In this document: positions 1 to 64,000 of the stretch, piece by piece | Layout: the number at the start of each line of letters is the position of its first letter | Position numbering within the stretch: position 1 is the stretch's first letter | Origin: Natronobacterium haloterrestre | GTDB lineage: Archaea > Halobacteriota > Halobacteria > Halobacteriales > Natrialbaceae | NCBI RefSeq assembly: GCF_900112205.1 | Contig: NZ_FOKW01000001.1 | Location: forward strand, 1 to 64,000 | Reading direction: 5' to 3' | Length of the DNA: 64,000 nucleotides | Program-made: the position numbers and the translations under genes | The notes under the pieces: generated by a model | Database searches by the model: none | Seen by the model: the letters and a program-made list of their open reading frames with translations, nothing else | Told to the model about the DNA's origin: nothing

Positions 1-66
1 CAGTTCCGTGAAATTGTCCTCATGTTCGCCATCATCAACATAGAAAAGCTCTGTGAGCCTCTCTAA
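1..66 (+). pseudogene. C-terminal end of a transposase (cut by window edge)
   Basis: The frame starting at base 1 reads QFREIVLMFAIINIEKLCEPL and then a TAA stop. The FREIVL...YNIE-type ending resembles the last residues of haloarchaeal IS5-type transposases. This is recognition from memory, not a search. The rest lies left of the window, so it cannot be said whether the element is intact. A CTATTCAACAAAGCAGAA stretch follows at about 80-97 and may be part of the element end. Confidence 0.45.
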
Positions 67-260
67 CTACCATTCAGAAGCTATTCAACAAAGCAGAAAA
101 GGGTGTCTTGAATATCCGAATATCCAACAAACGACGGTTAAGGAAGGTCAAACTATTGTATCTCATGCGTACGGGACGATTTCGAACGGTTCGGCCGATG
201 ATCTCGAGGGTTCGGCGGATCTGTAACCGAATCGATCGGAGTCGTCGCAATTCGAAATCC

Positions 261-269
261 TTTTTTATA
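261..269 (+). promoter_or_regulatory. TATA box of tRNA-Phe
   Basis: The T-run followed by TATA (TTTTTTATA) lies 23-31 bases before the tRNA-Phe start, the usual distance for an archaeal TATA box. Confidence 0.6.
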
Positions 270-291
270 CCATGGACGGAGAAAGAGGTAA

Positions 292-365
292 GCCGCCTTA
301 GCTCAGACTGGGAGAGCACTCGACTGAAGATCGAGCTGTCCCCGGTTCAAATCCGGGAGGCGGCA
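292..365 (+). tRNA. tRNA-Phe (GAA)
   Basis: The cloverleaf is complete. The acceptor stem pairs GCCGCCT with AGGCGGC and the discriminator is A365. The anticodon stem is CTCGA/TCGAG around the loop CTGAAGA, giving anticodon GAA at 326-328. The T-arm is CCCGG-TTCAAAT-CCGGG. CCA is not encoded. The 3' end of the gene is repeated downstream at 467-490. Confidence 0.97.
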
Positions 366-516
366 CTTCTCTCGCGAACAACTCGTGAGCGACGGAAATG
401 GGATCAGAGCGGATTTGAACTAGACGAGTCGCAGCGCCGAGCGTAGCGAGGCGATCGTCTCGGCGTGGTTCAAATCCGGGAGGCGGCACTTCTCTCGCGA
501 ACAACTCGTGAGCGAC
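344..516 (+). repeat. Duplication of the tRNA-Phe 3' end around a hairpin
   Basis: A 50-base sequence beginning in the T-arm (344-393) occurs again exactly at 467-516. Between the copies lies a hairpin. GGATTTGAAC (411-420), an inverted copy of the tRNA T-arm, pairs with GTTCAAATCC (468-477), which opens the second direct copy. Inside, AGACGA (422-427) pairs with TCGTCT (455-460), and the loop contains CGAGCGTAGCGAG. No gene is seen from 366 to 682. The arrangement resembles an integration scar at a tRNA 3' end or a small inserted element. Confidence 0.85.
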
Positions 517-682
517 ATCGTGAGCCGGAGGAATCCATCCGAACGGTGGACTTCTGTGGCGAGCTACACTGTGAGTCACGGGTGTGCCTTCTGAGCGGGG
601 TTGCAGTAGCGAACGTTTCACTACCGTTCGACGATCGTGTAGTTCGAATCCGGCACCGGAGCGCCTGTTTCTGTTCGTGGCG

Positions 683-1417
683 TCAGAGCCACTCACTGAC
701 GGTATCGCCGCTGAGAACCTCGGGGATGACGACCTCGTCGGCGCCCGCCCGGCGGGCGACGGACTCGTACATCTCGTCACCGACACGGACGATTACCCGC
801 GTGTTCGGCGAGAGTTGACTCGCCATGATGGCGATCTGGATGTTCGCGTTCGAGTCGTCGATAGCTCCGATGATAGCCGACGCCCTCTCGACGTTGGCCC
901 GCTCGAGGACGTCCTCGCGCCGGGCGTCACCTCGAATAGCGAGCGTCTCCTCGCCGATGCGGTCGAATTCGGCTCGGTCGAGTTCGATCACCAGAACGTC
1001 GTGGCCGTTTTCGCGCAGTTGTGCGGCGAGGGTGCGCCCGAAGATCCCGTACCCGCAGATGATGACGTGGTCCGAGAGGTCGTCGATCCGTCGTTCCGTT
1101 TGCATCTGTTTGAGTTCCTCCGTAATCTGGCCGCCGAAAGCCGCCGACAGGACCGTCTCGCCGATCCACAGGCTCGAGAGAAGAATCCCGATCCGCACCG
1201 CGACCGCGAAGGCTTTCGTCGCCCGCTCGGGGCCGTCGTGGTCCTGAAAGTGCAACTCGATGCTCGTCAGATCGACGAGCCAGAACGTCGCCTCCATCAG
1301 CCCGACTCCCGCGAGCAGCACGTGTCCGATGATTCCGATCGCGGTGACGGTTACGAGAGCGAGGATCGGTCTAACGGCGCGGCCCAGAATCGGTCGGCTC
1401 GACAGCGGGGTGGCCAT
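683..1417 (-). CDS. Membrane TrkA-N (RCK) NAD-binding protein, potassium-channel-like
   Basis: The protein has 244 residues. The N-terminal half has two hydrophobic helices (about residues 13-34 and 60-90) separated by a re-entrant-like stretch. The C-terminal half is a Rossmann TrkA-N/RCK domain with the nucleotide motif GYGIFGRT and an acidic residue after the second strand (VIELDRAEFD). The layout TM-pore loop-TM-RCK is that of ligand-gated potassium channels such as MthK, but the pore loop reads ATFWLVDLTSIELHF and lacks a TVGYG filter. Ion conduction is therefore doubtful. The start is the ATG directly before the hydrophobic segment; longer frames run into unrelated upstream sequence. 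Confidence 0.8.
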   Translation of the reverse strand: MATPLSSRPILGRAVRPILALVTVTAIGIIGHVLLAGVGLMEATFWLVDLTSIELHFQDHDGPERATKAFAVAVRIGILLSSLWIGETVLSAAFGGQITEELKQMQTERRIDDLSDHVIICGYGIFGRTLAAQLRENGHDVLVIELDRAEFDRIGEETLAIRGDARREDVLERANVERASAIIGAIDDSNANIQIAIMASQLSPNTRVIVRVGDEMYESVARRAGADEVVIPEVLSGDTVSEWL

Positions 1418-1772
1418 GCCTCGGCTCGTCCGTTCTTCGTTCGAGAGTGACAAAAACTCACTCCCCCACTGAATAGGGAACACGTGGCTAGACAGTCGAT
1501 TTGCGCCCCGTCCGCGTCCATGGGTGACTGCGGGCAGACCCTGTCGCGGCTCGACCGTCGAGTAGTGAAGTGGGTCTCCGAGCCTGACACCGGACGGAGT
1601 CGAACGGCCCACGTTGCCCGTGCCCGACGTCACGGTCTATCCCGACTCCGACAAGGTCGGCGTGTTCGCCGGGTCACCGCCGGGCGACGAGGGCGAGCGG
1701 ACGGCCGCCGGCGATCCGCCGGGACGACCCGGTAGACTACTGGCTGGACGAGGAGGACGGCTGAACCCGCTC

Positions 1773-2351
1773 TTACAGGTCCTCGAGTTCCCAGCCGACG
1801 AACGGCGACTCCAGTTCCACCTCGAACGCCCGTAGCACGCGGGCAAGCCCGAGGTAACAGCCGGCGAGCATCGCGATCCCGACGGCCGTCGCCTCGTCGT
1901 AGTGGTCGGTCAGCGCCGCGTGGTCGGCGTCGTCGACCGTGCCGTCGACGAACGCGGCGATGTACTCGACGAGTGCGGCGAGTTCGGGCTCGAGGCGGTC
2001 CGGCTCCTCCCGTGAGATGGCGACGATTTCCGCCGGCGTGACGCCCTCGTTCAGGGCGACGCGGACGTGTTGCTGCCACTCGTAGGCCGAGTCCGCGTGG
2101 TAGGCCGTCGCCAGGATGACGAACTCCCGCTGGCGGGCGGAGAGCCCGCCTTCGTGCCAGACCGCCGAGCCGTACTCCCGGAAGGCCTCGAGTAGCTCGA
2201 CGTTTCGGCCCAGCGTTCGGTAGACGTTCAGCGTGCCACCCTCGAGCCGGTGGTCGACCGCGGGCTCGTCGTCGGTCTCCGAGAGGGTGTCCAGCAGCGG
2301 ACGGTTCTCCGGCGAGAGGTTCTCGGGATCGGCGTACTCGATGCGTGCCAT
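1773..2351 (-). CDS. Carboxymuconolactone decarboxylase (AhpD-fold) family protein
   Basis: This 192-residue all-helical protein matches the CMD/AhpD-like family. It has the core ILATAYHADSAYEWQQHVRVAL, in which the Glu and His sit where the family has E-x-x-x-H, followed by the helical segment EIVAISRE. It lacks the CxxC of peroxidase-type AhpD, so a decarboxylase-like or unknown role is more likely than peroxide reduction. The ATG at 2351 (MARIEYADPE) is preferred; a GTG two codons upstream is also in frame. It stands alone, leftward, with no obvious operon partner. Confidence 0.8.
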   Translation of the reverse strand: MARIEYADPENLSPENRPLLDTLSETDDEPAVDHRLEGGTLNVYRTLGRNVELLEAFREYGSAVWHEGGLSARQREFVILATAYHADSAYEWQQHVRVALNEGVTPAEIVAISREEPDRLEPELAALVEYIAAFVDGTVDDADHAALTDHYDEATAVGIAMLAGCYLGLARVLRAFEVELESPFVGWELEDL

Positions 2352-2689
2352 GCTCACCGGTCGTGCTCGAGGGGGAAATACAGTAAGGGGGCCGTCTCCG
2401 CGACCCTCCGTCCCTTGCTCGAAGAGCGAACGACGATCTCGACCAGCAATGCCTTGCGTAGCCGTTCGACGCCTCGATTCGTTCGTCGAGAGCCCGGTTC
2501 GTCGAGAAAACGTCCCGGTTCGATTCGCTGACGACTCCTGTGGCTCTCGGATTTGATCGCCGCCGTCGCGTTCAACGAGGATCGAACCGTAGTCAGAGGA
2601 TCGCTCTCATCGGTTCGGCCGCTACGACTGGCAGGGTTCGATTCTCGCCTTCCGGCTTTTCCGCCCCTCGTTATACTCGTCGCGAAAAA
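2352..2689. other. Gene-free stretch between CMD gene and tRNA-His
   Basis: No supported gene. The high-GC sequence carries the promoter side of the leftward CMD gene. GGGTTCGATTCTCGCC near 2630 looks like a tRNA T-arm, but no matching acceptor or anticodon arms surround it. An A5 run at 2685-2689 is a T-run on the minus strand and may end tRNA-His transcription. Confidence 0.5.
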
Positions 2690-2762
2690 GTCCGGGTGCG
2701 AGAATCGAACCCGCGTCTCAGCCTCCACAAGGCTGAAGGATAACCACTACCCCAACCCGGAC
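2690..2762 (-). tRNA. tRNA-His (GTG) with encoded G-1
   Basis: Read on the minus strand, the acceptor stem TCCGGGT pairs with ACCCGGA, with an extra G at the 5' end (2762) facing C73 (2690). That is the G-1:C73 identity pair of tRNA-His. The anticodon stem CAGCC/GGCTG encloses TTGTGGA, giving anticodon GTG. The T-arm is GCGGG-TTCGATT-CTCGC with one G-T pair. A run of five T follows the 3' end. Confidence 0.95.
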
Positions 2763-2955
2763 GCGCTTGCAACTCAATTTACGAGGGGTGCGACTGAAAT
2801 ACGTTACGACTCGAGCACGGGTGTGTGGGACTCCGTACCGTACGATTTGCCCACGTTTTGCCGGTCTGCTCGACCGAGTTCGTCGGCGGTCGGATCGGCC
2901 CCACTACTCTCGACCGAGACGTTTTTCGCCCGAGAGCCGGTAGGACCGACAACGC

Positions 2956-3411
2956 GTGGCCATCACCGACAAGATCTACGTCAAGAACCACCGACAGCTC
3001 AGCTCCCAGCTCGAGACGAACATCCCCAAGGGCGCGTTCAAGGGCGCGACGCTCGACATGCTCTTCCAGGGCGAGGGCCTGGAGAAACTCGACGACGCGA
3101 CCCGCGAGCGGGTCCTCGACTTCTCGAGCGATTTCCTCGACTGTGGCTGTGACAACAACCCCTACTGTGGCTGCCCGGAGCGGAAGTTCATCCGGTACCT
3201 GCTGGAACTGCGCGCCCAGGGGCTGGGTCCGGACGCGATCGTCGACGTGATGACCGACGACTACATGGTCTACGCCTATCCCGGGGACGTCCTCTCGTTC
3301 CTAGACGACGCCGTACGCACCCTCGAGGCCGCGGAGGGACTCGCGCGGGTCGACGGCGAGGGAGAGAAACGGGACGAGATCCGGCGGACGAAGCAGGATC
3401 TCGCGCGGTAG
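2956..3411 (+). CDS. Small Cys-rich DUF5814-like protein
   Basis: This 151-residue soluble protein starts at a GTG (GTGGCCATCACC); no ATG is in frame nearby. It has a central cysteine cluster CGCDNNPYCGC (about residues 67-77) that looks able to bind zinc, followed by helices rich in Leu, Arg and Asp. The whole protein resembles short haloarchaeal proteins filed under DUF5814, a region also found attached to superfamily II helicases. Its role is not known. It stands alone after tRNA-His, with a C-terminal charged tail. Confidence 0.7.
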   Translation: MAITDKIYVKNHRQLSSQLETNIPKGAFKGATLDMLFQGEGLEKLDDATRERVLDFSSDFLDCGCDNNPYCGCPERKFIRYLLELRAQGLGPDAIVDVMTDDYMVYAYPGDVLSFLDDAVRTLEAAEGLARVDGEGEKRDEIRRTKQDLAR

Positions 3412-3468
3412 TCGCGTCCGGATTCGGTCTCGGTCGGCCCGGTCGGCTCGAGCGAACCCGTACTCGGG

Positions 3469-3888
3469 CTACCGAAGCTGATAGGACTCGTCGTCCTCGT
3501 CTAAGTCGTCGAGCAGGAGCACCTCGTCCTGTTCGTCCTCGAGTCGATCCTGTAGCTCGTTGACGTACGATTTGTACTCGTCGAGTTGCTCCCGGAGGTG
3601 GTCGGCCTCGAGTTCGAGCCGTTCGTGCTCGCGGATGAAGCTCTTGGGAACTTCGACGGTCGGCGGGAAGGAGAGTTCCCCGTCCTCGTCGCCCTTCTCG
3701 GACCCGGGACCCGACTCGAGTTCCGACTCCGGGACGACCGCGACCTGCCCGTCGTGTTCGACGAGCTGGTCGACGTAGTCCCGGAAGACGGCGGACAACG
3801 AGATGTCCCGCTCCTCGGCGATGTCCTGGAGCGACTCGAACGCGTCCTCGTTGACGCGAAACGAGATCGTCTTGTTCTTGTTGCCCAT
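3469..3888 (-). CDS. Ribbon-helix-helix (CopG-like) protein with coiled coil
   Basis: This 139-residue protein begins MGNKNKTISFRVNEDAFESL, a typical ribbon-helix-helix beta strand followed by ISLSAVFRDYVDQL. An acidic linker comes next, then an amphipathic helix (about residues 85-125; HERLELEADHLREQLDEYK) that should form a coiled coil. DNA binding as a dimer is inferred from the N-terminal fold. The ATG at 3888 is preferred because the RHH strand starts there. It is downstream on the same strand as the rpa3 pair but separated by about 225 bases. Confidence 0.75.
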   Translation of the reverse strand: MGNKNKTISFRVNEDAFESLQDIAEERDISLSAVFRDYVDQLVEHDGQVAVVPESELESGPGSEKGDEDGELSFPPTVEVPKSFIREHERLELEADHLREQLDEYKSYVNELQDRLEDEQDEVLLLDDLDEDDESYQLR

Positions 3889-4113
3889 TCGTCCCTTACT
3901 GTCGGTTCGTGTCACTTAACGGTTCGTCAGACGACCCCACGGCCGTCCGCCCGCTCGCCTCGGAGCGAGCGCGTTCGCGGGGGAATCGCGATCACGGCGT
4001 CACGACAGCCGTTCGGGCCGTTGATCCCTCCGGTCCTCGAGCACTTACTCGCCAGTTATCGCGGGTGGTCCGGCGAAAAAACGGGTGCGAACCGATCGCC
4101 GATTGTGCCTCGT

Positions 4114-4743
4114 TCAGGCGGTCTCCGCGTCGTCGACCTCGAGTTGCTCGAGGGCCTGGATGACGTCGCGCCGGTAGTTCTCGACGGGCGAGTCGTACCG
4201 TTCGCGGGCCATCTGGGCGTACTCGTTGGTCGGCGCGGTCGAGCCGCTCTCGGGGGCCTCTTGCTCGGCCTCCCACTCCTGGAACTCCTCGATGCGCTCT
4301 AGGGTACGCTCGGCGGTCTCGGCGACCCAGCGGTCGCGGGTCCCCTCGTCGACGACCGCGATGGACTCGGGGCGGACCGAGACGTTGACGGTGCCGTCTT
4401 CGGTCTCGTAGGTGCGGGGTTTCCCGACGACCGAGACGTAGGCCGGCGGCTCCGTGTCACGCAGCGTCGCGGCCGCTTCGGGCTGGTACTGGCCGGCGTA
4501 GACGAAGAACGTCCCGGTCGGGTCGACGACCCGGCCGCGCCAGTACTCGCTGTCCTCGCCGACGTCCTCGGTCTCGGTCAGCGTCCCGACGATGAACACG
4601 CGGTTCGCGCGGTCGCCCGTCGGCAGGAGCGCGTAGTTGGGCGCGCGTTCGTCGTCGCTTTCCTTGAACGAGTACGTCGCGTCGTTGAATTCCGAGGCGA
4701 AGACGCGTCGCGCGACTTCGCGGGTGAGTTCTGACTGGCTCAT
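4114..4743 (-). CDS. rpap3: RPA3-associated protein Rpap3 (COG3390)
   Basis: This 209-residue OB-fold protein (about residues 45-135, with VFIVGTLTETEDVG and RGRVVDPTGTFFVYAG) belongs to the RPA-associated family known from Haloferax. It is thought to act with RPA3 on single-stranded DNA in replication and repair. The C-terminal 70 residues are acidic and helical. Its ATG lies one base after the rpa3 stop codon, so the two genes are almost certainly cotranscribed and coupled in translation, as in other haloarchaea. Confidence 0.88.
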   Translation of the reverse strand: MSQSELTREVARRVFASEFNDATYSFKESDDERAPNYALLPTGDRANRVFIVGTLTETEDVGEDSEYWRGRVVDPTGTFFVYAGQYQPEAAATLRDTEPPAYVSVVGKPRTYETEDGTVNVSVRPESIAVVDEGTRDRWVAETAERTLERIEEFQEWEAEQEAPESGSTAPTNEYAQMARERYDSPVENYRRDVIQALEQLEVDDAETA

Positions 4744-4744
4744 A

Positions 4745-5674
4745 TCACATCGACCTCGCTTTGATCAGCAGGTCCTCAGCATCGACCGTCCCGTCCAGTT
4801 CCTCGACGTCGTCGGCCAGCACGTAGCGGCCGAAGGTCGGCCCCTCGATGCGGTAGTAGGTGCCGACGATGTCCTCGGCGATCTCGTCCGCGACGATCGT
4901 CGTGTCCAGTGCGTCCATCGCCATCTCCTTTGCCTCCTCGAGGCTCAGGCCCGTCAGTTCCTCGGTGGCCTCCTTGTCGAAGATGACCTCGTGGGCGTCG
5001 ATCCCGTCGTCGACGACGGCCTTGATCCGGAGGTCGAACTCGCCTTCGACCTCGCCGTGTTCGTTACAGCGGCCGTTCTGCAGGACGCGGGTACAGTCCT
5101 CCTTCGGACAGCGCTTGATGAGCCCGCTGCCGCTTTGCATGTCGACGAGCGCGCCCTCGACGACGCTCGTGTCGTTGCCGACCTCGATGTCCTCGTCGAG
5201 TTCCTCGATCACCGTCGTCGAGTTGAGCTTGACCGAGTACCGGCCCTGGTACTCGTCGGTGACGACGTTGCGAAGCTCGTAGACGCCGCCCTCCTCGAGC
5301 GCGGGCAGGTCCGACTTGGCCCACTTCGTGAACTTGATCGTGCCCGTCGGGTCGCCCAGCAGGCCGACCTGCGCGACGGCGTCGCTCCGGGGATCCCAGA
5401 GTTCGATGACCTTCGCGGTGAGGTCGATCCACTGCTCGGGTTCGTCGACGTCCTCGATCCGGACGTCCTCGCTGGAGCCGCCTGCAAGCTCCTCGCGCTC
5501 CAGGTCGGCCTCCTCGAGGTAGTGGTTGGTGACGCTGCGGCGGGCTTCGTCGATCGGTACCTTGTACTCGTCGACGAGGGTGGTCAGCCGGTCCTCTATC
5601 TCGTCGACGCTAACGTCTATGTGGTCTGAAAACTGCTCGTGGATGTCGTCCGCGTGCTCTCGTACGTCGCTCAT
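4745..5674 (-). CDS. rpa3: Single-stranded DNA-binding protein RPA3
   Basis: This 309-residue archaeal replication protein A has an N-terminal helical part (residues 1-70), an OB fold (about 80-170; WIDLTAKVIELWDP and GTIKFTKWAKSDLP), a zinc ribbon CPKEDCTRVLQNGRCNEH (about 190-207) and a second OB-like C-terminal part. It coats ssDNA during replication and repair. It heads a two-gene operon with rpap3. The C-x4-C...C-x2-H zinc ligands are intact. Confidence 0.92.
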   Translation of the reverse strand: MSDVREHADDIHEQFSDHIDVSVDEIEDRLTTLVDEYKVPIDEARRSVTNHYLEEADLEREELAGGSSEDVRIEDVDEPEQWIDLTAKVIELWDPRSDAVAQVGLLGDPTGTIKFTKWAKSDLPALEEGGVYELRNVVTDEYQGRYSVKLNSTTVIEELDEDIEVGNDTSVVEGALVDMQSGSGLIKRCPKEDCTRVLQNGRCNEHGEVEGEFDLRIKAVVDDGIDAHEVIFDKEATEELTGLSLEEAKEMAMDALDTTIVADEIAEDIVGTYYRIEGPTFGRYVLADDVEELDGTVDAEDLLIKARSM

Positions 5675-5728
5675 TGTGTCACGCCTCCTCTTTCGTTTCG
5701 GTGGGAGGCATACCCCTGTTCGCGCCCG

Positions 5729-5741
5729 ATAATATTTAAAC
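5729..5741 (-). promoter_or_regulatory. Promoter (TATA) of the rpa3 operon
   Basis: On the minus strand GTTTAAATATTA forms a strong TATA element about 55-65 bases before the rpa3 ATG. That leaves a leader of roughly 30 bases. Confidence 0.55.
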
Positions 5742-5803
5742 TGCCGCCACCGGAGCGGAAGTGAACGATCCGCCGAAACCGACGGCAGGCGTTGGCTCGG
5801 CCG

Positions 5804-6397
5804 CTATTCCTCGTCGCCGTAGGCCGCCAGCGACTGATCGGTCGTCTCTTTCCGATGGCTCGTCGCCAGCCCCGCGAGGTGGGGTGCCTCGGGGACGATC
5901 AGTTCCTCGCAGGCAGTCCGGCACGCTCCAGTGCTCCCGGGAATGCAGAACACCGGCGTATCGACGGCGATACCGGCCGTCGCACGCGAGGCGATCGCTC
6001 GCGTGCCGATCTCCTCCCACGAGAGCGCGCGGAAGCGTTCGCCGAAGCCGGGTAACTCGCGTTCGAACAGCGACGCGGTCGCCTCCGGCGAGACGTCGTC
6101 GACCGTCACGCCGGTTCCGCCGGTCGTCACGACGGCGTCGATGTCCCGCCGGGCGACGAGCCCCCGCACCGCCGTCCGGATCGAGGAGTAGTCGTCACGG
6201 ACGAGCAGCCGTTCCTGGATTTCGTGCCCTTCGGCCTCGAAACACTCCTGGATCGTGTCCCCGCCCGGATCGTCGGGATCCTCCTCGTCGGACTGTGCGC
6301 GCGAACTCGAGACGGTGACGATCCCCACGTAGAGGGGGTCGATGATGTCGTGCCCGTGGTGGTCGGTGCCGCGTCGGTCGCTGCGGTCGGTCGTCAT
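5804..6397 (-). CDS. moaB: Molybdenum cofactor biosynthesis protein MoaB/MogA family
   Basis: This 197-residue MoCF-domain protein has the molybdopterin-binding signature VTTGGTGVTVDDVSPEA and the later GSTGAC loop. In the pathway, this family adenylates molybdopterin or helps insert Mo/W. The N-terminal 17 residues are a His/Asp-rich extension before the first strand (YVGIVTVSSSRA). It is in leftward orientation just downstream of the COG0523 GTPase gene. Mo/W enzymes in such cells would rely on it and possibly on the ABC importer at 23-26 kb, a functional link that is only inferred. Confidence 0.88.
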   Translation of the reverse strand: MTTDRSDRRGTDHHGHDIIDPLYVGIVTVSSSRAQSDEEDPDDPGGDTIQECFEAEGHEIQERLLVRDDYSSIRTAVRGLVARRDIDAVVTTGGTGVTVDDVSPEATASLFERELPGFGERFRALSWEEIGTRAIASRATAGIAVDTPVFCIPGSTGACRTACEELIVPEAPHLAGLATSHRKETTDQSLAAYGDEE

Positions 6398-6455
6398 GGT
6401 GATCGAATGTGCAGGCCGGAGGGCGATAATAGCTCCCCCGAAGCGGTCGGGGCGG

Positions 6456-7763
6456 TCAGTCGTCGCGCCCGCTCCCGGCGGAACCCGAGAGCGCGATCAC
6501 CGTACTCTCGCCCATCCCGGTCGGCGCAGGGTTGTCGTACGCGTGCCAGTCCCCTTCCATCTCGGCGTCGGTCAGCAGGCAGTCGTCGAGTCTCGCCTCG
6601 AGGGCCGAAAACTCGAGGTCGCGACCGATCACCGCCAGCCGCGTCTCGCGGTCGCCCCACTCCTCGTCCCAGGCGAGGTCGGGCTGGCCCTGCCGGTAGG
6701 CCTCCTGTCGTTCTTCGGAGAAACTGGCGATCCAGCGGCCCGTGACCTCGAGGCTCGTCTCCGTCCCGGCGTAGCTCATCGTGATGGCCTGGTCCTCGCG
6801 GCCGGCGATCCAGCAGAGCCCTTTCGCGCGGACGAGCCCGTCCGGGAGGTCCTCGAGGAGGGCGACGAAGCGTTCGGGATGGAACGGACGGTGGCGGTGG
6901 TAGGCGTGGACGGTGATGCCGTAGCGTTCGGGAGGATGGGTGTGATCGTGGTCGTGTTCGTGGTCGCGGTCGTGATCGTGAGCGCCAGCATGGTCACCGT
7001 CGTTCGCTCCCCCGTGCTCGTCGGCCTCGATCGCCCGCTTCCACCCCGCTGCCTCGTTCGCCGCCTCGAGATCGAACCGCTCGACGCCGAGCAGGTCGGC
7101 GGGGTCGATCGCACCGTATTCGGTCGTTACCACGTCCGCGCGCGGCTGGAGCGCCTCGAGCAGGGCGACGACCCGCTCGCGCTCGTCGGGGTCGACGAGG
7201 TCGCACTTGTTGACGACCAGCAGGTCGCAGAACTCGACCTGCTCGAGGACGAGATCGGCCAGCGGCCGCGTGCCGTCACCCTCGCCGTCTTCGCCGTCGC
7301 GTTCCCCCTGGATGGCGGGTACCTCGTCGGCAGCGAGATCGACGTCCGCGAACCGGTCGTGGAACCGGCGGGCGTCGACGACCGTCACGACCGCCTCGAG
7401 GTCGTAGGGGCCGCCGGCGGGCCCACGGACGAACTGGCGGGCGATCGGCTCGGGTTCGCCGACGCCCGACGCCTCGACGACGAGGTGGTCGAACTCGTGT
7501 TCCTTCCAGAGCTGGATTACCGCCCGGGAGAGCTCGCCGCCGAGGCTACAGCAGATACAGCCGTTCTCGAGGGCGACGACCTCCTCGCCCGTCGCGAGGT
7601 CGGTACGGGCTTCCACGAGGTCGGCGTCGACGTTGACCGCGCCGACGTCGTTGACCAGGACGGCGATCTCGCGGTCGGAATCGGGCGACTCGAGCAGACC
7701 CGACAGCAACGTCGTCTTCCCAGCGCCGAGTTCCCCACAGAGGACGGTGACCGGAACGGACAT
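6456..7763 (-). CDS. COG0523 (CobW/P47K) GTPase, probable metallochaperone
   Basis: This 435-residue protein has the Walker A motif GELGAGKTT at residues 10-18, the metal-binding GCICCSLGG motif of the COG0523 family (around 68-76), a Walker B-like region and the NKCDLV G4 motif. A linker near residues 245-275 is extremely rich in His and Asp (HDHDRDHEHDHDHTH), as in zinc-handling members. A C-terminal CobW_C domain follows. It likely delivers Zn or another metal to a client protein using GTP; the client is unknown. It is followed at about 60 bases by moaB. Confidence 0.88.
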   Translation of the reverse strand: MSVPVTVLCGELGAGKTTLLSGLLESPDSDREIAVLVNDVGAVNVDADLVEARTDLATGEEVVALENGCICCSLGGELSRAVIQLWKEHEFDHLVVEASGVGEPEPIARQFVRGPAGGPYDLEAVVTVVDARRFHDRFADVDLAADEVPAIQGERDGEDGEGDGTRPLADLVLEQVEFCDLLVVNKCDLVDPDERERVVALLEALQPRADVVTTEYGAIDPADLLGVERFDLEAANEAAGWKRAIEADEHGGANDGDHAGAHDHDRDHEHDHDHTHPPERYGITVHAYHRHRPFHPERFVALLEDLPDGLVRAKGLCWIAGREDQAITMSYAGTETSLEVTGRWIASFSEERQEAYRQGQPDLAWDEEWGDRETRLAVIGRDLEFSALEARLDDCLLTDAEMEGDWHAYDNPAPTGMGESTVIALSGSAGSGRDD

Positions 7764-7850
7764 GTACTGACTCGAGAGCGTGAGTTCACGTCGGTCTTCC
7801 GGTTCGAACGGGTCGCGTCGACGGTTCAGCTGTCCTCTCCCTGCCAGAAC

Positions 7851-8819
7851 TCAGGCCGTCGGCCGCGGGGCCCGTTCGAGCCCGAGGTCCCCATCCGCGG
7901 TCAGTTCGTAGATCGAGAGCAGCCGGTCGATCACTCGTTCCTGGCTCACCCGCTTCGCCGCCTCGCGGCCGTTCGACCGCTCGCCGCGCTCGAGGACGGC
8001 CTCGAGTGCGCGAACGAGTTCCGCGTCGCTCGTTCCGACTGCAGAGGGTTCGACGCCCTCGAGTCGCTCCCGGACGTCGCCGACGTCGGTCGAGACGACC
8101 GGCAGGTTGCAGGCCATCGCCTCCTTGACCGACATCGGCGACCCCTCGTGGTGGGAGGTCAGCAGGAGCGCGTCGGCCGCGTTCATGTAGGTCGGGACGG
8201 ACTCGTAGTCGACGCCGTGGACGACCTGGAAGTTGACCGGCCGCTCCAGTCGGTCGTCGACGGCCGCGGCGATCCGCTTCGCTCGTGGGTGGTTCTTGAC
8301 GGTCCGCTCGGGCGAGTAGGGGAAGAGAACGTGGTGTTCGTCCGGCGCCCAGCCGACCCGTTCCCGTGCCGCACTCGTCGATTCCGGGCTGAAGAGCTCG
8401 AGGTCGATGCCGAACGGGAGTACCGTACAGTCGGCGCCAAGCGCCCGGCGCATGTCCTCGGTCATGACGATCACCTCCTCGCAGTGGGGTGCACAGAGCT
8501 TGCTGATCGGGCGGCCGGGGCCCTCGAGGTCGGTTCCCCAGAGCGTGAGCACGACCGGGAGTTTCCGCTGGGCCAGCGCCATCGGCGCGGTCAGCCCGTA
8601 GTGGGCGTGGACGAGGTCGTAGTCGCCGCGTCGAACCTCGCGGCGGACTTCGGGGAAGAACCGGAGGTAGTCCGTCGCGCTTCGGGACTCGCCCGGGGAA
8701 ACGTGGCCCGAGACCGGGAGGGTCCGAACGGAGACGCCGCGGTCCTCGAGCGCGTCTATCTGCTCGTTCATGAACGGCGACTCGTCGTAGGTCGTCAGCA
8801 CGAGGACGTTCGCTGTCAT
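7851..8819 (-). CDS. Glycosyltransferase family 4
   Basis: This 322-residue GT-B protein has the N-terminal DLVHAHYGLTAP motif and the C-terminal donor-site segment SHHEGSPMSVKEAMACNLPVV, with the usual E-x7-E pair of GT4 enzymes. It transfers a sugar from a nucleotide donor, probably in surface polysaccharide or glycoprotein synthesis. The ATG at 8819 begins MTANVLVLTTYDE, the first beta strand; the longer in-frame extension has no fold support. It is divergent from the nucleotide-sugar genes at 9126-11319, which fits a joint role in surface glycans. Confidence 0.88.
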   Translation of the reverse strand: MTANVLVLTTYDESPFMNEQIDALEDRGVSVRTLPVSGHVSPGESRSATDYLRFFPEVRREVRRGDYDLVHAHYGLTAPMALAQRKLPVVLTLWGTDLEGPGRPISKLCAPHCEEVIVMTEDMRRALGADCTVLPFGIDLELFSPESTSAARERVGWAPDEHHVLFPYSPERTVKNHPRAKRIAAAVDDRLERPVNFQVVHGVDYESVPTYMNAADALLLTSHHEGSPMSVKEAMACNLPVVSTDVGDVRERLEGVEPSAVGTSDAELVRALEAVLERGERSNGREAAKRVSQERVIDRLLSIYELTADGDLGLERAPRPTA

Positions 8820-9125
8820 CGGTCGAGTTGCTGGACCTGGACCGCTGACACACATTGTTAATTCGTTCGCTTCACGTGACGGTCACCGCGAGACACTCGT
8901 TAAGCGGGGTAAACAGCGTCGATCTGCCGCCCCGTGACGAGCGACGCTCGAGAGCGAACCGTCCCGATCACGTTCGAGAGGTTCGCTCGAGTTCCGCCGG
9001 GGGCGATGCGGTTGCGACCGAGTTGCGGGACACTGCGACGCGAGAATCGCCGTAATGAGAGCCAACGGGCCCGGGGTTCGTGTAGCGTTCGAATTACAAA
9101 GGCCGCCCGGACGGAGGAGGGCTCC

Positions 9126-10301
9126 ATGTCGACTCCGATCGCGGGGAAGAACGTACTCGTTACCGGGGGCTGCGGCTCAATCGGCGCCGAAATCGTCTCG
9201 GAACTGCTGACCCGCGATCCGAACGTCGTCCGGATCGTGGACAATAGCGAGCAGCGCCTCGCCTCCTTCCGGGGATCGTTCGGCGACGCGGCGTCGGCGA
9301 TCGACTGTGTCCTCGCGAACATTCGCGACGAGGGTCAGCTCGCCGTGGCGATGCACGACGTGGACGTCGTCTTCCACGTCGCGGCGATGAAACACGTCCC
9401 GATGGCCGAGGACAACCCCTACGGGGCCGTCCGGACGAACGTCACTGGAACGCGGAACGTCGTCGAGGCGGCCGCGAACGCCGAGGTCGATCGCCTGCTC
9501 GGCGTCAGTACGGACAAGGCAGCGAACCCCACGTCGACGATGGGCTCGACGAAGCTCATCGCCGAGCGGCTCATTACCTCGTTCGACGAGCATCGTCCTC
9601 CCGACGAACTCACGCTCGGGTCGGTCCGCTTCGGCAACGTCGTCGGGACGAAGGGATCGGTCGTGCCGCTCTTTTACGATCAAATCCGGTCCGGCGGCCC
9701 GCTGACTGTCACCGACCCGAGCATGACCCGGTTCGTCATGCGCCCCGAGGAGGCGGCCCGGTTCGCCATCGACGCGTGTCTCGAGCTGGACGGCGGCGAG
9801 GTGGTCGTCAAGAAGATGCCCGCGATGAGGGTCGGCGACCTCGCCGAGGCGATGCGCGACCATTACGCGCCCCGGTTCGGTCACGACCCCGGCGAGGTCG
9901 GGATCGACCACATCGGCCCGAAGCCGGGCGAACGGTACCACGAAAAGCTGGTCGCCGAGAACGAGGTCCGTTACGCCGACGAACGTGAGGACAGGTACGT
10001 CCTCTATCCACAGGCCGAGGCCCCCGACGTCTCGAACGACCTCGAGGGCGAGTACACCTCCGCGAACACGCGACACATGTCCGGAGACGAGATCATCGAA
10101 ATGGTCCGCGGGACGGTCGGCGACGCCGACCGGGATCCGACCCCGGACGCGGACGCCGATCCGGCGACCGCTACGGCCGCGAGCGAAGCTGGCGACGGGA
10201 GCGAAACGGAAACCGAAGCGAAACCGACGGATCTCGAGACGACCGCGGCCGAACCCGCGTCGTCGGGGACGGGTGCGGGCCCGCGTGGCGGCGATGAGTG
10301 A
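9126..10301 (+). CDS. Nucleotide-sugar 4,6-dehydratase/epimerase (polysaccharide biosynthesis, SDR)
   Basis: This 391-residue extended SDR enzyme has the NAD motif TGGCGSIGAE (residues 13-22) and the catalytic S-T-D-K region VSTDKAANPTSTMGSTK with M in place of Tyr. That matches the FlaA1/CapD-like (PglF/PseB) UDP-sugar 4,6-dehydratases, whose YxxxK Tyr is also a Met. A GGAGGAGG ribosome-binding site lies just before the ATG at 9126. The last 60 residues are a low-complexity Asp/Ala/Thr tail. Its stop overlaps the next start by 8 bases. Confidence 0.88.
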   Translation: MSTPIAGKNVLVTGGCGSIGAEIVSELLTRDPNVVRIVDNSEQRLASFRGSFGDAASAIDCVLANIRDEGQLAVAMHDVDVVFHVAAMKHVPMAEDNPYGAVRTNVTGTRNVVEAAANAEVDRLLGVSTDKAANPTSTMGSTKLIAERLITSFDEHRPPDELTLGSVRFGNVVGTKGSVVPLFYDQIRSGGPLTVTDPSMTRFVMRPEEAARFAIDACLELDGGEVVVKKMPAMRVGDLAEAMRDHYAPRFGHDPGEVGIDHIGPKPGERYHEKLVAENEVRYADEREDRYVLYPQAEAPDVSNDLEGEYTSANTRHMSGDEIIEMVRGTVGDADRDPTPDADADPATATAASEAGDGSETETEAKPTDLETTAAEPASSGTGAGPRGGDE

Positions 10302-11319
10302 AACCGAACCCGAGACCGTCGGCGTTCTCGGCGCGACGGGGTACGTCGGACGCGCGGCGGTCGCGGCGCTCCGGGAGCGCGGCTACGAGGTGACGCCGGC
10401 CGCCGGCTCCGACCACGAGGAGTTCCCCGCGGTCGACGTCCGGGAACGCGGGACGGTCCGGGCGTTCGTCGACGACGTCGACGCCCTGGTCAACGCCGCC
10501 GGCCTGGTCGGGATCGATGCCTGCGAGGCGAACCCGGCCGCAGCACTCGAGATCAACGGGCTCGGCGCGGCGACCGTCGCGTGGGCGTGTACCCGGGCCG
10601 ACGTCCCGCTCGTCCACCTCTCGAGCGTCGCGACCGTGGGCGTTCCCGATCCCGACGACGGGCCGATCACCGCCGCGACCGAGCGGCGGCCGGGGACTGC
10701 CTACGGCCGGACCAAGCTGCTCGGCGAGCGTGCGGTCCGGACCGTCACGGACGGGCGCGTCCCGTCGATCACCTACAGCGCGACGAACGTTTACGGCCGC
10801 CGCGAGCCGGGCGCTCCCGCCGGCAACTCCGTACTCGATTTCTTCCTCGAGCGGGCGGCCGCCGACGAGACCCTGACCGTCCATCGGCCGGGAACGCAGG
10901 AACTGGACCTCGTCCACGTCCGGGACGTGGCCGCCGCGATCGCGCCGGCCGTCGAGGTGCTCTCGAGCGACCAGTGCGAACCGGAAGCCCGCTCGTACGT
11001 CCTCGGACGCGGCCGGTCCTACAGTGTGCTCGAGGTGGCCGGCCTGGTCGCCGCCGGCTACCGGCGGCGAACGGGCTCGCCGCTGGGCATCGAACTGCGG
11101 GCGCCGCCCTCGACCGACGAGCCGACAGTCGAACGGTTCGACGTCGACCCCGAACCGCTTCGCTCGGAGCTAGGCGTCGATCCGGAACGGACCGTCAGCG
11201 AGTGGATCGGGACGGAACTGGAACGGCGGCTTGGGGGGACGAGGACAGGGACAGCGACCGCGAAAGAAGGGAACGAGAAGCGCCGAAGCCAGGACTCGAA
11301 CCTGGGACAACCTCGTTAA
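10294..11319 (+). CDS. NAD-dependent epimerase/dehydratase (RmlD-like)
   Basis: This 341-residue short-chain dehydrogenase has the Rossmann motif GATGYVGRAA (residues 13-22) and an S...Y-x3-K pair (HLSSVAT; AYGRTKLLGERAV). It looks like RmlD/dTDP-4-dehydrorhamnose reductase-like enzymes that finish deoxysugar nucleotides. It starts inside the end of the upstream dehydratase gene, so the two are translationally coupled. The 3' end is odd: the last 13 codons are read antisense through the tRNA-Asn gene (RRSQDSNLGQPR), and the stop codon lies in the tRNA anticodon loop region. Confidence 0.85.
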   Translation: MSETEPETVGVLGATGYVGRAAVAALRERGYEVTPAAGSDHEEFPAVDVRERGTVRAFVDDVDALVNAAGLVGIDACEANPAAALEINGLGAATVAWACTRADVPLVHLSSVATVGVPDPDDGPITAATERRPGTAYGRTKLLGERAVRTVTDGRVPSITYSATNVYGRREPGAPAGNSVLDFFLERAAADETLTVHRPGTQELDLVHVRDVAAAIAPAVEVLSSDQCEPEARSYVLGRGRSYSVLEVAGLVAAGYRRRTGSPLGIELRAPPSTDEPTVERFDVDPEPLRSELGVDPERTVSEWIGTELERRLGGTRTGTATAKEGNEKRRSQDSNLGQPR

Positions 11320-11353
11320 CAGCGAGGTGCTCTACCATCTGAGCTACTTCGGC
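11281..11353 (-). tRNA. tRNA-Asn (GTT)
   Basis: On the minus strand GCCGAAG pairs with CTTCGGC, with discriminator G (11281). The anticodon stem CCTCG/CGAGG encloses CTGTTAA, giving anticodon GTT. The T-arm is CCAGG-TTCGAGT-CCTGG. Its 3' 39 bases overlap the end of the epimerase CDS on the other strand. Confidence 0.96.
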
Positions 11354-11503
11354 TCACTCTCGAGTAGTCGACTGCATTTGATAGGGCTTTCGTTTTCGCT
11401 TCCGGTGGTTCGCCACTCCGTCACGCACTTACAGGCCGAATCCCCGTCGCTCGCCCGCGGCGGTTCGATACCCTTTCACTCGCCGCCCGTGTACCGTCGA
11501 CCG

Positions 11504-12940
11504 ATGAGCGAGGAGACTGCCGAGGGAGAGACCGACGATCGGCGCGACGGGAACGGCGACGGAACCGAGGGCGGGCCGGCCGACGGCGAACGCGAGTACC
11601 GGCAGGTCCTCGAGACCGTTCGCGACCGCGTCGATCCCGATCCCGACGAGCGCGAGCGACTCCGCGAGGTCGCCGACCGCCTCGCCGAGCGCGCCGAGTC
11701 GGCCGCGACCGACCGCTGTCCCGACGCCGACGTCGTCCAGGTCGGCTCGACCGCGCGGGATACCTGGATTAGCGGCGACCGCGATATCGACCTCTTCGTT
11801 CGCTTCCCGCCGGAACTCGACCGCGACACGCTCGAGGAGTACGGCCTCGCGGTCGGTCACGCCACTCTCCCGGAGGGTCACGAGGAGTACGCCGAACACC
11901 CCTACGTCAAGGGAACCGTCGAGGGGTTCGACGTCGACGTCGTCCCCTGTTTCCGCCTCGAGTCGGCGACTGACATCCGGTCGGCCGTCGACCGGACGCC
12001 GTTTCACAACAGCTACCTCGAGGCCCGCCTCGACGAGGACCTCGCCGCGGACGTCCGCGTCACCAAACAGTTCCTCAAGGGGATCGGCGCATACGGCAGC
12101 GACCTGCGGACCCGCGGGTTCAGCGGCTTCCTCACCGAACTGCTGGTCTGTGAGTACGGCGGTTTCCGCCCGTTGCTCGAGGCTGCCCGCGACTGGCATC
12201 CGCAGGTCGAACTCGACCCCGAATCCCACGGGCAGGCATCGTTCGACGACCCGCTGGTCGTCATCGACCCGACGGACCCCGAGCGCAACGTCGCCGCGGT
12301 CTGCTCGGCCGCGAACGTCGCACGCTTCCAGCACTACGCCCGCGAGTTCCTGGCCGAACCCGCCGTCGAGTACTTCGAGCCCGCGGCGCCGGAGCCGCTG
12401 TCGCCCGAGGAGTTCCGCGCCCACCTCGAGCGGCGGGGAACGACCCCCGTCGCGGTCCGGTTCGACGCGCCCGACCTGGTCGAGGACCAGCTCTACCCCC
12501 AGCTCCGGAAGTCGCTCGACGGGGTCACCACGGGGTTGGACGACCGCGGGTTCGACGTTTTCCGGGCGACGGCGATGGCCGACGGCGCGGGCGTGTTGCT
12601 CGTCGAACTCGCCGTCGACGAACGGCCCGCCGTCGAACGCCACGAGGGGCCGCCGGTCCACGTTCAGGGTCACGCGGCGGGGTTCTACGAGGCCTACGAC
12701 GCCGACCCGGACGTCTACGGCCCGTTCATCGAGAGCGACCGCTACGTCACGGAGCGCGAACGCGAGTTCACCACTGCCCGGGAGTTCCTCGAGAGCGAGC
12801 GACTCTTCGACGTCGGCCTCGGTGCACACGTCGAGACGGCACTCGAGGAGGGGTACGAGGTCCTCGTCGGGGAGGAACTGACGGGGCTGCTCGAGGAGTT
12901 CGGAACCGAGTTGAGGGTGTACTTCGAGCCGACTCCGTAG
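11504..12940 (+). CDS. cca: CCA-adding enzyme (archaeal class I tRNA nucleotidyltransferase)
   Basis: This 478-residue protein has the class I nucleotidyltransferase motif VQVGSTARDTWISGDRDIDLF, with the two catalytic Asp in DRDID and a third in VDVDVVP. The archaeal CCA domains follow (KQFLKGIGAYGSDLRTRGFSGFLTELL). It adds or repairs the 3' CCA of tRNAs, which matters here because none of the tRNA genes in the window encodes CCA. The start is the ATG after the tRNA-Asn gene; the first 30 residues are an acidic, unstructured tail. The frame can be extended upstream only through the tRNA. Confidence 0.93.
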   Translation: MSEETAEGETDDRRDGNGDGTEGGPADGEREYRQVLETVRDRVDPDPDERERLREVADRLAERAESAATDRCPDADVVQVGSTARDTWISGDRDIDLFVRFPPELDRDTLEEYGLAVGHATLPEGHEEYAEHPYVKGTVEGFDVDVVPCFRLESATDIRSAVDRTPFHNSYLEARLDEDLAADVRVTKQFLKGIGAYGSDLRTRGFSGFLTELLVCEYGGFRPLLEAARDWHPQVELDPESHGQASFDDPLVVIDPTDPERNVAAVCSAANVARFQHYAREFLAEPAVEYFEPAAPEPLSPEEFRAHLERRGTTPVAVRFDAPDLVEDQLYPQLRKSLDGVTTGLDDRGFDVFRATAMADGAGVLLVELAVDERPAVERHEGPPVHVQGHAAGFYEAYDADPDVYGPFIESDRYVTEREREFTTAREFLESERLFDVGLGAHVETALEEGYEVLVGEELTGLLEEFGTELRVYFEPTP

Positions 12941-12941
12941 T

Positions 12942-13985
12942 CTACTCGTCGCGTTCGTCGTCGAGATCGTACTCGAGGCCGTGTTCCTCGATCACGTCCT
13001 CGATCACCGTCCGCGCGCCGTCGCTGATCTCCTCGTCGTCCGGTTCGATCGGCTCACGGCCGTCGAAGGTCTCGTGGACGATCGCGACGCTGTCGGCCAG
13101 GACGTCCAGGCTGTACCCTCCCTCGAGGACGAACGCGAACGCGGCCCCGACCCGGTCGGTCAGCCCCCGGAGCCTGTCCGTCAGCAACGCGTAGGCCTCC
13201 GTCGAGAGCCGGATCCGCGAGATCGGATCGTGGCGGTGGGCGTCGAACCCGGCGCTGACGATCACCAGGTCGGGCCCGTACTCCTCGAGCGCGGTCCCGA
13301 TCGGTCCGTCGAAAGCAGCGAGGTAGTCGACGTCGTCGGTCCCCGCCGGCATCGGGAGGTTCATCGTCGTCCCTTCGCCGTCGCCTTCACCGCTCTCGTC
13401 GATCTCGCCGGTGCCGGGGTAGAGCCCCTTCTCGTGGATCGAGACGAAGAACACGTCCTCCCGGTCGTAGAAGATGTCCTGTGTTCCGTTGCCGTGGTGG
13501 ACGTCCCAGTCGACGATCGCCACGCGGTCGACGTCGTGGGCGTCGCTCTCTATGGCCCACTGTGCGGCCACGGCGACGTTGTTCACGAAGCAAAACCCCA
13601 TCGCGTCGTCGACGATCGCGTGGTGTCCGGGCGGCCGACCGATCGAGAACGGCGTCTTTCGGCCGTCGTCCCCCTCGAGCGCGCGCTCGACGGCCCAGCG
13701 GGCCTGCCCGGCGCTACACCGGATCGCGTCCCAGGTCTCCTCGACGGCGGTCGTGTCCGGGTCCCAGTTGCCGCCGCCCTGGGCACAGAACTCTTCGATT
13801 TCTTCGACGTACGACCGATCGTGAACCGACGCGATCTCGTCGACGTCGACTGGGTCGGCCTCGACGTACTCGACCCCGTGTTTCCGCTTCAGTCGCTCCC
13901 TGATCGCCCGCAGACGGTCCGGCGTTTCCGGGTGACGCGGCCCGGGATCGTGCGCGAGACAGACCTCGCTGTAGCCGAACTGCAT
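12942..13985 (-). CDS. Histone deacetylase superfamily protein
   Basis: This 347-residue class II-like zinc deacetylase shows the active-site pieces RPPGHHA, DWDVHHGNGTQDIFY (Asp-x-His zinc ligands and the His-His pair), the VSAGFDAHRHDP Asp ligand and the GGYSL loop with the transition-state region. It would remove acetyl groups from lysine or from small amines. Its ATG is one base after the histone stop codon, so the two genes share a transcript. A chromatin role is suggested by this context and not proven. Confidence 0.92.
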   Translation of the reverse strand: MQFGYSEVCLAHDPGPRHPETPDRLRAIRERLKRKHGVEYVEADPVDVDEIASVHDRSYVEEIEEFCAQGGGNWDPDTTAVEETWDAIRCSAGQARWAVERALEGDDGRKTPFSIGRPPGHHAIVDDAMGFCFVNNVAVAAQWAIESDAHDVDRVAIVDWDVHHGNGTQDIFYDREDVFFVSIHEKGLYPGTGEIDESGEGDGEGTTMNLPMPAGTDDVDYLAAFDGPIGTALEEYGPDLVIVSAGFDAHRHDPISRIRLSTEAYALLTDRLRGLTDRVGAAFAFVLEGGYSLDVLADSVAIVHETFDGREPIEPDDEEISDGARTVIEDVIEEHGLEYDLDDERDE

Positions 13986-13986
13986 C

Positions 13987-14418
13987 TCACTCGAACAGCG
14001 AGAAGTACGTCTCGATGTCGTCGTCCGTGATGGTCCGGCGGTCGGCGTGGCGGGCGAGGATCGCCGCGGCCCCGGCAACGTTGTCGGCGTAATCCTCGAG
14101 GATGTCCGCGAGCGCGACCCTGGCGTCCATCGAGACGCGGTATCGGTTGTCGATCTCCAGTCGGGCGATGCGATCGACCGGCGCGACCGGCAACTCGAGG
14201 TCGTCCTTGTCGACGACGGTTTCGACGCCGAAGTCCTCGGCCATCAGCGTCTTGCGCCCGTCTTCCGTCGCGCGTTCGGCGGCGTCGATCGCCAACTCGC
14301 TCCCGTGTTCCTGGATCCGCTTTGCAAGTTCCTTCGACGCGTCGGCGCTCACCCGAAGATCGCCCGCGTTCCGCCGGATGATCGTATCAACCGGGGCGAA
14401 CGGGAGTTCGACGTTCAT
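13987..14418 (-). CDS. Archaeal doublet histone (two fused histone folds)
   Basis: This 143-residue protein contains two histone-fold domains in tandem (about 4-68 and 75-141). Each opens with an L/VAPVDxIxR motif (PFAPVDTIIRR and PVAPVDRIARL) and has the loop-2 pattern RKTLMAEDF or RRTITDDDI. Such doublets are the usual halophile histones, and the acidic surface is in keeping. It wraps or bridges DNA, or acts as a global regulator. It sits between an RPA2-type gene (64 bases upstream) and the deacetylase (1 base downstream). Confidence 0.94.
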   Translation of the reverse strand: MNVELPFAPVDTIIRRNAGDLRVSADASKELAKRIQEHGSELAIDAAERATEDGRKTLMAEDFGVETVVDKDDLELPVAPVDRIARLEIDNRYRVSMDARVALADILEDYADNVAGAAAILARHADRRTITDDDIETYFSLFE

Positions 14419-14482
14419 ATCATGATACGCGGAACTAACCCCCTTAACGCTTTTCCTCGCCGCACGAGCGGGTTTCCTCCGC

Positions 14483-15934
14483 TCAGAACACGTCGTTCGC
14501 CTCGAGACGGCCGTCGCGGACGACCCCGCGTGCGGTGACCTCCTCGCCGAGGCCGACGTCGACGTCGGTGGCGACGCTCATCGTCGTCTCGCCGTCGTCC
14601 AGGACGACGGGGTCGCCGGCCTGGACGACCACGCCGGTAAACTCGAGTTCCTCGCCGTCGCTGGGATCGCCGTCGCCGGACGCATCGGAACCGTCACCGT
14701 CAGCTTCCGTCCCTGCAGTGTCCGCAGACGGCCCGTCGCTCTCGTCACCGTCGTCCGCAAAGGCCGACAGACCGGCGTTGTTCTCGGTCGCCGCGTCGGC
14801 CCCGCCGCTCGAGCCCGTTTCCGAGGCGGAGTCCGAGTCCAGAACCGTAATCGTCGACTGCCAGCCCGCGGAGGCCTCGAGGTCGTCCTGCCAGCCGTCC
14901 TGGATCTCGACGTCGCCCAGGGCGATCTCGTCGCCGGGTCCGACGTCGAGGTCGGCCTTCTCGCCCCACAGGGCGACGCGGATGTCGCCGGTCGCGTCCT
15001 GGATGCGGACGTTCCGGACCTGTCCCTCCGAGCCGTCGTCGCGGTCGAAGGTCCGTTTCGGGTCCGCGGAGCGGACGACGCCCGCGAGGTCGACCGTCTG
15101 GCCGATCTCGACGTCCTCGATCGGCGTGCTGTCGGGGACGTACTCGACCTCCTCGTCGACCTCCTCGATCGCGCCGCGGTTGCCGACGTGGAGTTCGAGA
15201 TTGCCGTCGCGTTCGCGGACGTAGCCGTCGACGACCTCGACGGTCGTTCCGGCCTCGAGTTCCTCGGCGGTCTCGGCCTGTTCGTCCCACAGCGTGACGC
15301 GGATCCGTCCCGTCGAATCGCCCAGCGTGACGTTCGAGACCTTCCCCTCGGAGCCGTCGTCGCGATCGAACGTGCGAACGCTGTCTGTGTCCAGCACGAG
15401 TCCGACGAGGTTGACGTTCGACAGCCCGAGCGAGAGGTCCTCGACGTCGTACGTGTCAGAGACCTGGACGTCGACCTCGGTGTCCTCGTCCGGTTCGGCC
15501 TCGTCGACGCTGACCTCGACGCCCGAGAAGCCGTCCTTGGGCCGGCCCTTGATCCGCAACACGTCGCCCTCCTCGAGTTCTTCGGTCGCCGCTTCGGCGT
15601 GCTCGTCCCAGAAGGCGGCGCGTACGGAGCCGGTCTCGTCCGCGACTTCGACGTTGACGACGCGGCCGTCCTCGTCTTCCCCGTCACGTTCGAACGTGCG
15701 AACGTCGCCGATGGAGATCACCTTCGCGACGAACTTCGCTTCCTCCATCCCGGGCTCGATGTCGGCGATGCCGCCGACCTCGCTCTCGCCGACCTCGTGA
15801 GCGACGAGCATCGCCGCCGTCTCCTCGTCCGCCAGTCCCCCCATCTGCTCGACTTTCGCCTCGACGGCCTCGCGAAACTCCTCGAGAGAGACGTCGGCCT
15901 CGAGATCCTCGTAGACACCCTCGATGTCGCTCAT
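14483..15934 (-). CDS. rpa2: Single-stranded DNA-binding protein, RPA2 type
   Basis: This 483-residue protein has a helical N-terminus and then OB folds at about 70-165, 170-270 and 275-375. They share the repeated patterns VRTFDRDDGSEGKVSNVTL and KRTFDRDDGSEGQVRNVRI. A long Ser/Asp/Gly-rich linker (about 385-440) and a last OB-like strand set follow. This is the architecture of the stand-alone essential RPA of Haloferax (RPA2). The start at 15934 (MSDIEG) is chosen; a Met five codons upstream is possible. It lies upstream of the histone gene on the same strand. Confidence 0.9.
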   Translation of the reverse strand: MSDIEGVYEDLEADVSLEEFREAVEAKVEQMGGLADEETAAMLVAHEVGESEVGGIADIEPGMEEAKFVAKVISIGDVRTFERDGEDEDGRVVNVEVADETGSVRAAFWDEHAEAATEELEEGDVLRIKGRPKDGFSGVEVSVDEAEPDEDTEVDVQVSDTYDVEDLSLGLSNVNLVGLVLDTDSVRTFDRDDGSEGKVSNVTLGDSTGRIRVTLWDEQAETAEELEAGTTVEVVDGYVRERDGNLELHVGNRGAIEEVDEEVEYVPDSTPIEDVEIGQTVDLAGVVRSADPKRTFDRDDGSEGQVRNVRIQDATGDIRVALWGEKADLDVGPGDEIALGDVEIQDGWQDDLEASAGWQSTITVLDSDSASETGSSGGADAATENNAGLSAFADDGDESDGPSADTAGTEADGDGSDASGDGDPSDGEELEFTGVVVQAGDPVVLDDGETTMSVATDVDVGLGEEVTARGVVRDGRLEANDVF

Positions 15935-16127
15935 TCTATACTCGTGCATGCATAGGCCGCGCATAAGCGTTGTCCATTCGGCGTGTTCGTCGAGCCGTCT
16001 CTCGATCCGAACGCGCCCGCCGGTCCGCATTCCCGGCCGTCCTCGAGCGATCCGGCGGCCACGCCCGGTGACCGGGGATCGAACACGATGGTCCTCCCAC
16101 GCATACCCGGCCTGGTCGCGTCCCGAT

Positions 16128-16198
16128 ACTTAAACTCGCGGTCCGCGGTCGAACGAGTGTTCGAGTTCCCGTCCGGGGCCGGGCTTCGTCCCGGGAAC
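16128..16198 (+). promoter_or_regulatory. Possible promoter followed by a hairpin
   Basis: ACTTAAAC (16128-16135) looks like a TATA box. About 30 bases later GTTCCCG (16165-16171) and CGGGAAC (16192-16198) can pair around a C/G-rich loop. It could drive a small RNA or a longer tRNA-Arg precursor. No open frame follows. Otherwise nothing is seen between 15935 and 16240. Confidence 0.25.
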
Positions 16199-16241
16199 TG
16201 CTACGTGGACTCACACCAGGGAGCCGGTCGTTTCGAAAGTG

Positions 16242-16249
16242 CTTTAATA
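16242..16249 (+). promoter_or_regulatory. TATA box of tRNA-Arg
   Basis: CTTTAATA lies 24-31 bases before the tRNA-Arg start, the usual archaeal spacing. Confidence 0.6.
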
Positions 16250-16272
16250 GTCCGCCGGCTACGAAGAGATGA

Positions 16273-16345
16273 GTCCTGATAGGGTAGTGGACTATCCTCT
16301 TGGCTTGCGGAGCCAGGGACCGGAGTTCAAATCTCCGTCAGGACG
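16273..16345 (+). tRNA. tRNA-Arg (GCG)
   Basis: The acceptor GTCCTGA pairs with TCAGGAC, discriminator G16345. The anticodon stem TTGGC/GCCAG (one T-G pair) encloses TTGCGGA, anticodon GCG at 16307-16309. The T-arm is CGGAG-TTCAAAT-CTCCG. Short copies of its 3' end follow three more times downstream. Confidence 0.95.
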
Positions 16346-16614
16346 CTCACTTCTCGCGAGTGCTTCGCATTGCTCAGCACTCGCTCTCGCGTTCGGTCCT
16401 GACGTGCCCAACGCTCGCTGTCGCTCGCGTTGGACTCCGTCAGGACGTTTCTGCCGACACCAAACTGCGAGCGTAGCGAGCGGCTGGTGTCGGCGAAACT
16501 CTCCGTCAGGACGCTCACTTCTCGCGGGTGCTTCGTATTGCTCAGCACCCGCTCTCGCGTTCGGTCCTGACGTGCCCAACGCTCGCTGTCGCTCGCGTTG
16601 GACTCCGTCAGGAC
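16333..16614 (+). repeat. Hairpin array with repeated tRNA-Arg 3' ends
   Basis: A 114-base unit starting inside the tRNA (16333-16446) recurs at 16501-16614, nearly exactly. The tRNA end CTCCGTCAGGAC appears four times (16333, 16435, 16501, 16603). Each unit contains hairpins: CGAGTGCT/AGCACTCG, and GTCCTGACG paired with CGTCAGGAC, enclosing CCAACGC/GCGTTGG. Between the units lies GCCGACACCA/TGGTGTCGGC with a GCGAGCGTAGCGAGC loop. The inverted GTCCTGACG resembles the tRNA acceptor end. Confidence 0.85.
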
Positions 16615-16756
16615 TCGAGTGGGTATCGCAGCCGGATTCGCCCTCTGTATGGGGAGAGTAGCGAAACGAATCCGGGTTTCCGACGATCCGTGCCGGAATC
16701 TGCCTGCACGTGGCGTACCCGTGTCTGGTGCGATACGTCACTCGAGCGAGACAGTT

Positions 16757-17737
16757 GTGACCGAACGACGCCAGCACACCGACAGCGAGACGCGAAGCGG
16801 CGACGAACCGACCACCGTCAGTCGACGGCGACTGCTCGGATCCGCGGCGGGTGTGACCGTCGGAGTCGGCGGGATCGGCGCCAATTCCCGGTCGGCGTCC
16901 GCGACCGACGTCACCGGCTGTGACGACTGGCTGGACGCGCCGGCGGAGTATCCGGAGGTCGATCTCACGAGCGGGAATCCGACGGCATCGAACCTCGACG
17001 GTCTCGAGGGCGTGGCTGAGAACGACGATGACGGCGACGAAGGCGACGAGCGCTCGGAACTCGTCATCTACGTCCACGGCTGGCTCGGCCTCGAGACCAG
17101 CACCGATCAGGCCCACACCCTCGCGCAGGCGCTCGCGGACACTGACTACGACCGACCCGTCGTCGCGGCCTCGTGGAGCGCGGACACGCCGAACTACTGG
17201 CGAGCCGAGAGCGCCGCGGAAACGGCCGGCCGGCGGCTCGCATCGTGGCTCGAGTCCGATGCAGTTCCGGGTACGGGCGGCGACAACGACGACGAATCCG
17301 GCCCGACGATCCGCCTCGTTGGCCACTCGCTCGGCGGTCGGGTGTGTCTCGAGACGCTGCTGGGGTTGGCGACCGACGACGGAAACGATGGCGACGGTCC
17401 GCTCGAGTCCGTTGCCCTCCTCGGTACCGCCGTCGACGACGATTCGGTCTGTACGAACGGGCGGTACGCCTACGGTATCGACGCTGCCGCGAACGAGGTG
17501 TTCAACTACCACTCCGAAAACGACGACAGCGTCTGCTACGGCTACGATCTCCAGTCGCTCTCGAGCGGCCTCGGCTGCGCCGGGGCCGACTGCGGCGACG
17601 GCTGGTTCGGTGACGACGACGGCGCGAGGCCGAGTAACTACACCGACGTGGACGTGACCGACGCGGTCGACGATCACTGCGCCTACGGGAAGCCCGACGT
17701 GGGCTGTGTGCCACGTATCGTGGCCGATTTCGAGTAG
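16757..17737 (+). CDS. Tat-secreted alpha/beta hydrolase (lipase/esterase-like)
   Basis: This 326-residue protein starts at GTG 16757. A twin-arginine signal (SRRRLLGSAAGVTVGVGG, residues about 22-40) comes first, then an alpha/beta hydrolase core with the oxyanion motif IYVHGWLG and the nucleophile elbow GHSLGGR. A catalytic His near the C-terminus is plausible (DDHCAYGKP). Several Cys in the C-terminal third could form disulfides outside the cell. It probably cleaves an ester extracellularly; the substrate is unknown. An upstream ATG at 16598 is rejected because it lies in the tRNA-derived repeats. Confidence 0.75.
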   Translation: MTERRQHTDSETRSGDEPTTVSRRRLLGSAAGVTVGVGGIGANSRSASATDVTGCDDWLDAPAEYPEVDLTSGNPTASNLDGLEGVAENDDDGDEGDERSELVIYVHGWLGLETSTDQAHTLAQALADTDYDRPVVAASWSADTPNYWRAESAAETAGRRLASWLESDAVPGTGGDNDDESGPTIRLVGHSLGGRVCLETLLGLATDDGNDGDGPLESVALLGTAVDDDSVCTNGRYAYGIDAAANEVFNYHSENDDSVCYGYDLQSLSSGLGCAGADCGDGWFGDDDGARPSNYTDVDVTDAVDDHCAYGKPDVGCVPRIVADFE

Positions 17738-17756
17738 CGTCGCCACTCACGTATGA

Positions 17757-18330
17757 AAACGGGTGAGAGGAGTAAGCCCCCTTCTGTTCGTCCCGGCATT
17801 CGGCTGAGCGTCCGCGCCGTCCACGATCGCCGCGCCGTTCGCGGCGACCGCGGGGCGTTCGGGCTACCACGGCGCGGACTTGCACCGGTGAGGGTTCGCC
17901 GTTCCATCGATCCTCGGCCGTCGACGTGCGATCGATCGCGTCGATGCCGTTCGACGGCCGTGCCGTCGAACCGCGTACGCGATCCGTGGATTCGAACCAC
18001 GTCGTGTCGATCGCCCGCCGGCGGTTCGCGTGCCGTTTGGCACTCGAATCGCTCCCTCTGCGGGTCAACTCCCCTTCCTTGCGGTCGGGTTCGCGCGCAT
18101 CATCGGTCGGGCCGAGACGTGTCGTTTCTGTTCCAGAGCCAGCGGTCTCCCGCTCCGGACTTGCGCCCGGTCACCTGCCCGAACAGGTGGGGGGACTTTC
18201 CTCGCGGGCGTGACACATCCCGGGGGGATGGGTCACGTTGGAGCGTTGCGCGTCCCGGGGGACGGGCAACGTTCGGTGGTCGGGCCGTCACCGGCGCGAC
18301 CATCGCGGCAGCCGGGCTCGCTCTCCCACT
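17757..18330 (-). ncRNA. rnpB: RNase P RNA
   Basis: On the minus strand the universal P4 strand GAGGAAAGTCCCCCC lies at 18189-18203. The complementary 3' P4 region ACAGAAGGGGGCTTACTCC is at 17769-17787. Both are hallmarks of RNase P RNA, which with its proteins trims tRNA 5' ends. A P3-like hairpin GTGAC...GTCAC precedes GAGGAAA. The ends are estimates: a strand near 18316-18332 (CGAGTGGGAGAG) can pair imperfectly with the 3' end, and a TTATTC box near 18350 would suit a start near 18327. The region has no credible protein gene. Confidence 0.88.
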
Positions 18331-18443
18331 CGACGTAGGGCCCTCGGCCGAATAAGTCCCGCGGTCGTTCGCTCGCGTTCGCCGCGACACCCCCTCGAAC
18401 GGAATGGAAGCGTTTTAGGACGATCCTTCCCATGTACATCTGT

Positions 18444-19043
18444 ATGTCCCAGGGACAGGGTGTCGACCTCTCCTACGAAGACGGGGCGCGCGCCGTCGAA
18501 CTCGCGCGCGAAGCCGTCGAATCCTACGTACAACACGGTCAACGAGAACAACCGGGCAGTATGCGCGAGGCCTTCTACGAGCGCACCGGCGCGTTCGTCC
18601 GCCTCGAGTCTACGCGTGGCCGGGGGAGCCTGCGCGGCTGTGCCGGCGGCTACCGCTCGGACGACCAGCTCGGGCACGTGATCGTCGACGCGGCGATCGA
18701 AGCCGCGAGCGAGGATTCCTGCGGCTCGGAGGTAACTCCCTCCGAACTGCCGAACCTCACCGTCTCGATCTGTGCGGTCAACAACGTCGTCCTTACCGAC
18801 GACCCGCTCGCCGACCTCGAGCTCGGCACGCACGGCGTCGCGATCGACGGCGGCGAGGGTGGCTGGCTCTACCCGACGGTGCCGGTCGAGAACGGGTGGA
18901 GCGCACACGAGTACCTCGATCGCACCTGTCGCAAGGCGAAGCTCGCCCCGGGTGCCTGGCAGGACGACGACGTCGTCGTCACGCTGTTCGAGGGGCAGGT
19001 GTTCCGCGAACGGGAGGCTGACGGGAGCATCGAGGAACTGTAA
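18444..19043 (+). CDS. AMMECR1 domain protein (TIGR00296)
   Basis: This 199-residue protein is of the AMMECR1 family, conserved in archaea and eukaryotes and of unknown biochemical role. It carries the family core GSLRGCAGGYRSDDQLGHVIVDAAIEAA, with Cys in the LRGC motif, and the later LTVSICAV and GVAI segments. The ATG at 18444 (MSQGQGVDL) is preferred over one four codons earlier, because a TATA-like GTTTTAGG lies about 30 bases upstream and would give a nearly leaderless start there. No operon partner. Confidence 0.88.
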   Translation: MSQGQGVDLSYEDGARAVELAREAVESYVQHGQREQPGSMREAFYERTGAFVRLESTRGRGSLRGCAGGYRSDDQLGHVIVDAAIEAASEDSCGSEVTPSELPNLTVSICAVNNVVLTDDPLADLELGTHGVAIDGGEGGWLYPTVPVENGWSAHEYLDRTCRKAKLAPGAWQDDDVVVTLFEGQVFREREADGSIEEL

Positions 19044-19318
19044 CCCCCCTCGAGCGCCGCGAGGATTGCGGCGATTACGAAGCCCACACGGATCACGAAG
19101 CTACGGAAAGCCGCCCGTCGAGATCGGGGACGGCTCCGACCGCTTTCTCGGCGCGCCGCGTCCACAGAGTCGTCCGTCCGACCCCTTCCCAACCCCATTC
19201 CACTGTTCTACCCGTCACTCAACACCCACCCTCGCCCTCGCCCTCGAGACCGAGACTCACGGCTCGTCGGTCCGATCCTCGACGACCACCGCCTCAATCG
19301 ACGGGTGAAAACGGCTCC
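19044..19318. other. Convergent intergenic space, no gene seen
   Basis: The space lies between two convergent genes. It has no credible frame, RNA fold or repeat that I can see. Confidence 0.5.
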
Positions 19319-20476
19319 TCAGTCCCCCGATTCCCGGAAGCCGACCGCCTCGGCGTCGGCCAGGCACCGCTCGCTCGCCTCCTCGAGGTCGAACTCCCGG
19401 ACGATCTCGCCGTCACGGACGAGCGGCTCGAGCAGGGCCTCGCCGTCGGGACCGTCGCGGTCGGCCAGCGCGACGTGGTGGCCCCCGTCGAGAGTACGAT
19501 AGACTTCTTTGACGCCGGAGAGCTTGCCTCGTTTGGAGACCGGCTCGCCCTCCATCTCGACGATGTCGAGGCTGAAGTCGACGCTCGGGGCGCTCGTGAT
19601 GTGGCTGCCGACGCCGAAGCCGTCGGCGACGTCACGCAAGGTTTCGATCGATTCGGGGTCGATCCCGCCGCTACAGAAGATGTCGACGTCCTCGTAGCCG
19701 TGTGCATCGAGTTCCCAGCGGACCTCCCGGATGATGTGCCGGAAGTTGCCCCGGCGGGAGCTCGTGGTGTCGATACGCACGCCGTCCAGGCGGTCGCCGA
19801 GCGTCTCGGCCGCGAGCAGGCTCTCGCTGACCTCGTCCCAGAAGGTGTCGGTCAGCGCGATCCGCGGGACGTCCTCGGGGACGGCCCCGTCGAAGGCCTC
19901 CCAGGCCTCGTCCTGGTTGCCCTCGCCGAAGCAGAACATCAGTGCGTGGGGCATCGTACCGCCGGCCTCGCGACCGAGGATCTCTCCCGCAGCGACGTGG
20001 GAGAACCCGTCAAGCCCCGAAAGCAGCGAGGCACGTTCGACGACGGAGGCGATCGAGGGGTGGACGTGGCGCGCGCCAAAGGAGAGAACGAGCGACTCGG
20101 GCGCCGCGCGGCGGGCTTCGAGCGCGGCCGTCGCGAAGCCGCTGGGCTGGGACAGAAAGCCCAGCAGCGACGTCTCGAGTTCGGCGAACTCGAGGTAGGG
20201 GCCCTCGATCCGCATGACGGGGCCGCCGTCGAACAGTTGCCCGTCCGGCAGGGCGTCGACGTCGACGGAGCGACCTTCGAACAGCGTTGCGACGTCCTTG
20301 ACCCCGGTGAAGACGTCGAACTCGCCGGTCGGGAACTGGTCGGCCGTCACCTCGGCGACGACGTGGGGGTTCTTCCCGGCGGCCTCGAGCGTCGAACGGG
20401 TACGCTCGAAGTAGGCGTCTGTGGCGTCCCCCGCGAGAATCGCCTCCGGAGGGACGGTTCCGAACGGATTTGACAT
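19319..20476 (-). CDS. pncB: Nicotinate phosphoribosyltransferase
   Basis: This 385-residue type II PRTase-fold enzyme joins nicotinate and PRPP to nicotinate mononucleotide in NAD salvage. Landmarks are the N-terminal AGDATDAYFERT, the central SFGARHVHPS, the sugar-phosphate region GVRIDTTSSRRGNF and the phosphate loop FCSGGIDPESI followed by FGVGSHIT. The length fits archaeal members. It is the downstream gene of a leftward pair with the surface protein, and a nicotinamidase-like gene is within 2 kb. Confidence 0.93.
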   Translation of the reverse strand: MSNPFGTVPPEAILAGDATDAYFERTRSTLEAAGKNPHVVAEVTADQFPTGEFDVFTGVKDVATLFEGRSVDVDALPDGQLFDGGPVMRIEGPYLEFAELETSLLGFLSQPSGFATAALEARRAAPESLVLSFGARHVHPSIASVVERASLLSGLDGFSHVAAGEILGREAGGTMPHALMFCFGEGNQDEAWEAFDGAVPEDVPRIALTDTFWDEVSESLLAAETLGDRLDGVRIDTTSSRRGNFRHIIREVRWELDAHGYEDVDIFCSGGIDPESIETLRDVADGFGVGSHITSAPSVDFSLDIVEMEGEPVSKRGKLSGVKEVYRTLDGGHHVALADRDGPDGEALLEPLVRDGEIVREFDLEEASERCLADAEAVGFRESGD

Positions 20477-20535
20477 ATCGTCGAATTCCGTCGGGAAGCA
20501 AAAAAGCTACTCGTCTGCGGTCGACGCGGTGGATC

Positions 20536-22368
20536 TCACCGCTCGGTCGAGGGGGTTGTGAGGCGGTCCGCGCCGGGTTCGGGTTCGGGTCCTGGGAACT
20601 GCTCCGGAGGAACGCTCGATCCATCGGGCCCGCCCGGATACCGCCTCGAGGCCGGCGATACGGATGCGGGTCCGAGCGAGACGCCTCGTCGCAGGACCAC
20701 CAGCACCGCGCCGGTGCCGACGACCACGACCGCGGCGATCGCCATCGAGCCGCCGGTCGAACCGGCGATGCCGCCGATCGCGTCGCTGTCGTCCGCGTCC
20801 GGGTCGGGACCGTCCTCGCCGACGCTGGCCCAGGCCTCGAGTTCGTCCTCGCCGCGGGGTGCGGCACCCTCCTCGATCTCCGGCAGGTCCTCGACCGTGG
20901 GAGCGCGGACGACGGTCACGGTCTCGCCGTCCGGCCCGCGCTCGAGGTAGTACGCGCCGGGGTAGCCGTCCTCGTCCTCGACCACGTAGGTATCTTTCCG
21001 GTCCTCGACCGGCTCCGCGCCGTAGAACTCGAGTAACTCGAGGTAGCCGTCGGCGAAGGCTGCGGCGTCGCGCTCGGAGAGCCACTCGGTCCGCCAGACG
21101 AAGCCGGTGTCCTCGAGGGCCTCCTCGGTACGGTCGGGATCGTCGACGCTGGCGTCGGCGGCGACGTAGGTGACGAGTTCGTCGCCGGCCCACCCGTCCG
21201 TGTACGGCTGGTCGTAGTCGTAGCCGACCTCCGCCGAGAGGAACTCGTCGCGGTCGATCACCGCGGGTTGACCGGCCTCGAACGCGCCGGCCGCGAACAT
21301 CGCGACCATGCCGGCCTCGCCGACGGTCTCGTCGGCGCGCTCGCCGTCGATCTCGAACTGGGTCCAGCCGTCGCCGGAACGGTCGGGGACCGCGACGTCG
21401 GCCGGTTCGCGCTCCTCGCCCGGTCGGATCACTTCCGAGGAACTGGCCGGCGGGTCGTCGTAGGCCTCGTCGACGGCCGCCCAGCCGTCCTGCTCGAGGA
21501 GGTAGTCGACGTAGTCGGGGCCGTCGTCGTAGGGCTGGTAGATGGTGAGGTACAGACCCCAGTTCAGGTCGGTCGAGCCCGACTGGCTCCCGGCGGGGAG
21601 CACACAGTCCCACTCCTCGCCGCAGCGGTCGGCGTACTCGGTGTCGATCCAGACGGCGGCCCCCTCGACGAGGCCATTCTTGGCGTTGTCCTGGTCGATC
21701 GTCTCCCGCTCGAGGCTGGTCAGGTCGAAGTGCTGGTCCTGCAGCGCGTGGTGGAGTTCGTGTCCGAGCACGACCTCGTCGAGTTCGGGCGTCTCGGGGG
21801 TGTCGGAGACGACGACGATCTGTCCCGTTCCGGGGTCGTAGTAGCCGTTGACCGAGCCGCCATAGAGGGTCTCGATCTCCGCGTTGGCGTCGGTCTCGCG
21901 GTCGACGAGGAACGTGGCCTCGTAGGTGACGCTCGCGTGAAGCTGTTCGTCGACGGAGAGGTTCACGAAGATGTCGTCGCGCTCGCGGTACTCTTCCCGA
22001 CCGATCACCTCGACGTCGACCTCCTCCTCGAAGGGCCGCTCGCGGAGGGTCTCTACGCGGGCCATCGACCGGTAGACGACCGCCTCGAGTTCGTCGTCCT
22101 CGAGGGTGGCGTTGGCGCGGTCGTCGACGGGGAGGTCGTCGTCGTACCAGTAGCCCTCGACGTAGCCGACGGTGTCGGCGGTCGTGGGGTTCTCGGGGCG
22201 TTCTCCGTCCTCGTATCCGAGCCCGTCTCCGTATTCGTAGTCGTCCCCGTCGGATGCGTCGTCACCGACGAACGGACCGGGGACGAGACCGGCGGCCGCA
22301 ACGGCGAGAAGGGCGATCGTGGCGACCACGAGAACGACGAGCAGGGACCGTGTTCGGGTCGATTCCAT
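20536..22368 (-). CDS. Hvo_1808-type surface protein with HExxH motif
   Basis: This 610-residue protein has an N-terminal signal anchor (LLVVLVVATIALLAVAAAGLV) and a large acidic ectodomain. A C-terminal TM helix (MAIAAVVVVGTGAVLVVL, about 545-562) is followed by a Pro/Gly-rich tail. VVLGHELHHALQDQHFD (about residue 200) is a zinc-protease HExxH motif, and NGLVEGAAVWIDTEYAD downstream offers a Glu ligand, so a membrane-bound metallopeptidase is possible. Known haloarchaeal relatives are annotated only as surface proteins. It ends 59 bases before pncB. Confidence 0.82.
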   Translation of the reverse strand: MESTRTRSLLVVLVVATIALLAVAAAGLVPGPFVGDDASDGDDYEYGDGLGYEDGERPENPTTADTVGYVEGYWYDDDLPVDDRANATLEDDELEAVVYRSMARVETLRERPFEEEVDVEVIGREEYRERDDIFVNLSVDEQLHASVTYEATFLVDRETDANAEIETLYGGSVNGYYDPGTGQIVVVSDTPETPELDEVVLGHELHHALQDQHFDLTSLERETIDQDNAKNGLVEGAAVWIDTEYADRCGEEWDCVLPAGSQSGSTDLNWGLYLTIYQPYDDGPDYVDYLLEQDGWAAVDEAYDDPPASSSEVIRPGEEREPADVAVPDRSGDGWTQFEIDGERADETVGEAGMVAMFAAGAFEAGQPAVIDRDEFLSAEVGYDYDQPYTDGWAGDELVTYVAADASVDDPDRTEEALEDTGFVWRTEWLSERDAAAFADGYLELLEFYGAEPVEDRKDTYVVEDEDGYPGAYYLERGPDGETVTVVRAPTVEDLPEIEEGAAPRGEDELEAWASVGEDGPDPDADDSDAIGGIAGSTGGSMAIAAVVVVGTGAVLVVLRRGVSLGPASVSPASRRYPGGPDGSSVPPEQFPGPEPEPGADRLTTPSTER

Positions 22369-22476
22369 AGGGAGAGCGTTACCACCCGGTTAGCAAGCGA
22401 GTGTAAAAAGGACGACGGTCGGCCCCTCTGGCAGGGTCGCGGGAACGTTTTTACGATCCGGTTCATACGGTCACGT

Positions 22477-23055
22477 ATGCCAATCGAACTGGTTCCCGAC
22501 CGAACGGCGGTCGTCGTCGTCGACATGCAAAACGGCTTCTGTCACCCCGACGGCTCGCTGTACGCGCCCGGCAGCGAGGACGTTATCGGGCCGATCGCCG
22601 ACCTCGTCGAGTGGGCCGACCGGGGGGGTGCGACGGTCGTCTACACGCGGGACGTCCACCCACCCGAGCAGTTCGAGGACGCCTACTACTACGACGAGTT
22701 CGACCAGTGGGGTGAACACGTCCTCGAGGGCTCCTGGGAGGCCGAGGTCGTCGAGGAACTGCCCGTCGAGGATGCGGACCACGTCGTCGAGAAACACACC
22801 TACGACGCCTTCCAGAAGACGGAGTTCGAGGGATGGCTGAACGCCCGCGGGATCAGGGACCTCGTGTTCTGTGGCACGCTGGCGAACGTCTGTGTCCTCC
22901 ACAGCGCGGGCAGCGCGGGGCTGCGGGACTTCCGGCCGATCCTCGTCGAGGACTGTATCGGCTACATCGAGGAGGACCACCGCGAGTACGCGCTGGATCA
23001 CGCCGACTGGCTGTTCGGCGAGGTGGCGACCAGCGACGCCCTCGAGTGGGCCTGA
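22477..23055 (+). CDS. Isochorismatase-family cysteine hydrolase, nicotinamidase-like
   Basis: This 192-residue enzyme has the complete catalytic set of the isochorismatase fold: Asp in VVDMQNGFCHP, Lys in EKHTYDAF and Cys in GTLANVCVLHSA. The metal-site Asp and His of nicotinamidases are partly visible in TRDVHPPEQF. Deamidation of nicotinamide to nicotinate would feed the neighbouring pncB gene product, an inference from family and location. It is divergent from the surface-protein gene and shares a 108-base promoter region with it. Confidence 0.82.
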   Translation: MPIELVPDRTAVVVVDMQNGFCHPDGSLYAPGSEDVIGPIADLVEWADRGGATVVYTRDVHPPEQFEDAYYYDEFDQWGEHVLEGSWEAEVVEELPVEDADHVVEKHTYDAFQKTEFEGWLNARGIRDLVFCGTLANVCVLHSAGSAGLRDFRPILVEDCIGYIEEDHREYALDHADWLFGEVATSDALEWA

Positions 23056-23150
23056 CAGCGGTTCGGGCGTTCCGAATGGAGCCGTACGAGGCTCACGAGG
23101 CCCACGGGCCCGTTGGGACAGTCCCCGTCAGCCACGATTTCCGGCCGGCG

Positions 23151-24233
23151 TCAAGAGAGGCGTGACGAGTCGCTTTGCTCTCCGTCGAAAACGGTGACGC
23201 AGTCTCCGGGAACCGACACCGAAACGGACTCGTCCCGGGACGGTGGCCGGGCAGGTTCTTCCACGACGACCTCGTCCCCGGTCCGGGTCTCGAGCGTAAC
23301 GTCGTATCGCCGCCCGAGGTCGACGATTCGCTTCACCTCTCCCGTCACCGAAACGGACGCCCCGTTCGTCTCGGCGGGGGCAAACGAGAGGTCCTTCGGG
23401 CGGACGTGACACAGCACGGTTTCCCCCTCCGAACGGCGCAGGTTCGTTCCGTCGAGGGACAGTTCCGCGTCCCCGAAGGCCACCGTTAACGGGTCCTGGT
23501 TCACGACCGTCCCCGAGAGGGTGTTCGACCGGCCGAGAAACGAGGCCACGAACGGCGTCGGCGGGGAGTCGTAGAGCCGCCGCGGGTGGCCGCTCCCGGC
23601 GACTCGTCCGTCGTTCATCACGACCAATCGATCGGCCAGCGCCATCGCATCCTCCTGATCGTGGGTTACGAACAGCGTCGTCACCCCGGTCTCGCGCTGG
23701 ATGCGAGCGATTTCGTCCCGTAGCCGTTCGCGGAGCGTCGGATCGAGTCCGGACAGCGGCTCGTCGAGTAACAACACGTCCGGCTGGGGAGCCAACGCCC
23801 GTGCGAGTTCGACGCGTCGCTGCTGACCGCCGCTTAGCTCCGTGGGATACGAATCGCATTGCTCTTCCAGGTCGACCAGATCGAGATAGTCCCTCGTGCG
23901 AGCGTCGCGTTCTTCGCGGTCCATTCCCCGTGCCGCCAATCCGTACGCGACGTTTTCGCTGACGGTCATGTGTGGATACAGCGTCGGTCGTTGAAAGACG
24001 ACGCTGACGTGTCGCCGCTCGGGGGGTGTGTCGGTAACGTCGTCACCGCGCAGCAGTATCCGACCGGCAGTCGGTCGCACGTGGCCGGCGATCGCTTGCA
24101 CGAGCGTGGTTTTGCCACAGCCACTGGGGCCGAGGAGCCCGACCAGTTCGCCCGGCTCCGCCCCGAACGACACGTCGCTTACGGCCAGTTCGTCGCCGTA
24201 TCGGTGGGAAACCCCCTCGAGTTCGAGGGTCAT
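23151..24233 (-). CDS. ABC transporter ATPase, tungstate/molybdate type
   Basis: This 360-residue ATPase has Walker A GPSGCGKTT, Q-loop VFQRPTLYPHM, signature LSGGQQRR, Walker B VLLLDEPLSGLD and the H-loop VTHDQEDAM. A C-terminal TOBE-like regulatory domain (about 240-350) is typical of anion importers. It is the last gene of a three-gene operon and overlaps the permease gene by 4 bases (ATGA). The substrate is inferred from the binding protein. Confidence 0.88.
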   Translation of the reverse strand: MTLELEGVSHRYGDELAVSDVSFGAEPGELVGLLGPSGCGKTTLVQAIAGHVRPTAGRILLRGDDVTDTPPERRHVSVVFQRPTLYPHMTVSENVAYGLAARGMDREERDARTRDYLDLVDLEEQCDSYPTELSGGQQRRVELARALAPQPDVLLLDEPLSGLDPTLRERLRDEIARIQRETGVTTLFVTHDQEDAMALADRLVVMNDGRVAGSGHPRRLYDSPPTPFVASFLGRSNTLSGTVVNQDPLTVAFGDAELSLDGTNLRRSEGETVLCHVRPKDLSFAPAETNGASVSVTGEVKRIVDLGRRYDVTLETRTGDEVVVEEPARPPSRDESVSVSVPGDCVTVFDGEQSDSSRLS

Positions 24234-25048
24234 CGATCGATCACCGTCGGGACGCGGGCGAGACGCTGGACGGCCGCCAGTACGACCAGCGTAATGCCGA
24301 GCAGCGTTAACGCGAGCGGCACGATGGCGTCGATCCCGCCGGCGATGAAGTCCACCCAGATGCGAGTCGGCATCGTTCGTGGGTTGTAAGCGACCATCAT
24401 CGTCGCGCCGAACTCGCCGATCGCTCGCGCGAACGTCAGGACGATGCCCGCAAGAATCGCGCCGTGAGCGAGCGGAAGCGAGACGTTCCGGAAGGTCGCA
24501 AGGGGCCCATAGCCCAGCGAGCGCGACGCCTGTTCCAACCGCTCGTCGATCGCTCCGAACCCTGCTCTGGCAGTAATAATGACGAACGGTGCGGCGACGA
24601 ACGTCTGTGCGAGCACGACGCCGAGCAGGCTGTCAGTAAGCGGGACGCCGACGGCGGCAGCAGCGGAACCGATGGGTGTGAAGCGTCCGACGGCGGTGAT
24701 GATCATCGCTCCCCCGACGACGGGTGGCACGATGAGCGGAAGGACCACCAGGCCCTCGACGAGTCGCTTTCCGGGAAACGACCGCCGGGCGAGTACGTAG
24801 GCGAGGGGAACACCCAGCACGGTCGAAATCGCCGTCGCAATCGGCGCGGTAATCAGCGAGTTACGAATTGCGTGCTGTGTTTCGGGCGTCGAGAGTCCGG
24901 CGGTGATGTTTGCCGCCCCCGTTCGCGAGAGGAAGGCGACAAACGGGAGCGCAAAGTACGCGAGAATCAGCCCGCCGAGGAGAGCCGGGACCAGTAACTC
25001 CGCCGTCCGGTTGGGCCGGCTTATCGGAAGGGCGTCGGTACCACTCAT
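24230..25048 (-). CDS. ABC transporter permease, tungstate/molybdate type
   Basis: This 272-residue protein has about six TM helices and the EAA loop FRNVSLPLAHGAILAGIVLTFARAIGEFGA, which contacts the ATPase. It forms the membrane channel of the importer. It overlaps the gene on each side by 4 bases, so the three are translated together. Confidence 0.88.
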   Translation of the reverse strand: MSGTDALPISRPNRTAELLVPALLGGLILAYFALPFVAFLSRTGAANITAGLSTPETQHAIRNSLITAPIATAISTVLGVPLAYVLARRSFPGKRLVEGLVVLPLIVPPVVGGAMIITAVGRFTPIGSAAAAVGVPLTDSLLGVVLAQTFVAAPFVIITARAGFGAIDERLEQASRSLGYGPLATFRNVSLPLAHGAILAGIVLTFARAIGEFGATMMVAYNPRTMPTRIWVDFIAGGIDAIVPLALTLLGITLVVLAAVQRLARVPTVIDR

Positions 25049-25998
25049 AGCTCGATTCGTTCGGGAACGTTTCCAGCAGGACGCGGGAGTCGGTCTCCGA
25101 CGGTCAACCCTGCCTCGACGAGCAACTCCGGATTGTCGATGAGAAACTGGATGAGTCGGTGCCCTGCATCCGGTTCGTCCGCCTCGTCGTTGACCGTCGC
25201 ATTGTACAGCACCGGGCGGCCTTCTGCGGTGTACTCCTCTTCGTCCGTCGTGTACTCTGCAGTCGCGTACTGGGCTGCCATCCCGGGATCGGCGAAATTG
25301 TACTCCGGCGGGAACTCGTGGAAGGGGATATCGTGATCGACGGCCATGTTCCGGTAGATGATGGCCGCCGCGCGCGATCCGCTTTCGACGCCCGCCAGTA
25401 GTTGCGGTTCTTCGGGCTCTTTGTAGACCAACCGGAGCATCTCCTCTCGAAACCCCTCGAGGTCGTGTACCGCTTCGGCCAGTTCGAACGCCTGGACGGC
25501 ACGATAGCCGAGCGGATCGAGATCCGGATCGCCGATCGCGATATCTCCCTCGTCAGTCTCCGGAGCGAGGTCGTACCACGCCTCGTTCGCATCCAGCCCC
25601 TGTCCGAACTCGGTGTCCGGGTTGTACCCGATCCCGACACTGTTTGCTGCAAATTCGACGTCCCAGTCGGTGAACTCGTCGTATAACCGATCACGGAGCA
25701 GCCTCGAGTCGGCGCTGACGATCACATCGGGGTGTTTCGTTCGGTCTTCGACCATCCGCATTACGGCGTTCGTCCCGTAATATTCGCCGTGGAGGCTGAT
25801 GCCCGTTTCTGCTTCGAACGCCGGGCCGACGTGATCCTCGAAGGTGGTGACGAGGCTCCCTGCCGACAGGACGGTTAGCGCGTCAGCGTCACTCCCGAGA
25901 CAGCCGGCTAGACTTCCCATGCTCGCGAGGCTGCCGACGGTCGCAAGGACGGCGCGACGACCCGGCTGTCCGTTTCCGGGCGCGTGGGGAGTGAGCAT
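25045..25998 (-). CDS. Tungstate/molybdate-binding lipoprotein (WtpA-like)
   Basis: This 317-residue extracellular binding protein has a Tat-type signal (GRRAVLATVGSLASMGSLAGC) ending in a lipobox, so it is probably anchored by a lipid at the Cys. The mature part opens with LTVLSAGSLVTTFEDHVGPAFE and has the YGTNAVMRMVEDR and RAAAIIYRNMA segments expected of oxyanion-binding WtpA/ModA relatives. It captures tungstate or molybdate and hands it to the permease. It heads the operon. Confidence 0.87.
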   Translation of the reverse strand: MLTPHAPGNGQPGRRAVLATVGSLASMGSLAGCLGSDADALTVLSAGSLVTTFEDHVGPAFEAETGISLHGEYYGTNAVMRMVEDRTKHPDVIVSADSRLLRDRLYDEFTDWDVEFAANSVGIGYNPDTEFGQGLDANEAWYDLAPETDEGDIAIGDPDLDPLGYRAVQAFELAEAVHDLEGFREEMLRLVYKEPEEPQLLAGVESGSRAAAIIYRNMAVDHDIPFHEFPPEYNFADPGMAAQYATAEYTTDEEEYTAEGRPVLYNATVNDEADEPDAGHRLIQFLIDNPELLVEAGLTVGDRLPRPAGNVPERIEL

Positions 25999-26537
25999 AG
26001 GGTAACTCCCGTCTCTCCACTAATATAACCATCTCCGGTTCCAGGCACCTAAGAAAGCAACTGAAAACCATTGACTATCTGTGAGCGGCCGGCGTATTTC
26101 TTCGCTACGCCGGGGGATCGTAACCGTCCCTCGTTACTTCACATGGTGCCTCTGCTGCTATGCGATGGTTCGGCCACCAGTGGTACGACGGGAGAGTTTC
26201 CAGGGTGCCGTCTGGGTACGTGTACGGGCCGACTCGTTTCTACCGATTCGTAACGGGACACGTCCGACGGGCGTTGCTCCAGTGCACCTATCGCGACTCA
26301 TAGGATATACTAGTAGTTGAGGCTGTCATAGAATAGTTCGCATACCCACCCACCCACCGATTGCTCGCCGAACGGTCAATACAGGGCAAGCAGTGATCGA
26401 AGTAGATACGATCTATCCGAACTATGGCAAAAGTCGTCTGCTGAACGCTCATGGGTAGAGAATTGTTGGTCAGCCCATAGCTGTAGCTAAAAGTCGTAGC
26501 GGGCAAGGGTGGCGCGTCCGCGCCACCCGACGAAAGC
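25999..26537. other. Gene-free region, start of AT-rich island
   Basis: No credible gene. GC drops along this stretch. A perfect inverted repeat GGGTGGCGC/GCGCCACCC sits just before the IS1595-like fragment (about 26506-26529). The short frames on both strands have no recognizable content. Confidence 0.5.
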
Positions 26538-26645
26538 ATGATTCCACTCAAGACATTCGTCTCGGAGCGTCGCGCCGCGAACCTGCTCGAACAGGTCCGC
26601 TGCGACCGATTCCGATCCAAACACATCGAGCGGAATCATGCCTAA
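26538..26645 (+). pseudogene. N-terminal remnant of an IS1595-type transposase
   Basis: The frame reads MIPLKTFVSERRAANLLEQV and then RCDRFRSKHIERNHA before TAA. The start matches haloarchaeal IS1595 (ISH-type) transposases from memory. The expected zinc-ribbon part (W-R-D-G-x-x-C-P-R-C) is deleted to RCDR, and the whole catalytic domain is missing. Confidence 0.55.
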
Positions 26646-26702
26646 CGGACACCGCTAACACGGTGTCCTTGCTCTCTTCGATTCCACACCGGCAGCTGGA
26701 CA

Positions 26703-26729
26703 GTATCAACAATCTCCTACAGAAGAGCG
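26703..26729 (+). repeat. 27-base direct repeat, left copy
   Basis: GTATCAACAATCTCCTAC followed by AGAAGAGCG recurs at 30023-30049 with one mismatch (G for A). The two copies bracket the AT-rich segment that holds the lipoprotein, the dead IS5 transposase, the protease and the MCM fragment. Confidence 0.7.
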
Positions 26730-26738
26730 TTTCTATAA

Positions 26739-27239
26739 TTAGTGCTCTTCTACGAGTTCAATCACATATACTTCATCCTCATATCGAACATATACTCCTG
26801 TAGGCATTTCTTCGCTATCATCATTTCGTGGCAAGTTATCATATTCATTCCTTATGTTGTCGTATTCGTTAGAGTTCTTGATTCGGACTACATGTATGTC
26901 ACGGATCCAATAATCATGCTCATGGCTTTCATCATAGTATTCTTCAATGAACTCTTCTCTCTTTTTAGCAGCGGTAGACATTCCATTTTTTACGGTATTT
27001 AGATCAAACATCTCAGTCTCCTTTATGGATAGTATTGTAGCGTCATCTGGAACAGGAATGACTGCTTGAATGATAAAGACTGCTGCCCGAAAGTCATCTT
27101 CTTTCTTGTTTATTTCTTCATTTTTGCTTTTATCATTATCTTTATTGGTTTTTGTCTTATTATTGCTGTTACTAAGGCATCCTGTTACTGGAACTAGTAG
27201 ATTCGGCGTAGATGCCAATAGTAATTTCCGGCGTTCCAT
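26739..27239 (-). CDS. Putative lipoprotein of unknown function, AT-rich
   Basis: This 166-residue protein opens with MERRKLLLASTPNLLVPVTG and a lipobox Cys, then a Lys/Asn/Asp-rich linker (about 23-48) typical of exposed lipoprotein tethers. A mixed alpha/beta domain ends in VRYEDEVYVIELVEEH. I do not recognize the domain. Base composition is far below the flanking core, and it lies between dead insertion sequences, so recent transfer is likely. A CAGGAG site precedes the ATG by about 15 bases. Confidence 0.6.
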   Translation of the reverse strand: MERRKLLLASTPNLLVPVTGCLSNSNNKTKTNKDNDKSKNEEINKKEDDFRAAVFIIQAVIPVPDDATILSIKETEMFDLNTVKNGMSTAAKKREEFIEEYYDESHEHDYWIRDIHVVRIKNSNEYDNIRNEYDNLPRNDDSEEMPTGVYVRYEDEVYVIELVEEH

Positions 27240-27284
27240 ATGGCCAATCTAAACTCCTGAAGAATCAATCTTTGGGTAGCCCAG

Positions 27285-27938
27285 AGGGGGTCGTGCTAGT
27301 CGAGCGTGTCGTAGGTTCTGTCACCGAGGATCTACACCGGCTTGGCGACGGCGAGCGCGTCACGTGTGACGCGCATCGCCGTCTCTTCTGGCGCTTATTT
27401 GTTCTCGGTGAACTCGGCTGCAATCGGGATCTTTTGTTCGGTCGAGATGATCGTACAGCCGTAGCTCTGGTAGTACTCATCAACTATGGGACCGTAGCAT
27501 TTTGATGCATCTTGGTCGGCAGGCATCGCTCTCACATCGGTCGAATCGATGCAGTAGGTCAAGTCGAGCAGGCCGCGCGCCGCGGCCTGCTCGACGGGTC
27601 TGCCGAAGAGGTCGTCAACAACGTGTTCGAGATCGGTGAGAAACCGATCGACCGCGTCTCTCGACGGCGGTCGATCGAAGCCACAACTGAGCCAGACAAC
27701 CGTATTGTGAATCTTTCGCTCAATGGGCCGAATCCCGTAGATGTCCTTGTAGTAGCAGTGAAGAAAGCCACGTATCAGATCTGGTGGTTCGTGGTCTCGT
27801 GTTCGCCCGTCTCCGCCGGGGCGAACACGTCGAACTCTCTGAGAGACACGAAGGAGAGATGTTCAAATAACGTTAGTGTTTCTACCCATTGAAGAACGAC
27901 TCTACCGAAGGATCATCTTGGAGGGTCGCTGAGCACAT
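27285..27938 (-). pseudogene. Decayed IS5-family transposase
   Basis: Read leftwards from an ATG at 27938, the sequence gives pieces of a haloarchaeal IS5-type transposase: MCSATLQDDPSVESFFN, then after a frameshift VETLTLFEHLSF...FDVFAPAETG, then after another RDHEPPDLIRGFLHCYYKDI, DRPPSRDAVDRFLTDLEH and GLLDLTYCIDSTDVRAM. The later part has three in-frame stops (after FTENK, after AVAKPV and after YDTLD), each replacing what looks like Gln or Trp. Similarity ends near 27290. The element is dead. Confidence 0.85.
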
Positions 27939-28085
27939 GCCACCTCAGCGTTCACCCTGCTCTTTGGTGTGATAATCTTTCTATGACCCCCTCTAGCCCA
28001 TAGTATGTACCTACTGACCTATTTAAACCTAATTTTATAATAGACAAAAATATAAATGGCCGGATTGAGTAAATTTCCTTTGGAT

Positions 28086-29417
28086 ATGGTTAGTAGCGAT
28101 AAACTGCAGAGAATGGGCCGTCGACGATTCACGAAAGTACTTGCCGGACTCGGTCTTTCAGGTGGAGTCGTCAGTACAATTTCACAAAATACCCTAGCTA
28201 AGCTCACTAATGATCCAACTAAGGAGGTGCCACGAGTAACCGGCTACGTTCGGGAAGATCACAACGAATTAGACCCTAATAAACCAGACCCGACTGATTC
28301 ACCTCCAGAGCGGACGACAATTTATCATACGATATCACGAGACAAATGGGTTCGTATTGAAAGCGCCAACGATGCTCTTGATAAAGTAGCAGAGCGCCTC
28401 GAAAAAATAGGAGCCCATAATGTTGCAAGTCCAACAGTATCCTATAGAACAAACGGCCATCATCGTGAAAGAGTTATAAAAGTAACATATGACGAATGGA
28501 TTGCAGAAAGAAGATCCGAGGAATTGCCTGATGAAGAAAATACTGTATTATCTGCATCGGAAGTATTTAATGAACTCCCTACTGCTGTTGACGGTACTGT
28601 TAGTTCTAGCGAATTGAATTTTGAGAGAGGCATCGAAAACATACCAGTGATTTATGAGTCAGAAAGAAGGAAACCAAACGCGTGTGATAGGTCGGGACAT
28701 AGATGTGCTAAGCGGAGTTCTCGTGATCACTATAACGACATTTACCAAACCAATCCAGTCCCAGCAGGAACCTCTATTGCCAAAAAAGGAGACCCGCTTC
28801 ATGCTAGTAATGCGTTCCGAATTTATGACCCTGGTTCATCCACAGATGATTGGGGATTCTTGACCTCTGCACATATTATGGCAACTGATGACCATGATGA
28901 TTCTTCAGATATGGTAGGAGATCCAGTTTATCAACCGTCATATTCAAACTATGTTGGAGATGTCACAGATGCAGCATATTTCTCTATTGATGATGATTAT
29001 GGATTCTATATAGACGTAGCTTCATTCTCAGTAGCACGGAGCGTAGGAACCGATTATCGCCTTGCGGATGGGGATGGAGGATACGACGAACCAGTCGTTG
29101 GTACAGTAGCCCTTGACCAATTAGAAGATATGGCCGAAGACGAAAAAGAAATCTGTCGACAAGGAACTCGCTCTGGAAGATGTTCAAGCACAATATATGA
29201 CTTCAATACCCGAGTTGACGAAGAGCGGGCCTACTTTCAGACAGACGACCACATAACAGATAATGGTGATTCTGGTGGTCCATACTTTATTAATCATCCT
29301 GATAACGATGGACAAGTCCTTGCTGCTGGAATTCACTACGGACCTGAAGACAGCATTGATAGTATAGCGTATGCTGCTGCGGCTGCTGAGAAAGTGCTGA
29401 ATGTCATGATCAGCTAA
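28086..29417 (+). CDS. Tat-secreted trypsin-like serine protease
   Basis: The protein has 443 residues from the ATG at 28086; another in-frame ATG is at 28056. A Tat motif (GRRRFTKVLAGLGLSGGVVS) is followed by a pro-region of about 190 residues, then a chymotrypsin-fold domain. FLTSAHIMATD supplies the catalytic His, ITDNGDSGGPYF the catalytic Ser, and an Asp in the YFSIDDDYGFYIDVASFSV region is a likely third member. TATA-like ATTTTATAAT and AAATATAAAT lie just upstream, so either start could be nearly leaderless. The gene is AT-rich and sits in the IS-ridden island, suggesting acquisition. Confidence 0.75.
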   Translation: MVSSDKLQRMGRRRFTKVLAGLGLSGGVVSTISQNTLAKLTNDPTKEVPRVTGYVREDHNELDPNKPDPTDSPPERTTIYHTISRDKWVRIESANDALDKVAERLEKIGAHNVASPTVSYRTNGHHRERVIKVTYDEWIAERRSEELPDEENTVLSASEVFNELPTAVDGTVSSSELNFERGIENIPVIYESERRKPNACDRSGHRCAKRSSRDHYNDIYQTNPVPAGTSIAKKGDPLHASNAFRIYDPGSSTDDWGFLTSAHIMATDDHDDSSDMVGDPVYQPSYSNYVGDVTDAAYFSIDDDYGFYIDVASFSVARSVGTDYRLADGDGGYDEPVVGTVALDQLEDMAEDEKEICRQGTRSGRCSSTIYDFNTRVDEERAYFQTDDHITDNGDSGGPYFINHPDNDGQVLAAGIHYGPEDSIDSIAYAAAAAEKVLNVMIS

Positions 29418-29545
29418 TAACTCTGTCTAAAGATTTTCAAAATACTTATATATATCTATTACAATTGTGGTTATCCTCAAATCTAACACGTAGCCTGTAC
29501 ATATACAGGTTGCTTTCAATTGAACCGGAATCCGGGCTTGGAGTG

Positions 29546-29985
29546 TTACATCCGTGGCATTCGTGTCAGTTTTCCACAGAGCGGACATTCGAACGCGGCT
29601 TCCTCCGCGTACGGCGTTACCCCCTCCATATCGACGACTTCACCGCGAACGGAGAGGAGGTGCCCAAGTTGCCGTGTTCAGTACTTCCCGACGCGGGCGG
29701 TCTGGCGATCGGGGAGGTTGTAGATGCGGACGTTGACTCCGACGATCGACACCTCGTCAAGTCAATTCAACGCGGCCGCCGCAAACTGTCGCATTCGATC
29801 GGGCTTCCGGAGGAACTCATCGGCGACTGAGCCGTCCCATGCCTCGAGTTCATGCCAGTCGATCCGGAGTGATCGCTCGTCGGGATACTGTTCGTCACGC
29901 TCTTGTGTAGCACATTGTTGCTGAGAGCCTTCTTGCGATTCTCCCGTCTGACCGACAGTCCAAGACTCGACCCGTCTCCCCCTCT
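29546..29985 (-). pseudogene. N-terminal fragment of an MCM helicase gene
   Basis: One minus-strand frame, broken by two TGA codons, reads QYPDERSLRIDWHELEAWD, DEFLRKPDRMRQFAAAALN (stop), VNVRIYNLPDRQ, GHLLSVRGEVVDMEGVTPY and AAFECPLCGKLTR before a stop. This is the N-terminal domain and half of the zinc finger of an archaeal MCM. No start codon and no AAA+ domain are present. Extra MCM genes in haloarchaea often belong to plasmids or proviruses, so this may mark a former integrated element. Confidence 0.75.
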
Positions 29986-30022
29986 ACGCGGTGATTGCTG
30001 TTCGCTCTCTGGGCGGAGTAAC

Positions 30023-30105
30023 GTATCAACAATCTCCTACGGAAGAGCGATCAACAAAGTGCTACACAAGAGCGTAGGTCGATATTCAACAGAGCAGAAT
30101 TTCCA
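30023..30105 (+). repeat. Cluster of CAACA...AAGAGCG repeats
   Basis: Two adjacent 26-base units, GTATCAACAA-N4-CTACGG-AAGAGCG and GATCAACAA-N4-CTACAC-AAGAGCG, are followed by ATTCAACAGAGCAGAA. An inverted copy of the second unit (AACAATGTGCTACACAAGAG on the minus strand) lies at about 29896-29922 inside the MCM fragment. They may be insertion-sequence ends or protein-binding repeats of a lost replicon. Confidence 0.65.
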
Positions 30106-30144
30106 GTAATAATTGGTTGTACTTACAAAAACGGGCGGTATAGT

Positions 30145-30470
30145 AAGCACTGGGTGGCGCGTCACGGCTACGCCGTTGACGCGCTGTTTGTCGATGAACC
30201 ACGACAGGTCCGATCCCACTATAGCAAACGTTTCGGTATCGGGGCGAGCTACCGTCTCTCCGGGCGACTATCATCTCGAGGACGCAAGATCCCACGAGAC
30301 ATCTGTTGTTCGTCGTACACAGCCTGCTGATTCAGAACGTCTGAGGTCTGCACTGGGAGTATATGGCGACGCCTCGCCGAGGCGGACGTCGCCTCTGGTG
30401 GTGGCCGTTCGAAGAGTTGGTTGACATGGTGACTCGGCAGCGTGGACGGCCCTCGCGATGCGTCGGGCTG
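30145..30470 (+). pseudogene. C-terminal remnant of a DDE transposase
   Basis: One frame gives RQVRSHYSKRFGIGASYRL, and a second frame, after a shift, gives DPTRHLLFVVHSLLIQNV, a TGA where Trp is expected, then HWEYMATPRRGGRRLWWWPF. These are the Y-x-x-RFGIE-x-SYR and NxW blocks near the end of haloarchaeal DDE transposases of IS4/ISNCY type. The front half is missing. Confidence 0.7.
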
Positions 30471-30560
30471 ACCCCGCAAACCGGCCACCGAATGGTTGCT
30501 TTCCCCGGTGACCGAGGACGCCCCATCGACCAGTGGCAATACCGTCGCGTCGGCGGCTGA

Positions 30561-30820
30561 TTGCCGACTGCGACAGCCTCTCGTCTCTTGTCGTCGGGTG
30601 GATCTACAGAGAGTAGAGTAGACTCTGATTTGTCGGTAAATCACGCTTCAGTGCCAGTTAGCTGAGGCTGATTTGTGAGGTACTGAGTTTTGACGGTCAA
30701 AGTCTACGCAGTCATGCGGTACACCAGAGCTAGTAAACCGTATCAGTCCACGACCGAACGAGGGATCGGAACGATCACCGGGGTGGGGTACTGAATCCGA
30801 ATCCGAATCCGAGCAACGAG
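30561..30820. other. Gene-free stretch closing the island
   Basis: No gene or stable RNA fold is seen. CCGAATCCGAATCCGA near 30793 is a short tandem repeat. Composition returns to the high-GC core by about 30.8 kb. Confidence 0.5.
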
Positions 30821-30829
30821 GGTTTTTAC
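30821..30829 (+). promoter_or_regulatory. TATA box for the 55-residue membrane protein
   Basis: GTTTTTACC is centred about 27 bases before the ATG at 30852, predicting a leaderless transcript and supporting that small gene. Confidence 0.45.
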
Positions 30830-30851
30830 CTTCGCGTTCGAACCGTTCGGC

Positions 30852-31019
30852 ATGAACTCGAGTTCTCGCCGGCTCCGTACCATGTACGTCGTCGGCATCG
30901 CGTTGAACGCCGTCGCGCTGGTCGCCGCAGCCTCGAGCGGCGCGACGCTGTATGCGGGTACCTTCGGTCTGATCCTGGTGTACCTGGGGATCCGGTACTG
31001 GATGGTCACGACCGACTGA
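30852..31019 (+). CDS. Small membrane protein, 55 residues, unknown
   Basis: The frame codes MNSSSRRLRTMYVVGIALN and continues as two hydrophobic helices (about 11-27 and 33-48) joined by an Ala/Ser/Gly turn, ending WMVTTD. The N-terminus is basic and the C-terminus acidic. Codon use is strongly GC-ending, like a real core gene. A TATA-like element 27 bases upstream supports it. Function unknown. Confidence 0.55.
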   Translation: MNSSSRRLRTMYVVGIALNAVALVAAASSGATLYAGTFGLILVYLGIRYWMVTTD

Positions 31020-31087
31020 CCCGGCCTACTTCAGGCGTACAATCGTACAGCCGGGGGGCTATCGCCGTTCCGTCCGTGGACGTCCAT

Positions 31088-31333
31088 ATGGCTCTGGAGT
31101 CGGTCCCCGCACACGTGGAAACGGCGATCTACCTCTACTTTTTCGTCGTCGCCGGGGTCGGGTGTTTCGTTCATGGACGGCTCTGGTTCGGTGCTCGTGC
31201 TGGATCCGGGGACCGCGACGAAGGGGTTCCGAACCCTGATTCGGACCCGAACCCTGACCGGGACCCGGACCCGGACCTGGACCCGGACCTGGACCCGGAC
31301 CTGGACCCGAACCCGAACCCGGATTCGAGTTGA
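31088..31333 (+). CDS. Single-TM protein with Asp-Pro repeat tail
   Basis: From ATG 31088 the 81-residue product has one helix (AIYLYFFVVAGVGCFVHG) followed by a tail of Asp-Pro/Asn-Pro/Asp-Leu repeats. A GTG four codons upstream (31076) is an alternative start. The tail is encoded by a 12-base tandem repeat, so its length may vary between strains. It could be a small membrane protein of unknown role or a chance frame over repeat DNA; the hydrophobic helix before the repeat argues mildly for a real gene. Confidence 0.45.
   Translation: MALESVPAHVETAIYLYFFVVAGVGCFVHGRLWFGARAGSGDRDEGVPNPDSDPNPDRDPDPDLDPDLDPDLDPNPNPDSS
31270..31305 (+). repeat. 12-base tandem repeat (CCCGGACCTGGA) x3
   Basis: Three perfect copies encode Asp-Pro-Asp-Leu. 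Looser GACCCGGAC/GAACCC variants extend the tract on both sides (about 31240-31325). Confidence 0.9.
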
Positions 31334-31381
31334 ACGGCGAGCACCCAGAGTCGAGCGTCGTCCCTCGAGAATCGTCGTCCG

Positions 31382-31975
31382 TCAGGCGTTCGGCGACGGC
31401 AATTCCTCCCACGACAGCACGTCGCCGCCGTGTTCCTCGGCGAACGCCGCCGCTTCTTCACTGTCGGAGAAGGGCAGGTAATCCTCGCCCATCGCGCCCT
31501 CGACGTCGCTGCCGACCACGTACTCGACGGCCGTGACCTCGGCGAACGCCTCGCTGGAGGCGTGACTCGAGATGTACGTCTCGCCTTCGTTCTCGCCATC
31601 GCCCCCATCGCCCCCGTCGTCGCGCTCGAGCAGGTCGTAGTCGACCGTCGAGTAGTCGGTGACGAACCCCTCGCGAAGCTCCCAGCCGCGCTCTCTGCGT
31701 CCCTCGTGGGAGGCGACCAGTTCCGCAACGCTATCGAACCAGGCGGGGCCGTCGCGGTCGTCGGGCTTCCCGTCGGCGTAAAACAGCTGTCCGGCGGGGC
31801 CGTAGTGGTCGGCGATCACCATGCCACAGACGTCGCAGGCCTGGCCCTCGGTCAGGTCGATCGGTTCGGCGGGTAGCTCCTCCTCGCCGTCGTCGTCCCC
31901 CAGGCAGCCGGCGAGGGCGGCCGCGACCGCGCCGCCGGCGAGGAACCGTCGGCGGGACCAGCCGTCGGCCGTCAT
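31382..31975 (-). CDS. nosL: NosL, copper chaperone for nitrous-oxide reductase
   Basis: This 197-residue lipoprotein has a Tat-like signal with lipobox (SRRRFLAGGAVAAALAGC) and the NosL copper motif ACDVCGMVI (about residues 46-54). Residues around AWFDSV and YISSHASSEAF match the family's second half. NosL binds Cu(I) outside the membrane and helps build the CuZ cluster of NosZ. It is the last gene of the nos operon, overlapping nosY by 4 bases. An acidic Gly/Asp insert (about 120-130) is unusual. Confidence 0.9.
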   Translation of the reverse strand: MTADGWSRRRFLAGGAVAAALAGCLGDDDGEEELPAEPIDLTEGQACDVCGMVIADHYGPAGQLFYADGKPDDRDGPAWFDSVAELVASHEGRRERGWELREGFVTDYSTVDYDLLERDDGGDGGDGENEGETYISSHASSEAFAEVTAVEYVVGSDVEGAMGEDYLPFSDSEEAAAFAEEHGGDVLSWEELPSPNA

Positions 31976-32889
31976 AGCCGCCGCCTCCTGATCGCGAGTG
32001 CCGCGACGGCGACCGGCAGGGCGATCCAGGCGGCGAGCGCGCCCGCGAGTACGCCCGTCGAGAGCCCCGACTGTGCAAGAACGCTCGCGAAGCCGGCGTC
32101 GCCGCTTGCCCCCAGCGAGCCGAGCACGAGCGCCCGGAAGACGCCGGTCGGATTGGCGAGCAACAGCGCCGAGACCGCCGTTTCCGAGAGATCAAGCGCC
32201 GAGATCAGCCCCAGCCCGAGCAGGTCGTGGACGAGGACGAACCACGCCCAGACCAGAAGCGAGAGTCCGAGCGCGTGGGTCTTCTCACGGGCCAGTGTCG
32301 AGACGAGCACGCCGACCGCGAGGAATGCGAGCCCGAGTCCGACGCTCGCGAGCAGGAAGATCACGTACGCGTCCGCGCCGCCGAGCCCGTGCTCGCGGAC
32401 GAGGAACCCGCCCGCGACGCCGAAGCCGATGATCGTCGCGCTCGCGAGGACCACGGCCCGCCCGAGTGCCGTTCCGACGACGAGCCAGGCGCGGTCGACC
32501 GGCAGGGCGAACAGCGTCTGGAGCCAGCCGCTCTCCTCGCGGCCCACGACGGCGTCGTAGCTGACCGCGAGCGCGACAAGCGGGACGAGATACACCGCGA
32601 GCACGGCCAGGCTGGCGACCGTCCGTTCGAACCCCTGCGGGCTGACGCTCGAGCCGCTGAACGTCGTCAGGCCGAGCGCGAAGGCCGCGAAGATCGCGGT
32701 CAGCGCGATCGCCCATCGGCCCCGGACCGCGAGCCGGTACTCCGTCTCGGCGACGACCAGCAGCTGTCGGTACCAGACGCCCGAGCCCGTTTCCCGGCCC
32801 GCCTCGCTCTCGAGGGCGGCAGCGGGAGCCGTGCCGTAGCCGCCGTCGGGCTGGACCTCGTGGTCGGAATCGGGGTTGGCGTCGGTCAT
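31972..32889 (-). CDS. nosY: NosY, ABC transporter permease of the nos system
   Basis: This 305-residue protein has about six TM helices after a 35-residue soluble N-terminus (first helix WAIALTAIFAAFALGLTTF). It is an ABC-2 type permease that works with NosF and NosD in maturation of NosZ, probably moving a sulfur compound. It shares 4-base overlaps with nosF and nosL. Confidence 0.88.
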   Translation of the reverse strand: MTDANPDSDHEVQPDGGYGTAPAAALESEAGRETGSGVWYRQLLVVAETEYRLAVRGRWAIALTAIFAAFALGLTTFSGSSVSPQGFERTVASLAVLAVYLVPLVALAVSYDAVVGREESGWLQTLFALPVDRAWLVVGTALGRAVVLASATIIGFGVAGGFLVREHGLGGADAYVIFLLASVGLGLAFLAVGVLVSTLAREKTHALGLSLLVWAWFVLVHDLLGLGLISALDLSETAVSALLLANPTGVFRALVLGSLGASGDAGFASVLAQSGLSTGVLAGALAAWIALPVAVAALAIRRRRL

Positions 32890-33866
32890 CGCGCCGTCAC
32901 CTCCGCAGTCGATCGGTCCCCGTCGTCCGCGATTGCTGCATCGCCCTCGCCCGCGATGGCGTCGTGGAACGCCGCCTCGAGACCCGGCTCCCGGACCTCG
33001 AACCGGTCGATCAGCTCTCCCTCGAGCGTCGAGAGGCGATCGAAGGCGGTCTCGCGGTCACAGACGACCTCGACGGTTTCCCCGGCGGTGCCGTTTGCAG
33101 CTACGGTGACTGTCGCTTCCTCCCACTCGCCGACCGCCTCGAGGAGCCGTTCCCGGGCGCCGGTGGCCGGGTGGATGGAAACGGTGACGCCGTCGCCCGC
33201 GTCGGCCCGCAACTCGTCGACCGGGCCGGCGGCCCGGAGTTGGCCGTCCTGAAGGATCGCGACCTCGTCACAGAGGCGTTCGACCTCCCCGAGCACGTGC
33301 GAGGAGAGGACGACGGTGGCGTCGGTCTCGCGGCCGATCCGCTCGATGATCTCGTGGAAGGTGGCGACGCCGCGGGGGTCGAGCCCGGCCGTCGGCTCGT
33401 CGAGCACGAGCACCGGCGGCTCGGGCAGCAGGGTCGCCGCGAGTCCGAGCCGGCGGCCCATCCCGTTGGAGTAGCCCTCGACCGCGCGGTCGGCGGCGTC
33501 GGCCAGCCCGACGGTCTCGAGGGCGTCGGCGATCCGGCGCTGCCGGTCGCCGAGCCCGCGGATGCGGGCGTGGACTTCGAGCACCTCGCGGCCGGTCATC
33601 GCGTCGGGGAAGCCGGCGTGTTCCGGCAGGAACGCCACCCGTTCGCGCACCCGGTGGCCCGCCTCCCGGACGTCGAGGTCGCCGACCTCGATCGTCCCGT
33701 CGTCGGGCTCGTCGTGGCCGACCAGGAGTTCGAACAGGGTGGTCTTCCCCGCGCCGTTCGTTCCGAGGACGCCGAACGTCGACCCGGACGGGATCGTAAA
33801 CGAGGGTCCGTCGAGGGCGACGACGTCGCCGTACCGCTTCCGTAGGTCAGTGATCGTGATCTTCAT
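32886..33866 (-). CDS. nosF: NosF, ABC transporter ATPase of the nos system
   Basis: This 326-residue ATPase has Walker A LGTNGAGKTT, the signature block EGYSNGMGRRLGLAATLL, Walker B VLVLDEPTAGLD and the switch His in LSSHVLGE. The last 100 residues are an extra domain common to archaeal NosF-like proteins. It overlaps nosD by 20 bases. Confidence 0.9.
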   Translation of the reverse strand: MKITITDLRKRYGDVVALDGPSFTIPSGSTFGVLGTNGAGKTTLFELLVGHDEPDDGTIEVGDLDVREAGHRVRERVAFLPEHAGFPDAMTGREVLEVHARIRGLGDRQRRIADALETVGLADAADRAVEGYSNGMGRRLGLAATLLPEPPVLVLDEPTAGLDPRGVATFHEIIERIGRETDATVVLSSHVLGEVERLCDEVAILQDGQLRAAGPVDELRADAGDGVTVSIHPATGARERLLEAVGEWEEATVTVAANGTAGETVEVVCDRETAFDRLSTLEGELIDRFEVREPGLEAAFHDAIAGEGDAAIADDGDRSTAEVTAR

Positions 33867-35226
33867 AGTAGTCCCTCCAGTTGTCGTGGGCCGGTTCGGC
33901 GAGCGGTCGTTGATCCACGATGCCGGGCGACTCGAGCACCGGGAACGAGCTTTCGGCCATCCGTACCGCGTCGAAGGCCGGGCTCTCGGCGAAGGCGGCC
34001 GCCTGCGGGCGTTCGTGAACGAGCCGTTCGACGGTGCCGGCGGGGCGGTATCGGGTGTCGCCGAGGCCGTCGCCGTCGACGTCGACCGGGCGCGCGTCGG
34101 CCCAGTAGTTGCCCCGGTCGGTGTCGTTCCAGCTCGTCTGGGAGTTGGTCTCGGCGAAGGCCGCTTCGTCGTTGGCGACGAAGCTGTTGCCGGTCACCAC
34201 CTCGCCGCTGCTGCCGGCGGTGATGTGGACGCCCACGTCGTTCTCGAGCACGAGGTTGTCGGCCAGGCGGTTGTCCTGGGCGTTGTAGACGTACAGCCCG
34301 TTGCCGTTGCCGACGAGTTCGTTGCCGACGACCGTGCTGTCCTCGACGTCCTTGAGCAGGATGCCGTGGCCGCTCGTGCCGTCGTTGTTCGCCGCGACGT
34401 TGTCCCGCATCGTCAGTTCGTACGACACCATCAGCGCGTAGCCGACGTCGTTGTCGAAGGCGACGTTGTCCTCGAGGACGTTGTCGTTCGAGTACATGTA
34501 GTGGACGCCGTAGCGCATGTCCCACATCGCGTTGCCTTCGGCGTGGACGCCCTCGGCCCACTGGTAGTAGATGCCGTCGCGGACGGTCGTGATCGAGTTG
34601 TTCCGCAGTTCGGCGTCGGTCGTCTCCCAGAGGTGGATGCCGTTGCCCCGTTGGGAGGTCTCGACGTCCTCGCGGCCGGCGATGAGCGTGTCCTCGACGG
34701 TCGCGCCGTCGACGTCGCCGATCCAGACGCCGAAGGCGACGTCGGTCAGCCGCAGCGCGGACAGCGTCGCGTCCGACCCGTTGACGAGGACGCCGCTGTC
34801 GTCGACGTTCTTGTCGTAGCCGGAGTTTCTGATCCAGACGTTCTCGAGGGTCACGTCGTCGGCTCGAATCTCGACGACCGTTCCCTCCTCGCCGCCGTCG
34901 ATCACCGCGCCGTCGCGTTCGGCCGCCTCGAGCGTGACGCCGGGGGTATCGACGGTGACGCGTTCCTGGAACTGGCCCTCGAGGACGACCGTATCGCCCG
35001 CTCCGGCGGCGTCGACGGCCGCCTGTGCGGAGTCGAACTCCTGGCCGTCGACCGTCGCGACGCCGTCGCCGGCGGGTTCCTCGACGTCGCGGACGTCGGG
35101 CACGTCCGGCCGCCAGTCGTCGACGGTCTCGTCGTCGGCCCCGTCGTCGCTCGCGGCGACGATGCCGCCGGCTACCGCGACGACGAGCACGACCGCGGCG
35201 ACGAGGACGAAGTAGCGTTCGTTCAC
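33847..35226 (-). CDS. nosD: NosD, periplasmic-type right-handed beta-helix protein
   Basis: This 459-residue protein has a signal anchor (FVLVAAVVLVVAVAGGIV) and then many NosD/PbH1 repeats (N-x-V...N-x-I patterns such as GNELVGNGNGLYVYNAQDNR) forming a right-handed beta helix. NosD partners NosF and NosY in assembling the CuZ site of NosZ. The C-terminus (about 390-459) is outside the helix. Confidence 0.92.
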   Translation of the reverse strand: MNERYFVLVAAVVLVVAVAGGIVAASDDGADDETVDDWRPDVPDVRDVEEPAGDGVATVDGQEFDSAQAAVDAAGAGDTVVLEGQFQERVTVDTPGVTLEAAERDGAVIDGGEEGTVVEIRADDVTLENVWIRNSGYDKNVDDSGVLVNGSDATLSALRLTDVAFGVWIGDVDGATVEDTLIAGREDVETSQRGNGIHLWETTDAELRNNSITTVRDGIYYQWAEGVHAEGNAMWDMRYGVHYMYSNDNVLEDNVAFDNDVGYALMVSYELTMRDNVAANNDGTSGHGILLKDVEDSTVVGNELVGNGNGLYVYNAQDNRLADNLVLENDVGVHITAGSSGEVVTGNSFVANDEAAFAETNSQTSWNDTDRGNYWADARPVDVDGDGLGDTRYRPAGTVERLVHERPQAAAFAESPAFDAVRMAESSFPVLESPGIVDQRPLAEPAHDNWRDYYEDHDH

Positions 35227-36137
35227 GGCGGATCACCGTCCGGTTTCGGCAGGGAATCGCGCTCGTTCTCGGGGTCCTCGGTCGCGTGCGGCGGCGTGTT
35301 CGGTGGGGTTCGGTTCGGATCGGCGTCGACTCCGGATCCGCGGCGCGAGCCCCCGTCGGTCTCGAGGTGGGGGCGGTCGTCCGGATCGGGGTCGGTATCG
35401 GGATCGGGTCGGTTCCCGGAGCCCCCGCTACCGACGCCGGGAACCCGATCCCGGATCCGCCGCCAGCGACCGCGAAGCAGCGCGGGTACGTCCCCGACCG
35501 TCGCCCTCGAGTCCCGCAGTCGGAACGCGGCGGCCAGCAGGACGACCGCGGCGACCAGCAGGTATCCGCCCGGGCCGAACCAGGCGTTCCCGCTGATGTT
35601 GGCGACCTCGTAGCTTCCCAGAAGCGGCGGCGTGAAGCCGGAGACGCCGTTGAGCGGCGCGTCCGGATCGAGCGTGTGGCCGGCCTGGTAGAGCCGGTAC
35701 TGGATGATCACTGCCATCGACGCGAAGACCACGACCGTCCCGGTGAACAGGGCGGCCAACCCCCGCTGGATCTTCTCTTCCGGGAGCACGGAGACGACCG
35801 CAGCCACCACTGCCGTCCCGACGAACGCGACCGGGCCGAGGACCCACTCGGGAACCGCGATCGCTTTCTCGTGGACGTCGTAGTTAGGGTCGACGTACAC
35901 CGGGTCGGGGTAGTAGAACCCGACGTACTTGTTCAGCGAGTGGACCTCCACGTAGTCGCCGCCGATCCGCGGGTAGGCGTACAGTTCGACGACGAGCGTC
36001 TGTACGTACTGCGGTGCCTCGAACGTGATTCGCCACACCGGCATCGTCAGCGCGAGGACGAACAGCACCGCCGCTGTCAGCGTCAGGGCGCGCCGGAGTT
36101 CGGACAGCCGCCTGAGTGTGGGTCGGATCGTGGTCAT
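35223..36137 (-). CDS. Four-TM protein of the nos operon, unknown
   Basis: This 304-residue protein has TM helices at about 18-36, 107-128, 138-160 and 195-212. After the first helix comes an outside loop rich in Tyr and Pro (YPRIGGDYVEVHSLNKYVGFYY, with one His), and it ends in a long Asp/Pro/Gly tail. It lies between nosZ and nosD, overlapping nosD by 4 bases. Position points to NosZ maturation, copper supply or electron transfer. I do not know a characterized relative. Confidence 0.75.
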   Translation of the reverse strand: MTTIRPTLRRLSELRRALTLTAAVLFVLALTMPVWRITFEAPQYVQTLVVELYAYPRIGGDYVEVHSLNKYVGFYYPDPVYVDPNYDVHEKAIAVPEWVLGPVAFVGTAVVAAVVSVLPEEKIQRGLAALFTGTVVVFASMAVIIQYRLYQAGHTLDPDAPLNGVSGFTPPLLGSYEVANISGNAWFGPGGYLLVAAVVLLAAAFRLRDSRATVGDVPALLRGRWRRIRDRVPGVGSGGSGNRPDPDTDPDPDDRPHLETDGGSRRGSGVDADPNRTPPNTPPHATEDPENERDSLPKPDGDPP

Positions 36138-36144
36138 GGGTGGG

Positions 36145-38070
36145 TTACTCCGCGGGTTCGACGATCAGTCGCGAGCGCATCTCGAGGTGGAGCGCGCTAC
36201 AGAAGAACGCACAGTACATCCAGTAGACGCCAGGTTCGTCGGCGGTGAAAGTCACCTCGCGCGTCTCCTGTGGCGCGAGCTTGATGTTGACGTCGTGTTC
36301 CGGGATCGCCAGCGAGTGGAGGACGTCGGGCGTCTGTTCGATGTTCGTGACGGTGAACGTGACCTCGTCGCCCTCCTGGACGGTCACCTCCTGGAAGCCG
36401 AACTCGTTGCGCTGGGAGTGCATCTTCACGTGGACGTGGCCGTCCTCGCGGATGATATCGGAGGCGTCCGGCTCGATGTACTCCTCGTCGTAGTCCTCGG
36501 GATCGTAGACCTTCGCGGGATCGAGTTTGTCCGCGCTCACGATCGAGGCGTCGTGGGGCTCGGCGTAGGACGGCGTGTCCTTGACGAGTTTCATCCCTTC
36601 CTCGTCGTCCCCGATGTAGATCAGCTGATCGTTTTCCGGGTGCATCGGCCCGACCGGGAGGAACCGGTCCTTCGAGAGCTTGTTCAGCGAGATCAGCCAG
36701 TCGCCCTGCGGGTCTGCCGTGTACGACTCGGCGGCGATCAGGTGTCCGGGGTTGTAGTGGACGTCGATCTTCTCGACGACGGCGGGCGACTCCTGGTCCC
36801 CGCCCTCGGGCTCGTCGTCGGGGTAGGCGTCGACGGCGGCCTCGATGTCCCACTTGACGACCTGCGAGTCGATGAACAGCGTCGTGTAGGCGTGGCCGCG
36901 GCCGTCGTAGGCAGTGTGCAGCGGCCCCATCCCGAGAGTCGGCCGGGCGACGATGGCGTCGTTGGGGTCGTCGACCTCCGCGAGTTGCTCGATGTCGATG
37001 ACCGTCGCGGTCGGGTCGAGTTTGCCGCTTGCGATCGCGTACTGGTTGTCCGGCGTGACGCTGACGCCGTGTGGGCTCTTCGCGACGTCGACGTAGCGGA
37101 CGATCGGTCGGTCCCCGGAGTTCAGAGCACTGTCGCGAGTGCCGTCGACGACGGGGACGCCGTTGATCTCCTCGTACTCGCCGGCCTCGACGGCGTCCTC
37201 GATGGCAGGGACGTCGAAGGCCTTCACCCAGTCGGTGTCCGAGGAGGACATCCCGCTTTCGGTGGTGGCGCTCTCGCTGTTGTAACCGGTCGCGAAGAAC
37301 CACCGCCCCTGCTTGCTGCCGTCCCCGTTGTCCATGTTGCCGTCGACCAGCACTTCCCACTCGACGTTCATCGTCTCGGGGTTGATCGCGGCGATGGTCG
37401 ACGTGTAGTTCTCCGGGTCGTCGAGGTCCTGCCCGTCGTTGGGCATCGGGACGCGGAACTCGCCGACGCCGAAGACGTACTTCGTGTCCGGCAGCAGGCA
37501 ACACGCACCGTGGGTCCCCTGCTGGTTCGGGATGTCGACGATGGCGTCGGTCTCGAAGTACTCGAGGTCGATGCGGGCCATCCGGCCGTTGGCCTTGTCG
37601 TTGACGAACGCCCACCGGCCGTCGTAGTCGTTGTCGGTCTGGCTCACGCGCGGGTGGTGGGTGTCACCCCACGAGTAGCCGCCTGCCTCCTCTAACATCT
37701 CGCTGGTACGGTCGTCGTAGCCGTAGCCGCGGGCGCTCTCCCGGCCGAATACCGGGATACGCATCAACTGGCGCATCGACGGGATCCCGTAGACGCGGAT
37801 CTCCCCGGAGTGGCCGCCCGAGAGGAACGCGTAGTAGTCGTCGTGTTCGCCCGGCGGGACGTAGGAATCGACGTCGCCCGCTGCGGCGAGATCGTCGTCG
37901 TCGTCGCTCAACAGGCCCGTACAGCCGGCCAGCGATCCCATCGCCCCGGCGGCCGCGCCCGCTTTCATGAAGTCCCGGCGGGGGATCCGCGAGAACAGCG
38001 GGTCCCGCTTTTCGGCTGCAGTCTCGGAATCGATCGCGTCTCGGTCGTCGGTCGGAGTAGTATCGGACAT
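36145..38070 (-). CDS. nosZ: NosZ, nitrous-oxide reductase
   Basis: This 641-residue Tat-exported enzyme reduces N2O to N2 outside the cytoplasmic membrane. The signal has IPRRDFMKAGAAAGAMGS and an Ala-Gly-Cys that could also be lipidated. The beta-propeller carries CuZ ligand His residues, including GDTHHPRVSQ and TQGTHGACCLL. The C-terminal cupredoxin domain has the complete CuA motif CAFFCSALHLEM. It is the first gene of the operon. No nitrate, nitrite or NO reductase gene is in the window. Confidence 0.95.
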   Translation of the reverse strand: MSDTTPTDDRDAIDSETAAEKRDPLFSRIPRRDFMKAGAAAGAMGSLAGCTGLLSDDDDDLAAAGDVDSYVPPGEHDDYYAFLSGGHSGEIRVYGIPSMRQLMRIPVFGRESARGYGYDDRTSEMLEEAGGYSWGDTHHPRVSQTDNDYDGRWAFVNDKANGRMARIDLEYFETDAIVDIPNQQGTHGACCLLPDTKYVFGVGEFRVPMPNDGQDLDDPENYTSTIAAINPETMNVEWEVLVDGNMDNGDGSKQGRWFFATGYNSESATTESGMSSSDTDWVKAFDVPAIEDAVEAGEYEEINGVPVVDGTRDSALNSGDRPIVRYVDVAKSPHGVSVTPDNQYAIASGKLDPTATVIDIEQLAEVDDPNDAIVARPTLGMGPLHTAYDGRGHAYTTLFIDSQVVKWDIEAAVDAYPDDEPEGGDQESPAVVEKIDVHYNPGHLIAAESYTADPQGDWLISLNKLSKDRFLPVGPMHPENDQLIYIGDDEEGMKLVKDTPSYAEPHDASIVSADKLDPAKVYDPEDYDEEYIEPDASDIIREDGHVHVKMHSQRNEFGFQEVTVQEGDEVTFTVTNIEQTPDVLHSLAIPEHDVNIKLAPQETREVTFTADEPGVYWMYCAFFCSALHLEMRSRLIVEPAE

Positions 38071-38189
38071 CGTTGATATATTATGTGTCTGGATTTTGAT
38101 TGCTGCGCGAGTCTCGGCTCGTTACACGCTCTGCTTGATAAGCCGTGATATTAGGGGCGTCTCGAATTCCTACTTTTCAGTAAGCCGAC

Positions 38190-38201
38190 CGAATACGTTC
38201 A
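38190..38201. promoter_or_regulatory. Possible NarO-type operator upstream of nosZ
   Basis: CGAATACGTTCA is a near palindrome (CGAA-N4-TTCA) about 120 bases before the nosZ start. The haloarchaeal oxygen/denitrification regulator NarO has been reported to use a CGAAC-N2-GTTCG palindrome. The match is partial and one half-site is off by a base, so this is a suggestion only. Confidence 0.3.
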
Positions 38202-38294
38202 TGTCCCCTTTTATGTAGGGTTCGTGCGGAAGGCGGGGTCAGAAACGCCGGGCGGAAGCAGCGAAAAGAGCGATCGGTCGAACGCGACGCTTCG

Positions 38295-38792
38295 CTACTC
38301 GCGGAAGATGCGGTACGCGCCCTGTCCAGTCGCGACCTCGCGGGTCTCGCCGTCCGGCGTCGTGCTCCGGACGGTCACCTCGCTGACGCCGACGCTCGAG
38401 CCCGCGCGGATCACGTCTGCTCGCGCCACCAGGTCGCCCGTCGCGGGTCGCAGGTAGTTGACGTTGAGGTTGATCGTCGCGACGCCGCCGGCGAACGGGT
38501 CCTCGAGTTCCGTACGGAGCGCGAGCCCGCCGACCGTGTCGATCAGCGTCGCGGCGATGCCCCCGTGGATGTCCGGACGGCGGCCGTCGTCGCCGTTCGG
38601 GCGCGTGTTCGTCAATTTCTCGTCGTAGGGGACTGCGAGCGTCATCGTCCCGGCGCCGACGTCCTGGACCGTCGTCCCGATCCACGAGAGGAACTCCTGG
38701 TGTTCGTCGATGTAGTACTGGAGGAACTCCGCGACGTCTTCGGGGCCGGCGTCGGTTCCGCCGTCCATCGCCGCTTCCAGATCGTCCGTCAT
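38295..38792 (-). CDS. PaaI-type hotdog thioesterase
   Basis: This 165-residue protein has the hotdog fold signature HGGIAATLIDTVGGLALRT, with the conserved H-G-G and Asp, then the strand INLNVNYLRPATGDLVARADV. It probably hydrolyses acyl-CoA thioesters of small aromatic or aliphatic acids. It is divergent from the P450 gene. Confidence 0.87.
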   Translation of the reverse strand: MTDDLEAAMDGGTDAGPEDVAEFLQYYIDEHQEFLSWIGTTVQDVGAGTMTLAVPYDEKLTNTRPNGDDGRRPDIHGGIAATLIDTVGGLALRTELEDPFAGGVATINLNVNYLRPATGDLVARADVIRAGSSVGVSEVTVRSTTPDGETREVATGQGAYRIFRE

Positions 38793-38961
38793 GCGCTCCC
38801 GTCCGACAGCGAGGGTCTTTATCGCTGCGCTTCTCGAGTAGCCGGTTGTCGAGCGTTTCCGGCCTCGTGGACCGTCCGAACGAACTCCTCGATCCGACGG
38901 TACTTCAAGAACCTCAACGGCTAGCTACAACGCCGAAGGGGGTTGCGGCCGTACCGTTCGT

Positions 38962-40353
38962 ATGGTCGACCACTCTCGAGCCGGGGGAACGACGGGGGGA
39001 GAGCGCGCGCCGGTCCACGAAACGGAGCCACCGACGTACGAGGGGTTGCCCGTGATCGGCAACACCCACCAGCTGGTCCGCCAGCAGGACGGCCTGTTCG
39101 AGGCCGCCGCTCGCCGGGGTGACGTCGTCCGTCTGCGGCTCCTGGGGATCGGCGACTTCTACCAGGTGAACCGCCCGGATCTGGTCGAACAGGTCCTCGT
39201 CGAGGATCGGGACCGCTTCCGCAAGGCGACGATGAGCCAGGAGGACCTGGGCGACCTGCTCGGACAGGGGCTCGTCCTCAGCGAGGGCGACCTCTGGGAG
39301 CGACAGCGCAGCCGGATCCAGCCGGCGTTCTACATGGACCGGATCGCCGATTACGCCGACGCGATGACCGCCGCGGTCCGTGACGCCGCCGAGGACTGGG
39401 CCGGTTCGCCCGTCGTCTCCGTCGAGGATGAGATGAAGGCGCTGACGCTCCGGATCCTCGCGGAGTCGATGTTCGGCTCGGAGATCGCCTACGAGGAGCG
39501 GGGGATCCCCGAGACGGTCCGGAACCTCCAGGAACCCGGCCAGCCGGCCAAGCAGCCGGTCGCCAGGATGGTCCCGAAGTGGGTCCCGATCCCGATGTGG
39601 CGACGGTACAAACGCGGGATCCGCGAAATGGAGGCGCTCATCGAGGACCTCGTCGAACGCCGCCGGGCGCAGGGCCTCGAGGACCGCGACGACCTGCTCT
39701 CGCGGCTGCTGACCGGCACCGACGAGGACGGCGAGACGATGTCCGAACGGCTTCTGCGGGACGAACTGATGACGTTTCTCTTCGCCGGCCACGAGACGAC
39801 GGCGACCGCGCTCACCTTCACCTGGCTGTTGCTCTCACAGCACCCGTCGGTCTTCGACCGGCTCACGGCGGAACTCGACGCCGTCCTCGAGGACGAGTAC
39901 GCGACGTTCGCGGACCTGCCGGACCTCGAGTACACGGAGGCGGTGTTGCGCGAGTCGATGCGGCTCTACCCGCCGGTGCCCTCGATCCCACGGGAGACCA
40001 CCGAGGACCTCACGCTCGGCCCGTACGCGCTGCCGGCCGGGGCGACCGTCGCGCCGATGCAGTGGACGATCCACCGCGACGAGCGGTTCTGGGACGAGCC
40101 ACGGTCGTTCGAGCCGGAACGGTTCGCCGGCGACGACGGGGACCGGCCGCAGTTCGCGTACTTCCCGTTCGGCGGCGGTCCGCGGCGCTGTATCGGCCAG
40201 CAGTTCGCCCTCGTGGAAGGAACGTTGATCCTCGCGACGCTCGCCCGCCAGTACCGGCCGGAACTCGTCTCGGATCCGGACGTCGACCTCTCGGTGAGCA
40301 TCACCACCCGGCCACTCGACCCGATCGAGATGCGAGTCGAGCCGCGGGACTGA
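38962..40353 (+). CDS. Cytochrome P450
   Basis: This 463-residue soluble P450 has the I-helix oxygen motif LFAGHETTATAL, the K-helix E-x-x-R in EAVLRESMRLYPP, the PERF-like FEPERFAGD and the heme loop FPFGGGPRRCIGQQFAL, with the axial Cys. Overall resemblance is to CYP102/CYP4-like bacterial fatty-acid hydroxylases. No ferredoxin or reductase gene is adjacent, so the redox partner is elsewhere. The substrate is unknown. Confidence 0.93.
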   Translation: MVDHSRAGGTTGGERAPVHETEPPTYEGLPVIGNTHQLVRQQDGLFEAAARRGDVVRLRLLGIGDFYQVNRPDLVEQVLVEDRDRFRKATMSQEDLGDLLGQGLVLSEGDLWERQRSRIQPAFYMDRIADYADAMTAAVRDAAEDWAGSPVVSVEDEMKALTLRILAESMFGSEIAYEERGIPETVRNLQEPGQPAKQPVARMVPKWVPIPMWRRYKRGIREMEALIEDLVERRRAQGLEDRDDLLSRLLTGTDEDGETMSERLLRDELMTFLFAGHETTATALTFTWLLLSQHPSVFDRLTAELDAVLEDEYATFADLPDLEYTEAVLRESMRLYPPVPSIPRETTEDLTLGPYALPAGATVAPMQWTIHRDERFWDEPRSFEPERFAGDDGDRPQFAYFPFGGGPRRCIGQQFALVEGTLILATLARQYRPELVSDPDVDLSVSITTRPLDPIEMRVEPRD

Positions 40354-40511
40354 TACGGATCGCCGTCCCGGTTTCCCGGCGCGACCGCGATCTCCTGCGG
40401 TCGTGTCGGAACTGACGTACAGCAGTCCGTACGATGCGACAGGAACGGTCAAACGTCCGTTTCACCCTGGAGAAAGCATTTAGAGGCGTCGACTGTCGGT
40501 TCACTCAACCG

Positions 40512-41945
40512 ATGTCGACCGACATCCCCGCCCGCCGACGAACGTTCCTCGCGCTCACCGGTGCAGTGCTCTCCGCGGCCGCCGGCTGTACGAGCGACGA
40601 CAGCGCTCGGGACGGCGGCGACGGGACCGAACCCGGTACAGGCCCCGAGAACGACGGCTTCGACGGCTACGAGCCGCCCGAGTTCCCGCAACTCGAGCCG
40701 GTCACCGATCCCGAAATCGACCTCGAGATGGACGTCCTCGCCGAGCAGGTGCGGGGCAACGTCGCCTTCTCGCTTGCCGCGCTGGACGAACTCCGCGCGG
40801 CCGAACCGGAGGCGAACCTCTTCTTCTCGCCGTACAGCATCTCGGTCGCGCTCGCGATGACCTACGCGGGCGCACGCGGCGAGACCGCCGCGGAGATGGC
40901 CGAGACGCTGCGGTACGAACTCGCCGGGAGCGGGGACGACGAGCGGGCCGACCTCCACGCCGCCTTCGGCGCGCTCGAGGACGAGTTCGAGCGCCGCAAC
41001 GAGGACGGTGCCGAGGTCGCGACTCAGGAGTGGGCCCAGGGCGAGGAGGACGGCGACCTCGGGTTCCAGCTCTCGAGCGCCAACGCCGTCTGGGCCGACG
41101 AGGGCTACCCCTTCGACGAGGCGTACTTCGACCTGCTCGAGACCTACTACGATGCGGGCGAGCACGCGGTCGACTTCTCGGGCAACCCCGAGGGAGCCCG
41201 CGAGGAGATCAACGCGTGGGTCGAGGACCGGACGAACGATCGGATCGAGGACCTGCTCCCGGAGAGGTCGGTGACCCCGGCGACGCGGCTCGTGCTCACC
41301 AACGCGGTCTACTTCCTCGCGGCCTGGAAGCACGACTTCGATCCCGAGGCGACCGAGCCCGGACCCTTCACCGGGATCGACGGGACCGAGACCGAGGTCG
41401 AACTGATGTCCCAGAGCGCGGAACTGCGCTACGCCGAGATCGACGGCCACCAGCTCGTCGAACTCCCCTACGCAAACGGGGATACGAGCATGATCGTCGT
41501 CCTCCCCGGCGAGGGCGAGTTCGAGTCGTTCGAGCGTTCGTTCACCGTCGACCGACTCGCCACGCTGCTCGAGGAGGCCTCCCGTTCCGAGGTCGACCTC
41601 ACGATGCCGAAGTTCGGGATCGAATCGAAGTTCAGCCTCGTCGAGACGCTCGAGCGGTTGGGGATGGAACGCGCCTTCGGCCCCGAGGCCGATTTCGGCG
41701 GGATGCTCGAGGGCGACGGCGGGCTGTTCGTCGACGACATCGTCCACCAGAGTTTCGTCGAAGTCGACGAGGAGGGGACCGAGGCCGCGGCCGCGACGGC
41801 CGTCCTCATGGGGGAGTCGGGTCCGCCGGATCGGGTGGAGATGACCGTCGACCGGCCGTTCCTGTTCTACGTTCGGGACCGGCCGACCGAGACGCCGCTG
41901 TTCGTCGGCCGGGTGGTCGACGGCGAGACGTTGCAAGAGGGGTAA
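40512..41945 (+). CDS. Serpin (serine protease inhibitor), secreted lipoprotein
   Basis: This 477-residue protein starts at ATG 40512. A Tat-like signal with lipobox (ARRRTFLALTGAVLSAAAGC) is followed by an acidic linker, then a full serpin fold (NLFFSPYSISVALAMTYAGARG; LVLTNAVYFLAAWKHDF). The reactive loop hinge EEGTEAAAATA (about 420-430) has the small residues needed for insertion, so the protein should be inhibitory. The cleavage site lies near MGESGPP. It probably guards the cell surface against subtilisin- or trypsin-type proteases. Archaeal serpins are not common. Confidence 0.93.
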   Translation: MSTDIPARRRTFLALTGAVLSAAAGCTSDDSARDGGDGTEPGTGPENDGFDGYEPPEFPQLEPVTDPEIDLEMDVLAEQVRGNVAFSLAALDELRAAEPEANLFFSPYSISVALAMTYAGARGETAAEMAETLRYELAGSGDDERADLHAAFGALEDEFERRNEDGAEVATQEWAQGEEDGDLGFQLSSANAVWADEGYPFDEAYFDLLETYYDAGEHAVDFSGNPEGAREEINAWVEDRTNDRIEDLLPERSVTPATRLVLTNAVYFLAAWKHDFDPEATEPGPFTGIDGTETEVELMSQSAELRYAEIDGHQLVELPYANGDTSMIVVLPGEGEFESFERSFTVDRLATLLEEASRSEVDLTMPKFGIESKFSLVETLERLGMERAFGPEADFGGMLEGDGGLFVDDIVHQSFVEVDEEGTEAAAATAVLMGESGPPDRVEMTVDRPFLFYVRDRPTETPLFVGRVVDGETLQEG

Positions 41946-41954
41946 GGCAGAATA

Positions 41955-42857
41955 TCAGCGGTCGATCGTCCCGCTCGAGCGAACCCGCACTGCGACCCGA
42001 TCGCCGACCTCGAACGGCCGGTCGGGACAGATCAGTTTCGCGCCGAAGTCGCCGTCCCGAGCACAGAAGGTCGACAGCCCGGTGATGGGGTCGCCGTTCG
42101 CGGTCACCGTGATCCCGTCCCAGGCGATCGTCCGCCCGTCGTCGCCGACCGTGCCGAGGTGGTCGCCGTTCAGCGAGACCGACGCGCCCGCGCTCTCGTT
42201 TCCGGCCCGGAGCAGCCCACCGCCGTCGTAGTGCGGAATGCCGCCGTCGAGTAGTCCCGCGCTATCCGCACGAACGCCGACGAAGCACTCGCCCGGCGCG
42301 GGGTGGCTCGGCGAATCGAGGACGGCGTAGGTCTCCCCCGTCGCGACGACCGTTCCGGTGCCGTCCCACTCGAGGGCCCGTAGTTCGACGTCGTCCCCGA
42401 TCTCGATCGGGAGCGAACCCGACGCCCGGTGGAGGTTCTGGTCGGGCCGGCGGACGCCGACGTGGAGGTGGTTGTCGACCCAGGGGGCGAAAAAGCCCGT
42501 GCGGACGAGTTCGCCGAGCGATTCGCCGGCCTCGACCCGGTCGCCGGCCTCGACCGCCGGATCGACGTGTAGTACGCGAGCCACGAGCCCCTCGAGCGGG
42601 GGCGGTCCCTCGCAGTCGATCAGGATCAGGTGGTCGTGTTCCGGGGCGTACGACTTCGGCGGCGCGCGGACGGTCTTCGTCCCGCGGACGGTTCCCGAGA
42701 CGGGGCTCGGCGCCTCGGTCGTCCGGCCGTCCCGGAGCGTGCCGGGGTAGAGGTCGATCGCGCGGCCGCCCTCGTGGGCTCGATACGGCGAGTTGTACAG
42801 CGACAACCGCGCGTACCGGGACAACACTTCCGCGGGGAGCGTGACGCCTGCGTCCAT
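41955..42857 (-). CDS. M23-like metallopeptidase-fold protein
   Basis: This 300-residue protein has no signal peptide. In the N-terminal 150 residues HEGGRAIDLYPG (His...Asp), the SPVSGTVRGTK strand, VDPAVEAGDRVEAGESLGEL and NHLHVGV (His-x-His) follow the order of LytM/M23 zinc-peptidase motifs. The C-terminal part is a beta-rich domain of unknown type. Archaea lack murein, so a peptidoglycan target is excluded within the cell; a structural or other hydrolase role is likely. It is convergent with the serpin gene and divergent from the lipoate-ligase-like gene. Confidence 0.6.
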   Translation of the reverse strand: MDAGVTLPAEVLSRYARLSLYNSPYRAHEGGRAIDLYPGTLRDGRTTEAPSPVSGTVRGTKTVRAPPKSYAPEHDHLILIDCEGPPPLEGLVARVLHVDPAVEAGDRVEAGESLGELVRTGFFAPWVDNHLHVGVRRPDQNLHRASGSLPIEIGDDVELRALEWDGTGTVVATGETYAVLDSPSHPAPGECFVGVRADSAGLLDGGIPHYDGGGLLRAGNESAGASVSLNGDHLGTVGDDGRTIAWDGITVTANGDPITGLSTFCARDGDFGAKLICPDRPFEVGDRVAVRVRSSGTIDR

Positions 42858-42918
42858 CTGCGTTCGCGTGCGACTCGGGGTCGGGAGCGTTTAGTCCCGT
42901 CGACCCCAACCCCATCGC

Positions 42919-43671
42919 ATGCGGGTATTTCGGGGCCGCGGGCCGACGATCGAGGCCGACCGGGAGGCGAGTGCACGTTTGCTCGAGGTCGCGACCGGCG
43001 GCGAGCGCGCCGTCCGGGTCTGGACGCCGCACCGACAGCTGGCCTTCGGCAGGCGTGACCGCCGACGCGACGGGTACGACCGGGCTCGAGCGGTCGCGCG
43101 CGAGGCCGGGTTTCCGCCGGTGGAGCGCGACGTCGGCGGCCGGGCGGTCGCCTACGACGGCGAGACGACGATAGCGTTCGCCCGCGCCGAGCCGATCGAG
43201 GACTTCCGGCGGGGGACCGACGAGCGGTACGAGCGGCTGACCGACGACCTCGAGCGCGCGCTGGCGGGCCTCCCGGAGCTCGATCGCGAGCGCCTGGTTC
43301 GGGACGAGCCCGCGGACGCGTTCTGTCCGGGGTCGCACTCGCTGTCGACGGTCGACGACGCGAGTGCCGACCCGACCGCGCTCGCGAAGGTCGCCGGCAT
43401 CGCCCAGCGGGTCCGACAGGACGCCGCGATCGCGGCCGGCATCCTCCACGTCGACGGCCGGGAGCCGCTCGCGGCCGTCCTCGAGTCCGTCTACGGCGCG
43501 CTCGGGGTCCCGTTCGATTCCGACTCGGTGGGTTCGATCGCCGCGGCTGGCAGCCCTGCAGAGCCCGACGTCGTCCGGGCGGCGCTCGAGGCGGAACTCG
43601 TCGGCGACCGCGAGCCGTCGGTCGAACCAGTTGGCGCGCTGCTCGACGCGGGCGAGACCGAGGGCTCGTAA
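42919..43671 (+). CDS. Lipoate-protein ligase A family protein
   Basis: This 250-residue protein has the biotin/lipoate ligase fold. VWTPHRQLAFGRRD matches the R-R/G-x-R-P-x region, RDVGGRAVAYDGET the R-R-x-x-G-G-x-A-V-xx-D/H loop, and LAKVAGIAQRVRQDAAI the K-V-x-G-x-A-Q/R substrate loop with its Lys. It would activate and transfer lipoate or octanoate to 2-oxoacid dehydrogenases or glycine cleavage H protein. Loop and Lys are intact, so activity is likely. Confidence 0.82.
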   Translation: MRVFRGRGPTIEADREASARLLEVATGGERAVRVWTPHRQLAFGRRDRRRDGYDRARAVAREAGFPPVERDVGGRAVAYDGETTIAFARAEPIEDFRRGTDERYERLTDDLERALAGLPELDRERLVRDEPADAFCPGSHSLSTVDDASADPTALAKVAGIAQRVRQDAAIAAGILHVDGREPLAAVLESVYGALGVPFDSDSVGSIAAAGSPAEPDVVRAALEAELVGDREPSVEPVGALLDAGETEGS

Positions 43672-43710
43672 GGACCAACGTTTTCGAGGGTCGCCGTGGT
43701 TGGCTCACGC

Positions 43711-43782
43711 ATGGACGCGAGCGAGGTGCCTGGAGACAGTCCCGTGGGAAGCGCCGCCGACCTGCTGGAGGGGGAGCGATGA
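43711..43782 (+). CDS. Possible 23-residue peptide coupled to the next gene
   Basis: ATG 43711 opens MDASEVPGDSPVGSAADLLEG and closes at a TGA that overlaps the next ATG (ATGA at 43779-43782). Such overlap is typical of translational coupling. Too short for domain evidence. It could be a leader peptide or an upstream frame without function. Confidence 0.35.
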   Translation: MDASEVPGDSPVGSAADLLEGER

Positions 43783-44402
43783 CGGACCGAGACGACCGCG
43801 AGAACGGCCGGCCCGCGTCGGATCCGCGCTGGGACGAACTGCGCGCGGACGCCATCGGCATCGCCGACCGCTACCGCGAGAACGGCTGGGACGCGCTCGT
43901 CCTCGAGCCGATCGCGGCGGATCCGGTGCCGAACGCGGAGGCGGAACCGCAACCCGACGTCGACGGCGTCGAGGGTGGACCCGACTCCGCTCCGCGGGGC
44001 GAGTCCCAACCCGGCCTCGAGGCGCGGGTCTCGCGCGAGGAGTACGAGCCGCTCGAGGGGCTGGTCGACGCCGACGACGTGACGTTCGGCGACGCGGAGG
44101 TGTACTACCGGCCGGCGGAGTCGACCGGGGGAGACGCGAGCGACGAAACCGACCTCGAGGACCGCCGGTTCGCCATCGTCGTCGAACGCGACGGCGAAAG
44201 CGAGACCGCGGTCTGTCTCCCGCTGGCCTACTCGATCGGCGAGGCGCGGCCGGTCCTCGAGCGTGCGCTCGTCGACGAGGAACTGCTGATCCGGGTGCGC
44301 GCCGAGACGGACGAGGAGAACCGGTGGGTCACGTTCTCCCACGAGGATCCGTCGCTGTTCCTCGAGGAGGCGGACGTGCGACGATGGCGAAACGAGGAGT
44401 GA
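43779..44402 (+). CDS. Haloarchaeal conserved hypothetical, acidic
   Basis: This 207-residue soluble protein has an N-terminal helix with WDELRADAIGIADRYRENGWDALVLEP, a Pro/Gly/Glu-rich variable linker (about 50-85), then strands RFAIVVERDG, TAVCLPLAY and WVTFSHEDPSLFLEE. It looks like one of the single-copy haloarchaeal families without a known role. No catalytic motif is visible. Confidence 0.7.
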   Translation: MTDRDDRENGRPASDPRWDELRADAIGIADRYRENGWDALVLEPIAADPVPNAEAEPQPDVDGVEGGPDSAPRGESQPGLEARVSREEYEPLEGLVDADDVTFGDAEVYYRPAESTGGDASDETDLEDRRFAIVVERDGESETAVCLPLAYSIGEARPVLERALVDEELLIRVRAETDEENRWVTFSHEDPSLFLEEADVRRWRNEE

Positions 44403-44456
44403 CGTCGTCCTTCGAGGCCGTTTCGCCCGAAACCGGGATCGACCGGCGGGCGACGG

Positions 44457-45149
44457 TTAGCTCTCTTCTTCTTCCTCTTCTTCCTCTTCCTCCCGCAACT
44501 CCTCGCTCGCTTCGCGGACCTCGCGCATCACGCTCGAGATGCGCTCTTCGGCCTCGAGTTCCTCCTCGACGGAGAGGTCGACGCCCTCGACCTCGAGCAG
44601 GAACTTGGCGACCTCGGTCGACTCGTACATGACGTCGTCGAGTTCCTCGGCGGTGAAGAAGTCACACATCGCGCCGTAGAGGAAAGTCGCGCCGGCCTTC
44701 CGGACCTTCTCCTCGAAGGAGGCCCGCGCCTGGTTGACTGCCTGCGGGGTATAGGTGTCGGTCATGAAGGGCACGAGTTCGGGCAGGTTCTCGCCGATCT
44801 TGGTCATCTCGACGCCCGTCTCGGTCCGGAAGTCCGAACAGAGGCGAGCGATGGCCCACTCGCGGGCCGTGATGTACGTGCGGTCCCGGAGGAACTCGTT
44901 GACCCGGTCGTACTGGGCCCCGTCCATCTTCTTGAAGCGGGCGTACTTCCGAACGTCTTCCGGCACGTCGTCGTCCTGCGGTTCGGGGTCCGGTACGCCG
45001 GGCATCGAATCATTGCTGCTCTCGGTTGCCGATTCGGTCGCGTCCGGGTTCGTAGCTGCCGACTCATCGTCTACGTCGCCCGAGTCGTCGGCATCCGCCG
45101 GTCCCGGGTTGTCGGCATTGGACCGATCCGTCGTCTCGTTCCCGTCCAT
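44457..45149 (-). CDS. DUF5806 family protein
   Basis: This 230-residue protein has an acidic, disordered N-terminal third and then a helical domain (YARFKKMDGAQYDRVNEFLRDR, ITAREWAIARLCSDFRTETGVEMTKIGENL, KAGATFLYGAMCDFFTAEEL). It ends in a run of Glu encoded by TTC-type repeats on the plus strand. The domain matches haloarchaeal DUF5806 from memory; function unknown. The ATG at 45149 is preferred to one nine codons upstream. Confidence 0.75.
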   Translation of the reverse strand: MDGNETTDRSNADNPGPADADDSGDVDDESAATNPDATESATESSNDSMPGVPDPEPQDDDVPEDVRKYARFKKMDGAQYDRVNEFLRDRTYITAREWAIARLCSDFRTETGVEMTKIGENLPELVPFMTDTYTPQAVNQARASFEEKVRKAGATFLYGAMCDFFTAEELDDVMYESTEVAKFLLEVEGVDLSVEEELEAEERISSVMREVREASEELREEEEEEEEEES

Positions 45150-45176
45150 GGAGGGCCATTGCCAAACGGACGGCAA

Positions 45177-45564
45177 AAGGATTCCCCTCCCCGGCGGGTG
45201 AAACTTGTGGGACCTTGTAACGGTTTGTCGATACGGCTAAGTGTATCACAGAACCCGTCATATGAAATTCGAAGAAGATCAGTACAGGGCCAGCAGGGAA
45301 AGGTAACAGTTGAATTCACTGACAGCTATCAAGAGCACTGTGCTGACTCGATGGAAACGCTGCTACTCCATGTGGGTTAAACCAACATGGGGCGCAAGAG
45401 CCGACCTGTATTCCGTGCCTCAGAACACGTCGTACTGACTGGTCCGTGTACGAACGAAGCCGAGTCATGGGCGGTACAGCCCGGGTACCGCATCTCGCGG
45501 CATCCGGGAAAGCCCGAATAGATGGATCTCTGTTTCATGCGCTGGCGTCCTGGGTGAACAGACC
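45177..45564. other. Gene-free lead-in to the second AT-rich island
   Basis: No gene is supported. A fragment reading GKVTVEFTDSYQEHCADSME (about 45296-45360) with an upstream ATG could be the tail of a lost gene. The sequence from about 45390 to 45564 is probably the upstream non-coding end of the IS110-type element. Confidence 0.4.
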
Positions 45565-45765
45565 ATGTACCTCGGAATTGATGTCCATAAACGGTACGCA
45601 CAGGTGGCAGTAATGGGTGACGCTGGAAAGATCGTTGAAGAAGTTCGCGCCGAGAACGCGAACCTCTTCGACGGGCCAGAAATAGCTGGGCTCGCCGTGG
45701 TCAGCGGCCGTATGTTTAAGATAGTGGAGATTGAACTCGTGTCTCTCTATTCGGTATCTCGCTAG
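45565..45765 (+). pseudogene. N-terminal fragment of an IS110-family transposase
   Basis: The frame starts MYLGIDVHKRYAQVAVMGDA and continues KIVEEVRAENANL, the first DEDD motif block (D in GIDVHK) of haloarchaeal IS110 transposases. After residue about 40 it loses similarity and stops. The remaining catalytic acidic residues and the Ser-containing C-terminal domain are gone. Confidence 0.75.
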
Positions 45766-45779
45766 ATAATGCCGTGGAA

Positions 45780-45898
45780 ATTAACTGACCGTTCCATTTG
45801 TACGATAAATATCTTAACGTATATATTATAATACTTATATATTATAATTAAAAATATAGTAGAAATAGAATAAATTTATATACTATGAGAAATTATTA
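45780..45898 (+). promoter_or_regulatory. Extremely AT-rich promoter region
   Basis: This stretch is almost entirely A and T from about 45805, with several TATA-like words (TATATATTATAATAC; AATTTATATACTATG). The last is about 20-25 bases before the ATG at 45899, which suggests a leaderless transcript. Confidence 0.5.
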
Positions 45899-46702
45899 AT
45901 GGATATGAACGCATCCAACAGCGAATTTCGAGAAGTAGTTTCCAAACGGGATGAAATTCTCGCGTCGCTTTTTAACAGTCCTAAGACCAAACCAGAACTC
46001 GTCTCAACAATCGGTAAGTCACGATCTACAATTAACAGAGCCATCGATTCACTCACAGAAAATCACTGTGTCAAAAGGACCGAGGACGGAGCTTATTGCG
46101 TCACCCAAACCGGAAACCTAGCACTTCGAACCCACCAAGAATTCAAGGATAGGATGGGCACTCTCTCGAATTCAGATGACATCATCAATGCGATTTCCCC
46201 CCAATTCGAACTGGGCTATGAGTTCTTGAAGGGTGTTAAAACGTTAGAGGCGGAAGACGGTGTTCCAGAATTAGCTCTATCGAAAAGCAATGAGATCATT
46301 AGTGGTTCAGATGAATTTCGTGGACTGGTAGGAGTTTGGTTTTCATCTTATCCAGAAATCCTACTGAGTGAAGTGAAGGAAAACGACTTAGAACTCGAGA
46401 TTGTCACCAATGCCGAACTTATTGAATCGCTATATCAAATCAATGAGGATCCCATTTCAGAACTCCTCTTGCACGAAAACACGACCATCTTAGCTGCTGA
46501 ATGCGAAATACCAGAGTCGGTTTGGCTAACTGATGGCCCCTCAGGTAAACACTCTGGTATCACTGTTCACTCACGGGGAGGAATCATCGGAGTTTTGATT
46601 AATAATCGACAGTCTAGTGTCCAGTGGGTAGAAGAAATCTACAGTGAGTACAAAGGTATGGCGACTCAAGAACTTACAGTTGCCGACTTCAACACCAGTT
46701 AA
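45899..46702 (+). CDS. Winged-helix transcription regulator, FilR1/DUF1724-like
   Basis: This 267-residue protein has an N-terminal winged helix (ASLFNSPKTKPELVSTIGKSRSTINRAIDSLTE, residues about 21-53) with wing VKRTEDGAYCVTQTG. The C-terminal domain (about 110-255; VTNAELIESLYQI and GGIIGVLINNR) is like the ligand-sensing half of archaeal COG4742 regulators. It probably binds DNA near its own promoter. AT-rich codon use and the adjacent IS110 fragment point to transfer. Targets are unknown; the nearby secreted protein is one candidate. Confidence 0.8.
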   Translation: MDMNASNSEFREVVSKRDEILASLFNSPKTKPELVSTIGKSRSTINRAIDSLTENHCVKRTEDGAYCVTQTGNLALRTHQEFKDRMGTLSNSDDIINAISPQFELGYEFLKGVKTLEAEDGVPELALSKSNEIISGSDEFRGLVGVWFSSYPEILLSEVKENDLELEIVTNAELIESLYQINEDPISELLLHENTTILAAECEIPESVWLTDGPSGKHSGITVHSRGGIIGVLINNRQSSVQWVEEIYSEYKGMATQELTVADFNTS

Positions 46703-46960
46703 TAAAAAAAAAAAACAAACTGAATGTGTGTCATATGTGAATGTTGTATTGGGCCCGTTTGAACCAGCCCAGACCGATTGCTTGGATTTACAGCGGAAAT
46801 CATGGTTCAGACTGACTCAACTGATGACGCCTTGGGAGGTTCTGAGATTACCGGGATATTACCGTCCTGATTATATTGGGATTGGTAACTAACCTCACCT
46901 CATACGGTATTCGTGAGAAAGACGACTGACCGGTAGGATAGTCGTCAATCAAAACTCAGT
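46703..46960. other. Intergenic, no supported gene
   Basis: An A12 run follows the regulator stop (about 46705). An open stretch reading NVVLGPFEPAQTDCLDLQRK has no start of its own and no recognizable match, so it may be debris. Confidence 0.4.
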
Positions 46961-47311
46961 TTGCAGACCTGTTTGGCTATCAAATCACTAAAAGAGCGAG
47001 TGGAATCAATACTGTGTGAAGATTCCTATAACACCCTTGATAATACGGTTACACTCATGTTGCGGGTCGGCGACGAAGGCTTATCATTATCAAACATTGA
47101 CTGGACGGTCGAATATGACTTCTTGGGTAAATCCTGCCGGCAGGAGATTAAGCGAGCTGGAAGGCTGATGCACTTCGACCAAGACGAGGAAGAAGATTTT
47201 TCGGGACAGTACATCCTCCAAATGACCGACAATGAAGCAGACAAATTTGGTTACCGGCCTTGGAGTCTTGAAAAGAATATGATAGATACCCGACACGAGC
47301 GACGTAAATGA
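46961..47311 (+). pseudogene. C-terminal fragment of a superfamily II helicase
   Basis: The frame has no ATG, only a TTG at 46961, and lacks motifs I-III. It contains TVTLMLRVGDEGLSLSNIDW (motif V region) and SCRQEIKRAGRLMHFDQ (motif VI, Q-x-x-x-R-x-G-R), then a tail ending RRK. This matches the end of XPB/Rad25-like or restriction-type SF2 helicases. It is the stump of a lost, possibly defence-related, gene. Confidence 0.65.
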
Positions 47312-47474
47312 CTTAACCGAAAATTGTCTCGTCGTCCCCACTATTGGAAATATACAGCAGAATCAGGCTCCAACTATTGAGAGAAATGGCACAGAGTGTG
47401 AAAATGATCTTCTTCTGAATATTATTCCGGTCGATAAAGTAAATAATATTTGAATTTTTAGTATGGTACGTAGT

Positions 47475-48629
47475 ATGAAGCGAACACACCGACGGTCCAT
47501 ATTGAAGACAAGTGGAATTGCCTTGGTTGGAGGAACTCTAAGCTCATCTGTATCAGCAAGTAGCCGAGAAGTTGATGCCGAAGAACCCCCTGTCAGGTAC
47601 TATGATATTGACGGGGGCATTTTCGTCGCCGCTATCGGTATTAAAGAACTTCTACCCGAACATATCGAACAAACTCGGCAAAAAGCAGTTAGCGAGTTTG
47701 TTTCTCGTGACGATCCCGGTGTCATGTCCTCAGGAGGATCCGAGTACCTATTACTCAGTTCGGCAGAGGCCTCAATGACTGCTGAATCACCTACCAGAAG
47801 TTCTCTGGTAGGATATTCTCTTCAATTTGAGAATGGGTATCCACGGGAGCGGAAGTTTAGGATTCCATCTAATGCATCAGAAGAGGCGCGACAGAGGTAT
47901 ATTCGGGATGCTCTAAGTGAACTTGAACAGAATATTGTAACGGTCGACAGTGGTGATGTCGTCGACGCAGATCCCGGTTGGGGAGATCCCCTTTTCTTCG
48001 CAGTCGATGAAGCTGATGTTGGATCTGGCGACGAAGATGAGGGCATTGCTTTCCCCTTTGACTACTATGGAAAGTTCAATGGTGAATTTGCCCTATATGG
48101 AGGAAGAGAGACAAACGAAGAAAACCAGGAATATGGCTGTACAATCGGCTGTACCCAGGTACCTGGATCCGACATGGATAACAGCAATTATGATGGTAGC
48201 AGCTACGAAACGGAATGCGAGATTTCACCTTACGGACCATCTGATCTTCCCACCATAACGGATTGGGGGCCAGACGAAGACAACACAACGTATATTGGTA
48301 ATGTTAGTGTAGATGAGATTTCCTTTGGTGCAGACGCTGGAGGACCTTACGGAGAGGTCACTATCTCTCCTAGTTCAACAGATGTAAGTGCTCAGTACGA
48401 CGAAACAAACTTCGCAGATGACGGCCCGATCAAGACCCTTTATGAGATCGAAGGAGCAGACGAAGACACGGTGCAAAAACTAGGGAACTCTGCTGTATTT
48501 ATAACAGACCCTGACAATACTACTATCTGTGATGTATCTCTCACCTGTGCATTTTCTGAAGGAGCCGGTGACTGGCCTAATTCAGAGACGCTCTCGGAAA
48601 ACATCCGCCGATGGGATCTAGATGAGTAA
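47475..48629 (+). CDS. Tat-secreted protein of unknown function
   Basis: This 384-residue product starts MKRTHRRSILKTSGIALVGG, with a twin-Arg signal and cleavage near SVSASS. The mature part is acidic and rich in Tyr, Gly and Ser. It has a Cys cluster (YGCTIGCTQVP, ETECEIS) and a beta-rich C-terminal half. No domain is recognized. The ATG at 47475 is preferred to 47463 because AAATAATATT is centred about 29 bases before it. AT-rich composition and island location suggest acquisition; a secreted toxin, adhesin or halocin-like role is possible but unsupported. Confidence 0.7.
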   Translation: MKRTHRRSILKTSGIALVGGTLSSSVSASSREVDAEEPPVRYYDIDGGIFVAAIGIKELLPEHIEQTRQKAVSEFVSRDDPGVMSSGGSEYLLLSSAEASMTAESPTRSSLVGYSLQFENGYPRERKFRIPSNASEEARQRYIRDALSELEQNIVTVDSGDVVDADPGWGDPLFFAVDEADVGSGDEDEGIAFPFDYYGKFNGEFALYGGRETNEENQEYGCTIGCTQVPGSDMDNSNYDGSSYETECEISPYGPSDLPTITDWGPDEDNTTYIGNVSVDEISFGADAGGPYGEVTISPSSTDVSAQYDETNFADDGPIKTLYEIEGADEDTVQKLGNSAVFITDPDNTTICDVSLTCAFSEGAGDWPNSETLSENIRRWDLDE

Positions 48630-48727
48630 AAGATAGCATACACTTTCATTTGTTTTTCCCTCTTTGAAAACTCTATTCCCTTAATTCTCAGCAAAAATCC
48701 CAATTCTCGGTGATTATTTTAATCAGA

Positions 48728-48943
48728 TTATTCGTCTCCAGAGTTGATTGCTGATTCAATACCTAAAAAGAATCCGTTAATGATAATGAAAAGTCCAGTT
48801 ATAAGCAATATAGTGACAATCGATATCCCAGTAACACCCAGCGTACTATCTATAAATGAATATTTAGGGTAAGCAATTGAAAATCCTAAATATACAACTA
48901 TAATTCCGAAAACTACCATCCCTGTAGGTTTCAAATAATTCAT
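48728..48943 (-). CDS. Small two-TM membrane protein
   Basis: This 71-residue protein has two hydrophobic helices (about 8-26 MVVFGIIVVYLGFSIAYP and 38-60 ISIVTILLITGLFIIINGF) and a short acidic tail. GTTTATAAC on the minus strand just upstream may be its TATA box. It is convergent with the secreted-protein gene and equally AT-rich. Unknown function. Confidence 0.55.
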   Translation of the reverse strand: MNYLKPTGMVVFGIIVVYLGFSIAYPKYSFIDSTLGVTGISIVTILLITGLFIIINGFFLGIESAINSGDE

Positions 48944-48999
48944 GTGTATTTGTTTCGTTTATAACCATTGTGGTTGGAGGGGTAAAAGGTCATCGGGAA

Positions 49000-49131
49000 C
49001 TACGATTCGGTTTCGGGATCGGAACTTTCTCCCACAATAATCACATTCTCAGTACTATTAACTGAACAAATCGTTCGTAGCAGCTCTTCGCTACCGAGTT
49101 CATCCTTTCCGGGTGTCTCAGGGGTTATCAT
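49000..49131 (-). CDS. Possible 43-residue protein
   Basis: The minus-strand frame reads MITPETPGKDELGSEELLRT and ends ESSDPETES, an acidic halophile-like composition, with NVIIVG as a possible strand. A TTAAGG box lies about 40 bases upstream. Evidence is limited to composition and an intact frame. Confidence 0.3.
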   Translation of the reverse strand: MITPETPGKDELGSEELLRTICSVNSTENVIIVGESSDPETES

Positions 49132-49605
49132 GCCTACAAGCATACCTTTGCACTAATCCCACCTTAAGCCATTTCTCGCACAACATTGTTCATGCTACAA
49201 AAACCATCACCAATTGATAATTTCAACATATCGTGAACAGATCGTCAAAGATTGAATTCTTTGTCTGTGGTGAATCGCCATATGGAGTTGGATTTGGCTA
49301 GCTCACGACATGCTTGATATTATAAACGGCAGATATTAGAACGATTTCACGGCACTCTCAGTACCAGCTTCGCGCACGTATCGCGTCGCCGAGCGTGCGC
49401 TTGATCCCGCTCACTACCGCTACAAATTGAATTGGATCTCGCACAGCATTTGCGCTGTGTATTCATTACTGCTCTACCGACACCCTCGATAGATGATATA
49501 AAACCCGTGTCAGTCCGCATCTCTACTGATCGTCGCTCGATGACGCATCAGGTCCAACCACGACCGCCCCGCAATTGCACCGGAAACGACGGACAGTCGT
49601 CCGTG
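49132..49605. other. Gene-free edge of the second island
   Basis: No gene or RNA fold is recognized. Composition climbs from AT-rich to GC-rich between about 49.3 and 49.55 kb, marking the island boundary. Confidence 0.5.
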
Positions 49606-51555
49606 TTAGAGCTCGAGCCGTCGGTGTTCCTCCCAGGTTCGTTCGTCGAGGACGACGACCTCGTCCTCGCCGAAGACGTAGAGGTAGTCGTCGACGTACA
49701 TCGCGCGGGCCCCGTGGCCGCCGACGTCGACGCGGGCGACCTCCTCGAGTTCGCCGCCCTCGTAGCCGAACACGTAGCTGTCGTCGCTACCCGGGACGAA
49801 GAAGACGTCGTGGGCCTCGTCCTGCAGGAAGGCGGTGTGCGTTCGACTCACGTCGCTGTAGCGTTCGTCCTCGAGGATCCGCGAGTCGAGTTCGACCGGG
49901 TCGTCGCGGTCGCTGACGTCGAACAGCGTCACCTTCGGCTGGCGGTCCTCCTGGCCGACGCCGAGCACGAGGTCGTCGGAGAGCGGGTGGAGGTACTCCG
50001 AGAAGCCCGGCAGTTTGAGTTCGCCCTCGACGACGGGATCGGTCGGGTCCGAGAGATCGAGCGTGTAGAACGGATCGATCTCGCGGAAGGTGACGACGTG
50101 GCCCTCGTCGCCCTCGAAGCGCACGGAGTAGATCCGCTCGTCGACCCCCAGACCGGTCACTTCGCCCGTAATCTCGAGATCCGAGTCGAGGACGTAGACG
50201 TCGTTCTCGGAGTCGATGCCGTGGCTTCGCGGAATGGTGGTCGCGATGCGGACGTGATCGTCGTGTTCGTCCATCGAGAACTGGTTCAGCGGCGTTCCCG
50301 GCACCTCGCCGTGTTCCTCGGCGCGCAGGTCGCCGTCGATCCCGATGCGGACGATGCCAGTCGTCGTCAGTTCCCGGTGATGGGCCTCGACGTGGGCTTC
50401 GAGGCCGTCGTCGAACTCGCGCTGGAGTTTCTCCCGTTCCTTCTCGTCCATCCGGTCGAACCAGTCGTCGATGATCTCGCGCATCTCGATCTCCTTCGCG
50501 CGCTCGGAGATGTCGAGGTCCTCGAGCGCGGCCGCCCGTTCGCGGGTCTCGGCGTCGACCAGGGCGGAGCCGTTCTCGCTCGTCACGTACGACTGCAGCA
50601 GTTCGTACTGGGAGGTCGTGCGAGTGTACGAGAGGTAGATCGCGTTCTCGGAGACGTAGGTCGCCGACAACCCGCGGGAGCCGACGACGCTCTCCTGGCT
50701 CTCGAGGCTTCCCGTCTCGGGATCGACCCGGGCCGCGGTGTAGACCGCGTCCGCGTTCGCGGGTGCGTCGGGCCGCACGACGTCAGTACACTCGACGGCG
50801 CGGTCGCCGTAGGGTTCGATCGGACACGGATCGCTACCCGGACGATCGACGAGCACGAGGTAGAGGTCGCCGTCGTAGAGCCGCGCCGTCTCGATCTCCG
50901 CGCCGAGGTCTTCGCGCCACAGGCGGTCGGGATCTGCCGGATCGCTTACGTCGTAGCCGGCGGCCGCATCGTCGCCGAGGACGACGAGTGTGTCTTCGAC
51001 GAGCAACAGGTCGCCGGACAGCGGGATCGACGCAACGGGTTCGGGGTCGGCGGGGTCACTGACGTCGACGACGCTCGTCTCGCTCCAGCGCGAGGTGTAC
51101 CGGTAGTCGGCGTAGTAGACCGACTGCCCGTCGGTCTTCAGGACGTCCGGTTCGTCGAGGGCTTCCTCCTGGACGTTCGTCTCGGAGTGGCGGCGTTCGT
51201 CGGTCGTCTCCCTGCTCGAGGTGGTGTACGCCTCGTCGGCGGCGTCGTCGGGGGCACCACCGGCGGCTGCGTCCTCCTCGACTTCGACGTCGTCGGCCAC
51301 GTCGTCGCTCCCGCGGACGATCGGCGGACCGCCGAGCGTGACGGCCCGCGATCGGTCCTGCCGGAAGTACTGTTCGAACTCCGATTCGGACTCGAACGTC
51401 GTCAGTTCCGGCTCGCTCGAGTCGCCGAGCGGTCCGGCTGTCGTCGAGTCGGCGGCGTTCGCGTCGGCAGCCAGCCCCGCGAGGCCGGCACCGACGACCG
51501 ACCCCACGAGCAGCGCCGCGAAGGCGATGGCGATCAACGTCGTTCTGTCGCTCAT
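49606..51555 (-). CDS. Secreted beta-propeller domain protein (PF09826-like)
   Basis: This 649-residue protein has an N-terminal signal anchor (LIAIAFAALLVGSVVGAGLAGL), an acidic linker and then a repeated WD-like beta-propeller. It contains SVVDVSDPADPEPVASIPLSG, GYDVSDPADPDRLWRED and TLFDVSDRDDPVELDSRI, the DVSDPxDP repeats typical of this archaeal surface family. A charged helix (about 340-400) interrupts the blades. Role: probably binding at the cell surface. The ATG at 51555 opens MSDRTT; the much longer open frame upstream is antisense to the thiolase gene and is not used. Confidence 0.85.
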   Translation of the reverse strand: MSDRTTLIAIAFAALLVGSVVGAGLAGLAADANAADSTTAGPLGDSSEPELTTFESESEFEQYFRQDRSRAVTLGGPPIVRGSDDVADDVEVEEDAAAGGAPDDAADEAYTTSSRETTDERRHSETNVQEEALDEPDVLKTDGQSVYYADYRYTSRWSETSVVDVSDPADPEPVASIPLSGDLLLVEDTLVVLGDDAAAGYDVSDPADPDRLWREDLGAEIETARLYDGDLYLVLVDRPGSDPCPIEPYGDRAVECTDVVRPDAPANADAVYTAARVDPETGSLESQESVVGSRGLSATYVSENAIYLSYTRTTSQYELLQSYVTSENGSALVDAETRERAAALEDLDISERAKEIEMREIIDDWFDRMDEKEREKLQREFDDGLEAHVEAHHRELTTTGIVRIGIDGDLRAEEHGEVPGTPLNQFSMDEHDDHVRIATTIPRSHGIDSENDVYVLDSDLEITGEVTGLGVDERIYSVRFEGDEGHVVTFREIDPFYTLDLSDPTDPVVEGELKLPGFSEYLHPLSDDLVLGVGQEDRQPKVTLFDVSDRDDPVELDSRILEDERYSDVSRTHTAFLQDEAHDVFFVPGSDDSYVFGYEGGELEEVARVDVGGHGARAMYVDDYLYVFGEDEVVVLDERTWEEHRRLEL

Positions 51556-51705
51556 ATCTCCGGGGACGATACGCCGAACTAATACGGTAGCGCAAGGTGA
51601 AACGTGCGTTTCAGGCAACCTCGAGGCGTGGGGTTGGCCGTAAACTCTCGACGCATCACCTCGAGTTCGACCGAATTTAAGTCCGTGAAGGATGTTCGGT
51701 AGTAT

Positions 51706-52842
51706 ATGACACAGACGCCAGTCGTCGCGAAGGCGGTTCGAACGCCACAGGGCAAAGAAGACGGCGCGTTCGCGGACCTCCGAAGCGAGGACCTCTCGGT
51801 GCCGCTGATCGACGAAATCCTCGCCGAAACGGGGCTCTCCGGCGAGGAGATCGACGACCTGATGTGGGGCTGTGCCCAGCAGCGCGGCGAGCAGGGCAAC
51901 AACGTGGCGCGGGTCATTTCGCTCCTCTCGGAACTCGGCGAGAGCGTCCCCGCGACGACGATCAACCGCTGGTGTGCCTCGTCGATGCAGGCGGTCATCT
52001 CGGCGGCGGACGCCATCGCGGCCGGCAACCGCGACGCCATCATCGCCGGCGGGGTCGAGAACATGAGCCGCGTCTCGATGGGGGAGAACACCCACAACGT
52101 CCACCCCAAGATGGCCGAACTCTACAACATGGGCGAACTCCAGATGGGGATGACCGCCGAGAACGTCGCCGAGGAGTTCGACATCAGCCGCGAGCAGCAG
52201 GACGAGTACGCGGCCCGGAGCCAGCAGCGCGCCGTCGAGGCGACCGAGGAGGGTCGGTTCGACGACGAAATCGTCCCGATCGAGACCGACGATGGCATCG
52301 TCTCCAAGGACGAGGGCATCCGTCCCGGCACGACCCCCGAGAAACTCGCCGAATTGCCGACCGTCTTCAAGTCCGACGGCACCGTCACGCCCGGCAACGC
52401 CTCCCAGATCTCCGACGGCGCGTCCGCCCTGCTGGTCACCAGCGAGGCCTTCGCCGAGGAGCACGGCCTCGAGATCCTCGCCGAGGTCGGGATGAACAAC
52501 GTCGCCGGCGTCGACCCGACGATCATGGGCATCGGTCCGGTGCCCGCGACGCGGGGCCTGCTCGAGCGCAACGGCCGCGACATCGACGAGTACGACCTCG
52601 TCGAACTGAACGAGGCCTTCGCGAGCCAGTCGATCTACTCCCGTGACGAACTCGGCATCGATCCCGAGATCTTCAACGTCAACGGCGGTGCGATCGCGAT
52701 CGGTCACCCGCTCGGGGCGTCCGGCGCGCGCCTCCCCGTCACGCTGATCCACGAGCTTCAGAAGCGTGGCGGCGGCCTCGGTCTGGCGACGCTGTGTGTC
52801 GGCTTCGGACAGGGTGCGGCGATCGAGTTCGAGGTCAACTGA
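51706..52842 (+). CDS. Acetyl-CoA C-acyltransferase (thiolase)
   Basis: This 378-residue thiolase has all catalytic residues: nucleophile Cys in TTINRWCASSMQAV, NEAFASQ, the His of AIGHPLGASGAR, and the second Cys in TLCVGFGQG. It condenses or cleaves 3-ketoacyl-CoA. GAATTTAAG about 30 bases before the ATG is a likely TATA box with an almost leaderless start. Its 3' end (last 9 codons or so) is duplicated downstream at 52959-52985. Confidence 0.93.
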   Translation: MTQTPVVAKAVRTPQGKEDGAFADLRSEDLSVPLIDEILAETGLSGEEIDDLMWGCAQQRGEQGNNVARVISLLSELGESVPATTINRWCASSMQAVISAADAIAAGNRDAIIAGGVENMSRVSMGENTHNVHPKMAELYNMGELQMGMTAENVAEEFDISREQQDEYAARSQQRAVEATEEGRFDDEIVPIETDDGIVSKDEGIRPGTTPEKLAELPTVFKSDGTVTPGNASQISDGASALLVTSEAFAEEHGLEILAEVGMNNVAGVDPTIMGIGPVPATRGLLERNGRDIDEYDLVELNEAFASQSIYSRDELGIDPEIFNVNGGAIAIGHPLGASGARLPVTLIHELQKRGGGLGLATLCVGFGQGAAIEFEVN

Positions 52843-52985
52843 GGCGGCCGTTCGGGGCCTTTTGGTCCAGGTTTTGCGAGCCCGCTCGGGAGCGAAGTGA
52901 GCGAAGTGAGCGGAGCGAGCAGAGCGAGCAGAGCGGCCGAGACAAAAGGTGATCGCGGCAGGGTGCGGCGATCGAGTTCGAGGTC
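52810..52985 (+). repeat. Duplicated thiolase 3' end around a GAGCG-repeat hairpin
   Basis: The 27 bases at 52810-52836, inside the thiolase gene, recur exactly at 52959-52985. Between them CCTTTTGGTC (52858-52867) and GACAAAAGG (52941-52949) form an imperfect inverted repeat around a simple repeat of GAGCGAAGT/GAGCGAGCA units (about 52890-52935). Confidence 0.85.
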
Positions 52986-53037
52986 CACTACCCCCAGTTT
53001 GGCCGGTCGTTTAGTACCCTCGAGCCGTAGCGGGCGT

Positions 53038-53433
53038 ATGAGCAGGCTCCTGTTGGCCGTCATCGTCGGGATCCCGGCCGCCTGGCACCTCGGCCTGACG
53101 GCGTTCACCTACTACGACGCCGGGAGAGTCGGCCTCGAGCCCCGCGCGAAGTGGGCCGTGATCGCCTTTCTCGTCCCGCTGTTCGGCTTTTTCATTTACC
53201 TGTTCGAGCGCAGCGAGCTGTCCTACGATCCGGAGACCGATCCCTACCGGGGGAAGAACTTCAACATCCATCCCTCGCGGGCCGACGACGCGCCACTTCC
53301 GTCCCGCGGTGACGATCGGTTGTCGCCGGAAGACGAGATGACGGAAGAGCGGGAGCAGGAACGGGACGGGACCGACGGGCGCGAGCGTGGCCCTCGAGAC
53401 GGGGAGAGGAGCGAGTCGACCGACCCCAGATAG
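53038..53433 (+). CDS. Small PLDc_N-like membrane protein
   Basis: This 131-residue protein has two TM helices (LLLAVIVGIPAAWHLGLTAF and WAVIAFLVPLFGFFIYLFER); the second matches the phospholipase-D nuclease N-terminal (PLDc_N) family pattern W-x-x-x-x-x-x-P-x-x-G-x-x-x-Y. A highly charged tail of about 60 residues follows. Catalytic HKD motifs are absent, so it is not a phospholipase by itself. Confidence 0.7.
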   Translation: MSRLLLAVIVGIPAAWHLGLTAFTYYDAGRVGLEPRAKWAVIAFLVPLFGFFIYLFERSELSYDPETDPYRGKNFNIHPSRADDAPLPSRGDDRLSPEDEMTEEREQERDGTDGRERGPRDGERSESTDPR

Positions 53434-53929
53434 CGTTCTTTCGGTGCATTGGCGCTCCCGTGCTTTCGAGGTCGGTAGCTGCGGGCTCGAGCGCTGCGCG
53501 ACCAGTCGATCGGTGGCCCATCAGCGAGTTATCGATCGGTGGGTGTGTAGAAACATCGAAATCAAATACCTATATTCGTACGGTCATATATTCGGGGGTA
53601 GAGAAGAGACCTCGATTCAGTAGGTCCTGGTATGTGGATCGCTTAGTCCCTAAGAACGGCAAACAATCCACGAAAGTGGTGGGAAAAGTCGATCGAGTGT
53701 CTAAAGATCAAAATTGCTGGAAAAGCCTTCAATAGGGGTTTTGAGGTGGTTTTGTATATAGTGGTCTCGATGAGGATTCACTTCTAATAATATAACTGTA
53801 TTCTGTGATATTTGTCTAATAGTTCATTATATGATATTCTGTGGATGTCGTATTCCCGATATCAGTCCCCAGTCCCCAGTCCCGTGCGAACAGTGAACAT
53901 ACATATATCAGCGTATCGTAACCCGGCCC
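53434..53929. other. AT-leaning intergenic region before the catabolic cluster
   Basis: About 500 bases without a supported gene. Several TATA-like words occur (TATATTCG, TATATAGTGG, AATAATATAAC). CATACATATATCAG, about 25 bases before the amidohydrolase ATG, is the best promoter. CAGTCCC occurs as a short tandem repeat near 53870. Confidence 0.5.
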
Positions 53930-54817
53930 ATGGGTTCGCCTTCAGTGCTCGAGGAGCCGCGGGCCATCGACATGCACGCTCACCAGCCGACCAGCGAGTT
54001 CCTCCACGACGCCGGCGGGCAGATGATGCGCGACGCTGCCGACAGGTTCGGCACGGAACTCGAGACCGACACCTACGAGAACATGCTCGAGGAGTACCGC
54101 GCCGCGGGGGTCGACCGGGCCGTCCTGCTCGGGTGGGACGCCGAGACGAACACCGGGAACCCGCCCGTCCCGAACGACTACGTCGCCGAGGTACGCGACG
54201 AGTACGACGACTTCTTCGTCGGGTTCGGCTCCGTCGACCCGCTGAAAGACGACTGCGTCGAGGAGGCGATCCGCTGCGTCGAGGATCTGGACCTCTCGGG
54301 GTTCAAGTTCCAGCAGATCGCTCAGGGGTTCGACCCCTCCGATCCCGAACACGAGAACCTGTGGTCGACCATCGAGGATCTGGGCGTTCCCGTCGTCTTC
54401 CACGGCGGCAACTCGACGCTCGGGGCGTGTTCGCCCGGCGGTCGCGGCCTGAAGATCAAGTACGGCAACCCCATGCTGATCGACGACGTGGCGGCGAACT
54501 ACCCCGAGTTGCGGATTCTCATCGCCCACCCCGCCTACCCCTGGGAGAAAGAACAACTCGCCATCTGTCAGCAGAAGGGTAACGTCTACATGGACCTCTC
54601 GGGGTGGATGCCCCGCTACATCGACGATCAGGTGCTTCACTACGCGAAGACGCTGCTGTCGGACACGGTCATGTTCGGCACCGACTACCCGATGCTCGAG
54701 CCCGGACCATGGCTCGAGCAGTTCGCCGAACTGGACTTCGACGAGGAGGTTCAGCGGAAGATCCTCTGGGAGAACGCCCACGAGTTCTTCGCGGAATGCG
54801 GGATCTCGATCGACTGA
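53930..54817 (+). CDS. Amidohydrolase-2 family metal-dependent hydrolase/decarboxylase
   Basis: This 295-residue TIM-barrel protein has the N-terminal metal motif DMHAH (residues about 14-18), the GFKFQQIAQGF strand, the His of VVFHGG, ILIAHPAYPW and the late Asp in FGTDYPM. This is the arrangement of ACMSD-like decarboxylases and 4-oxalomesaconate hydratase relatives acting on ring-derived acids. Metal ligands are complete. A TATA-like CATATATC lies about 25-30 bases upstream. First gene of the cluster. Confidence 0.87.
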   Translation: MGSPSVLEEPRAIDMHAHQPTSEFLHDAGGQMMRDAADRFGTELETDTYENMLEEYRAAGVDRAVLLGWDAETNTGNPPVPNDYVAEVRDEYDDFFVGFGSVDPLKDDCVEEAIRCVEDLDLSGFKFQQIAQGFDPSDPEHENLWSTIEDLGVPVVFHGGNSTLGACSPGGRGLKIKYGNPMLIDDVAANYPELRILIAHPAYPWEKEQLAICQQKGNVYMDLSGWMPRYIDDQVLHYAKTLLSDTVMFGTDYPMLEPGPWLEQFAELDFDEEVQRKILWENAHEFFAECGISID

Positions 54818-54886
54818 CGGTCGTTCGTCTCGTTCGAGACCCACCCTGACCCTGTCTCCGGCCCCGACCCCGGCCCAAACCTCGTC

Positions 54887-55654
54887 CTACGAGTGGGCGA
54901 GGTTGATCTCGATCTCGTTGGCCGCCCCGAGCAGGAGGTCCGGGAGTTCGTCGGTCAACAGTTCACCCCGCAGGCGGTTGGCGGGCCCGGCGACGCTGAT
55001 CGCGCCGACCGCCGTCCCGTCCTCCTCCCTGACCGGCGCGCCGACCGCGTGAACGCCGGCGACCGACTCCTCGCGGTTGAACGCGTAGCCGCGCTCGCGG
55101 ATCGCCTCGAGTTGCTCGAGCAGTTCGTCGCGGTCGGTGATCGTCCTGTGAGTCTGGCCCGCCAATCCGTGCTCGTCGAGGATTTCGGCGACGCGCTCCT
55201 CCCGGAGGAACGCCAGGATCGCCTTCCCGGCGGCGAACTGGTGCAACGGCGTCCGTCGACCGATCCGGGCGTGGGTCTTGACGGAGTGTTTCCCCTCCGC
55301 ACCGTAGACGTGGACGCCCAGCCCGTGCTCCTCGAGCACGAACCAGACCTTCTCGTTCGTCTCCGCGGCGAGTTCGTCCACCTTCGGCCTGGCGACCTCG
55401 ACGACCGGCCGGCGGTTCCGCGCGTGGACGCCGTAATCCAGGAACCACGTACTGAGCCGGTAGTCGTCCCCCTCGCGGACGAGTAACCCGCGCTCCTCGA
55501 GGGTCCGCAGGTGCCGGTGAACCGTGCTCTTGGCGAGCCCGAGGTCGTCGGCGAGCGCGGAGACGCCCGCGCCGTCGCGCTCCTTGAGCGCGTCGACGAG
55601 GTCGAACGCGGTCTCGACGGTTTCGACCGGTCGATGGGTCGACTCGTTTGCCAT
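54887..55654 (-). CDS. IclR-family transcription regulator
   Basis: This 255-residue protein has an N-terminal winged helix (GVSALADDLGLAKSTVHRHLRTLEERGLLVRE) and a C-terminal GAF-like effector domain (TPLHQFAAGKAILAFL; GVHAVGAPVREEDGTAVGAISVAGP). IclR proteins in this position commonly control neighbouring catabolic genes in answer to an organic acid. It is convergent with the amidohydrolase gene, and the EthD gene lies upstream on the same strand. Confidence 0.9.
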   Translation of the reverse strand: MANESTHRPVETVETAFDLVDALKERDGAGVSALADDLGLAKSTVHRHLRTLEERGLLVREGDDYRLSTWFLDYGVHARNRRPVVEVARPKVDELAAETNEKVWFVLEEHGLGVHVYGAEGKHSVKTHARIGRRTPLHQFAAGKAILAFLREERVAEILDEHGLAGQTHRTITDRDELLEQLEAIRERGYAFNREESVAGVHAVGAPVREEDGTAVGAISVAGPANRLRGELLTDELPDLLLGAANEIEINLAHS

Positions 55655-55744
55655 ACGGTACCGATCATCTCGTCGTTACAAAAGCCTGTTCCCGCTACTC
55701 GAACGCAGCGCCGGGTGGCCGGTTCACTCCCCCGGTCGACTCGT

Positions 55745-56461
55745 TCAGGGCTCGTCTTTCACCAGCCGTTCCCGGCCGATGAACCGCGGCCGTTCGTCGA
55801 TCGCCAGGAAGTTGTCGACGTCCTCGCGGGCCTCCTTCGCCTTGCCCTTGTCGGGGTCGTAGTCGCGGGATCCCTCGCTGCCGAGCGCGTCGTACAGTTT
55901 ATCGAGGTCCTCGAAGTACAGTTCGGCGACGCCGTCGAACTCGGTGTTCTCGGGGTCGGTCGGCAGGATCGTGTTGTACTTCACGACGCCCTCGATCTCT
56001 CGGGCGATGGGGGTGTGGTTCTCCTGCCAGTAGTCGACGAACTCCTCGTGGCTCATCCCCTCCTGGCGGACGAGAAACGCCGAGTGCTTGTAGAGGCCGT
56101 CGGTATCGCCGTCGACCTCGTCTTTCTGGACGATCTCCTCGCCGATGAACCGCGGGCGCTCGTCGATCGCCAGGAAGTTGTCGACGTCCTCTCGTGCTCG
56201 GGCGGCGACATCCTTCGTCGGGTCGTAGTCCCGCGAGCCGGGGCTGCCCAGCGCGGCGTGGAGGTCCTCGAGGTCCTCGAAGTACAGCTCCGCAAGCCCG
56301 TCGAACTCGGCGTGTTCCGGCTCGGTGGGGAGCACCTGCTGGTAGCGAACGACGCCTTCGATCTCCCTCGCGATCGGCGTGTGTTCGGTCTGCCAGTAGT
56401 CGACGAACTCCCCGTGGGACATGCCGTCCTGGCGGACCAGGAGTGCGACGTGCTTGTACAT
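55745..56461 (-). CDS. Tandem EthD-domain protein
   Basis: This 238-residue protein is two near-identical halves, each an EthD-type dimeric alpha/beta-barrel unit of about 115 residues. The halves share LLVRQDGMSHGEFVDYWQ/FLVRQEGMSHEEFVDYWQ, EHTPIAREIEGVV, AELYFEDL and NFLAIDERPRFIG. EthD was named from ethyl tert-butyl ether degradation loci; members include monooxygenase-like and isomerase-like proteins. The fusion lets one chain form what is normally a dimer. It is divergent from the M24 gene, sharing an AT-rich promoter (CAGTATAATAAAC). Confidence 0.85.
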   Translation of the reverse strand: MYKHVALLVRQDGMSHGEFVDYWQTEHTPIAREIEGVVRYQQVLPTEPEHAEFDGLAELYFEDLEDLHAALGSPGSRDYDPTKDVAARAREDVDNFLAIDERPRFIGEEIVQKDEVDGDTDGLYKHSAFLVRQEGMSHEEFVDYWQENHTPIAREIEGVVKYNTILPTDPENTEFDGVAELYFEDLDKLYDALGSEGSRDYDPDKGKAKEAREDVDNFLAIDERPRFIGRERLVKDEP

Positions 56462-56542
56462 AACAAGCGAATATCGTTCACAGTATAATAAACGTCGGGG
56501 GCGGGACCACAATTTATGATCGTCGGTTTGGTAGGAGTACGC

Positions 56543-57817
56543 ATGACGTTCGACGACCGTTCGTTCATGGAGGGCACCCGCGGGACCCAGGCCGTCGACT
56601 GGGAACAGCGGATCGACACACAGCGGCTCCGCAGGGAGCGCAAGGAACGGGCCCTCGAGCGACTCCGGGACACCGATCTGGGCGCGATGCTCCTGCTCTC
56701 GGACCCAAACATCCGGTACGTGACGGGGCTGGCGATGACCGGCGGCAGCGGGGCCGACCATTACACCCTGTTGACCGAGGCGGGCGACGTCGTCCACTGG
56801 GACACCGCCGACCACGCGAGCAACCAGCGGTTCAACTGCCCGTGGCTCCACGACATCCGGTACGCCTGTCCCGGACTCGGGAACGTTCCCCGCGCCTCCG
56901 GCCGGGACTCCGCGCGCCGGTTCCTGCTCGAGACGATGGCCGAGGGCGTCGCCGAGGCGGCGGCCGAGTACGGCGTCGCCGACGAGAAACTCGGTGTCGA
57001 CGTCGGTAACCGCGGGTTGCTCGAGGCCCTCGAGGGAGAGGGGCTCGAGACGGACGTCGAGACCTGTACCGCAGTCATGGAGGACGCCCGCAAGGTCAAG
57101 ACGGAGGACGAGATCGAGTGCCTCCGGCAGGTCGCCGCCATCTGCGAAGCCGGCTTCCAGCGGATCACCGAGGCCGCGAAGCCGGGGATGCGCGAGAACG
57201 AGGTGTGGGGCGACGCAGTCCAGGAACTGTGGCGCCACGGCGCGTTCGTCGGCGGGGGCTACCTCACGTCGGGACCGAACACGTGGCCGAAACACCAGGC
57301 GAACACCACGGACCGCGCCATCCGGCCGGGCGATCTCGTCTACGCCGACTTCTACAACGTCGGCTACCTGGGCTATCGCTCCTGTTATTACCGTACGTTC
57401 TCGATGGGCGAACCGACCGAGGAACAGAAAGAAGCGTACGAGACCGCCCGGGACAACCTCTACGACGTCCTCGAGCGCATCGAACCCGGCGCGACCACCG
57501 ACGAGATCGCACAGGGGTTCCCGGACATGGAGGGCGAACACGCCGACTACTACGACGCCGACGAGCACTGGCAGCTGACGACCAACCACTGGGCCCACGG
57601 GCTCGGACTCCAGCTCTACGAGGTACCGCTGATCTGGCGGGGGCTCTCGCCCGATCACCCGATCGAGATCGAGGAGGGGATGACGATGGCCGTCGAGACC
57701 CAGGAGCCCGCGGGCCGTCAGGGGGTCCGCGTCGAGGAGATGGTCGTCGTCCGCGAGAACGGCGTGGAGATCCTGAGCCAGTGGCCGGTCGAGGAGATCA
57801 CGGCGATCGACTACTGA
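56543..57817 (+). CDS. M24-fold (creatinase/Xaa-Pro peptidase-like) protein
   Basis: This 424-residue protein has a creatinase N-terminal domain (DPNIRYVTGLAM) and a pita-bread catalytic domain. The metal-site pattern is VYADFYN (first Asp), SCYYRTF where the second Asp is normally found, NHWAHGLG (His), AVETQEP (Glu) and VRVEEMVVV (Glu). The second Asp is replaced by Cys, so ordinary dinuclear peptidase chemistry is doubtful. Related M24 proteins include C-N hydrolases and DMSP lyase DddP. ATG 56543 begins MTFDDRSFMEG. Confidence 0.85.
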   Translation: MTFDDRSFMEGTRGTQAVDWEQRIDTQRLRRERKERALERLRDTDLGAMLLLSDPNIRYVTGLAMTGGSGADHYTLLTEAGDVVHWDTADHASNQRFNCPWLHDIRYACPGLGNVPRASGRDSARRFLLETMAEGVAEAAAEYGVADEKLGVDVGNRGLLEALEGEGLETDVETCTAVMEDARKVKTEDEIECLRQVAAICEAGFQRITEAAKPGMRENEVWGDAVQELWRHGAFVGGGYLTSGPNTWPKHQANTTDRAIRPGDLVYADFYNVGYLGYRSCYYRTFSMGEPTEEQKEAYETARDNLYDVLERIEPGATTDEIAQGFPDMEGEHADYYDADEHWQLTTNHWAHGLGLQLYEVPLIWRGLSPDHPIEIEEGMTMAVETQEPAGRQGVRVEEMVVVRENGVEILSQWPVEEITAIDY

Positions 57818-57860
57818 TCACTGGCCCGAACTATTTGGTCGCGCAGGACGAACGGCCACT

Positions 57861-58865
57861 ATGCAGCTCGGGACTGGCCTCTTTACCGCCCAGCAGCGAC
57901 CGGACGACGACCGCGGGACGGCCGACCGCTACGACGAGATCATCGAGTTGACCCGCGAGATCGAGGCCGCGGGGCTCGACAGCGCGTGGGTCTCGGAGCA
58001 CCACTTCGCCGAGGACGAGTACCTCTCGGGAACGATGCCGACGCTCGGCGCGATGGCCGCGGCCACCGACGACCTCGAGATCGGGAGCTGTGTCGCCCTC
58101 GGGCCGCTGTACGACCCGATCCGGCTCGCGGAGGACGCCGCGACCGTCGACGCGCTCGCGGACGGGCGACTCACGCTCGGGCTCGCGATCGGCTCGAACC
58201 CCCGCGAGTTCGACGTCTTCGGCGTCCCACGAGACGAGCGGGCCGAACGTCTCGCCGACCTCGTCCCGTTCCTGCGGGGCGCCTGGAGCGAGGACGAACT
58301 CGGCTACGACGCCGAGTTCCACGACGTGCCGACGGACGTCCGGATCACGCCCGGCCCCGTCGACGGCGACGTGCCGATCATGCTCGGGGGCGCGGCCAAG
58401 CCCGCGGTCCGCCGGGCGGCACGGATCGGGGACGCCTGGTGTGCCCCCTCGTCGCTGTCGGTCGAGGGCGTCCGCAAGCGCGTCGAGGACATCCGCCGGG
58501 TGCGCGACGAGGAGGGGATCGACGGCGAGTTTACGATCTACGTCCTCCAGCACGGCTGGGTCGGCGACTCCCGCGAGGAGGCCTGGGAGGCGATGCGGGA
58601 CGGCTACTTCTACCTCCAGCGCCGCTACGCCGAGATCTTCTCCGGCGAGTCGGTCGACGAACTCGAGGCCGAGCGCAAGCGCGAGTTGAAAGAGGGGGCG
58701 ATCTTCGGCACGCCCGAGGGGGTCCGCGAGGAACTCGAGACCTATCGCGAGGCGCTCGGCGACGACGTCCATTTCATCCTGCGGACCTACTACCCGGGCG
58801 TCGACACCGAGGCGACGGTTGACTGCGTCCATCGGCTGGGCGACGAGGTCGCGCCGGAGCTGTGA
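57861..58865 (+). CDS. LLM-class flavin-dependent oxidoreductase
   Basis: This 334-residue luciferase-like TIM-barrel enzyme has SAWVSEHHFAEDEYL, the LEIGSCVALGPLYDPIRLAED and GRLTLGLAIGSNPREFDVFG strands, and VPIMLGGAAKPAVRRAAR near the flavin phosphate site. It uses FMN or F420 to oxidize or monooxygenate a small molecule. It follows the M24 gene by 43 bases on the same strand and abuts the thioesterase gene end to end. Confidence 0.9.
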   Translation: MQLGTGLFTAQQRPDDDRGTADRYDEIIELTREIEAAGLDSAWVSEHHFAEDEYLSGTMPTLGAMAAATDDLEIGSCVALGPLYDPIRLAEDAATVDALADGRLTLGLAIGSNPREFDVFGVPRDERAERLADLVPFLRGAWSEDELGYDAEFHDVPTDVRITPGPVDGDVPIMLGGAAKPAVRRAARIGDAWCAPSSLSVEGVRKRVEDIRRVRDEEGIDGEFTIYVLQHGWVGDSREEAWEAMRDGYFYLQRRYAEIFSGESVDELEAERKRELKEGAIFGTPEGVREELETYREALGDDVHFILRTYYPGVDTEATVDCVHRLGDEVAPEL

Positions 58866-59288
58866 TCAGCCGGTCTTGTAGACGCCGCGAGCGTCCGCGA
58901 CCAGCGTCCCCACGGCGTCGCCGTCCCCACGGGGTCCCCGGTCGCCGTCGTCGGCCGCGTAGACGTCCACGTCGACCACGCCGACGTCGCTCCCGCAGCG
59001 GACGACGTCGCCCTCGGCGTAGAGGTCTCCCGTCCCCGCCGACAGGTAGTCGATTCGCATGTCGACCGTCGGCACCGGCTGCTCGACCTCCGAGACCAGT
59101 GCCGCGCCGCCGACCGTGTCCGCGAGCGTGAACGTGACGCCGCCGTGGGCCATCAGTTCGTCCTCGTTCCACGAGAGATCCTCGGTCATCTCGAGGTGGC
59201 CCTCGGCGTGGCCGTCGGCGCACTCGGTGATCTCGATGCCCAGCAGGGACGCGAAGGGCATCCCCTCGAAGAAGGCCTCGATATCCAT
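58866..59288 (-). CDS. PaaI-type hotdog thioesterase
   Basis: This 140-residue protein has the hotdog core AHGGVTFTLADTVGGAALVSE with the conserved His-Gly-Gly and Asp, and strand DMRIDYLSAGTGDLYAEGDV. It probably releases CoA from a small acyl-CoA. The stop codon is directly next to that of the LLM gene on the other strand. The ATG at 59288 (MDIEAFFEG) is preferred over a start two codons upstream. Confidence 0.85.
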   Translation of the reverse strand: MDIEAFFEGMPFASLLGIEITECADGHAEGHLEMTEDLSWNEDELMAHGGVTFTLADTVGGAALVSEVEQPVPTVDMRIDYLSAGTGDLYAEGDVVRCGSDVGVVDVDVYAADDGDRGPRGDGDAVGTLVADARGVYKTG

Positions 59289-59334
59289 ACCCACAGTCCT
59301 GCACAGCGGACAATAAAAGTTCAGGCGCGCCGAC

Positions 59335-60171
59335 CTATCGGCCCTGCCACTCCGGCTCCCGGTCCTCGAAGAAGGCGTCGATCCCCTCGTTCTTGTCCTC
59401 GGTCGCGAACAGTTGCGCGAACAGTTCGGCCTCGTACTCGATGCCGCTCTCGAGGTCCATCCGCGACCCCGCCTTCACGGCCTCCTTCGCGAACTCGAGG
59501 GCGACGGGGCTGTTCGCGGCCATGGATTCGGCCAGTCCGTACACCGCTTCGTCGAGGTCGTCGTCGCTGTCGCAGACGATATCGACGAGGCCGATCTCGC
59601 GGGCCTCCTCGACCTCGATCAGGTCCCCCGAGAGGATCAGCCGCATCGCCTGCCCCTCCCCCACGAGGCGGGGCAGGCGCTGGGTACCGCCGCCGCCGGG
59701 CATGATCCCGAGGGTGATCTCGGGCTGGCCCACTTTCGCCCGCTCGTGGGCGATCCGGACGTCACACGCGGTCGCGAGTTCGCAGCCGCCGCCGAGCGCG
59801 TGGCCGTTGAGCCGGGCGATGACGGGCTGGCGGAGCTCGTCGACGACCTCGTACACCCGCGGCCGTTTCGAGGCCTCGCGTTGCTCTAAGGCGTTCCGCT
59901 CCCGTAACTCGCCGACGTCCGCGCCGGCGACGAAGGCCTTGGCCTCGTCCGCGCCCGTCAGTACGACGACGCGGACCTCGCTGTCCTCGATCGCCTCGAG
60001 CACGGTCTGCAGTTCCTCGCGGAGTTGCCCGTTCAGGGCGTTGCGCGCGTCGGGCCGGTACATCGTCACCGTCGCGACGCCGGCGACGCGGTCGCCGACC
60101 GTCGCGCGGACCGTCTCGCAGTCCGCGGCGGCCTCCTCGACGGCCTCCGCGCCGTCGACGCGATCACTCAT
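59335..60171 (-). CDS. Enoyl-CoA hydratase/isomerase
   Basis: This 278-residue crotonase-fold protein has the oxyanion-hole segments AFVAGADVGEL and LNGHALGGGCELATACD, and the catalytic Glu region GQPEITLGIMPGGGGTQRL. In beta-oxidation, it hydrates 2-enoyl-CoA. The first 30 residues are an acidic extension. Its ATG overlaps the end of the 3-hydroxyacyl-CoA dehydrogenase gene by 8 bases, so the two are coupled. Confidence 0.92.
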   Translation of the reverse strand: MSDRVDGAEAVEEAAADCETVRATVGDRVAGVATVTMYRPDARNALNGQLREELQTVLEAIEDSEVRVVVLTGADEAKAFVAGADVGELRERNALEQREASKRPRVYEVVDELRQPVIARLNGHALGGGCELATACDVRIAHERAKVGQPEITLGIMPGGGGTQRLPRLVGEGQAMRLILSGDLIEVEEAREIGLVDIVCDSDDDLDEAVYGLAESMAANSPVALEFAKEAVKAGSRMDLESGIEYEAELFAQLFATEDKNEGIDAFFEDREPEWQGR

Positions 60172-61060
60172 CCCCGTCACCCCCGTCGACGTCGCCGCTG
60201 ACGCCGACGATCTCGCCGTCCTCCCAGACGTAGAACCCCTCGCCGGTCTTCTTCCCCAGTTTGCCCGCGCGGACCTTCCGCTTGAGGACCTGCGGCGGCC
60301 TGAACCGCTCGCCCAGCTCCTCGCGGAGGTACTCGAGGATGTCCAGCCGAACGTCCAGGCCGACCACGTCGCCGAGTTCGATCGGCCCCATCGGGTGGTT
60401 GTATCCCAGTTCCATCGCGGCGTCGATGTCCCGTGGGTCGGCGACGCCCTCCTCGACCATGCGCATCGCCTCGACGCCCAGTGCGACACCAAGCCGCGAG
60501 GAGGCGAACCCGGGCGTGTCGGTCACCTCGACGGCCGTCTTGTCGATGTCCTCGACGAACTCGTGGGCCGTCGCGACCGTTCCGTCGTCGGTCTGTTCGG
60601 CGACGACGATCTCGACCAGGTCCATGATGTGGACCGGATTGAAGAAGTGCAGGCCGATCACGCGGCCGTCATGATCGGCGGCGCTGGCGATCTCCGTGAC
60701 CGACAGCGACGACGTGTTGGTCGCGATGATCGCGTCGTCGTCGACCAGTTCCTCGACGTCCTCGAGGGTGTCCCGCTTCAACTCGAGGTCCTCGGGAACG
60801 GCCTCGATCACGAGGTCCGCGTCCGCGACTGCCTCCGCGAGGTGGGTCGTCCCCTCGATGCGGGCCAGCGCCGCGTCGGCCGCCTCGCGGGAGACCTTGT
60901 CGCGTTCGATCCCGCCCTCGAGGTTCTCCTCGATCGACTCGATGCCTTCCTCGACGAACTCGGGGTTGACGTCCCGGATCACGACCTCGTGGTCGGCCAT
61001 CGCCGTCACCTGCGCGATTCCGTGACCCATGGTACCGGCACCCAGTACTGCGACGTGCAT
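60164..61060 (-). CDS. 3-Hydroxyacyl-CoA dehydrogenase
   Basis: This 298-residue NAD-dependent enzyme has the Rossmann motif LGAGTMGHGIAQ (residues 6-17), the LVIEAVPEDLELK region, NTSSLSVTEIA, the catalytic His in GLHFFNPVHIMDLVEIV and the Glu pair, and a C-terminal helical domain ending KKTGEGFYVW. It oxidizes 3-hydroxyacyl-CoA after the hydratase. First gene of a leftward pair, divergent from the thiolase at 61168. Confidence 0.94.
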   Translation of the reverse strand: MHVAVLGAGTMGHGIAQVTAMADHEVVIRDVNPEFVEEGIESIEENLEGGIERDKVSREAADAALARIEGTTHLAEAVADADLVIEAVPEDLELKRDTLEDVEELVDDDAIIATNTSSLSVTEIASAADHDGRVIGLHFFNPVHIMDLVEIVVAEQTDDGTVATAHEFVEDIDKTAVEVTDTPGFASSRLGVALGVEAMRMVEEGVADPRDIDAAMELGYNHPMGPIELGDVVGLDVRLDILEYLREELGERFRPPQVLKRKVRAGKLGKKTGEGFYVWEDGEIVGVSGDVDGGDGDE

Positions 61061-61135
61061 ACGCCACACAACCCGAACGAGCCCCAAAGACGTTACTGTT
61101 CGTTCGACCGCCGGCGTGGGACGTGTCGACGGCAC

Positions 61136-61143
61136 AAATATAT
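61136..61143 (+). promoter_or_regulatory. TATA box of the thiolase/HMGCS-like operon
   Basis: AAATATAT lies 25-32 bases before the ATG at 61168, so transcription should begin at or next to the start codon. An in-frame GTG at 61123 would overlap it and is rejected. Confidence 0.6.
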
Positions 61144-61167
61144 GGCTCCGGAGGATACGCGACGAGC

Positions 61168-62355
61168 ATGCGAGACGTCTATCTGGTCGGTGCGGGCCAG
61201 TCCCCGTTCGGGGCCTTCCCGGACCGGAGTTACCGGGACCTGTTCGCGGAGGCGTACCGGGCCGCGCGCGACAGCGTCGACCGCGGCCTCGAGGCCGCGG
61301 ACGTCGACGAGGCCGTCGTCGGCACGCTGGGCGTCGGCGGCCGCCAGCTAGGGCTGTCGGGGCCGGCCGTGACCGAACACGTCGGCCTCCACAACGTTCC
61401 ATGCTCGCGGGTGGAAAACGCCTGTGCGGCGGGCGGGTTCGCCGTCCGTAACGCGGTCCAGGCGATCAAGAGCGGCTTCGCCGACGTCGTCGTCGCCGGG
61501 GGGTACGAGGTGATGACCGACCTCTCGGACGACGTGACCAAGTACTGGCTCGGCGTCAGCGGCGAGACCGAGTGGGAACGGCTGACGGGAACGACGTTTT
61601 CGGGCCTCTACGCCCAGATGGCGAGCGCCTACATGACCGAGTACGGGGCCACCGCGGAGGACCTCTCGCGGGTCGCCGTCAAGAACCACGGTAACGGCGC
61701 GAAGAACCCGAAAGCGCACCTCGACTTCGAGTGTTCGCTCGAGGACGCCGTCGACGCGCCGACGGTCGCGGACCCCCTCAATCTCTACCACTGCTGTCCG
61801 ACATCGGACGGGGCCGCGGTCGCCGTCCTCGCGAGCGGGGACGTCGTCGCCGAGTACACCGACGAGCGGATCCGGGTCGCCGGCGTCGGCGCGGCCAGCG
61901 AGCGGGTCGGCCTGGCCCAGCGCGACAGCTACACCGGCATCTCGGCCTCGCAGGTCGCCGCCGAGACGGCCTACGACCGCGCTGGCGTCGGCCCGGACGA
62001 CCTCGACTTCGCGGAGGTCCACGACTGCTTCGCCATCGCGGAACTGATCGCCTACGAGGACCTGGGCTTTTGCGAGCCCGGAACCGCGCCCGAACTGCTC
62101 CGCGAGGGGCGCACCGACCCGGACGGCGACCTCCCCGTCAACACCTCCGGCGGCCTCAAGTCGAAGGGCCACCCCATCGGCGCGACCGGTACCGGCCAGG
62201 TCGTCGAGGCGTTCGACCAGTTGACCGGCCGGGCCGGGGATCGACAACTCGAGGACCCCCGGCCCCGGTACGGGCTGACCCACAACGTCGGCGGCAGCGG
62301 CGGCGCGTCGGTCGTCCACGTCTTCGAGCGCGAGCGCGAGGGGGTGGCGAGATGA
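61168..62355 (+). CDS. SCPx-type thiolase (acetyl-CoA acetyltransferase family)
   Basis: This 395-residue thiolase-fold protein has nucleophile Cys in RVENACAAGG, EVHDCFAIAEL, GGLKSKGHPIGATG and the HNVGGSGG ending. Those are the marks of the SCPx/archaeal thiolase branch, which has a His-Asn in place of the second Cys. It would cleave or form a C-C bond on an acyl-CoA. Members of this branch act together with DUF35 partners, and the next gene supplies one. The overlap ATGA (62352-62355) couples the two. Confidence 0.92.
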   Translation: MRDVYLVGAGQSPFGAFPDRSYRDLFAEAYRAARDSVDRGLEAADVDEAVVGTLGVGGRQLGLSGPAVTEHVGLHNVPCSRVENACAAGGFAVRNAVQAIKSGFADVVVAGGYEVMTDLSDDVTKYWLGVSGETEWERLTGTTFSGLYAQMASAYMTEYGATAEDLSRVAVKNHGNGAKNPKAHLDFECSLEDAVDAPTVADPLNLYHCCPTSDGAAVAVLASGDVVAEYTDERIRVAGVGAASERVGLAQRDSYTGISASQVAAETAYDRAGVGPDDLDFAEVHDCFAIAELIAYEDLGFCEPGTAPELLREGRTDPDGDLPVNTSGGLKSKGHPIGATGTGQVVEAFDQLTGRAGDRQLEDPRPRYGLTHNVGGSGGASVVHVFEREREGVAR

Positions 62356-63785
62356 CCCTCGAGGTCGCGAGCGTCGGCGCGTACGCCCCGCGCTACCGGC
62401 TCCCCGCCGACGGCGTCGAGGAGGTCTGGGGCCAGTTCCACGGCGCGGGAATCTCCGAGACCGCCGTGCCAGCGGCCGACGAGGACGCGCTGACGATGGC
62501 CGCCGAGGCCGCGAGGCTCGCCCTCTCGGAGGGTAGCGTCGAGCCCGCGGACGTCCCGCGCCTGCTGCTGGCCACGACGACCCCGCCGCTCGAGGAGGGC
62601 GCGGTCGCCGCGCGGCTCGCGAGTTTCCTCGGTTGCGAGGACACGGTCGAAACGCGCACGTTCACCGCCGGGACGCGGGCCGGCGTCGACGCGCTGGCGA
62701 CGGGGCTCGAGGGCGACGGGCCGGCCCTGGTCGTCGCGAGCGACGCGCCCCGCGGGGCGCCCGACGACGAGGTCGAACACGCCGGCGGCGCGGGGGCGGC
62801 CGCATTCCTCCTGACCGCGGACGGCGGGGGACCGATACGAGGTCGCGCCGAACGAACGGCGGCGACCCCCGGGACGCGGTTCCGCCCCGCGGGATCGGAC
62901 GAGACGACCGGCCTCGGGATCGCGCCCTACGACCGGTCGGCGTTCACCGACGCGGTCGCGGCCGTCGCCGACGACCTCGAGGCCGATCTCGGGGACGCGG
63001 ACGCCGTCGCGCTCCAGTCGCCGAACGGGAAGCTCCCCTACCGTGCTGCGGGCCCGCTCGGCGTCGAGACCGCCGCGATCCGGGAGGGGACGACCGTCCA
63101 CGACCTCGGCGACACCGGTGCGGCCAGCCCCCTCCTCGGGTTCGCGAGCGCGCTCGAGGCCGGGGGCGAGTCCGTCGTCCTGATCGGCTACGGCGGCGAC
63201 GGAGCGGCCGCGATCGCGTTCGACGTCGGGGACGTCGCGGTCGCGACCCGCCTCGAGGGCGCGGAGACGCTGTCCTACGGGGAGTACCTGCGGACCCGCG
63301 GCGATATTACGCCGGGAGAGCCGGACGGGGGCGGCGCGTACGTCAGCGTCCCCAGCTGGACGCGGACGCTCCCCCAGCGCCACCGCCTCGTCGCGGGCCG
63401 GTGCCGGGAATGTGGCGACCTCGCGTTCCCGCCGGAGGGTGCCTGTCCCGGCTGTAGCGCGTTCGAGGCCTACGACGAGGTCACGCTGCCGGGAACGGGG
63501 ACGGTCGAGGCGGCGACGGTCATCGGCCAGGGCGGCGCGCCGCCGGAGTTCGTCGAACAGCAGGCCAGGGAGGGCGCGTACGTCAGTGCGATCGTGGCAC
63601 TCGATGGGCCCGCCGTCGAGGACGGCCGCGACGGGAGCGCCGCGACGGTCTCGACGCCCGCGCAGGTCGGCACCGTCGGCGACGAGTCGGTCTCGCCAGG
63701 GGACCGCGTCGAGGCGACGATCCGCCGGATCTACACCCAGGAGGGCGTGACCCGGTACGGGTTCAAGATGCGACTCCTCGAGTAG
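62352..63785 (+). CDS. HMG-CoA-synthase-like domain fused to DUF35 zinc ribbon/OB fold
   Basis: This 477-residue protein has residues 1-335 in a thiolase-like fold of the archaeal HMG-CoA synthase family (SVGAYAPRYRLPADGVEEVW; DDEVEHAGGAGAAAFLLT). The C-terminal DUF35 module has zinc ligands CRECGDLAFPPEGACPGC followed by an OB fold. By comparison from memory with archaeal HMG-CoA synthase, the catalytic Glu, Cys and His positions read Thr (ATTTPPL), Thr (FTAGTRAG) and Leu/Gln (ALQSPNGK). It therefore may be a non-catalytic scaffold or do other chemistry with the coupled thiolase. Confidence 0.85.
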   Translation: MTLEVASVGAYAPRYRLPADGVEEVWGQFHGAGISETAVPAADEDALTMAAEAARLALSEGSVEPADVPRLLLATTTPPLEEGAVAARLASFLGCEDTVETRTFTAGTRAGVDALATGLEGDGPALVVASDAPRGAPDDEVEHAGGAGAAAFLLTADGGGPIRGRAERTAATPGTRFRPAGSDETTGLGIAPYDRSAFTDAVAAVADDLEADLGDADAVALQSPNGKLPYRAAGPLGVETAAIREGTTVHDLGDTGAASPLLGFASALEAGGESVVLIGYGGDGAAAIAFDVGDVAVATRLEGAETLSYGEYLRTRGDITPGEPDGGGAYVSVPSWTRTLPQRHRLVAGRCRECGDLAFPPEGACPGCSAFEAYDEVTLPGTGTVEAATVIGQGGAPPEFVEQQAREGAYVSAIVALDGPAVEDGRDGSAATVSTPAQVGTVGDESVSPGDRVEATIRRIYTQEGVTRYGFKMRLLE

Positions 63786-63801
63786 CGCCCGCGCGATGCG
63801 T

Positions 63802-63818
63802 GTTCGAGTAACTCGAAC
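63802..63818. promoter_or_regulatory. Palindrome GTTCGAGT-A-ACTCGAAC, copy 1
   Basis: A perfect 8+1+8 palindrome lies 16 bases after the stop of the HMGCS-like gene. The same arms recur at 63940-63956. Probably an operator for a dimeric regulator; which one is unknown. Confidence 0.5.
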
Positions 63819-63890
63819 GCAACGTCCGCTCGAGATTCCTCGTTCATAATTCGTCGCGGGGATTACACGGGCTGAATTACAGCGGTACGT

Positions 63891-63898
63891 TTGTATAC
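63891..63898. promoter_or_regulatory. Possible promoter between the two palindromes
   Basis: TTGTATAC is a TATA-like word midway between the two identical palindromes. The gene it would serve lies outside the window. Confidence 0.3.
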
Positions 63899-63939
63899 CG
63901 GCGGGGCGAGCGCGTCGTTCACGGACCGGAGACGGTTTC

Positions 63940-63956
63940 GTTCGAGTGACTCGAAC
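63940..63956. promoter_or_regulatory. Palindrome GTTCGAGT-G-ACTCGAAC, copy 2
   Basis: Same arms as copy 1 with G at the centre; the distance between the centres is 138 bases. Neither lies in a gene that can be seen. Confidence 0.5.
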
Positions 63957-64000
63957 GGATTCCTAGAGGTCCGCGGCCGATTCCGTCCGCCCGACGGTCA

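Follow-up and report, generated by a model that had tools for sequence, protein, structure and literature searches.

Hairpin units with copies of the tRNA 3' end behind haloarchaeal tRNA genes, and their likeness in layout to RtT RNA of Escherichia coli

Why is the end of a tRNA gene repeated a short distance downstream, with an inverted piece of the same tRNA lying in between? The question is raised by the tRNA-Phe gene at the start of the DNA studied here, a stretch of 64,000 nt from the draft assembly of Natronobacterium haloterrestre (the window). The features of this locus, and of two further loci in the window that had been likened to it, are as follows.

292..365, + strand: tRNA-Phe(GAA) (end at 365 or 366; nt 53-73 correspond to 345-365)
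344..393, + strand: direct repeat copy 1 (tRNA-Phe nt 52-73 and hairpin 1), from the repeat comparison
368..397, + strand: hairpin 1 (HP1) of the tRNA-Phe unit, with the apical GA/GA motif GCGAACAACTCGTGAGC at 374-390
409..421, + strand: inverted T-arm GCGGATTTGAACT, the 5' arm of hairpin 2 of the tRNA-Phe unit
422..467, + strand: variable core of hairpin 2 of the tRNA-Phe unit, with its tip CGAGCGTAGCGAG at 438-450
467..516, + strand: direct repeat copy 2 (tRNA-Phe end and hairpin 1)
468..488, + strand: copy of tRNA-Phe nt 53-73 (3' arm of hairpin 2 and acceptor strand)
16273..16345 (or 16346), + strand: tRNA-Arg(GCG)
16329..16446, + strand: Arg array repeat 1, period 168 nt, with the inverted acceptor end GGTCCTGACG at 16395-16404 and the end copy CTCCGTCAGGACG at 16435-16447
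16497..16614, + strand: Arg array repeat 2, 97% identical to repeat 1; the same array is present in the sister species
52810..52989, + strand: end of a thiolase-type gene (52810-52840) and its copy (52959-52989) around a hairpin, a looser protein-gene analogue

At tRNA-Phe, the initial annotation had described an exact duplication, 123 bases downstream, of 50 bases starting at the T-arm, and an inverted T-arm pairing with the second direct copy. Both hold: the two repeats (344-393 and 467-516, spacing 123 nt) are identical at 50/50 nt, and the inverted T-arm GCGGATTTGAACT, including GGATTTGAAC at 411-420, forms a 13-bp stem with the second copy of the tRNA end. Behind copy 2 lies an older trailer that also occurs in the sister species, and the tRNA-Phe locus is found in three different states in three sister species. 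The unit seen here runs from the tRNA through the trailer start, hairpin 1, a short linker, the inverted T-arm and the variable hairpin core to the copy of nt 53-73; such units are about 90-125 nt long and often stand in tandem.

The same design had been claimed for tRNA-Arg, and a related one for the protein-coding gene at 52.8 kb; these claims stand in part. At tRNA-Arg, a 118-nt repeat with 97% identity does recur after 168 nt (in tandem), but the end copies are partial (about nt 61-73 only) and the inverted piece at 16395-16404 corresponds to the acceptor end instead of the T-arm. At the thiolase-type gene, the gene-end repeat is present (31 nt, 97% identity, 149 nt apart), but it has no inverted copy; the gene-end copy around a hairpin TTTTGGTCCAGGTTTTGCGAG...GACAAAAGG is also seen in two sister species (L408, L412), with different hairpin interiors. 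Both of these loci represent looser variants of the unit. The GAGCGTAGCGAG core, which had been put forward as the defining feature and as a motif to search for, does not serve as one: exact GAGCGTAGCGAGC matches the genome once, which does not exceed the count for the reversed control, and what stays constant is the copy of nt 53-73, the inverted T-arm and a pair of hairpins that contain tandem G.A mismatches.

The pattern is far more general than first noted. With tRNA positions from whole-genome searches (one genome per species), we analysed the 20-kb stretches around tRNAs and found that many tRNAs are followed, at 70-190 nt, by a copy of their own 3' end, with practically no such copies on the upstream side. 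A downstream copy of the own tRNA end (at least 17/20) is present at 128/268 tRNAs, as compared to 1/268 for another tRNA's end and 4/268 upstream, where 67 of the loci in this test had been picked via the hairpin pattern and not via the copy. The DNA behind tRNAs, 3.7% of the 1.2 Mb covered, contains 41 of the 76 short-spaced direct repeats; together with the counts for own and swapped ends (128 and 1 of 268), this excludes chance. The hairpin-2 pattern occurs 23 times in the zone behind tRNAs and 0 times elsewhere in the 1.2 Mb. Using a stricter definition, units are found behind 15/39 and 18/45 tRNAs in the two closest species (about 40% in the window's species and its nearest relative), and behind 21/30 in a third species. 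When 84,980 species were scanned blindly for HP1 plus inverted arm in their exact pattern, 77 of the 80 loci listed belonged to Halobacteria, in many genera; 67 of the Halobacteria matches sit 6-142 nt behind a tRNA, and nearly all isotypes are present among these. Among 145 genomes of the class, 75 contain the exact pattern and 0 the reversed control; one family is nearly saturated, other families are without the pattern, and more than half of a genome's tRNAs carry no units. Since other, complete genomes show the same units, an assembly artefact is excluded. We found no description of such haloarchaeal units in the open-access literature.

The copied block has sharp edges. When the last copies were aligned with their own tRNAs (n=124), identity rose from 0.29 at nt 51 to 0.98 at nt 53, remained at least 0.96 to nt 71, was 0.85 at nt 73 and then fell towards baseline, so that the block extends from nt 53 to nt 73. 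The inverted arm is likewise tRNA-specific: its fit to the own tRNA as compared to other tRNAs is 0.94 vs 0.56 at nt 57, 0.94 vs 0.72 at nt 60 and 0.57 vs 0.21 at nt 64, and nt 62-65 also fit the own tRNA better (the acceptor signal is weak but significant). In hairpin 2, nt 54-61 of the copy pair fully with the inverted complement, and further nucleotides in part. Cores are common to different tRNAs and genera; the arms remain specific to the tRNA.

The apical motif stem-GA-RC-loop-GY-GA-stem, for which GC/GC and AC/GT are alternatives, is common to both hairpins, and their stems covary around invariant tandem G.A mismatches. In HP1, 10/12 pairs change on both sides (83 cells, as compared to 27 after shuffling and no more than 23 after sliding). 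We rejected a K-turn in HP1, as the flanking pair covaries like a standard pair. The apical GA/GA motif is found 110 + 66 times on the tRNA-sense strand and 1 + 0 times on the other (176 to 1). Palindrome correction in DNA would erase the G.A mismatches, and so the strand-specific fold itself is probably kept.

These observations bear on a passive origin, in which the arrays would be built and reshuffled by slippage during replication, by template switching at quasi-palindromes and by unequal recombination of tRNA ends, and the fold would be a by-product. Several points are in line with it: HP1 is inverted at Arg(tct) between genomes G000 and G001, the tRNA-Phe junction in G000 has short microhomology, the ends of protein genes are also duplicated around hairpins, and the copies drift near-neutrally. 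We nevertheless consider it unlikely, given the identical 53-73 boundaries across many isotypes, the retention of G.A mismatches, which palindrome correction would erase, and the strand bias. Template switching alone, one of the mechanisms first suggested, leaves the sharp tRNA-wide boundaries and this bias unexplained. The HP1 inversion concerns unit 2 of tRNA-Arg-tct in G001 (L042), as judged against the orthologous or usual orientation; another is seen at L277, and both are flips at the DNA level.

Comparison of close relatives indicates how the arrays change. Orthologous units of the closest species are 92.5% identical in the copy, 88% in the hairpins and 85% in the flank, i.e. their divergence is near-neutral. 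It had been suggested that genomes with and without the insert be compared, and the outcome is mixed: in arrays with two units in one species and one in the other, the shared unit is distal in 6/7 clear cases, so that the extra unit is usually the tRNA-proximal one with an older trailer behind, but Gly(tcc) is contrary. The cases with a distal shared unit are Arg(cct), Lys(ctt), Trp and Val(tac) in the window's genus and Arg(cct) and Ser(gga) in a second species pair; Gly(tcc), which runs against proximal gain, and Pro(tgg), which is ambiguous, belong to the second pair. Tail copies nearer to the tRNA are better preserved in 16 cases and worse in 3. T-runs (likely terminators) number 5.3 per kb behind the last copy and 6.9 directly behind tRNAs without units (background 1.0), as expected if the original trailer has been displaced. 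Two ideas were discarded: recent transposition within one genome, for which a same-genome excess of similar cores was sought and none found, and cassettes with a foreign tail, as each foreign tail found is a neighbouring real tRNA gene.

We also observed a second type of module in three tRNA-Phe arrays (L032 in G001, L389 in G003, L009 in G019), which contains a pseudo-tRNA-Phe fragment with two G.A hairpins placed exactly at its nt 52/53, and no tail copy. In another genome, several overlapping or oddly long tRNA-like matches lie within about 700 nt (G173:C1:558171-558886), possibly tRNA pseudogenes in an array.

Growth from the tRNA side could also be the work of a recombinase. A putative recombinase would put small hairpin cassettes into the tRNA T-loop (between nt 52 and 54), as integron cassettes are put into attI; the hairpin would be the recombination site, the tRNA tail would be restored or duplicated, and a role as RNA would not be needed. 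The sharp boundaries at nt 53 and nt 73, the apparent proximal gain in most of the two-versus-one arrays, the old trailers behind the last copy, the imperfect AAC...GTT hairpin with a variable stem, and the pseudo-tRNA-Phe modules, whose hairpins enter at nt 52/53 without tail duplication, would all suit such insertion, and tandem arrangement, an imperfect AAC...GTT hairpin with a variable terminal stem and, it seems, gain on the proximal side are shared with integron cassettes (attC/attI; archaeal cases are outlined in PMC9668308). Unlike those cassettes, however, the haloarchaeal units contain no genes, their site is a tRNA gene, and no integron integrase accompanies them: the TIGR02249 profile exceeded its cut-off in 0/41 genomes, which gave generic tyrosine recombinases only. 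Circles of 100-125 bp would be very small, and copies are never those of another tRNA even though cores are common to several. We hold it possible, but rather unlikely, that haloarchaeal tRNA genes are entry sites of a polarised, site-specific system which inserts small structured cassettes, all of them non-coding, at nt 53 and duplicates nt 53-73, and we judge the recombinase explanation likewise. If it were true, arrays would be built on tRNA tails in the manner of integron or CRISPR arrays, and E. coli RtT would be a bacterial example.

A more familiar source of repeated tRNA ends is the integrase element. Haloarchaeal proviruses use tRNA 3' ends as targets and leave repeats of 22-57 nt (PMC3119063), and the direct repeats could be attL and attR of integrative elements that have lost their interior. 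Elements of this kind do occur at the tRNAs concerned: genome G171 has an 8.8-kb provirus-like integrase element within tRNA-Phe (L347), and a decayed 2.1-kb one lies behind Gly(tcc) in G001. In G171, however, the att block is longer than the direct repeat and starts further upstream (from about nt 41), so the direct repeat is not the att core there. The restored tRNA-Phe at the left end of the element has no unit, and HP1, HP2 and the copy remain with the displaced host end on the right; the units therefore belong to the host side, and, since the provirus-hit tRNA-Phe is without one, they are dispensable. The conserved hairpins and the inverted arm would also go unexplained. The initial annotation was right that a plain att pair leaves the inverted copy unexplained, and G171 speaks against the insert being the end of a larger excised integrase element; we regard the att explanation as very improbable. 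The units share with tRNA-targeted proviruses and integrative plasmids the tRNA 3' end as target and its direct repeat, but those elements span kilobases, encode an integrase, have a longer att block and lack inverted arm and hairpins. Annotation is affected too, as tRNA tail copies are readily mistaken for att sites.

Viral contigs scanned with the hairpin arms contained no haloarchaeal unit by sequence and base composition, the matches being mostly due to chance. In GC-rich viral contigs (L126, L146, L165, L172, L192, L195), the 3' end of a tRNA forms a perfect inverted repeat around a short loop. Dense clusters of about 13 tRNA genes in about 6 kb, virtually without trailer units, were seen at L070 (G000:C17:10000-21999) and L209 (G019); these are probably provirus or plasmid.

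The idea of a short hairpin unit located where a gene ends, together with a copy of that 3' end, is borne out at many tRNAs, and a clean filled/empty pair at a protein gene is in line with it. Behind the latter (G001, L079:4423-4620; presumably an aminopeptidase gene), a 94-nt hairpin element precedes a 51-nt repeat of the gene end that runs to the stop codon, and G000 (L062) has the empty site. A dispersed family of 3'-end hairpins, TTTTTCATCGAAGTTTTTGCGCGAG...GGAAAAAGTTC, is found behind unrelated genes (L079, L085). Overall, the interpretation first given is partly supported.

We put about even weight on the reading that the haloarchaeal units are structured trailer modules of the RtT kind, and that a unit is acquired at the 3' end of its tRNA while nt 53-73 are duplicated. 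Arrays would then grow by gain of units at the tRNA-proximal end, with each new unit displacing the previous tail and trailer, which would drift thereafter. The fold would be required in a single strand, most probably that of the pre-tRNA transcript, by analogy with E. coli rtT RNA, or else in single-stranded DNA in the course of insertion. Points that count against the trailer-module reading are the absence of units from more than half of the tRNAs and from some families, their dispensability at the provirus-hit tRNA-Phe, the failure of the RtT model to score above its cut-off, the near-neutral decay of copies and the Gly(tcc) case; the inverted HP1 in at least one unit is disfavoured under an RNA role.

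Among known systems, REP/BIME and the haloarchaeal PATE/SMR/MITE repeats (PMC3119063) are also short dispersed hairpin elements without genes, but they are not tied to tRNA ends and have no target-specific arms; rtT itself resembles BIME repeats (PMC2965389). The rtT repeats of the E. coli tyrT/tyrV locus go back to Bosl and Kersten (1991), as cited in PMC4986893, and in Pasteurellaceae RNAs of the RtT family adjoin other tRNA genes (PMC4986893). This parallel was missing from the initial annotation. We retrieved E. coli tyrV as a test: it has three exact 19-nt copies of the tRNA end 178 bp apart, and in the Rfam RtT consensus structure over these units the closing stem is formed by the direct copy and an inverted copy of the tRNA end. 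RtT has been a one-locus curiosity of E. coli since 1991. RtT differs from the haloarchaeal units in its block (58-76 in E. coli, nt 53-73 in haloarchaea, where an extra hairpin 1 is present and units are about 90-125 nt) and in its site (the tRNA-Tyr locus in E. coli, many isotypes with tRNA-specific copies in haloarchaea). Rfam cmscan of the haloarchaeal loci returned tRNA only and no RtT, and the RF00391 covariance model reached at best 19.2 bits in four haloarchaeal genomes, below its gathering cut-off of 45 bits; kinship to RtT is therefore by architecture only. That architecture has tandem units behind a tRNA, each with an exact copy of its 3' end, a closing stem made of this copy and its inverted complement, and, in RtT, a core with a GAGC..GCGAG tip like that of the haloarchaeal units, which are the same kind as RtT by layout and not members by sequence. 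A genome-wide, tRNA-specific counterpart of RtT in an archaeal class affects a large share of tRNA genes, and haloarchaea offer dozens of independent arrays, relatives that differ in whether a given unit is present, and hosts amenable to genetics, in which trailers as functional RNAs, tail copying with exact boundaries and the enzyme responsible become testable questions.
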